IMG/VR virus record: IMGVR_UViG_3300047379_001338
Span: 1-27,728 of that record
Length of the DNA stretch: 27,728 nucleotides
Reading direction: 5' to 3' (one strand)
From: a virus
Under the pieces are notes generated by a model. That model saw only the letters and a program-made list of their open reading frames with translations, ran no database searches and was not told where the DNA came from. Position numbers and translations under genes: made by a program. Numbering within the stretch: position 1 is the first letter of the stretch; each line of letters opens with the position of its first letter. Of the stretch, positions 1-27,728 are shown piece by piece.

Positions 1-126
1 CCAGAGCCCAAGCCAGAGCCCAAGCCAGAGCCCAAGCCAGAGCCCAAGCCAGAGCCCAAGCCAGAGCCCAAGCCAGAGCCCAAGCCAGAGCCCAAGCCAG
101 AGCCCAAGCCAGAGCCCAAGCCAGAG
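1..126 (+). repeat. 12-bp tandem repeat, about 10.5 perfect copies
   Basis: The unit CCAGAGCCCAAG is repeated without a mismatch from base 1 to 126 and probably continues upstream. It lies in frame and encodes Pro-Glu-Pro-Lys. Perfect identity, even at third codon positions, points to recent expansion by slippage or unequal recombination. The unit is a multiple of 3, so copy-number change alters protein length without a frameshift. Confidence 0.97.
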
Positions 127-282
127 CTTAAACCAAAGAAAAAAAATAAATTTATTATACCGATTGTAATTGTTGTATTAATTACTGCTGTAACGGTAGC
201 TTTTTTTATGAATGATGATGAAGAAATTCCTGAAGTCGATTGGGATCAAAAATTTTTAAATGAAATAATTACTAATGAATAA
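1..282 (+). CDS. Membrane-anchored PEPK-repeat protein (3' end only)
   Basis: This is the 3' end of a gene that begins before the window; the frame starting at base 1 is open to a TAA at 280-282. The first 42 codons encode Pro-Glu-Pro-Lys over and over. A basic stretch (KPKKKNKF) follows, then one predicted membrane helix of about 20 residues (FIIPIVIVVLITAVTVAFF) and an acidic tail of about 23 residues ending ITNE. By the positive-inside rule the repeats would be cytoplasmic and the acidic tail outside, but topology is inference. Alternating Pro/charged repeats form stiff extended rods, as in the TonB linker, although nothing else here resembles TonB. The stop overlaps the next start by 8 nt, so the two genes are probably translated together. 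Function unknown. Confidence 0.8.
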   Translation, partial: PEPKPEPKPEPKPEPKPEPKPEPKPEPKPEPKPEPKPEPKPELKPKKKNKFIIPIVIVVLITAVTVAFFMNDDEEIPEVDWDQKFLNEIITNE

Positions 283-1174
283 AATTGCAAATGTAAACGT
301 GCCGAGAAATGATCTATCTGTAGCTCTATCTAATGATAAAGCTTACACAATCACTGCAACACCCACTATACCCGCAAGGTTTGACGGGTGGGCATATTCC
401 ATTGATGGATCTTTATATAAAACCTTAACATCGTCTGACGCATATGATATTCTTTTTTCTTCCGAAGGAACTAAGACTTTGTACTTCAGAGCCTTAAATA
501 TTGTGAACGGAGAAGAAATCTTAGATTCTGAAGTCATCACTGGATCTCAAAATGTCGAATTGCCTGCTGTAAAAAGTATTCAAAGTTCAAGTTATAGCGG
601 GTGGAACTATAGCTCAACCTATACAACTCCAGGCGGCGATGCTGGAGGTTCAAACAATAAAAGTTTTGGGAATTTCAGCAGGCATGGACATGGCTATTAT
701 CATCCTTCGTCAACAAATAAACAAAAGATGTTTGACGGAAATCCAAACACGTACGCAGGAGACTATTTCATACAAAATTGGGCTACATCCGTATGGGAAA
801 AAATAGCAATAGACAGCAACGTAGACTCTGGCACGATCAGCGTGAAGTTTTCTACTTTCGATACCAGTCAGTATTCGAGTGATCGTAGTTCACCAGGTCA
901 TTTCTTGTGTTCGAGAAGATCCGATCAAGCTTTTAATGGAACTTCAATTTTGCATTATAATACAAAATGGTATAATCCAAATGTTCGTACATATACTCTT
1001 CATGCATCAAGATGGATGAAGTGGGACGGCGGAGTAGTAGAGAAAACGTTTAATTACAACATAAACTTTACAGGAGGAATTGAAGAAATTCTTCTTGGAA
1101 TTTTTAATATGTCAGGTAACTCCGGTACCGAAAGGTGGGGTATGAGAATTCACGAAGTATCCGTATCTTCTTGA
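275..1174 (+). CDS. Putative phage structural/adhesin-like protein
   Basis: A 299-residue protein rich in Ser, Thr, Asn, Tyr and Gly, with no signal peptide or membrane helix; this composition is typical of phage tail or decoration proteins. Residues about 20-95 look like a beta-sandwich (GWAYSIDGSLYKTL, then KTLYFRALN), similar in pattern to Ig-like or chitobiase-C-terminal modules. Residues about 145-165 (QKMFDGNPNTYAG) resemble the calcium-loop signature of discoidin/F5-8-type carbohydrate-binding domains. The C-terminal third is beta-rich with several Trp. The start is the ATG that overlaps the upstream stop (ATGAATAA). No Shine-Dalgarno is visible. I do not recognise the family; the structural role is inferred from composition and setting. 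Confidence 0.7.
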   Translation: MNKIANVNVPRNDLSVALSNDKAYTITATPTIPARFDGWAYSIDGSLYKTLTSSDAYDILFSSEGTKTLYFRALNIVNGEEILDSEVITGSQNVELPAVKSIQSSSYSGWNYSSTYTTPGGDAGGSNNKSFGNFSRHGHGYYHPSSTNKQKMFDGNPNTYAGDYFIQNWATSVWEKIAIDSNVDSGTISVKFSTFDTSQYSSDRSSPGHFLCSRRSDQAFNGTSILHYNTKWYNPNVRTYTLHASRWMKWDGGVVEKTFNYNINFTGGIEEILLGIFNMSGNSGTERWGMRIHEVSVSS

Positions 1175-1199
1175 TATAATTTTTAATCTAAATTAAAAT
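1171..1199 (+). promoter_or_regulatory. Possible upstream promoter of nrdB
   Basis: TTGATA (1171-1176), a 17-nt spacer and TAAAAT (1194-1199) match sigma70 -35/-10 boxes at 5/6 each. The -35 box contains the TGA stop of the upstream gene. Transcription would start near 1206, giving a leader of about 30 nt. Base composition here is so AT-rich that a chance match is possible. Confidence 0.4.
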
Positions 1200-1227
1200 T
1201 GACATCGTTATATTAATTTGGTATTAT
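1199..1227 (+). promoter_or_regulatory. Sigma70-like promoter of nrdB
   Basis: A perfect TTGACA (1199-1204), a 17-nt spacer and TATTAT (1222-1227). TATTAT recurs every 3 nt up to 1236, so the exact -10 box is ambiguous. With the 17-nt spacer, transcription would begin about 3 nt before the ATG at 1237, giving an almost leaderless mRNA. No Shine-Dalgarno sequence could fit. Confidence 0.7.
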
Positions 1228-1236
1228 TATTATTAT

Positions 1237-2250
1237 ATGGAAACTAAAACAGGAGAATTATTAACCGAGAACATTGCTGGAGTAAATAGAATTTTACCTC
1301 ACAAGCATAAATATGCGTGGGACTTATTTTTAAAAAGTTGTGCGAATAACTGGATGCCTACTGAAATCAGTATGCAAAACGATATTAAACAATGGAAAAA
1401 CGATGAAATCACAGAAGATGAAAAATTACTCGTTAAACGCTGCCTTGGATTCTTTGCGGGATCTGAGTCTTTGGTTGGCAATAACCTTCTTCTTTCGGCT
1501 TTTAGATTTATTACTGACGCTGAGTGTCGTCAGTACATTCTTCGCCAAGCTTTTGAAGAAAGTCTTCACAATCTTACGGTAGTATATGTGTGCGATAGTC
1601 TTGATCTAAATATAGAAGAAGTTTTTGCTGCATACGAAACGATTCCAAGTATTAAGGCTAAAGACGATTTCTTAATGGAAATCACTAACGATATTAGCCG
1701 CCAAGACTTTAATGCTCATACCACAGAAGGAAAACAAGAAATTTTAAGAAACTTTTTAACTTATTGGATTGTGTGTGAAGGCACTTTTTTCTTCAGCGGC
1801 TTTGCAATGCTCTTGGCTTTAGGAAGGCAGAATAAACTACAAGGAATTTCTGATCAAATCAAGTATACTTTGAGAGATGAAAGCTCACATATTGCTTTCG
1901 GAACTTACTTAATTAATACATTAATAGATCAAAATCCAGAAATTTGGACTCAGGAAATTCAAGATGAATTTGTGGATCATATGAAAAAAGCTGTTGAGCT
2001 TGAAATAGCTTATGCCCACGATGTGCTGCCGACAGGAATACTGGGTTTAAACGCTGATATGTTTGTTGATTATATGCATTACATTGGTAATCGCAGATTA
2101 GAAGGTATAGGTCTTAATTACCGTTTTCCTAGCGACAAAAACCCTTTCCCTTGGCTTAGTGAGGTGGTTGATGTACAAGCTATGGGCAATTTCTTTGAGA
2201 GAAGAGTTAGGGAATATCAACAAAGCGGATCTCTAGAAGACGATTTTTAG
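1237..2250 (+). CDS. nrdB: Ribonucleotide reductase small subunit, class Ic-like (R2)
   Basis: The beta subunit of class I ribonucleotide reductase, which supplies the radical that NrdA uses to make deoxyribonucleotides, a common way for phages to feed DNA synthesis. At 337 residues it is full length. The predicted metal ligands are E77, E108, H111, E181, E215 and H218, in GSESLV, EESLH, CEGTFFF and RDESSH. The spacing (31, 3, 70, 34, 3) equals that of Chlamydia trachomatis R2. The first ligand is Glu instead of Asp, and the residue four after H111, where ordinary R2 carries the radical Tyr, is V115. Both are hallmarks of class Ic enzymes, which use a Mn/Fe centre instead of a tyrosyl radical. 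The tail ends EDDF, as expected for docking to the large subunit. No nrdA is in the window. It starts at the first ATG after the promoter. Confidence 0.95.
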   Translation: METKTGELLTENIAGVNRILPHKHKYAWDLFLKSCANNWMPTEISMQNDIKQWKNDEITEDEKLLVKRCLGFFAGSESLVGNNLLLSAFRFITDAECRQYILRQAFEESLHNLTVVYVCDSLDLNIEEVFAAYETIPSIKAKDDFLMEITNDISRQDFNAHTTEGKQEILRNFLTYWIVCEGTFFFSGFAMLLALGRQNKLQGISDQIKYTLRDESSHIAFGTYLINTLIDQNPEIWTQEIQDEFVDHMKKAVELEIAYAHDVLPTGILGLNADMFVDYMHYIGNRRLEGIGLNYRFPSDKNPFPWLSEVVDVQAMGNFFERRVREYQQSGSLEDDF

Positions 2251-2277
2251 TTTCGAACAACTCCAAAAGAAATGTTC

Positions 2278-2302
2278 AAGCCCCCGAATGGGGGCTTTTT
2301 TT
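2278..2302 (+). terminator. Intrinsic terminator after nrdB
   Basis: An 8-bp GC-rich stem, AAGCCCCC (2278-2285) with GGGGGCTT (2290-2297) around a GAAT loop, runs into a T tract to 2302. It lies 28 nt after the nrdB stop and touches the stop of the convergent gene at 2301. There is no T tract on the other strand, so it mainly serves the + strand. Confidence 0.9.
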
Positions 2303-3584
2303 ATGCTAAGATATCTAGTAAAGGCTCTCCTTTGTGCGCTATTGTAAACGGTCTTCCTGATGGGGAATATTGGTAATCATTTAGAGGTAAACCTAAAGTA
2401 TGAGCGATAGTTGCATTCAAGTCTTCTGGTTTAATTGGTTTACCTTCTGTAGGAGATCTTCCTGTTTTGTCAGTTTCACCGTAAGTTGTGCCGCCTTTGA
2501 TTCCGCCTCCTGCAAGAAATGCAGTAAAGCAATAAGGCCAATGATCTCTTCCATCTCTACCATTAATATTCGGGGTTCTTCCAAATTCAGAGGTTAACAC
2601 CACTAAGGTCTCTGAAAGAAGGCCTCTTCTATTCAAATCAAAAAGTAATCCGCTTAAAGCCTGATCTATGTCTGCGCAATTCGCTGCTACCCTATCAAAG
2701 TTATTATCATGTGTATCCCATCCTCCTCGCGTTACTTCGACATATCTTACGCCGTTTTCAACTAACCTTCTTGCTAATAAACAACCTTTTCCGAAATTAG
2801 TTTGACCGTAAAGTTCGCCTGTCGCTTGCGACTCTTTAGTAATATCAAAAGCGTTTAAATCATCACTATTCATCAATTTAACTGCATCTTTATATAAGTC
2901 TGAATAAGCTCTAACTTGTTTTTGAGGGAATTGAGTAGAAAAATTTTCATTTAATGCCTCTGCGATAGATATTCTGCTTTGAAAATGCTCATGATCTAGA
3001 TATGATGCCATTTTACTATTAGATAATCCTGCGGATGGATTATTGATTGGTAGGGCGCCATATTTAGATTCTAAAAATCCTGCTCCACCTCCTCCTCCTC
3101 CAATTTTAATATTGGATGGAATGGTTCTATTTATTGGACCTCCAAGTTTAGAAACCCAACTGCCAAATGTTGGGTGTACAATAGTCCCTCTTTTGAGGTA
3201 ACTGGTATGCATAAGATAACTCGCTTGTTCGTGAGCTCCCTGACTAGTATTCATGGTTTTAATAATTGCGCCATGATGCATAAACTGTGCGGTTTTCGGT
3301 AAATTTTCTGATAAAATCACTCCGTCTGCACTAGTTGGAATAGATTTTGTCGGTCCCTGAATATCTGGCGCATCAGGCTTTGGACCAAAAGTATCAAGAT
3401 GAGACATAGCTCCTGACATATTTAAATATATAACGTGTCTAGCTGTTGGTATTCTAGATGCAGGCTCAAGAGCGCTAACATTGTTATGTATATAAGCTCC
3501 GGCCATAGGCATTAAGCCTACTCCGAAGCACGCTTTTGCGGCATACGCAATAAATTCTCTTCTTCCTAATTCATCTACTTTCAT
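2301..3584 (-). CDS. DUF1501 family exported protein (Tat signal)
   Basis: A 427-residue protein of the DUF1501 family, an alkaline-phosphatase/sulfatase-fold-like group abundant in Planctomycetes, Verrucomicrobia and Lentisphaerae, with no proven reaction. It begins with a twin-arginine signal: RREFI at residues 8-12, then a hydrophobic stretch to about residue 30, implying folded export. Family-typical segments include YLNMSGAMSHLDTFGPKPD, GGWDTHDNNF, TSEFGRTPNINGRDGRDHWP and a Gly-rich loop (IGGGGGGAGF). The length is complete and no frame is broken. It lies 21 nt after the PSCyt2/PSD1-type gene with no promoter or Shine-Dalgarno between them, so they are probably cotranscribed. The same pairing is common in PVC chromosomes. 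Finding it in a phage is unusual. Confidence 0.92.
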   Translation of the reverse strand: MKVDELGRREFIAYAAKACFGVGLMPMAGAYIHNNVSALEPASRIPTARHVIYLNMSGAMSHLDTFGPKPDAPDIQGPTKSIPTSADGVILSENLPKTAQFMHHGAIIKTMNTSQGAHEQASYLMHTSYLKRGTIVHPTFGSWVSKLGGPINRTIPSNIKIGGGGGGAGFLESKYGALPINNPSAGLSNSKMASYLDHEHFQSRISIAEALNENFSTQFPQKQVRAYSDLYKDAVKLMNSDDLNAFDITKESQATGELYGQTNFGKGCLLARRLVENGVRYVEVTRGGWDTHDNNFDRVAANCADIDQALSGLLFDLNRRGLLSETLVVLTSEFGRTPNINGRDGRDHWPYCFTAFLAGGGIKGGTTYGETDKTGRSPTEGKPIKPEDLNATIAHTLGLPLNDYQYSPSGRPFTIAHKGEPLLDILA

Positions 3585-3605
3585 AATTTTATTTGGTTTT
3601 AGTTT

Positions 3606-5876
3606 TTATTTTATAAATATAAATTCGTGTGTGTTTATTAAAGTCCAGATTATTTCTTTATATACCTCTTTCTTGTCTTTTAATGACGATTTAAATAATG
3701 ATATTTCTTTTGAGGATGGATTTCTATTTAAAATATATCTAAATCCAACTTTAATTTTATCATCTAGAGATTTTTGAGATTGCACTGCTTTAATAATTTC
3801 AAAGTTTTTATTTTTTAATAACCTTGTTTCTACAAAACCGTTAAGCAAATTGAGCACCTGGGTTGCAGAGGCGCTTTTGTTTGAGTTTTCGATCTGTTCC
3901 CTATCTGAACCACCAAACTCACGAATAAGGTGTCCTACGGGAGCAGGAGAGGATAATTCAGAAGCTCTTACGGAATTACGATCTTTTACAAAGTTTTGTT
4001 TGTAATCGTCTTTCTTCGTTTGTTGCTGGGATTTAAATTTATCAACACAAGATTCGCAGCAAAATGCAACCGTCTCTCCGTTTTCATTAAGAGCTAATAA
4101 AGTTGGATCAATAGCTCTGCCTGGTTTAATTGGGCAATCTGTATTTATTGGTTCTGTGAATTTTGGTTTATTTGCTGTTTTTGGCCTTTCGGTTTTATTT
4201 ATTTTGGCCATAAGATCTTGAAATAATTCTTCACCAGTCATTGCCGAAAAGTTTTGGAAGTCTTCGTAGCCCTTTATGTTTTGCTGAAGTTTTCTAGAAT
4301 CTATATCGTTAAACGTTAAATTTACTAATGAATCCCAGACTTGTTCGCCACTCATTCTTTCAAGCATTGGCCCTTGATAAAAATATGGAATCGCGTTGTG
4401 AGATTGTTTTTCGGTATTTGGTCCTGCGATAATCCATTTTACATCTACAGGCATAGATTGATCTTTATTATCTTTTGGGATGACATCTCTTATTACAGAT
4501 TGACGCTGAAAAGTTTTTGTGTTGTATAAAACCCTCAGAAACTCTTTTAAATCGTAATCTAAAGCTACCATAACTTTTTCCAAATGTAGCTGAAGTTTTG
4601 GATCTGTAGCTAATGTATCATCAAACATGTTATCAATTGGCTCAATTAAAGCTAGTCCAAAAACTTCTTTCCATAACCTATTTACAATAACAGCTGTAAA
4701 TCTAGGATTTGAATCTGTTGCAAGCCAATTTGCATAAATTTCTCTAGAACCCGCTTGAGGAGCTTTTGTTTTAATATCAATTTCTTTTCCGAAAATTGTT
4801 TTTCCAGATAACATTTCGCTCGGCTTTGCATTATCATATTGATAGTCATTTGGTAAATTAATTTTTCCTGAACCTAAACTATCTAATCCTGTCTGTAAAA
4901 TATCTTGAATAGATCTAGAATCGTTTCTTAACTGTCTTGATTTTTGAGTTTCTCCTGCTTGCTCTAGCCTTCTTTGTTCTGTATTAACCAATCTATTAAA
5001 TTGACCTAAATTATCAACACCTCTTCTTCTGAGGTTTGTTGAACCGCTTGTAAAAGCAGCCATTTCGTAGAATTGTTTTTGTGTCCAGCGATCAAATGGG
5101 TGATCATGGCACTGGGCGCATTCGAGGCTAGTCCCAAGAAAGATGCGAACTGTATTGGCCATATTGTCGAGAGGCATGTTTACATCTCGCGCAAAATAAC
5201 TAACTCCTTCATTTCCTCTTTCCCATAGTGGACCTGATGATGAAAGCATTTCTCTAACCCAAACATCATATGGTCTATTATTTGATATAAATTCTTTTAC
5301 ATAATTTTTATATGGTATACCTGATACTCTATTATTTAATCTATCTTTCATTCTTAGTATATCTGCCCAGAAGTTGAACCAATGACTTACATATCCTTCA
5401 CTGCCTAATAATTGATCTACTAATTTTGACCTTTTATTTTTGTCTTTACTATTTAAAAAAGCATCTACTTCTGTTAAGGATGGAGTTCTGCCAATAATTT
5501 TTAAATATGATCTGCGTAAAAATGTAGCATCATTAACTTCTTTGTTTGGTCTAAGATTATATGATCTTAATTTTGTTTCGATTAAACTATCAATATACTT
5601 AGCGTGAGTATTTAAATCATTATCTGATAGTGGTTTTTTAAATTTAGGCAAAGCTTCGTGGCTTGGCGGAAAGTTGTTTTTGATATAAGCTTGATTATCT
5701 TCTGTAAGAGAATCTATTGCTATTCTAAATAACTGCAAATCACTTGCTCTTTTTATTAGCGCATGAGTAGCATTTGCTTCAAGAATATCTCCTTTTAAAT
5801 CTTTTCCGTTATTAAAGTATAATGTATCTGCGAAGCAATAAATTGATGATATTAATAATAAAAGTAGTTTTCTCAT
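3606..5876 (-). CDS. PSCyt2 (DUF1549)-PSD1 (DUF1553) exported protein
   Basis: A 756-residue multidomain protein of planctomycete/verrucomicrobial type. In order: a Sec signal peptide (residues 1-16, MRKLLLLLISSIYCFA); a short beta domain like SHD1 (about 17-70, LYFNNGKDLKGDILEANA); a DUF1549 domain (about 88-285) with the c-type haem motif CAQCH at 253-257; a DUF1553 domain (from about 375, SREIYANWLATDSNPRFTA, with NRLWKEVFG, to the end). Inside the DUF1553 part, residues 580-613 form a YHS/TRASH-like metal site: C581-P-I, then FCCESC with C606, C607 and C610. The biochemical role of these families is not established; export and haem attachment are inferred. It is the first gene of a two-gene unit with the DUF1501 gene. 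The start is the ATG 5 nt after a TATAAT box. Confidence 0.9.
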   Translation of the reverse strand: MRKLLLLLISSIYCFADTLYFNNGKDLKGDILEANATHALIKRASDLQLFRIAIDSLTEDNQAYIKNNFPPSHEALPKFKKPLSDNDLNTHAKYIDSLIETKLRSYNLRPNKEVNDATFLRRSYLKIIGRTPSLTEVDAFLNSKDKNKRSKLVDQLLGSEGYVSHWFNFWADILRMKDRLNNRVSGIPYKNYVKEFISNNRPYDVWVREMLSSSGPLWERGNEGVSYFARDVNMPLDNMANTVRIFLGTSLECAQCHDHPFDRWTQKQFYEMAAFTSGSTNLRRRGVDNLGQFNRLVNTEQRRLEQAGETQKSRQLRNDSRSIQDILQTGLDSLGSGKINLPNDYQYDNAKPSEMLSGKTIFGKEIDIKTKAPQAGSREIYANWLATDSNPRFTAVIVNRLWKEVFGLALIEPIDNMFDDTLATDPKLQLHLEKVMVALDYDLKEFLRVLYNTKTFQRQSVIRDVIPKDNKDQSMPVDVKWIIAGPNTEKQSHNAIPYFYQGPMLERMSGEQVWDSLVNLTFNDIDSRKLQQNIKGYEDFQNFSAMTGEELFQDLMAKINKTERPKTANKPKFTEPINTDCPIKPGRAIDPTLLALNENGETVAFCCESCVDKFKSQQQTKKDDYKQNFVKDRNSVRASELSSPAPVGHLIREFGGSDREQIENSNKSASATQVLNLLNGFVETRLLKNKNFEIIKAVQSQKSLDDKIKVGFRYILNRNPSSKEISLFKSSLKDKKEVYKEIIWTLINTHEFIFIK

Positions 5877-5881
5877 AATAG

Positions 5882-5887
5882 ATTATA
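5882..5887 (-). promoter_or_regulatory. -10 box of the DUF1549-DUF1501 unit
   Basis: On the minus strand a perfect TATAAT (5887 to 5882) stands 5 nt before the ATG at 5876, which would make the message leaderless. There is no good -35 box at 17 nt; TTGTGT lies 19 nt upstream, directly against the terminator of the preceding operon. Confidence 0.55.
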
Positions 5888-5910
5888 TTGTTTAATATAT
5901 ATTATTACAC

Positions 5911-5937
5911 AAAAAAGCCACCCATTTCTGGGTGGCT
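5911..5937 (-). terminator. Intrinsic terminator after the barrel/small-membrane genes
   Basis: A perfect 9-bp stem, AGCCACCCA (5916-5924) with TGGGTGGCT (5929-5937) around a 4-nt loop, is followed on the minus strand by six T. It lies 23 nt beyond the stop at 5961. It isolates the Hsp20/barrel/small-membrane genes from the DUF1549 gene, which starts 35 nt further on. Confidence 0.92.
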
Positions 5938-5960
5938 GATATAAACATCGACCGATTACT

Positions 5961-6203
5961 CTAACCGCCTTGTCCTTCTTTTTGCTTGAAAAGCGCAACG
6001 ATAAGTAAAAGAGTGATAATTCCCGCTAAGGAAGCTCCTTCTCCTACGAATCCTGTGACAACATCCTGAAGGTTGCCGATAACATTAATGGGTGCTCCTG
6101 CGCCAAATACGACTTGGGCGACAACGAGCAATCCGATAATAGAGAGCAGGACACTTGTAACTCCTCCTGCATAATTTTTGATTGTATCTATTGTATTTTT
6201 CAT
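5961..6203 (-). CDS. Small two-helix membrane protein
   Basis: An 80-residue protein beginning MKNTIDTIKNYAGG. It has two hydrophobic helices, about residues 15-36 and 57-72, joined by a loop with GNLQDVVTG, and ends in a polar KQKEGQGG tail. An upstream in-frame start at 6251 would overlap the barrel gene; the chosen ATG follows that gene's stop by 7 nt and shares the TTTAATTATGAAAA start context of the barrel gene. Size and topology fit a holin, a pilin-like or virion membrane protein, or a small partner of the outer-membrane barrel. None can be chosen from sequence alone. No Shine-Dalgarno. It is last in its operon, right before the terminator. Confidence 0.8.
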   Translation of the reverse strand: MKNTIDTIKNYAGGVTSVLLSIIGLLVVAQVVFGAGAPINVIGNLQDVVTGFVGEGASLAGIITLLLIVALFKQKEGQGG

Positions 6204-6210
6204 AATTAAA

Positions 6211-6861
6211 TTAGAAAGAGAATGTAAGGCCAGCAGATAGCAAATCTTCACTATCGATCGAGTCAGAATCTACATAAGCGTAACCAATGGACGCCTCAAC
6301 TGAATCCGAAAGACTCTTGGATACTGAAGTCTCTAATGTATAGTAATCATTATCTTCAATACCATACCTATCTGAATTACCTAAAGATCCAGCTAGAGTA
6401 AGAGATGCAAAGTTAAGGTTAAAAGAATGAGATGCTCCACCTTCAAATACATAATTATTATCACTTGTATCTCTGAGAATTAAGAAGTATGGGGATAAAT
6501 GATAATCGAGCCCTACTCTGATTACTGCATCAAGCTGACTTGCGCCATCAATAATTTCTTCGTGTTGAAGCCCTACATATACATCAAGAAGTTCTCCGAG
6601 TTGCTTAGAGACTCCTCCAGAGAAAACATAAAGGCTCTGGCCATTAGAAAGCTCATCGACAGTTGATACTGAACCTTCTGCGCTAAAATTTCCGACTTCT
6701 GCGCTATAGGACACTGCAGCAGATAAGCTTTCATCTGCAAGAATAGATCCTTGGTTGAATGCGTCTGTCCCGTAACCTAAGGATACTGAGCCAGATCCAG
6801 CATGGATCGCGTTAATAAAAGAAGCCGTAATGGCACTGATTGTAATTAATAGTTTTTTCAT
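6211..6861 (-). CDS. Outer-membrane beta-barrel-like protein
   Basis: A 216-residue protein with a Sec signal peptide (MKKLLITISAITASFINAIHA, cleavage near residue 21), then alternating polar/hydrophobic strands separated by acidic loops. It ends SAGLTFSF; a C-terminal Phe preceded by alternating hydrophobic residues is the classic signal for insertion of barrels into the outer membrane. Repeated segments such as LYVFSGGVSKQLGELLDVYVGLQ and VEASIGYAYVDSDS suit 8-12 strands. I do not recognise a specific porin family. The start is set at the ATG at 6861: a longer frame would begin at 6882, inside the promoter. A phage-made barrel could change the host surface, for example to exclude other phages, as known for the porin of E. 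coli phage PA-2; here that is only inference. Confidence 0.8.
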   Translation of the reverse strand: MKKLLITISAITASFINAIHAGSGSVSLGYGTDAFNQGSILADESLSAAVSYSAEVGNFSAEGSVSTVDELSNGQSLYVFSGGVSKQLGELLDVYVGLQHEEIIDGASQLDAVIRVGLDYHLSPYFLILRDTSDNNYVFEGGASHSFNLNFASLTLAGSLGNSDRYGIEDNDYYTLETSVSKSLSDSVEASIGYAYVDSDSIDSEDLLSAGLTFSF

Positions 6862-6873
6862 AATTAAAGTAGG

Positions 6874-6901
6874 ATTATACATTATTTATAATTAATGTCA
6901 A
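6874..6901 (-). promoter_or_regulatory. Sigma70-like promoter of the barrel gene
   Basis: On the minus strand a perfect TTGACA (6901 to 6896), a 16-nt spacer and a perfect TATAAT (6879 to 6874), 12 nt before the ATG at 6861. This is the best promoter in the window. The -35 box contains the TGA stop of the Hsp20 gene. The leader would be about 5-6 nt, too short for a Shine-Dalgarno sequence. A strong promoter suits a highly made surface protein. Confidence 0.85.
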
Positions 6902-7347
6902 GTAATTTTAATATTATTTTTTGACTTGTTCTTTTTTCTTGGTATTGTGATTTCTAGAATACCATTGTTCATCTTTGCGGATATTTTATCCTGATCTAGC
7001 TCTGTGGTTAGTTTGAATGTGTTTTTAAATCCATCTTTAAATATTTGTTGTTGAATGTATTCGCCGTCAACAGAAGTTTCTTTTGGTGTCTTGTAAGAAA
7101 CCACAAGTTTATTATTTTCGCAATCAATTGCAATATCTTCTTTGGGTATTCCTGGAGTCATTAATTCAATCAATACTGCATTTTCTTTCGATAAAACATT
7201 TGCTTGAATAGGGTAATCATCTAGTTCGTTAAAAAAGTCTGTATCCTTATCAGTAAAATGTAAGAATAAATCATTTAATAAACTATTATAAGTTGTTTTT
7301 GTTTGACTTGATTTTGGTCTGTAATTTTTTTTGAAGTAATATGACAT
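6898..7347 (-). CDS. Small heat shock protein (Hsp20/alpha-crystallin family)
   Basis: A 149-residue protein with a variable N-terminal arm (1-45), an alpha-crystallin domain (about 46-137) and a short basic tail. The diagnostic pattern is AKMNNGILEITIP at 124-136, preceded by VLIELMTPGIPKEDIAIDCENNKLVV. Hsp20 proteins hold unfolding proteins without using ATP. Phage copies, frequent in cyanophages, are thought to help virion proteins fold. The gene follows the HNH gene by 58 nt and lies just ahead of the barrel gene. The barrel gene has its own promoter, but read-through is likely. Confidence 0.93.
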   Translation of the reverse strand: MSYYFKKNYRPKSSQTKTTYNSLLNDLFLHFTDKDTDFFNELDDYPIQANVLSKENAVLIELMTPGIPKEDIAIDCENNKLVVSYKTPKETSVDGEYIQQQIFKDGFKNTFKLTTELDQDKISAKMNNGILEITIPRKKNKSKNNIKIT

Positions 7348-7363
7348 AATGTTAATGTGTTAA

Positions 7364-7383
7364 GGGTTAAAATATTATAACCC
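7364..7383 (-). promoter_or_regulatory. -10 box inside an inverted repeat upstream of hsp20
   Basis: On the minus strand TATAAT (7379 to 7374) is embedded in GGGTTA-N8-TAACCC (7383 to 7364), a 6-bp inverted repeat that could be an operator or a short hairpin. The box is 26 nt before the ATG, giving a leader of about 20 nt. The best -35 candidate (TTGGCA) has a 20-nt spacer, so the promoter is uncertain. Confidence 0.4.
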
Positions 7384-7405
7384 ATATTTGCAAAACTTAT
7401 GCCAA

Positions 7406-8002
7406 TTATTTTTTAAAAAGAAAATTCCTCCATTCTGCGCGCTCTTTTTGAAAAGGATGGAAGAAAGGATAGGGGTAAGAAGGCTTTAGGTCCTCTCCTT
7501 GATGATTTTTATATGGATATATTGCTGCTTTTTTAGAGTTGCATGGTTGGCAGGTAAGTGTGACGTTATGACTCTCTTTTGTGCCACCTTTACTTTTTGG
7601 GTATATGTGCTCTATTGTTGTATCTTTTATTTCAAACTTGTCTCCACAAATCTGGCAGCGACCTTTATATCTTTTATATAAATATCTTAAATTTGGCTTC
7701 TGTTTTGTTTGATAAACCCATTTAGCGGTAGTCAGCAATATAGTGGGAACTGGGTACAGTTTATTTGATGAAGATATAAATGGCTGGTTTTTATAATAAG
7801 TTGCACGCTCTTCATCCACCCATTCTTCCCAATACAGCGGTTCTCCTGATTGAGATAAAACTTTGATAGAAGGATGTTTGTTAGATATTGATCCGCAAGA
7901 TATTAATTTTCGGATTCCCTCTTTAGCTGTAGTAATATTAATTGGGGTCCAAAAGTGAGAGAGTATTAGTACGACTCTATCTTTTCCTTGTATAAGGTCC
8001 AA
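7406..8002 (-). CDS. HNH endonuclease
   Basis: A 198-residue protein. Its N-terminal half (RVVLILSHFWTPINITTAKEGIRKLI) matches the lead-in of a widespread HNH family that begins with VLVLNADYxPLNV-like segments. The nuclease core is at 116-160: C116-x2-C119, EH with H132, N146 and C151-x2-C154, i.e. a zinc-braced beta-beta-alpha fold with the HNH triad. The only sensible start is TTG at 8002, 3 nt after the stop of the previous gene. Phage proteins like this act as free-standing homing nucleases or assist DNA processing. It is last in the long minus-strand block. Confidence 0.88.
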   Translation of the reverse strand: MDLIQGKDRVVLILSHFWTPINITTAKEGIRKLISCGSISNKHPSIKVLSQSGEPLYWEEWVDEERATYYKNQPFISSSNKLYPVPTILLTTAKWVYQTKQKPNLRYLYKRYKGRCQICGDKFEIKDTTIEHIYPKSKGGTKESHNVTLTCQPCNSKKAAIYPYKNHQGEDLKPSYPYPFFHPFQKERAEWRNFLFKK

Positions 8003-8005
8003 TAT

Positions 8006-9406
8006 TTATTTTTCAGGTTTTTCGTGAGTGTACCCCATTTTTTTCATTTTAAGATGATCCTCTAAAGTTTTAGCTTTATAGCCTTTTCCTGTCTTGGGGT
8101 CATACATCATGTGGGGCTCAAAGTCTTCTGTAGCATAATCTTTTTTCATTTTTTTAGATTGAGCTTTTTTAATAGCTTCTTTTGAGGGATAATCTTTATC
8201 TCCTGGCTTTGCAGCTTTATAATTTTTACCCATTCTTTTTTTCTTTTTTTGAATGTTTTCCCAAAGCCCTGCGTCAGAAGTTTTTCCTTGCTTTTTAAGG
8301 ATTGCATCTTGGATTGGCTTAGGTAATTTTTTTTGCTTTTCAGTTAAACCCGCTTCTCCTTTTTCATATAAAGAACTTTTCATTTTATCATATTGCATAG
8401 CGCATGTAGCATATGTTTTATCTTTATCCATTCCTGCTGTATTAACTAAATCTTTGTCATAACTTGCGCAATGATCCATGAACGCTTTTTTCATGTAATC
8501 TTCTGCAGCTTCAGAAGATTCTTTAGATTCTTCTGACTTTTCTTCTTCTCCTTTAGTTACTTTAGTAACACTTTTTTTACTCCACATTTTACAGCTCCAA
8601 TAACGAGCTTTTGTTTTTGGTCCAGGATTTGAACAGTTATGGCGAGCTCTAAAATTTTTGCGACGACCAGGATCATCACGTTTTATTTCCATGTTTGGAT
8701 CACCAAAATTTACTTTAACGACATTACCTTTTTCATTTTTAACATAAACAGAAAACTTTTTTGGCCCTTTTGGCGTTCTGAAGGGTTTGTTTAGTTTTTT
8801 TCCTTTATTGGCTTCTGCTGCCCAACTTTCTTCGCTAACATATTCTTCAAAACCTAATTCATCAACATCAATAAAAATCGTACTCCACATTTCGTCTGTA
8901 AATTCTGGATCTTCTTGTAACTGATAATTATAAATATCTAATTTTGCAGCAATAAAATCTTCCTCTGTAAGAAAGTTCTCTTCGCGTACTCCGTCATCTA
9001 TAAGAATATTTGCAGAAGCTTTTGCGATATCTTGATCAGCTTTTCTATAAGAGTCTTTTACTTTGCCACCTCTCACCATTTTTAGAAATGTGTTGACTCT
9101 AGCCATTGCCCACTGGCCTCTGGTTTTTCCTGGTCTATGGCTGGAAGAAAACGCTCCCGCTCCTCTGCGATATACTTTCTTTAATTGAGAAAGCGTAACT
9201 TTTTTACTGGATTTGGTATTATGTTCTTTAACTTTTGACTTAAGGGATTCAATAACTTTTTCTGAGAATGTTATTTTACTACCTTTTTCTCCCGCGCTTC
9301 CTGGCTTATTTTTATCTGAGCCTTTTTTGTTTTCTGATTTTTTTGCAGGTGTTTGCGCTGAACTCTTTGGTCCAGGACGTTTAGCTGAGTGAGATTCATT
9401 TTCCAT
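8006..9406 (-). CDS. Basic modular phage protein (DUF5824-like and two further modules)
   Basis: A 466-residue, very Lys-rich soluble protein of separate short modules joined by charged, disordered linkers. Module 1 (about 72-110) reads VYRRGAGAFSSSHRPGKTR then QWAMARVNTFLKM, a segment I know from many phage proteins (DUF5824-like). Module 2 (about 217-275), from FSVYVKNEKGNVVKVNFGD to CKMW, is Arg/Lys-rich with C258 and C272; similar segments occur in capsid-maturation proteins of other phages. Module 3 (about 325-385) has paired Cys and ends LPKPIQDAILKKQ, also recurrent in phages. No catalytic site is evident. A DNA-binding or virion-internal role is possible but unproven. The start lies 2 nt after the gmd stop, without a Shine-Dalgarno. 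Confidence 0.75.
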   Translation of the reverse strand: MENESHSAKRPGPKSSAQTPAKKSENKKGSDKNKPGSAGEKGSKITFSEKVIESLKSKVKEHNTKSSKKVTLSQLKKVYRRGAGAFSSSHRPGKTRGQWAMARVNTFLKMVRGGKVKDSYRKADQDIAKASANILIDDGVREENFLTEEDFIAAKLDIYNYQLQEDPEFTDEMWSTIFIDVDELGFEEYVSEESWAAEANKGKKLNKPFRTPKGPKKFSVYVKNEKGNVVKVNFGDPNMEIKRDDPGRRKNFRARHNCSNPGPKTKARYWSCKMWSKKSVTKVTKGEEEKSEESKESSEAAEDYMKKAFMDHCASYDKDLVNTAGMDKDKTYATCAMQYDKMKSSLYEKGEAGLTEKQKKLPKPIQDAILKKQGKTSDAGLWENIQKKKKRMGKNYKAAKPGDKDYPSKEAIKKAQSKKMKKDYATEDFEPHMMYDPKTGKGYKAKTLEDHLKMKKMGYTHEKPEK

Positions 9407-9408
9407 AG

Positions 9409-10470
9409 TTATTTGTTACACAATAAATTGTAATCGTGGTTGTACATTTTTTGCACTAATTTTTTAAAATTTGTTTTTCTTTCCCACCCCAATTCTTTTT
9501 CCGCTAAAGATGGATCTCCTAATAATAAATTAACTTCTGCTGGTCTATAAAACTCTTTTTTGATATCAACTATAACATGGCTCTTTAAAGAGTGTTCTGC
9601 GATTAAATAATTGTCTAGTATGAATTTTTCATCAACACCTTTTCCATGCCAGTAACCTTCTAAGCCAGCAAGCTTGAGACATTCATTCACAAAATCTTTA
9701 ATAGAAAAGCATTTTCCAGAGCTTAAAACGTAATCTTTAGGTTTTTCTTGTTGAAGCATTAACCAAACACCTTCAACAAAATCTTCTGCATCAGACCAAT
9801 CTCTTTTCGCATCAAGATTGCCTAGGGAAAGCGGCTGGAAAGTTTGGTTGTTATTGATTGAATGAATGATTGAAGCTATAGTTTTCGAGATTTTTCTAGT
9901 AACGAATTCTTCACCTCTCCTAGAACCTTCATGGTTGAATAGCCATCCTTGTACCGCAAAAATATTAAACGATTCTCTGTAGACCTTAACTAAATGTCTA
10001 GCGGAGGCTTTTGAAGCTCCGTACGGACTTCTGGGCTTAAGGGGATGATTTTCATCTTGCGGTGAATAATCTACATCACCGAATTCTTCGCTGCTTCCAG
10101 CATTATAATATCGACAATGTGGGCAGTCTTTTAGAATAGAATCTAACTGATATAGTACAGCCATAGTGTTTGTCTGCATATGATTCGCGGGCATTGACCA
10201 ACTATTGCCGACAAAAGAATTTGCTGCAAAGTTTATAAAATAATCAGGTTGATGCTTGGCGATAACCCCAGAAACATTCTGGGCATCAGTGATGTCCAAA
10301 TCGATAATTTCAAATCTTGGGTGATTTATTAGGTGCGCAATATTGGTATGATTTTTAACGCTTAATCTTCTTACTCCCGCTATGATTGTGTTTTGTGTAT
10401 TTTTTAAAAGATAATCTGCCATATGACTTCCGTCTTGGCCTGTAACTCCTGTTATTATTATTTTTTTCAT
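9409..10470 (-). CDS. gmd: GDP-mannose 4,6-dehydratase
   Basis: An extended short-chain dehydrogenase that turns GDP-mannose into GDP-4-keto-6-deoxymannose, the entry to GDP-fucose, GDP-rhamnose and related sugars. At 353 residues it is full length. The NADP-binding Rossmann motif is GVTGQDG (8-14). The active site has SSEEFG (126-131) and Y150-x3-K154. The signature NHEGSRRGEEFVTRK (179-193) closely follows the NHESPRRGETFVTRK of cellular GMDs. Its start overlaps the Nudix stop (ATGA), so the two are translationally coupled. In phages such genes are thought to alter surface glycans of the host or decorate the virion. No downstream epimerase or glycosyltransferase is in the window. Confidence 0.94.
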   Translation of the reverse strand: MKKIIITGVTGQDGSHMADYLLKNTQNTIIAGVRRLSVKNHTNIAHLINHPRFEIIDLDITDAQNVSGVIAKHQPDYFINFAANSFVGNSWSMPANHMQTNTMAVLYQLDSILKDCPHCRYYNAGSSEEFGDVDYSPQDENHPLKPRSPYGASKASARHLVKVYRESFNIFAVQGWLFNHEGSRRGEEFVTRKISKTIASIIHSINNNQTFQPLSLGNLDAKRDWSDAEDFVEGVWLMLQQEKPKDYVLSSGKCFSIKDFVNECLKLAGLEGYWHGKGVDEKFILDNYLIAEHSLKSHVIVDIKKEFYRPAEVNLLLGDPSLAEKELGWERKTNFKKLVQKMYNHDYNLLCNK

Positions 10471-10862
10471 TTTAATTTTAAAATTGAATTTAATGTATTA
10501 GCTGTCATCGGTGTGGGTAAACAATTTTCTTCTATATTATAATATCCCCACTCATCGTGTTCAATAAAATCTTGAGATTTTTCATCTGGGAAAATTAAGT
10601 CATCTAATTCTGAGTGAAATACTGCAAATTCGTCTTGTTTTTTCATTTTATAAGAAGTTATGAACTTTACTTTTGAAGTATTTAATTTAATTAAAGTTTC
10701 TTCATAAACCTCTCTTATCGCTGCAGACTTTGGATCTTCTCCGTCTTCTATCATGCCACAAGGCATGGACCAATACCCTGGGAAATTATGACAAATCAAG
10801 CTCCTTCTTCCCAAAAGTATTAAGTTTTTAAAGGTTAGTAATATTCCGGCAGCTTTATACAT
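10467..10862 (-). CDS. Nudix hydrolase
   Basis: A compact 131-residue Nudix enzyme that hydrolyses a nucleoside diphosphate linked to another group. The Nudix box spans residues 36-58: G36-x5-E42-x7-REVYEE, ending TLI, so the usual Gly after EEx is replaced by Leu while all metal-binding Glu remain. The start overlaps the end of the nuclease gene by 8 nt, and its stop overlaps the gmd start by 4 nt. Coupling to gmd suggests a nucleotide-sugar substrate such as GDP-mannose. However, the classic GDP-mannose hydrolase Gmm has a modified box, and dNTP or NAD-type substrates are equally possible, so specificity is open. Confidence 0.88.
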   Translation of the reverse strand: MYKAAGILLTFKNLILLGRRSLICHNFPGYWSMPCGMIEDGEDPKSAAIREVYEETLIKLNTSKVKFITSYKMKKQDEFAVFHSELDDLIFPDEKSQDFIEHDEWGYYNIEENCLPTPMTANTLNSILKLK

Positions 10863-11934
10863 CTAGAAAATCGTCTAACTTTTCTTTTTTTTGCCAGTGG
10901 GGGCATCCGTCATAATTCATTTTTACGATTTCATCACCTTGTTCCGGTTCTAGTTCGTGCTTACAATCAATAAATGCGCTTTTTTTAATTTTGCCTTCAG
11001 AATCCTTTAAAACATAATATTCCATTGGTTTTCTGTATGGACAAATAAAAGCCTTGATAGGCTCTCCATTTTTATCTAAAACAGGCTGACCTTTTGACAT
11101 TTTATAACCATCTTTGCCGCAAGCCAAAGGGCCTCCAAAAGTTCCATCTCTTGGAAAATCTTGTTTAGCTGCAAGGTTGCTAATTGCGGCATTTTCATCA
11201 AAGCCATCTAAATACTCTTGAAACTGAGTCAATTGATATTCGAAGCCTTCTAGCTCTTCTGGTGTGATTTTATCCATGCGTAAATAACCTTTTCCATAAT
11301 TTCCTAAAAGATCTTTATCGAGATCAAATCTTAAAAATAGAAATTCACTTTGAGGTTTTGTTTCTGGCATTAAATGTTTTACTGCAAGGCAGTATATTAG
11401 GTTTTGTAAATTATCTGTTATTTCTTTACCTTTAAAAACTGATTTACTGCTTTTAAAGTCTCGAATAATTACTGAGTTATTTTTGTAAACAAACAGTTTA
11501 TCTATGTAGCCGCGGATTGCATATCTAATACCTTGTTCTTCTTTATGTATTTCTAAATCAAAAAATTGTTCTGATTCTGCTTTTACTGGTTTTTCTTCAG
11601 TATCGCCGAAAAAGTCGCACCGTAAACCATTAACTATCATTTCGTCAATAAGCTCAAGGTTTTCTGAATCATTAACACAAAGCTCTTCAGCTTCTTTTGT
11701 TACCTGAGCCGCAACGACTTCTGTATTCCAAATTGTTCCTTCCTTAACTATTTTATTAAATTCTCTTTTATGCTTGGTGCCAAGTAATTCAAAAACATTA
11801 TGGCAAATGGTTCCTCTGCTAGAACCGTCGTTTCCTGAGTCAGGTAATTTTAGTTTATAATTGCACCAATAAGTCCAGCTGCAGGTCTGAGCGGTTTTGA
11901 TTCTGCTTGCAGATAATTTAGTTAACTCACTCAT
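10855..11934 (-). CDS. Cas4/RecB-like PD-(D/E)XK exonuclease with Cys cluster
   Basis: A 359-residue nuclease of the PD-(D/E)XK fold. The motifs run H45 (GTICHNVFE), E122, D145 (RGYID), D159-F-K161 (IIRDFKS) and Q177-x3-Y181 (LQNLIYCLAV), the order seen in RecB, AddB and Cas4 nucleases. Cysteines lie near the N-terminus (C18, C24) and in the C-terminal third (in ACGK, ICPY, DCKH and GCPH). This fits the Cas4/AddB-type 4Fe-4S cluster that clamps the nuclease domain, although exact ligands cannot be assigned. It overlaps the primase end by 8 nt. Sitting between replication genes, it most likely resects DNA ends for phage recombination. There is no CRISPR array or other cas gene here. Confidence 0.87.
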   Translation of the reverse strand: MSELTKLSASRIKTAQTCSWTYWCNYKLKLPDSGNDGSSRGTICHNVFELLGTKHKREFNKIVKEGTIWNTEVVAAQVTKEAEELCVNDSENLELIDEMIVNGLRCDFFGDTEEKPVKAESEQFFDLEIHKEEQGIRYAIRGYIDKLFVYKNNSVIIRDFKSSKSVFKGKEITDNLQNLIYCLAVKHLMPETKPQSEFLFLRFDLDKDLLGNYGKGYLRMDKITPEELEGFEYQLTQFQEYLDGFDENAAISNLAAKQDFPRDGTFGGPLACGKDGYKMSKGQPVLDKNGEPIKAFICPYRKPMEYYVLKDSEGKIKKSAFIDCKHELEPEQGDEIVKMNYDGCPHWQKKEKLDDFLDV

Positions 11935-12964
11935 TGGTTATTATTTTTTTATTTTTTAATAAAGTTTTGGGCAATGATTTATGTATTTGGTTTATCTTTT
12001 CTATGATGAAGGTTTGTTGCGATTCGGGATTAGTAGATTGTAACTTTTCGCTCCATAATTTAAAGTCTGATTGAGACATTTCTCCAAAGTCTTTTTTATT
12101 TGGTAGGCATATTGAAATTTGATTTGGATTATAATAATTTAAGAGCTTTAAGTAATTTTTAATACTTGCATTTAATCCGCGATTCTCTGATGAATGTTGA
12201 TCGTTGTTTAAAGATATAATTATATTTGAAGCATTTAGAGCTAATGTAGAGCATATAAGTTTTGAGGATATGTCTAATCCAAAAGTAACTAAAACGTTTC
12301 TGTATCCATTTTCATTTAAGTTAAGCATGTCACCAATGCTTTCCACAAAAATCACTGATTGAGATTCGTTTATGCTTTGCCTTGTTTCTTCGCTTACATA
12401 TAATGGGTATATCCAACCCTTCTTCTTTCCTATATGCTTCCATTTTGGGCGACCATCTAAACTCGACATGTCTCTTCCTGAAAAACCATGTATTTGATTA
12501 TGCTCATTATAAATTGGAAACACAAACCTTTTATTTAATTTGCCGCTAGTGGCGAATCCACCTTTTAATGATTTCAATACTTCTGTAGAAATACCTTTAT
12601 CATTATAAAATTTATAATGTGGTAATAGTTTTTTAAGACAATTTTCTGGGTATATTTCTTCCATTTCTAATTTCTCCGAAAAAGTTAATTTATTATAGTT
12701 TGCGCCAATATCTTCTTCATCAATATATTGTTTAATTTGTTTGGGGTCGTTTGTTCCAAGGGTAACTTCGATCAGTCGTTTGAACGGCGAGAACGCACTG
12801 TTTTGAACATGATCCTTCCACACCCCTGTATTTTTGTAAATTTGTATAGCTGTTTGATTGTCTCCATTCCTAAAAACCGCATTTGTTTGCCAATAAGCGC
12901 CTCTGTCAGAAAGCTTGTAGCCTAAGCTTTGTAAGGATTCTTTAATTTTTTCCTGAGAAATCAT
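11927..12964 (-). CDS. DnaG-type (Toprim) DNA primase
   Basis: A 345-residue primase that should make RNA primers beside the helicase encoded next to it. The N-terminal 70 residues (GYKLSDRGAYWQTNAVFRNGD, then GVWKDHV) match the fold of the CHC2 zinc-binding domain but lack its Cys/His ligands. The catalytic core includes FVFPIYNEHNQIHGFSGR (147-164) and the Toprim motifs FVESIGD (E208, D212) and SLNNDQ (252-256). In the second motif the first Asp of the usual DxD is Asn (N253-N254-D255). There is no fused helicase domain, unlike T7 gp4. Its start abuts the helicase stop exactly. Confidence 0.85.
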   Translation of the reverse strand: MISQEKIKESLQSLGYKLSDRGAYWQTNAVFRNGDNQTAIQIYKNTGVWKDHVQNSAFSPFKRLIEVTLGTNDPKQIKQYIDEEDIGANYNKLTFSEKLEMEEIYPENCLKKLLPHYKFYNDKGISTEVLKSLKGGFATSGKLNKRFVFPIYNEHNQIHGFSGRDMSSLDGRPKWKHIGKKKGWIYPLYVSEETRQSINESQSVIFVESIGDMLNLNENGYRNVLVTFGLDISSKLICSTLALNASNIIISLNNDQHSSENRGLNASIKNYLKLLNYYNPNQISICLPNKKDFGEMSQSDFKLWSEKLQSTNPESQQTFIIEKINQIHKSLPKTLLKNKKIITNE

Positions 12965-14479
12965 TTATATATTAGGAAGTTCTTCCATGAAGCCTTGCGC
13001 CGCCTCGACTCCCTCAGAATCCATGTGGTCAACTAAATCTTGCAGGTCACCACGCTCTTCTAGGGCAAAATTTTCCATATGTAAGTTTATGTAGTTTTTT
13101 CTTTTACTTCCATCTGGCATCTCTATCGGTTGAAGAGCTCTGTGTACATCTTTACCTAACCAGCGATACTTTAAACAGATTAATTTATGCGTACCAAAGC
13201 CTTCTGGTTCTGATTGTATTTCGTCCATAGTTTTTTGTCTTAGCAGAAAAAGATGAGAGCAAAACTGTGTGATTTGATCTGATAGGGACACGATACTTTC
13301 ATCGTCCACTACGTTATCTGCGCTTCTGTTGTTTGTTATCCCAAGCCTGTTACTTTGCACGCTCGTTAGCATTGCTACAACCGGAGAATCATTGAAGCAT
13401 AACTCTTTTTGAATTAATTGTTTAAATTTGTCAACCATCCTACCTACAGTTTCCCAGGAGCTAGCTCCATTTTGTCTTTCGTATGTTGTCTTGATGTAAT
13501 CGAAACTGAAAATCATTTTATTTCCCCGTCCGATTTCTGAATAATAAAATCTCCGAATAATGTTAAGCATACTATCAATACTGTGTCCAGCTACATTGTA
13601 GTAGTAGAATTTAAAGTTTTTAATCTTATTCCATGTTTTTCTAACTTTTGTTACAACTTCTTGCCCAGCTTGCCTCCATCTGCCGGTTTCTAATAAATGC
13701 ATCGGGACACCTGATAGCGCTGAGCATTGACGTATAATAAGCTCTTCTTTGCTCATTTCTCCGTTATCAAAATGCAATACTGGAACATGTCCATTTATGG
13801 ATGAAACTTTCGTACAGAAATCCATACAAAATTGAGTCTTTCCCACTCCAGCTCTTGCTACCACGACAGTTATGTTTCCAGGTCTTAGAAGGGATCCATA
13901 TAGCTCATTTACTCTTTCGTGAGGGCCCATGAGCCCAAATTCGTCTATTGGATTGTTACCTCTTTCTTCTATAAAGTCCTCCATTTCATCAAATAAATTT
14001 TCTGGCTTACTTGAGCCCATTTCATAGAGATTAACTTTGTCATTATACATTTTATCTGCCTCACCAACAATGTCATCAAAAGACGCACTGGTTGATAGGT
14101 TCTTCATGCTTTTCGCGACCTCTAGCGAAGAATTATGTATTTCCCTTCTTACTGTAATTTTTTTTAATTCTTGAGCAGCTTTAATGACTCCGTCTTTAGA
14201 AATTTGTCTAAGGGATAAAGCCTTGATGTAGTCAGCGATATTAATGTTATCTTCAAATGAAATATTTAAGGATTGCACCCTTTGGGTTAATATAACTTCA
14301 TCCAAGGATTCTGATTGCTCCAGGCTTTGCCTTAATACACAGAAGATGGTTTTATTTACTATCGTATTCTGATCAAAGAAGTCTTTTTCATCTATGAAAG
14401 AAGCGATAAGGGGATATGATTCTGGGTATTTGATTAAACCCGCTATTAAGTGTTGTTCTAGTTCGTATGAATATACCAT
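12965..14479 (-). CDS. Replicative DNA helicase, DnaB family
   Basis: A 504-residue hexameric helicase that unwinds DNA at the phage fork. The N-terminal DnaB domain (about 1-125) begins ELEQHLIAGLIKYPE. The RecA-like ATPase domain (from about 180) has Walker A ARAGVGKT (K214, T215), the catalytic Glu in NGEMSKEE (E241), Walker B MIFSFDYIK (D327) and a conserved Gln in LTSVQSNRLG. The order nuclease-primase-helicase, with abutting or overlapping ends, marks it as part of the replication operon. A promoter of its own overlaps the end of the preceding gene, and the ATG lies 6 nt after the -10 box. No Shine-Dalgarno. Confidence 0.93.
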   Translation of the reverse strand: MVYSYELEQHLIAGLIKYPESYPLIASFIDEKDFFDQNTIVNKTIFCVLRQSLEQSESLDEVILTQRVQSLNISFEDNINIADYIKALSLRQISKDGVIKAAQELKKITVRREIHNSSLEVAKSMKNLSTSASFDDIVGEADKMYNDKVNLYEMGSSKPENLFDEMEDFIEERGNNPIDEFGLMGPHERVNELYGSLLRPGNITVVVARAGVGKTQFCMDFCTKVSSINGHVPVLHFDNGEMSKEELIIRQCSALSGVPMHLLETGRWRQAGQEVVTKVRKTWNKIKNFKFYYYNVAGHSIDSMLNIIRRFYYSEIGRGNKMIFSFDYIKTTYERQNGASSWETVGRMVDKFKQLIQKELCFNDSPVVAMLTSVQSNRLGITNNRSADNVVDDESIVSLSDQITQFCSHLFLLRQKTMDEIQSEPEGFGTHKLICLKYRWLGKDVHRALQPIEMPDGSKRKNYINLHMENFALEERGDLQDLVDHMDSEGVEAAQGFMEELPNI

Positions 14480-14485
14480 GTTTTT

Positions 14486-14514
14486 ATGGTATCACATGAT
14501 AAACGTTTAGTCAA
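14486..14514 (-). promoter_or_regulatory. Sigma70-like promoter of the helicase gene
   Basis: On the minus strand TTGACT (14514 to 14509), a 17-nt spacer and TACCAT (14491 to 14486), then 6 nt to the helicase ATG at 14479, predicting a leaderless message. The -35 box contains the TGA stop of the upstream gene. The -10 box matches the consensus at only 4/6. Confidence 0.55.
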
Positions 14515-14810
14515 GGACTTTCTTCTTCGCCGAAATCGTTTAATGAATCTAGATGCATTTCCTGGGTTGCAAGTTGCTCTAAATACTGCTCTAAAGCTTT
14601 GCGTAAGCCCATTTCAATAATTGGTGAGTTTGCTTTTGTAATGATTGATGGTAAGCCTTCTTGATTTACGTAAGAGAGAATAAAACCACTATCTCCCCCA
14701 GTGGAGCCTGAGAATTCAAATAACTGAGTAATAATACTTTCTGGTAAATTAAACTTTTCTAAATTTTCTGGATCAATATATTCTTCATTCATAATATCTT
14801 TATTACACAT
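14511..14810 (-). CDS. Small acidic protein of unknown function
   Basis: A 99-residue acidic protein if it starts at the ATG at 14810, which comes 1 nt after the stop of the Vsr-like gene (TAATATG). A second ATG at 14792 would give 93 residues, beginning MNEEYIDPENLEKF. The longer frame upstream lies inside the neighbouring gene and is unlikely to be used. The protein is soluble, with a predicted amphipathic helix (MGLRKALEQYLEQLATQEMH) and an acidic tail (FGEEESP). I do not recognise it. Its place between recombination and helicase genes suggests an accessory replication factor, but nothing in the sequence proves this. Confidence 0.65.
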   Translation of the reverse strand: MCNKDIMNEEYIDPENLEKFNLPESIITQLFEFSGSTGGDSGFILSYVNQEGLPSIITKANSPIIEMGLRKALEQYLEQLATQEMHLDSLNDFGEEESP

Positions 14811-14811
14811 A

Positions 14812-15222
14812 TTAAAGATTAACCCCAAAGTTTTCGAATAATTTTTTATCCAAAGTATCTTCTTCGTATATTTCAATCAAGTTAATATCATTCAATTCGC
14901 AGAACTTTAATTTCTCTTGATCCCTTCTTAGTTGATTTAAATAATTAATTTTATTTTTTCCATGAAAAAAAGGAACATATCTTGTGTGTTGTTTTCCCTG
15001 AACTTCGATCGCTATTTTTTTATTTGCATTATAAAAGTCTAAAGAAAGTTTTGTTCCTGCTACAGGGAACTCTTCAAATACTATGTAATTGCTCCAATGT
15101 TTTTTTAAAAATTGTTTTGTTTTGAACTGTATTTTGCTCCTGCTTGGGCCGTCCCAGTCTATTAAATATTTTTTAGCTTTTTTAACTGTTCTTGTTGCTC
15201 CAAATAAAGTTTTAAAGCGCAT
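14812..15222 (-). CDS. Vsr/Holliday-resolvase-like PD-(D/E)XK endonuclease
   Basis: A 136-residue basic protein with the core of small PD-(D/E)XK nucleases: an acidic residue at E50/E51, D62 in LSLDFYNANKKIAIEVQGKQ, and E73-x-Q75. A helix with YLNQLRRDQEKLKFCELNDI and the strand INLIEIYEED follow, the usual end of Vsr-type, very-short-patch or restriction-like folds. The ExQ variant of the last motif also occurs in Vsr-like phage proteins. The first 35 residues are strongly basic and may contact DNA. It overlaps the RecA-like gene by 11 nt, so a role in recombination or branched-DNA cleavage is plausible. It could instead nick at specific sites. Confidence 0.75.
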   Translation of the reverse strand: MRFKTLFGATRTVKKAKKYLIDWDGPSRSKIQFKTKQFLKKHWSNYIVFEEFPVAGTKLSLDFYNANKKIAIEVQGKQHTRYVPFFHGKNKINYLNQLRRDQEKLKFCELNDINLIEIYEEDTLDKKLFENFGVNL

Positions 15223-16318
15223 TGGTTAAATTCTTGAAATCTTCATATAGGAATTCAGCTAACTTTTCATTTTCTTCTAAGAAATCTATCAATCTTTGCT
15301 CTCCTTGAAATTTTTCATTTATCTCAAACTTTTTGTCTGAAAGTTCTTTTATTAGATCTTCGGAGACAGATATCCAGGCGCCCTTTTTATCTATTAGGTT
15401 GAATAAGTACAGCATATCTAATATTTCTCTAGCTCTCCAAACTGATTTACCGTTTTTCTGTCCGTATTTAATTGGGTATCTAACTGATGATCCAGTTTTT
15501 TCATTTACACTTTTCCTAAATTTTATTTTACAATAATGACCTATAGGTTCTCCTTTTTCATCTAGTTTTGTTGCTGTCGGATTTTTAAAAATCAAATCGG
15601 AATTATAACGCTCCTCAAATTCAAGAATAAAGTTTGCGTAATGTTTTATTGCATTACCTCCGGCCTGTTTTACTTTAGGACCTCCTCTAGAGGCGTATGG
15701 GTTTGTAGCAACTTCTACCCTGACCTGACTAGTTAGAATCATTGTATGGCCCATTTTTGTAATAGGTAGAACCATTTTTTTTAAGAACACTGAAGTGATT
15801 AGCGCTCCTCCCGCCACCTGTTCTGATTCAGCGAAAGGTTTATCTATGTCGTTAACCCTACATAAGGCATCGACACTATCAATGATAAACATATATTTTT
15901 TTCCATTTTCATTATGAAATACAAGCTCTCTTATTAATTCAAAAACTTTCTCAAATACATTACAATCAAATACGAAGAATTTTTCAGGATCAATATCTAT
16001 TCCAGATCTTTCGATCATTTCCGGACTAAATCTGCCTTCACTTTTTATGTAAATAATCATGCCATCTTTTTTGAACATTCTTTGAAAATTTTTAGCAAAC
16101 GCCATAGCGCAGCTTGTTTTGCCTCCTTCATTTATACCTGTAAATCTGTGAGCTCCTCCAGGTAACCCTCCCCCTAGTGCTATATCTAGATTTAAGCTTC
16201 CACTCGGTATTTTATATTCTTCACTCTCATGAAAATTGTAGTGATATTTTTGATTATCTTTGTCAGATAAAAATTTAGATATTTGGTCTGTAGTTTTTAT
16301 TTCTTTAATTTTGTTCAT
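15212..16318 (-). CDS. RecA/UvsX-like recombinase
   Basis: A 368-residue strand-exchange protein. Walker A is G61-INEGGKT (K67, T68), replacing the GPESSGKT of bacterial RecA. The ATPase Glu is probably E94 (YIKSEGRFSPE). Walker B is YMFIIDSVD (D147). Loop L2 and its flank read TSQVRVEVATNPYASRGG, then KQAGGNAIKHYA. It would pair homologous DNA for phage repair and recombination-dependent replication. The sequence lies closer to phage UvsX-type proteins than to cellular RecA, which I judge from the altered P-loop only. The start follows AGAGGA with a 7-nt gap, one of very few Shine-Dalgarno-like sites here, and overlaps the previous gene by 14 nt. Confidence 0.92.
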   Translation of the reverse strand: MNKIKEIKTTDQISKFLSDKDNQKYHYNFHESEEYKIPSGSLNLDIALGGGLPGGAHRFTGINEGGKTSCAMAFAKNFQRMFKKDGMIIYIKSEGRFSPEMIERSGIDIDPEKFFVFDCNVFEKVFELIRELVFHNENGKKYMFIIDSVDALCRVNDIDKPFAESEQVAGGALITSVFLKKMVLPITKMGHTMILTSQVRVEVATNPYASRGGPKVKQAGGNAIKHYANFILEFEERYNSDLIFKNPTATKLDEKGEPIGHYCKIKFRKSVNEKTGSSVRYPIKYGQKNGKSVWRAREILDMLYLFNLIDKKGAWISVSEDLIKELSDKKFEINEKFQGEQRLIDFLEENEKLAEFLYEDFKNLTNAL

Positions 16319-16643
16319 CTATAAATCCTCTTATTGTTTTTGTCTTTTTTGGTATTAACTTATCTTTTCCAAATTTCTCCCCAATTTCAATATTTATTTT
16401 AGGTGGAATTTTATAATTAAATTCTCTATATTTTTTCCTTACCTTTTTTAAGCCTATCGGGCTTCTAAGTAAAGCGAGCGAATTTGATTTTGGTAAAGAA
16501 ACCTTTTGCCAGAAATCTAAGTTGGGAAACATCTCTAGGAGATCATTTAAAATTTTCATCTCTCTAGCCCAAAAAAATCTTTTTTGACTTTTTGGTTCTT
16601 CTGTAAATTTTCTGATTAGGTCTTTTTTGTAACTTTGCTTCAC
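16305..16643 (-). CDS. Small basic protein of unknown function
   Basis: A 112-residue protein with about a quarter Lys/Arg and no membrane helix or signal. Features visible are the helix FFWAREMKILNDLLEMF (23-39), LPKSNSLALLRSPIGLKKVRKKYREF (50-75) and a C-terminal KKTKTIRGF. The start is GTG, 6 nt after a -10 box; the first internal Met (29) would lose conserved-looking sequence. It overlaps the RecA-like start by 14 nt, implying coupled translation. A nucleic-acid-binding helper of the recombinase is plausible but is inference. I do not recognise the family. Confidence 0.65.
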   Translation of the reverse strand: MKQSYKKDLIRKFTEEPKSQKRFFWAREMKILNDLLEMFPNLDFWQKVSLPKSNSLALLRSPIGLKKVRKKYREFNYKIPPKINIEIGEKFGKDKLIPKKTKTIRGFIDEQN

Positions 16644-16649
16644 CCGTTT

Positions 16650-16678
16650 AATCTAACACATTAGTGGGCCTGTGTCAA
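16650..16678 (-). promoter_or_regulatory. Sigma70-like promoter of the recombination genes
   Basis: On the minus strand a perfect TTGACA (16678 to 16673), a 17-nt spacer and TAGATT (16655 to 16650), then 6 nt to the GTG start at 16643. The -35 box contains the TGA stop of the coiled-coil gene. The predicted transcript begins at the start codon itself. Confidence 0.65.
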
Positions 16679-18735
16679 GATATAAATTCGTAGGAAGGCT
16701 TATTTTCTCTGTAGCTTCTGTTGTCTAGTTTTGGATTAAGGTATTTTTTAATAATAGACTCAAAGGTTTTGCACATTGTATCTGGATTATTATCTAAAGA
16801 TTTTTCTTCTATTTCCTTGGCTACAGATTGGTAATTTAATATGTCTGTTTGAGAGAAGTCTGTAAGTTTTGTGAATTTATGAGCTCCGCCGATTGATGAA
16901 GGTATGATCGCATAATAAGAATTATTTAAGTTCCCTTTGGTTATGACCAACTGATTCTTAGAATCATAAATTTCCTTAAGTGAAGCTTCTTTTTGTTTTA
17001 AGATTTCCATTTCTGACTTCATTAACTCTTTGAGATCTTGAGCTTCTTTATCTAGGTTTTGTTTTTCTTTTTTAATTTGATCGTTCTGATCAACAAGGTC
17101 TCTTATCCTGTCTTCCTGCTTATCCATTTGCTTTCTCAGTTCATTTATATATTCAGACCTGTTAGATTCTGTTTTTGTTAAATCTGCAAGACTTTTTTTC
17201 AGCACATCTATTTCGGAGGAGAATATCGATATAGCGCTTTTGCTAGAAGAAATTAGTTCTTCATTTTCTTTTCTTTTTAATGCGATCTTCTTAATCTCAC
17301 TAATATCTTTTTTAAATTCATCCGCTTTTTCTAGAACCTTCTTTTTTGAAGATTTTATTTGTTGAAGCTCTTCTTTAGCGTTTTGTTTCTTTTCGTATAA
17401 AGACTCTATTTCTTCTTTTATAGGTAAATGTTTCTCTAGTTCTATAACTCTTTTTTCTGCATCTATCTTTGCTCGTCTAGAGGACTCTTTATATTTCTCT
17501 ATTTGTTGTTTATATAAATTTACTTGAGACTCTTTAAGTTCTATTATTTTTTCTTCTTGCTCTAGATCCTTCTTCTTTTCAGAAAGTTCTCTTTCTTGAT
17601 CCTCGAGTTCTTTGGATAAAATTTTAATCTTCGATTTTTTTACAATGATATCACTTTCATTTACTTCTAAGCCTGGAAACCTTTTCATTAAACTTATATG
17701 TGCAGCAAGCACGAGAAGAACTGCGAGGGGGTCAAATACAAAAATAAGTATTATTATGACTATCCTAACAGCTTTCCCTATGTCAAATTCTACTCCAGTA
17801 AAATCAGATATAAGTTCTGCTACATATTTAATTGGGCCAACCTCTGCTTCTAGCTGCCTAGAGCCGTCGTCGTAGTTAAATTTCTCTTTTTCTAATTCAT
17901 CAATCCTATCTAATGAAATAGAAATTTTATTATTATACTCTTCTATTTTATTTTTTGCATCATCTGGTTTTTCGAATCCAATAGATTGATATTCTCGTAT
18001 TCTTTTTCTTATATCGGATATTAATGTAGATGTTTCATTTCTGTATTTTGAAATGCGTAATTCAATATCAGATTTTTTAATTGATAATTCCCCTCTTTCT
18101 TGCGCTTGTTCTGTTGTGATTTTTTCTATTTCTTTTGTTTTATTCGAGAAAAGTCCACCAGGCTTATTCCTTACTTCATTTAATTCTTTATTTAATTCAT
18201 CTATTCTGGATTGAATTGGTAGGAGCATTTTGCTGTCAAGCGCTATGTCTTTTTCTAATTGAATATTTAGCTGATCTATCTTTTCTTGTTCTAATTTAAT
18301 GTTCTCTTGGCTTTTGTCGCTAAGATTTTTATTGCTATTTTCTGTTTGCTGTATTAAATCCTTTTGTCTTTCTATAAATTCGCGCTCTCTAGTGATTTTA
18401 GTTTCGACTTGAGAAGATAAGGCTATATTTTTTTCTGCATGATTTTGGTGTTCAATATGCGACTTGGATAAAAACCCAAAGATACCCATGCTTGTTATAC
18501 CCATTAAAACTAATATCGCTGAGAATAAATATATCTTGATCATTCTTGGCGCTGAACTCCAATTATTATGCAGCCATATAGCCGCTATAATCTTACCGAC
18601 TTCCAAAGCTGCTCCCATAGCTATAACCGCCTCAATAGAGCCTGGGAATATTGTAGCTAAACCTATTATGCTAAAGTAAGCCGCTATGCAGGATATGCTT
18701 AAAGCGGAAATCAATGTAAGTACTGCAAAAATCAT
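16675..18735 (-). CDS. Large membrane protein with two long coiled coils
   Basis: A 686-residue protein. Three membrane helices near the N-terminus (about 2-25, 34-54, 66-89) include SIEAVIAMGAALEVGKIIAA. A charged coiled coil of about 200 residues (95-295) follows, then a fourth membrane helix (323-347, VRIVIIILIFVFDPLAVLLVLAA). A second coiled coil (about 360-600) leads to a small C-terminal domain (NNSYYAIIPSSIGGAHKF). Heptads rich in Glu, Lys, Leu and Ile are obvious throughout. Both coils would lie on the same side if the membrane parts insert as drawn. It starts by an ATGA overlap with the preceding gene. I do not recognise a function. Anchoring replication to the membrane, or spacing and sensing at the envelope, are possible roles. 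Confidence 0.8.
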   Translation of the reverse strand: MIFAVLTLISALSISCIAAYFSIIGLATIFPGSIEAVIAMGAALEVGKIIAAIWLHNNWSSAPRMIKIYLFSAILVLMGITSMGIFGFLSKSHIEHQNHAEKNIALSSQVETKITREREFIERQKDLIQQTENSNKNLSDKSQENIKLEQEKIDQLNIQLEKDIALDSKMLLPIQSRIDELNKELNEVRNKPGGLFSNKTKEIEKITTEQAQERGELSIKKSDIELRISKYRNETSTLISDIRKRIREYQSIGFEKPDDAKNKIEEYNNKISISLDRIDELEKEKFNYDDGSRQLEAEVGPIKYVAELISDFTGVEFDIGKAVRIVIIILIFVFDPLAVLLVLAAHISLMKRFPGLEVNESDIIVKKSKIKILSKELEDQERELSEKKKDLEQEEKIIELKESQVNLYKQQIEKYKESSRRAKIDAEKRVIELEKHLPIKEEIESLYEKKQNAKEELQQIKSSKKKVLEKADEFKKDISEIKKIALKRKENEELISSSKSAISIFSSEIDVLKKSLADLTKTESNRSEYINELRKQMDKQEDRIRDLVDQNDQIKKEKQNLDKEAQDLKELMKSEMEILKQKEASLKEIYDSKNQLVITKGNLNNSYYAIIPSSIGGAHKFTKLTDFSQTDILNYQSVAKEIEEKSLDNNPDTMCKTFESIIKKYLNPKLDNRSYRENKPSYEFIS

Positions 18736-18971
18736 GGTATTTTATAGTTTGAGTTTGGCGGTTGTTTTTTGTTTGTTGGATCTATAGTCAGAATACTGTT
18801 CCTATTGGAGTTTGCGTAGTGACCTTGGTTGTCGTTTGGGTAATAATCTCTGTCTCCTTTTTCGGAGTTTTTATTTATTTCTTGTTGAGACGGGTAGTCG
18901 TGAGCTTGTGGGTTCAAGTCTCTGTTGTCGTTACTGTATCTGAAGTTGGAGTTGTGCGTGTGATTACTCAT
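18732..18971 (-). CDS. Small Asn/Gln/Tyr-rich disordered protein
   Basis: A 79-residue low-complexity protein (MSNHTHNSNFRYSNDNRDLN onward) rich in Asn, Asp, Ser, Gln, His and Tyr, with Pro-Asn near the end and almost no hydrophobic residues, so probably unfolded. The coding call rests on arrangement: it overlaps the preceding gene by 8 nt and the start of the coiled-coil gene by ATGA, as real genes in this operon do. A start 9 nt upstream (18980) is possible. An opposite-strand frame covering the same bases encodes an unlikely Val/Phe-rich product. Function unknown. Confidence 0.6.
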   Translation of the reverse strand: MSNHTHNSNFRYSNDNRDLNPQAHDYPSQQEINKNSEKGDRDYYPNDNQGHYANSNRNSILTIDPTNKKQPPNSNYKIP

Positions 18972-19152
18972 ATAAATCATTACACTCTATATTTGACATT
19001 TTAACTGTAATAGTTTGTCCGTTGTTTAATTCTATTCGAGCGAACATAGCTCCATCATCTGGCCCGCCAATCTCCTCATACTCCTCTAAGACTTTGCCCA
19101 CCATTTCCTTACCTCGAACTTTAACAATGCATATTTTGTTCCTATTGCTCAT
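18964..19152 (-). CDS. Small beta-rich protein, first gene of the minus-strand block
   Basis: A 62-residue protein, MSNRNKICIVKVRGKEMVGK onward, with short strands (ICIVKV, MVGKVLEEYEE, AMFARIELNNGQTITVKM) that suggest a small SH3-like barrel. The frame extends to a GTG at 19167, but that codon lies inside the probable -10 region, so the ATG at 19152 is preferred. Its first codons resemble those of the divergent portal gene (ATGAGCAA). As the first gene after the divergent control region it may be made early, perhaps as a regulator. This is inference; the family is not recognised. Confidence 0.65.
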   Translation of the reverse strand: MSNRNKICIVKVRGKEMVGKVLEEYEEIGGPDDGAMFARIELNNGQTITVKMSNIECNDLYE

Positions 19153-19247
19153 ATTCGATATATACACAATGTAATAAAAGTTTAAAAGTTGAAAGTTAAC
19201 TTTAGACTTTTATTAGACTTTACTTTAACTTTTGTGTATCATAATGA
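19153..19247. promoter_or_regulatory. Mirror-symmetric divergent promoter region
   Basis: This 95-bp region separates the minus-strand replication block from the plus-strand structural block. Its centre is the perfect 12-bp palindrome AAAGTTAACTTT (19192-19203). Outward-reading ACTTT units lie on both sides: as AAAGT at 19177, 19185 and 19192, and as ACTTT at 19199, 19206, 19217, 19222 and 19228. Both ends carry TTGTGTAT (minus 19169 to 19162, plus 19232-19239), forming -10-like boxes TATATA and TATCAT, 6 and 5 nt before the respective ATG. On the right TAGACT (19214-19219) is a fair -35 with a 17-nt spacer; on the left no -35 is clear. The units may bind a regulator that switches between the two arms. 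Confidence 0.7.
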
Positions 19248-21230
19248 ATGAGCAAAAGAAAATATATCAAACGCTCCGATTACTGGGATAAGTTTGAAAA
19301 AAATAGTGATGCGAGTATAAATTCAATTATAAAGAATGATTTCTCGACCCCTTTTGCTGCAGGGGATCCATATTACACCGAGTCTCATGCAGCTTCGTAT
19401 AGCCGAAGCGCCTCAAAAGCAGATGAGTTTGCGTCAAGGAGGAATGTAGTTCATAAAGATAATAAAAAATTTAGATTTTCTAATATATCGGGGGGGATGC
19501 TACCTTATGTGTATGGTAGTGATGGGGTTAATATAAGAGATACTATTGAGTTATGTCAAAAGGCTTATGCTAATATTTCTGTATTTAGGAACGCTATTGA
19601 TGTAATGGCGGAATTCGCTAACGCTAATTTATATCTAGAGGGAGGAACTCAAAAATCTAGAGACTTTATATATAAATGGTTTGATAAAGTTAATTTATGG
19701 AACCTTAAGGATCAATACTTTAGGGAATATTACAGGAGTGGTAATATATTTTTATATAGGGTAGACGGAAAGTTTACACAACAAGATTTTGATAATTTAA
19801 GTAAAATATATGGCTCCACTATATCCCTTCAACCGGGAAAATTGCCTGTTAAATATATTGTTTTGAATCCATATGACATTACTGCAGCAAAAGCTTCTTC
19901 TTTTGAAAGCGGTAATTATGAAAAAGTATTATCCGAGTACGACATTGAGAGATTAAAGAACCCAAAAACAGATTACGATTTGCAGGTTTACGAATCGTTG
20001 ACGCCAGAGATAAAAGAAAAAATCAAAACGGGGAAATATAATCAAGATGGAATTCGGGTTAAGTTGAACCCCTCTAACCTAATATACTCTTTTTATAAAA
20101 AGCAGGATTATGAACCTTTCGCTGTACCTTTCGGATTTCCTGTACTTGACGATATTAATGCAAAATTAGAATTGAAGAAAATCGATCAAGCAATTTGTCG
20201 CACAATAGAAAATGTAATATTACTGATTACTATGGGCGCTGAGCCTGATAAGGGCGGTATTAATCCTAGGAACATGGAAGCTATGCAGACACTTTTCAAG
20301 AACGAAAGCGTTGGAAGGGTACTGGTTAGCGATTATACAACAAAAGCTCAATTTATTATTCCTGATATTGGTAAGGTTGTTGGTCCAGCTAAATACGAAG
20401 TAATTAATAACGACATTAAGGAAGGCTTACAGAATGTCATTATTGGAGATGAGAGATATAGCAACACCCAGGTAAAGGCGAAAATATTTCTAGAAAGACT
20501 TAAAGAATCTAGGAATGCATTTATTTATGATTTTCTTCAGCCTCAAATTAAGATGGTTTGCCAAAACCTAGGCTTTAGAAAGTATCCTAAAGTTAAATTT
20601 CAAGAAACGGATATTAAAGATGAGGTTCAGCTTCAACGTGTGGCGACTCGTTTGATAGAGCTTGGGGTTATTACTCCAAAGCAGGGAATGGAAGTTCTTG
20701 ATAAAGGTGTTTATCCTGATCCATCTGAATTAGAAGAAGCTCAAAAAGAATATGTTGAACAAAGGAAGGATGGGATGTTTAATCCTATAGTTGGAGGAGT
20801 TCCTATGATTACTCCAGAAACAGGTAGCGATGCAGCTCCCGCGCAAAAAGCGAAACAAGAAGTTGGTCGCCCCGTAGGAACTTCTGGTGTTCCCCAGCAA
20901 TCCAGTTCAGCATCATTTAGTAGAGAGAATATACAAGAGGTAATTTATAGCACAGAAGATTTAAGATTATTCGCTGTTGCCGAAATTAAAAAGAAACTTA
21001 ATAAAAAACGGCTAAAAAAACAAGAAAAAGAAATGGTTGACGAATTGTGTCAATCTGTTATTCTTTCGAATGAAAATTCAAGTTGGAAGGATAGTGTCAA
21101 ATCTTGTATAGAAGATATTAATCATATAGAACAATTAACTCCTCTATCAGAAGTAAACGATTTGTCATTGGAATATAATTTGGATTTGTATTCTGCGGCA
21201 TTGTTATATCATAGCCAAAAGGAGGCTTAA
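19248..21230 (+). CDS. Phage portal protein
   Basis: A 660-residue protein forming the ring at the capsid vertex through which DNA enters and leaves. The portal pattern is seen in residues about 85-180 (LPYVYGSDGVNIRDTIELCQ, NISVFRNAIDVMAEFANANL, YFREYYRSGNIFLYRVDGKF), then a wing region with YIVLNPYDITA. Residues about 265-400 include the long stem helix (DDINAKLELKKIDQAICRTI). The crown region ends near residue 545. A low-complexity linker (QKAKQEVGRPVGTSGVPQQS) leads to an extra helical C-terminal segment of about 90 residues that is not typical. The start is the ATG at 19248; an out-of-frame ATG lies 4 nt upstream. The terminase and capsid genes expected nearby are not in the window. Confidence 0.85.
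   Translation: MSKRKYIKRSDYWDKFEKNSDASINSIIKNDFSTPFAAGDPYYTESHAASYSRSASKADEFASRRNVVHKDNKKFRFSNISGGMLPYVYGSDGVNIRDTIELCQKAYANISVFRNAIDVMAEFANANLYLEGGTQKSRDFIYKWFDKVNLWNLKDQYFREYYRSGNIFLYRVDGKFTQQDFDNLSKIYGSTISLQPGKLPVKYIVLNPYDITAAKASSFESGNYEKVLSEYDIERLKNPKTDYDLQVYESLTPEIKEKIKTGKYNQDGIRVKLNPSNLIYSFYKKQDYEPFAVPFGFPVLDDINAKLELKKIDQAICRTIENVILLITMGAEPDKGGINPRNMEAMQTLFKNESVGRVLVSDYTTKAQFIIPDIGKVVGPAKYEVINNDIKEGLQNVIIGDERYSNTQVKAKIFLERLKESRNAFIYDFLQPQIKMVCQNLGFRKYPKVKFQETDIKDEVQLQRVATRLIELGVITPKQGMEVLDKGVYPDPSELEEAQKEYVEQRKDGMFNPIVGGVPMITPETGSDAAPAQKAKQEVGRPVGTSGVPQQSSSASFSRENIQEVIYSTEDLRLFAVAEIKKKLNKKRLKKQEKEMVDELCQSVILSNENSSWKDSVKSCIEDINHIEQLTPLSEVNDLSLEYNLDLYSAALLYHSQKEA
21219..21225 (+). promoter_or_regulatory. 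Strong Shine-Dalgarno site (exceptional in this window)
   Basis: AAGGAGG lies 8 nt before the ATG at 21234, within the 3' end of the portal gene. Nearly every other start here lacks such a site, so it stands out and supports this start. It also shows that the host ribosome can probably use the anti-Shine-Dalgarno sequence. Confidence 0.85.
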
Positions 21231-21233
21231 GAC

Positions 21234-21938
21234 ATGGGGGCTTTCGAAAGTTTTGTTAACGCTAACCTTGGAATAAGAAAACCTCTTATTCTTGCAACTG
21301 GCCATCCTAGCGGTAGTATTTATGCCGCAGGTATGATTGGCTCAGAATATATAGATACTGATTCAAATAGTATTTACGAAAAAACTGGCGAAAATAATAC
21401 CGAAGATTGGGTATTTATGAGAAAACTCGGGCAAGCCCCATCTTCTAGTTCTTCCAACGTTTTTTCTAAGTCTATCAGTGTTCCTCAAAATTCTTCATCT
21501 TTAAATATATCATATAATTCACTTGGGGACTTTAAGCAATATCTCGCTAACCCAAGAGTGTTTGCTTCAATTAGATTTGACTCCGAGCCTACAGGCACAT
21601 ATTCTCATTCTGTTTATAATTTAAATACCCAAAGGTTTGATGTAAAATTTTCAAGTCAAGTTACTGATCCCGATTGCTATTTAGATATTTTAATTTCAGC
21701 AAATCCTGATGAAATCGGAGATTCTGTTGTGCCTCCAGTAGAGTCTTTACTGTGGTTTGATGAATCAGGCAACTCTCTTGTTCTAAGAAATGAATCTATA
21801 ATTACGTCTAATCCTGCTATACATTTATGGGAAACAGGAGAAAATGACACACTAATTCCAAGAGAAACTGGATACGCTTCATTTGATGAATCTGGACAGT
21901 ATTTTGAGCAAACAGGAGACTATTTAACTATATTATAA
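21234..21938 (+). CDS. Phage structural protein, tail/fibre type
   Basis: A 234-residue protein. The N-terminal segment (GAFESFVNANLGIRKPLILA, then GSEYIDTDSNSIYEKTG and DWVFMRKLG) is a module I associate with structural proteins of marine phages. A Ser-rich linker (70-80) is followed by a beta-rich C-terminal half ending with acidic Glu/Thr/Gly repeats. No enzymatic motif. This start has the clearest Shine-Dalgarno in the window, AAGGAGG at 21219-21225, 8 nt before the ATG, lying inside the last codons of the portal gene. That suggests that this protein is needed in larger amounts or is translated by a different route from its neighbours. Confidence 0.72.
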   Translation: MGAFESFVNANLGIRKPLILATGHPSGSIYAAGMIGSEYIDTDSNSIYEKTGENNTEDWVFMRKLGQAPSSSSSNVFSKSISVPQNSSSLNISYNSLGDFKQYLANPRVFASIRFDSEPTGTYSHSVYNLNTQRFDVKFSSQVTDPDCYLDILISANPDEIGDSVVPPVESLLWFDESGNSLVLRNESIITSNPAIHLWETGENDTLIPRETGYASFDESGQYFEQTGDYLTIL

Positions 21939-21958
21939 AATAAAGTGTAGATAATACT

Positions 21959-23008
21959 ATGGCAACAAAAATAATAATTCCAAGGGCAAGCGGAGAAGGA
22001 GGTTTAGGTTTGGAAGATACCGCTTGGGGCGCAGCTTATTTTGACACTGGAAGATTTCAAGATCTTAGAGTTGATGGAAAAGAGTTGCTACAAGTAGAAA
22101 GTGATGGAAGTGCTGAAGTTCAAGGTGATTTTGGCGTTTCTGGAATAACAACGATTGATGGGCATATATTGCCGACTCAAAACGCTCAATATGATTTGGG
22201 CTCTGCGGAGAAAAAAATTCGACATTTATATTTGAGCGATAATTCATTGTTTATTGGTGACGAAAGCATATCTCTCGACGAAGGAAAACTAGTTCTTCCT
22301 TCTGGAGTTAAATTGGGGGGAAACGTATCTTTACAAGCTAATCAAGCTGGACAAGTGCTTTTTGATCAATCTGGTATAACGTTCGGTGAAGCGGAAATTA
22401 AACCTGATCCAGAAAACCAGCAGGCTGTGTTTTTTAATTACGTGCCAAAAGCTTTAGATATTGAGGGTAATCCTGTCACTTTATTGAGTGCAGATAAATT
22501 AGGTCTTGGGACTTCAGATGTTTTAGATGACATTCAAGACGACTTGAAATTTAAATTGCTGACAGACCAAAATAGATTCGTTGTTGGTACAAAAGGAGAA
22601 GGAGGGCTAGAATCTGGCTGGTATAGATTTAACGACTTTCAAGTAAAAGGCGCAACTGATATTGGAGCGCACCCTATCAACCCTGTAGATACAAGAATTT
22701 ACTCTGATGAAGATTCTTTTATCTTATTTACTAAAGATGTATTAGGCAATAGAGTTGCTCATTTGGTTGGAGGGGACGAAGAAGTTTCTCCTAATAACGC
22801 CTTAGCTTTAGGAATTGCGGTTAAAGTTGATTCTAATGACACTCCTGAGGATATAGAATTTGTACATACTGATTCAGAGTCGTATTCTTTAATAAATGGA
22901 GATAGCGACTCATTAGGAACCAATGGTTTGCCAATTAGACAGGGCTTTCAATCTGCATCTATAGGAGCCAATCCAGCGCCATTATTAATTGACGGTGGTT
23001 ATTTCTAA
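21959..23008 (+). CDS. Phage tail fibre-like protein
   Basis: A 349-residue protein with repeated short beta motifs. The segment GHILPTQNAQYDLGSAEKKI followed by RHLYLSDNSLFIGDESIS (about 68-103) is a recurrent signature of tail-fibre and structural proteins in cyanophages and other marine phages. The N-terminus (ATKIIIPRASGEGGLG, then AWGAAYFDTGRFQDLRVDG) may attach it to the tail. The C-terminal half (about 190-349) is a globular beta domain ending IGANPAPLLIDGGYF. No chaperone domain or peptidase signature is visible. Its stop overlaps the next start as TAATG, so translation of the following adhesin is coupled to it. Confidence 0.78.
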   Translation: MATKIIIPRASGEGGLGLEDTAWGAAYFDTGRFQDLRVDGKELLQVESDGSAEVQGDFGVSGITTIDGHILPTQNAQYDLGSAEKKIRHLYLSDNSLFIGDESISLDEGKLVLPSGVKLGGNVSLQANQAGQVLFDQSGITFGEAEIKPDPENQQAVFFNYVPKALDIEGNPVTLLSADKLGLGTSDVLDDIQDDLKFKLLTDQNRFVVGTKGEGGLESGWYRFNDFQVKGATDIGAHPINPVDTRIYSDEDSFILFTKDVLGNRVAHLVGGDEEVSPNNALALGIAVKVDSNDTPEDIEFVHTDSESYSLINGDSDSLGTNGLPIRQGFQSASIGANPAPLLIDGGYF

Positions 23009-25938
23009 TGTCAACCGTCTATGTAAAGTCTGTTGGATCTAGCTCTAGATCTCAATGGGTTTCCGGAAACTCTTATGTGGTTGGCGATAGAGTATATTTA
23101 CAGTCGTCCACATTAAAATCTTATGCCAGCAACGGCACTGAGTTTGCTAGTTGGAGAACTTATGTTTGCTTGATAGATAATTCTTCTACAACTTCTCCCG
23201 AAGAAGATTCTATTAATTGGATTGAAGCTGGCACTTCAAGAGAGTATCCATATCATTCTGTAGATGGTAATCTTGTGTTCGGAGAGACTTATCTTGAGGC
23301 GGTAAATAACAGATGGAAGTCTTCCGGGATCAATGGATCGCTTTGGCATCATCTTCGACGCGATGAATCTACATATTCTCTTGGTAGAATGATTATAGTA
23401 TCAGATAAACCTAATCCTATTTTTAAAACTAATCTTAATGCTGCCGTTATCGGTTTTTCTATTGAACCTGAGCAGTCTATAAAGAAATTTACTATAGTAT
23501 GTATTAATTCAACCCTAGGTTCTGCGGTTGGTCATAATGATCAAGACTCTATGTATGGTAAAATTGATAAATGTGATATATATAAGAGTGGATCAGACGG
23601 TAATATATTGGGCTCTATTTATAACAACTTAAATAAAATTGAGTTTACAGACTGTCTTTTTAGCGAGCGGGCATCAGATGTTGGATATGGAGATATGACT
23701 AATTCCGATGTGTATATTTGTTCTAGAGCTTTTTTTGGGTTTAAAAGATGTTCTTTCTTTTTTCCGTCTAAAACATGTAGTTATAATTTTTTATATGATT
23801 CACAGGTTCATAGCGTAGGACAAGAATCATTTATTGAATCTTGCAGTTTTTGGTTTAAGTCTTTTACTAATGCTATATTTTTACGTAATATCCGCGCTGG
23901 TGTTGTAATTAAAGATAATATATTTTATTTTTCTGAATCAGCTGGGCAAGAAATTACGATTTTAAGTAGTAACAATGGTAATGTAGATTTCCAGCGTAAT
24001 GTTTTATACATAGGAGATAATTCAGCTACATTTAACACTTTAAGGGAATACAGTAATGTTTTCCACGAAGACTATTCAGAAAAAATAAGAAATATAAATC
24101 CAAAATTAGTTCTAAACGACGATCCTTCAGGTTTACAATTAAGACCAAGTTCGCCTTTGATCGGGGGAATATATACTGCTCCTAGCGCTAATAATATATT
24201 TTATGTTGATAGCGCTAACGGCGATGACGCGAATGACGGAACGTCTCCAGAGAATGCTGTCGCCACAATATCACAAGCTGTTTCCATTTCTTTAAACAAT
24301 GATACAATATATATTGTTGATGAAGAAATTACTTTGGCTTCGCAATTTAGTTTCGGAGCAGGAAGGAAATATTTACCACTAACAAAATGCCATATAAATG
24401 GCGCAGATACTTACAATATAGATATTGCTGCTCCTTCTGATTTAGAAACAGAAATAAAAGGATTTAAATTTAAAAACTTAAGAGGTCAATATGGTTTATT
24501 AGAATTAGAGGGAAGTAGCATTAATTCAATATTAAAAATAGAGAATTGTTTGTTTGAGGGGATAGTAGTGAATGCTAGATCTGCAGCAATTGGGGGTAGT
24601 TCTACTCCGGGGTGCCGTGCGGCTGCAGGTGGATCATACATTAAAAATTCTACCATTTCTTGCGCTTGGGGTAGCGCATCTACTGGGGGATTGAATAGTA
24701 GTGGTTTTGTTGCAATTGATCGCATGGATCTTTTGGGGTGTACGTTTTATGTTGGATCTAATACTCCAGTATCTAGTGCTTTATATTTAGTTGGTCAGGG
24801 CGGAGTTGGATCTTGGAGCCATGGCCCTCCTTATGGACCTATCATTGTAAGAGATTGTATTGTTCATGGTAATGGAAAAATGAATTACGGTTATTATAGT
24901 TCTGGTAACGGTGGAAATCTTGGGTTTACTAGTAACGCGCGCGTTACGGTTAGTCAGGCAAATTATGTTATCGCTAACTCTTGTCTTTATGGTATAAACG
25001 GAAGCTCTTTTGATGATCCTAGCTCTACTAATACGCAGTATCTCGGTACGATTTATATTGACATTCCCTCGAATGTATTGCCTCTGAATTATCAGGATCC
25101 TAGGTTGATTGATCCTGAAGGTGGTATATTTAATTTAAGAAGTTATTCTCATTTGGTTGGAGGAATAAACAAAAGATCATTTAGCGCAGATGCAATATGG
25201 ATGCAAACAGGAAGTGGAACTGGTACTGGGACTGATTCTGATCCTTACTATTTTAGTCAATTTAATGAAGCCACTCTTGCGGCAGCTAGTACGAGCTCCA
25301 AACAAATTATAATGAAGGATGGGACATATGTTTTTACTACGGGGGGTGGGCAGCTTGTTGATACTAATTTACCTTTCGTTACTTTCGTTGCAGAAAATAA
25401 ACATCAAGCAATAATAAAAGATAACGGGCGTTTGAATATAGGCGCGTTAACATCTCAAGTGTTAAGGTTGAAGGATATTTATCTTTGGGTGGTCGATCAT
25501 TTTATATGGAATGTACCTGGTATAGATATCTATCTTAAGGGTTGTTACGTTAAGTGCGAGAAGTATATTTCGTGTGGTCAAATTTTTGCTGATGAATGTA
25601 TTATAGAACAGGTTGCTGTTTATGCGATTCATTGCCTGGGAGAATTTAATAAATGTTTATTTATTGATCGCAGGCAGAACGGTTCAAAATTTAACACTCA
25701 AACTCCGACGTTTAGAAATTGTATTTTTGCAGCATTCTGGCAGCAAAGCGCGACTCCTGTACATAGTGGATCTACGGTTATTAATTGTGCTTCATATAAT
25801 TTTGATGTATCAAGTTATAATGATTCTGAAATTATATTTGATGGAGATCCATTAATGATAAAATTTCATGAAAGTTCACATGAAGATAGTAATTATTCCT
25901 TAAGGCCCAAATCTCCATTAATAGGAAAAGGTATATAA
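23008..25938 (+). CDS. Large beta-helix tail adhesin (three helix modules)
   Basis: A 976-residue protein. Residues 1-90 resemble chitin-binding-like modules (CBM5/12 type): Trp, then NSYVVGDRVYL, TYVCLIDNSSTTSP and INWIEAG. Three right-handed beta-helix modules follow. The first (about 95-390) ends LRPSSPLIGGIY; the second (about 397-720) opens with YVDSANGDDANDGTSPENAV, a signature of pectate-lyase-like and DUF1565 repeats; the third (about 727-976) ends LRPKSPLIGKGI. The LRPxSPLIG tail is a capping motif often found in extracellular beta-helix enzymes. No catalytic triad for lyase activity could be assigned. It probably binds or trims host surface sugars. The start overlaps the previous stop (TAATG), and the same arrangement joins it to the next gene. 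Confidence 0.8.
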   Translation: MSTVYVKSVGSSSRSQWVSGNSYVVGDRVYLQSSTLKSYASNGTEFASWRTYVCLIDNSSTTSPEEDSINWIEAGTSREYPYHSVDGNLVFGETYLEAVNNRWKSSGINGSLWHHLRRDESTYSLGRMIIVSDKPNPIFKTNLNAAVIGFSIEPEQSIKKFTIVCINSTLGSAVGHNDQDSMYGKIDKCDIYKSGSDGNILGSIYNNLNKIEFTDCLFSERASDVGYGDMTNSDVYICSRAFFGFKRCSFFFPSKTCSYNFLYDSQVHSVGQESFIESCSFWFKSFTNAIFLRNIRAGVVIKDNIFYFSESAGQEITILSSNNGNVDFQRNVLYIGDNSATFNTLREYSNVFHEDYSEKIRNINPKLVLNDDPSGLQLRPSSPLIGGIYTAPSANNIFYVDSANGDDANDGTSPENAVATISQAVSISLNNDTIYIVDEEITLASQFSFGAGRKYLPLTKCHINGADTYNIDIAAPSDLETEIKGFKFKNLRGQYGLLELEGSSINSILKIENCLFEGIVVNARSAAIGGSSTPGCRAAAGGSYIKNSTISCAWGSASTGGLNSSGFVAIDRMDLLGCTFYVGSNTPVSSALYLVGQGGVGSWSHGPPYGPIIVRDCIVHGNGKMNYGYYSSGNGGNLGFTSNARVTVSQANYVIANSCLYGINGSSFDDPSSTNTQYLGTIYIDIPSNVLPLNYQDPRLIDPEGGIFNLRSYSHLVGGINKRSFSADAIWMQTGSGTGTGTDSDPYYFSQFNEATLAAASTSSKQIIMKDGTYVFTTGGGQLVDTNLPFVTFVAENKHQAIIKDNGRLNIGALTSQVLRLKDIYLWVVDHFIWNVPGIDIYLKGCYVKCEKYISCGQIFADECIIEQVAVYAIHCLGEFNKCLFIDRRQNGSKFNTQTPTFRNCIFAAFWQQSATPVHSGSTVINCASYNFDVSSYNDSEIIFDGDPLMIKFHESSHEDSNYSLRPKSPLIGKGI
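24932..24947. repeat. 16-bp perfect palindrome in the adhesin gene
   Basis: GTAACGCGCGCGTTAC is its own reverse complement and has a CG-only core of 8 bases within otherwise AT-rich coding DNA. It encodes part of the loop SNARVTVSQ. It could be a methylation or restriction target or a small cruciform, but a chance of codon choice cannot be excluded. Confidence 0.8.
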
Positions 25939-27728
25939 TGGCAACTGTATATGTAGAAATAACTGATAATTATAGTAGAACAGTATGGGACTCAACTGGG
26001 GCAACTAATTACGTTATTGGTGATAGAGTAGAATATAATGATGGATCGCAAAACGTTATTTTGGTATGTATAACAGACAATAATTCCACCACAACTCCCG
26101 ATGTAAATACTTCCGACTGGGTTAAAGCTGGCAGTGAAGAGTATCCATTTTTAGTTTCCAGCGCAATATCTGCAACTAACTTTTCTAATTTAGATGAGAC
26201 AACATCTACCATTGGTGAGTATGCTTTATATTCATCAGGTACAAACTTCGCTGTCGAAGCTGCTGGATCACAGGGAGAAATTATACTTGGTGATGGAGAA
26301 TATCGATGGACCCGAACTAAAGGCGCTAGTTATATGCATCCTAATTTTAACAATGTTAATATAACAGCTAAGAATAGGCTCAAGGCTTACATTCGCGGTC
26401 ATTTTACTAAATATAATAATTGTGCAAAAGCAGAGAATTTAGTTTTGGTTAATGAAAGTAGTGTTTGGAATTACGTTTTTGGGAAAGGATCTTCTACTCC
26501 ATCTTATTTAATTGGTTGTTTGATAACGCAAGAAACTCCCACTTTTAAATTAACGCCTTTAAAGCAAGAGTCATCTAATGGTAATTCATCTAGACCTATT
26601 GATAATTTAACTGCGGGATCGGTTATTAGAAATTGTACTTTTGATTTTTCTTATAGAGGTCCGTCTTTTTGGTTTAATAGTGGTTCTGGATTGGTTGAAA
26701 ACTGTACATTTTATGCTAGAGTTAAAAATGCGCAGTATAATACTGTGTATCAGGCTTCGGGTGTTATTTTTAAAAAAAATATTTTTTATTATAAGTATTT
26801 ACAGGATACTTTTAGCATCCAGAACTTTTCATCCGGTATGTCTACTGAAGGAAAAAATATCCTTTATGTTGAAAATCCAATTTCTGCTGCAGGTGGATCT
26901 ATTACTAATAATATTCCTGGTGGAGAAACAATTAATCCATTGTTTATTGATGCGGATAATGGTAATTTTTCATTAAGACCAAGTTCGCCATTGATCGGTG
27001 GATTTAAGAGCATCAATCCATTAGAAGAAAAATACCCGAATGGTTTATGGGTAGATCATAATCATAGCCCTACCCAAGCATCATATAATTATACTTTAGA
27101 CAGTGGGGATGGTAATAATTATACCTTTAGTGGAGATGCAGTAGGAACAGATCCAGCTCTTAGCGCGAATATTCAAGATACATTAACTTTCACGAATAAT
27201 ACTGGCGGCCATCCTGTTGCGATTTATAATAGTCAAGGAGTTGAAGTAGCTTCTGAATCTGGCGGGACAACCACTTTTACTCCAAAATATCCAGACACAT
27301 ACTATTATCAATGTACAGTATTAGGGCATGAAAATATGAGAGGTGATATTGTAGTAACAAAAGGTACGCTCGGTTCTTACGATAATCCTTTTGGCGGTAT
27401 GTATGATGCTATAGATGCTGGCTACTACGATAACTCTGCCGTTCTTTTGTTTAAAGAAGGGGATCATGAGTTATATTTACAAAATCCAGGTAATTATGGT
27501 TCTAGTAATACTAGTATATCGAGCTCTTTCCCGGGCGGTTTATCTTTTATAGGAAAAGATCCAGAGACAACAAGGTTTACTAGCGGTAATAATCTGAATG
27601 GTTATGCTGCTTTTTATGTATCAAGCGCAAATTTTACCGATTCTCCACAGTCCAAGACTCCACTCACTATTAATAATGTTGGATTTAACATAAATAACAA
27701 TTCTGGTTATCTTAATCGAGGATTATTT
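25938..27728 (+). CDS. Beta-helix tail adhesin with cupredoxin-like insert (5' part)
   Basis: The frame is open for 597 codons to the window end; the C-terminus is missing. Residues 1-75 repeat the chitin-binding-like head of the previous gene (TVYVEITDNYS, NYVIGDRVEYND, ITDNNSTTTPD, DWVKAG). A first beta-helix (about 76-355) ends with the cap LRPSSPLIGGF. Residues about 385-480 are cupredoxin-like: H425 in GGHPVAIYN, and C459-x4-H464-x2-M467 in YYQCTVLGHENMRG, the four ligands of a type-1 copper site. A second beta-helix follows from about 482 (GSYDNPFGGMYDAIDAGYY) and runs off the end. Similar cupredoxin-like modules occur in structural proteins of marine phages. Start overlaps the previous stop (TAATG), with a weak AAAAGG upstream. 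Confidence 0.78.
   Translation, partial: MATVYVEITDNYSRTVWDSTGATNYVIGDRVEYNDGSQNVILVCITDNNSTTTPDVNTSDWVKAGSEEYPFLVSSAISATNFSNLDETTSTIGEYALYSSGTNFAVEAAGSQGEIILGDGEYRWTRTKGASYMHPNFNNVNITAKNRLKAYIRGHFTKYNNCAKAENLVLVNESSVWNYVFGKGSSTPSYLIGCLITQETPTFKLTPLKQESSNGNSSRPIDNLTAGSVIRNCTFDFSYRGPSFWFNSGSGLVENCTFYARVKNAQYNTVYQASGVIFKKNIFYYKYLQDTFSIQNFSSGMSTEGKNILYVENPISAAGGSITNNIPGGETINPLFIDADNGNFSLRPSSPLIGGFKSINPLEEKYPNGLWVDHNHSPTQASYNYTLDSGDGNNYTFSGDAVGTDPALSANIQDTLTFTNNTGGHPVAIYNSQGVEVASESGGTTTFTPKYPDTYYYQCTVLGHENMRGDIVVTKGTLGSYDNPFGGMYDAIDAGYYDNSAVLLFKEGDHELYLQNPGNYGSSNTSISSSFPGGLSFIGKDPETTRFTSGNNLNGYAAFYVSSANFTDSPQSKTPLTINNVGFNINNNSGYLNRGLF

Follow-up and report, generated by a model that had tools for sequence, protein, structure and literature searches.

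A host-derived gene pair encoding predicted exported DUF1501 and PSCyt2/PSD1 proteins in large uncultivated tailed phages

The gene pair and its neighbours

The window, that is the whole stretch of 27,728 nucleotides that was analysed (IMG/VR record IMGVR_UViG_3300047379_001338), carries two intact reading frames on the same strand which encode a DUF1501 protein of 427 aa (2301-3584, minus strand) and a PSCyt2+PSD1 (DUF1549/DUF1553) protein of 756 aa (3606-5876, minus strand). Pfam membership was defined as a profile score above the gathering cut-off. The first gene matches PF07394 over the entire profile (1-390 of 390; E 3.3e-107, 359 bits, cut-off 27), and its partner matches PSCyt2 (PF07583; E 7e-45, 154 bits, gathering cut-off 29.8) followed by PSD1 (PF07587; E 7e-25, 88 bits, cut-off 28.5). 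The two frames and their families, as given in the original prediction, are hereby confirmed, and the Tat and Sec signals that it had read are likewise borne out at the level of sequence. The DUF1501 leader GRREFIAYAAKACFGVGLM (signal region at 3495-3584, minus strand) includes a twin arginine at residues 8-9 which is invariant in 43 of 43 relatives and aligned in 75 of 76 phage sequences, and Tat export is predicted from this motif. The PSCyt2+PSD1 protein begins with MRKLLLLLISSIYCFAD, a Sec-type leader by inspection, and has an SHD1-like N-terminus.

The pair lies, as had been proposed, between phage genes, the flanks encoding UvsX, DnaB helicase, a primase-like protein and NrdB. The nrdB gene (1237-2250, plus strand) is convergent with the DUF1501 gene and an intrinsic-terminator-like hairpin of eight stem pairs stands between them (2278-2297, plus strand). 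On the other side a terminator-like hairpin of nine stem pairs (5937-5916, minus strand), conserved in relatives, closes an upstream unit formed by a two-helix small membrane protein of 80 aa (5961-6203, minus strand), a neighbour also conserved in relatives, and an outer-membrane beta-barrel-like protein (6211-6882, minus strand; Porin_4 E 2.6e-5, below the cut-off). A terminator-like hairpin is present on each side, as expected. The promoter region of the pair (5877-5915, minus strand) is weak in the window, and a scan of the window for promoter-like sites gave 15 where 14.9 were expected by chance. In the three nearest relatives a TTGACA and a -10-like element are present in the same intergenic stretch, directly 3' of the same terminator. 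A GDP-mannose dehydratase (GMD) is also among the neighbours; this gene and the other sugar genes nearby give weak guilt by association, and such genes are frequent in phages.

Carriage across phages

The presence of the pair in phages is secure. DUF1501 was found on 36 further IMG/VR contigs of up to 206 kb (62-98% identity), and PSCyt2 on 23, often in the same synteny. The order nrdB, pair, outer-membrane protein, Hsp20, HNH, GMD recurs across independent assemblies, which places the pair on phage DNA and not on a chimeric join. The contigs with DUF1501 include some of 194-206 kb, and one of 203 kb has terminase, tape measure and NrdA genes. An unrelated lineage of T4-like phages, with lengths of 171-225 kb, also has a DUF1501/PSCyt2 pair of its own, and in G285 the pair is embedded among T4-like replication genes. 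Among phages the pair occupies several genomic positions. Moreover DUF1501 occurs without PSCyt2 in many records, those of 121-206 kb included, so that, as a correction to the original prediction, the two genes do not form a fixed unit, and for this reason DUF1501 is probably the selected core of the pair. DUF1501 is missing from 11 of 16 related records, most of the 16 being fragments.

No match to the pair was obtained among the 50,697 GenBank phage records of INPHARED, and the literature on DUF1501 in phages yielded nothing except a weak match in a Pseudomonas phage ORF of 61 aa, which was considered irrelevant. This supports the earlier remark that no described phage is known to carry the pair. 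As to whether homologues are commonplace among unrelated phages, they occur in two or more uncultivated lineages that are unrelated to each other and in none of the 50,697 GenBank phages; the gene class as a whole is found on more than 200 uncultivated viral contigs, which isolate-based catalogues of phage genes miss. A role in anti-phage defence or counter-defence was dropped since neither protein had a PADLOC match at E 0.1.

Origin, repeated capture and selection

The closest cellular sequences are all from marine Opitutales (Verrucomicrobiota), with 74-81% identity, and share with the phages both the order of the genes and the short distances between them. The predicted origin in a PVC host is therefore upheld and can be narrowed to one conserved operon of this group, in which the pair is followed by a third gene, encoding a PSCyt1 cytochrome with LRR; a sulfatase gene comes after the operon. 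Of the PVC operon order PSCyt2, DUF1501, PSCyt1/LRR the phages have the first two genes in order and the third is missing: PSCyt1 gave no match in 30 phage records, in a search run without a positive control although the domain was detected in the host proteins.

In the DUF1501 tree four phage clades fall within Opitutales and a single phage clade is recovered in 0% of bootstraps. A single ancient capture was rejected by the AU test (p 1.65e-47), and the one acquisition that was originally assumed has to be replaced by six or more separate captures in total, at least four of them within the Opitutales clade. The PSCyt2 tree agrees with this, having three phage placements. Three of the phage clades trace to one DUF1501 ortholog, of which all 17 Opitutales genomes (17/17) have exactly one copy (64-81% identity, next paralog at most 53%) among 6-55 DUF1501 paralogs per host genome. 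Relatives of this ortholog with the same partner gene exist in Verrucomicrobiaceae and Planctomycetota. The GC content of the phage contigs is below that of the host.

The pair is kept under strong purifying selection, with dN/dS of 0.02-0.07 and many dS values near saturation. Being host-derived, accessory and under selection, it has the attributes of an auxiliary gene or moron. Strong selection together with repeated capture by large uncultivated marine phages points to an unrecognised alteration of the host envelope or its chemistry.

Judging from the origin of the genes, the hosts of these phages are most likely marine Opitutales. Few phages are known from this group, and the finding links large uncultivated phages to it. 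A search of 223 genomes of the order for the phage terminase, run without a positive control, gave no match. The phage tmRNA was also considered as a host link and rejected: its tag and body are unlike those of Opitutales and only the 3' end matches, so that it is not diagnostic of the host.

Fold and conserved residues

The AlphaFold2 model of DUF1501 (pLDDT 87) was compared with the PDB using Foldseek and the top matches were all sulfatases, LtaS-type proteins or YejM (best E 6e-8), with identities of about 10-14% and TM of about 0.4 to structures of the superfamily. D290, H292, R346 and H348 are invariant in 76 of 76 phage and 75 of 75 cellular sequences; they belong to D290-x-H292 (2709-2717, minus strand), putative metal ligands, and to R346-D347-H348 (2541-2549, minus strand), putative active-site or metal residues. 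The fold and the Asp/His residues, whose roles as ligands are presumed, place the protein in the alkaline-phosphatase/sulfatase superfamily. A formylglycine sulfatase was ruled out by the absence of the C/S-x-P-S-R motif from the window protein. A conserved Ser/Thr nucleophile is not apparent either; residue 114 is S, N, T or K across the aligned sequences. For these two reasons hydrolysis by DUF1501 is unproven, and we know of no family member with a known reaction.

The partner (AlphaFold2 model, pLDDT 86) has a single CAQCH motif at residues 253-257 (5106-5120, minus strand), which is conserved in the host and in both phage lineages; CxxCH is present in all the full PSCyt2 ORFs checked from these two lineages. 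Such a motif in an exported protein is the mark of a c-type cytochrome, and haem attachment is predicted from sequence. A cysteine cluster C-x24-CC-x2-C (residues 581-610; 4047-4136, minus strand), putatively metal-binding and TRASH/YHS-like by inspection, exists in the Opitutales orthologs and has been lost in phage clade II and in the L059 type. Among solved structures no convincing relative was found, the fold matches to phycobilisome linker domains and Sla1 SHD1 being weak (E 0.14 or above).

Proposed role and alternative explanations

The pair may be seen as a host-derived auxiliary module of large tailed phages, which have repeatedly copied the PSCyt2 and DUF1501 genes from a single conserved operon of the host and trimmed the set, with loss of the third gene and of extra metal and haem domains. 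Its expression would maintain or raise the host function during infection. DUF1501 would be a metalloenzyme of the alkaline-phosphatase/sulfatase superfamily that leaves in folded form by way of Tat, while PSCyt2 would follow the Sec route and be loaded with haem by the host c-type maturation system, acting as an electron-carrying or structural partner of the selected core. Glycans or glycolipids of the host envelope that bear ester substituents would be the most likely class of substrate, in which case the outcome could be a remodelled envelope, serving superinfection exclusion or shielding, or the release of nutrients from it. DUF1501 is most likely a Tat-exported metalloenzyme that acts during infection on glycans or glycolipids of the envelope, with the cytochrome as accessory. 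Taken as a whole, an Opitutales-derived phage module of a Tat metalloenzyme and a haem partner affecting envelope ester-glycans or glycolipids is the best explanation, to which we give slightly better than even chances, and the change in envelope polysaccharide or redox chemistry first suggested for the pair is still a putative function. We hold it an even bet that DUF1501 represents a general class of PVC envelope-modifying enzymes, recruited repeatedly and independently by unrelated large phages as an infection factor of importance in nature.

It is possible, if rather unlikely, that the pair instead sustains the oxidation or degradation of (sulfated) oligosaccharides in the periplasm of the infected cell, with PSCyt2 as redox partner, and so supplies carbon or electrons to phage replication. 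PSCyt genes in Verrucomicrobia are located near sulfatases, are of unknown function and track carbohydrate use (PMC5615132), the host operon includes the PSCyt1 cytochrome and has a sulfatase after it, and the haem motif is kept in phage PSCyt2. However, the PSCyt1 partner is left out by the phages, many of them keep DUF1501 without any PSCyt2, and the captured ortholog looks housekeeping rather than substrate-specific because it is single-copy in all tested host genomes and has same-partner relatives in Verrucomicrobiaceae and Planctomycetota. Less probable still is that the exported pair serves superinfection exclusion or receptor masking by altering a surface structure used for phage adsorption, like morons of lysogenic conversion. 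Recurrent gain, the use of other DUF1501 paralogs and the variable genomic position would fit arms-race cargo, and the pair would form a transcription unit of its own, with an outer-membrane barrel-like protein and a GDP-mannose dehydratase among its neighbours; yet the very strong purifying selection is not the diversification that would be expected.

Passive hitchhiking through transduction-like errors, with no benefit to the phage, would agree with the accessory distribution of DUF1501, but is very improbable in view of the low dN/dS at near-saturated dS, the six or more independent captures and the fact that one ortholog out of 6-55 was taken again and again. Genes so clearly bacterial in origin might raise the suspicion of a chimeric assembly or of host contamination. 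For the group this explanation is refuted, and its probability is negligible, by the 36 further contigs from many samples in which the same phage genes flank the pair on either side, by the separate clades and lower GC of the phage sequences and by the T4-like surroundings of the pair in G285.

Relation to known systems

An expansion of DUF1501 and PSCyt genes is a hallmark of planctomycetes and verrucomicrobia, and to our knowledge no function is proven for them. With the PVC DUF1501 clusters (Kamneva et al. 2012, as cited in PMC4452313; PMC5615132), the phage pair shares the families, the PSCyt2/PSD1-DUF1501 adjacency and the export leaders, and it is orthologous to one conserved Opitutales operon among them. 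It differs in having neither the third host gene (PSCyt1+LRR) nor the host PSCyt1 insert, and in the absence of one or all Cys-cluster domains. DUF1501 modules are described as bearing signals for export and as biochemically uncharacterised (PMC4452313). The phages can be regarded as natural selection experiments, in which one ortholog was repeatedly chosen from the many paralogs of each host and then trimmed. This choice names a DUF1501 ortholog worth studying, and DUF1501 can persist in the absence of PSCyt2, PSCyt1 and the operon's third gene. If the recruitment of a general enzyme class is true, it would constitute a new and widespread kind of viral auxiliary function in Verrucomicrobiota and Planctomycetota, and DUF1501, optionally with a one-haem PSCyt2, would be a minimal working set for this PVC hallmark system.

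Marine T4-like phages carry host-derived auxiliary metabolic genes or morons such as psbA, nrd and Hsp20. The pair resembles these in its host derivation, purifying selection and repeated acquisition, and in a terminator-like hairpin and a putative promoter of its own; unlike them it joins an exported cytochrome to an alkaline-phosphatase-superfamily protein, has no known reaction and is absent from the 50,697 GenBank phages. DUF1501 shares fold, Asp/His metal-type residues and predicted extracytoplasmic action with sulfatases, LtaS/LtaP and YejM/PbgA, but is a Pfam family of its own and has no formylglycine motif. A Tat-motif DUF1501 in a two-gene unit is likewise known from the DUF1501/DUF1800 pairs that accompany chitin synthase in Proteobacteria (PMC5122149), where the partner is DUF1800 and the genes are not of phages. 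Another phage "DUF1501 domain-containing protein", A0A6J5M742 of an uncultured Caudovirales phage (UniProt/BFVD), is a database annotation only, with no pair reported; it has 489 aa and 14% identity.

The gene pair in the window

On the minus strand of the window (27,728 bases of an IMG/VR virus record) two intact reading frames separated by 21 bases encode, as originally predicted, a DUF1501 protein (2301-3584, 427 aa) and a PSCyt2+PSD1 protein (DUF1549/DUF1553; 3606-5876, 756 aa). They also lie, as had been claimed, among phage genes, namely those for NrdB, UvsX, a DnaB-type helicase and a primase-like protein, with a PD-(D/E)XK nuclease, HNH, Hsp20 and GDP-mannose dehydratase as further phage neighbours. 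The terminators expected on either side correspond to terminator-like hairpins present on both flanks. The -10 box attributed to the pair itself fared less well: the signal in the window is at chance level, whereas a TTGACA plus -10-like element occurs in three near relatives, 3' of the same terminator as in the window.

A well conserved (up to 96%) two-helix small membrane protein of 80 aa (5961-6203) is encoded next to a fast-evolving outer-membrane barrel (6211-6882). Both are present again in most close relatives and could form a surface or lysis module.

Carriage by other phages

Scanning IMG/VR with the window's DUF1501 protein yielded 36 contigs encoding it at 62-98% identity, its partner yielded 23, and a profile scan raised the number of contigs encoding DUF1501 to 228; these contigs are mostly fragments. 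The window's gene order is repeated around the pair in some of them (in viral loci L002 and L004, for instance, it reads GMD-DUF5824-HNH-Hsp20-OMP-small membrane protein-PSCyt2-DUF1501-nrdB) and others show different phage blocks. The largest contigs with either gene reach 206 kb, and contig G006 (203 kb) has genes for a terminase, NrdA, a tape-measure protein of 2,940 aa, the ATPase of an ATP-dependent protease and a tmRNA. The pair is almost certainly host-derived phage cargo, like auxiliary metabolic genes or morons.

Neither protein of the window was found in any GenBank phage (INPHARED, 50,697 records), and a query from the second lineage described below gave a sole weak and partial match there (E 7e-3). 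No published description of the pair in phages was found in the literature either, in line with the original remark that no described phage was known to carry it; UniProt does have an entry for one DUF1501 protein from an uncultured phage. The DUF1501 clusters of PVC bacteria have been described without biochemistry (PMC4452313) and the function of the PSCyt genes of Verrucomicrobia is unknown (PMC5615132). The pair is therefore a new class of such cargo.

Other genes and one RNA were noted on some contigs. In the 107-kb viral record G272 a FadB-like gene (enoyl-CoA hydratase/3-hydroxyacyl-CoA dehydrogenase) adjoins a thiolase gene (L257:10875-13966), which is either unusual phage cargo or a join. 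A manA cis-regulatory RNA lies on another phage contig (L032:18711-18911; Rfam RF01745, 77 bits). In the 222-kb phage G292, PSCyt2 and DUF1501 are 7.5 kb apart, and reading frames judged by eye to be a likely sulfotransferase and glycosyltransferase-like lie nearby (L354:18160-18945).

Cellular origin and repeated capture

The closest cellular relatives, 74-81% identical in one genome scan, belong to marine Opitutales MAGs and single-cell genomes; MAGs may contain binning errors, yet the host operon was found again in many assemblies and in single-cell genomes. It consists of PSCyt2/PSD1 (about 840-890 aa), DUF1501 (432 aa, second) and, third, a protein that contains PSCyt1 and LRRs; a SufS-like aminotransferase, an opposite-strand sulfatase and a glyoxalase-type protein often come next. 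The third gene was not found in 30 phage records by a PF07635 search, which gave no match in the control genomes either. The first two genes are 29-61 bases apart in the hosts and 1-59 in phages, or about 400 where an opposite-strand ORF intervenes. This 128-aa ORF, seen in several phages (L005:9546-9932 and equivalents), has a leader and a CDWC motif and no match in Pfam, NCBIfam or PADLOC. Judging from gene ancestry, Opitutales are probably the hosts of the window's lineage; terminase (223 genomes of the order) and tmRNA searches gave no phage-host link.

A maximum-likelihood tree of 64 DUF1501 sequences placed the phage proteins in four clades with Opitutales branches between them, and a single phage clade appeared in 0% of bootstraps. 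The AU test rejects one phage clade (p 1.65e-47), as well as groups I+II joined (p 2.7e-63) and I+III joined (p 0.008), these values being only indicative because the groups were named once the tree had been seen. PSCyt2 gave three phage placements, and a wider quick tree (151 sequences) needed 7 changes, at least 6 of them forced by strongly supported branches. Each of the 17 Opitutales genomes tested has between 6 and 55 DUF1501 genes, yet exactly one per genome shows 64-81% identity with the phage protein, and the paralog that comes next reaches at most 53%; by sequence relationship, phage clades I, II and III share descent from this single ortholog. Other captures concern different paralogs, represented by the second copy in L055 and by the L256/L257/L262/L263 type, which are 33-35% identical to the main type.

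Directly in L256, and in L257 after a small leader-bearing protein with a heavy-metal-associated (HMA) domain (L257:5323-5646), the divergent type is followed by a protein of 654/652 aa (L256:8715-10679, L257:3372-5330) that is anchored in the membrane and has bacterial TSP3 repeats. A similar-looking membrane-anchored ORF without a Pfam match adjoins the second DUF1501 of L055 (L055:13331-14980).

An unrelated T4-like lineage also has the pair. In the group L318-L343 DUF1501 is 40-43% identical and none of the backbone genes of the window's lineage lies near the pair; the contigs G284 (225 kb), G285 (184.5 kb) and G286 (171 kb) of this group encode T4-like terminases. Genes for UvsX, a gp41-like helicase, SSB and a primase surround the pair of G285 (PSCyt2, 595 aa, Pfam E 2e-35/1e-26; DUF1501, 411 aa, Pfam E 5e-98), and the contig also encodes sheath, clamp loader and terminase at other places. 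Its closest Verrucomicrobiota relatives are only 46-49% identical, so that this capture is old or differently sourced. Both G284 and G285 encode a further DUF1501.

Conservation and possible function

Comparisons among phage copies give dN/dS ratios of 0.02-0.07 for each of the two genes; dS is near saturation in many of them, but between the window and L049 it is 0.36, with a ratio of 0.03. Residues D290, H292, D307, R336, R346 and H348 of DUF1501 show no variation across 76 phage and 75 cellular sequences. Its twin-arginine leader is invariant in 43 relatives and aligned in 75 of the 76 phage sequences, and CxxCH is present in all full PSCyt2 ORFs examined. Phage PSCyt2 is shorter (756, 714, 680 or about 580-595 aa) than in close hosts (840-890 aa): one host Cys-cluster domain remains in clade I and none in clade II or the L059 type, and no phage type keeps the PSCyt1 insert. 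DUF1501 occurs without PSCyt2 in three records of 121-206 kb (G025, G028, G029), an absence firm only in such longest contigs, which may themselves be incomplete; it is therefore probably DUF1501 that the phage needs.

The AlphaFold2 model of DUF1501 (pLDDT 87) has its structural matches in the alkaline-phosphatase/sulfatase superfamily (best E 6e-8, TM about 0.4), and the weak PDB sequence matches of its profile are nearly all sulfatases. It is not a classical sulfatase, since the formylglycine motif of these enzymes is absent. Superfamily neighbours include extracytoplasmic enzymes for esters of glycans and lipids. DUF1501 would be exported folded and metal-loaded via Tat, and PSCyt2 via Sec with haem supplied by the host, and the site of action of DUF1501, alone or with PSCyt2, would be the periplasm or the envelope. 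Together with these neighbours, the link of DUF1501 to chitin synthase in Proteobacteria (PMC5122149) and the presence of sulfatases near PSCyt genes in Verrucomicrobia (PMC5615132) favour an envelope- or glycan-directed role. Such modification may tentatively be proposed as the benefit to the phage; nutrient or redox support seems less likely.

The PSCyt2/PSD1 model resembles phycobilisome linker domains weakly in its middle and Sla1 SHD1 at its N-terminus, with Foldseek E values (0.14-0.33) below significance; this might be a new fold relation.

tmRNA neighbourhood

Phage-encoded tmRNAs (Rfam RF00023, 103-130 bits) were detected at L029:9597-9993, L030:9630-9993, L025:9626-9993, L032:9540-9973 and L072:6699-7062, and ARAGORN assigned the tag GNKNRVKAFGLKAKKLALAA to that of G006. 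In the DUF1501-only group 7-27 bases separate the tmRNA 3' CCA from the DUF1501 start codon, and in L045, L310 and L313 the complete pair lies just 3' of the tmRNA; this site may be an insertion hot spot. Genes for ClpA/C-like ATPases of ATP-dependent proteases are also present (L072:59-1036, L032:7046-9496), in some records immediately 5' of the tmRNA and DUF1501.
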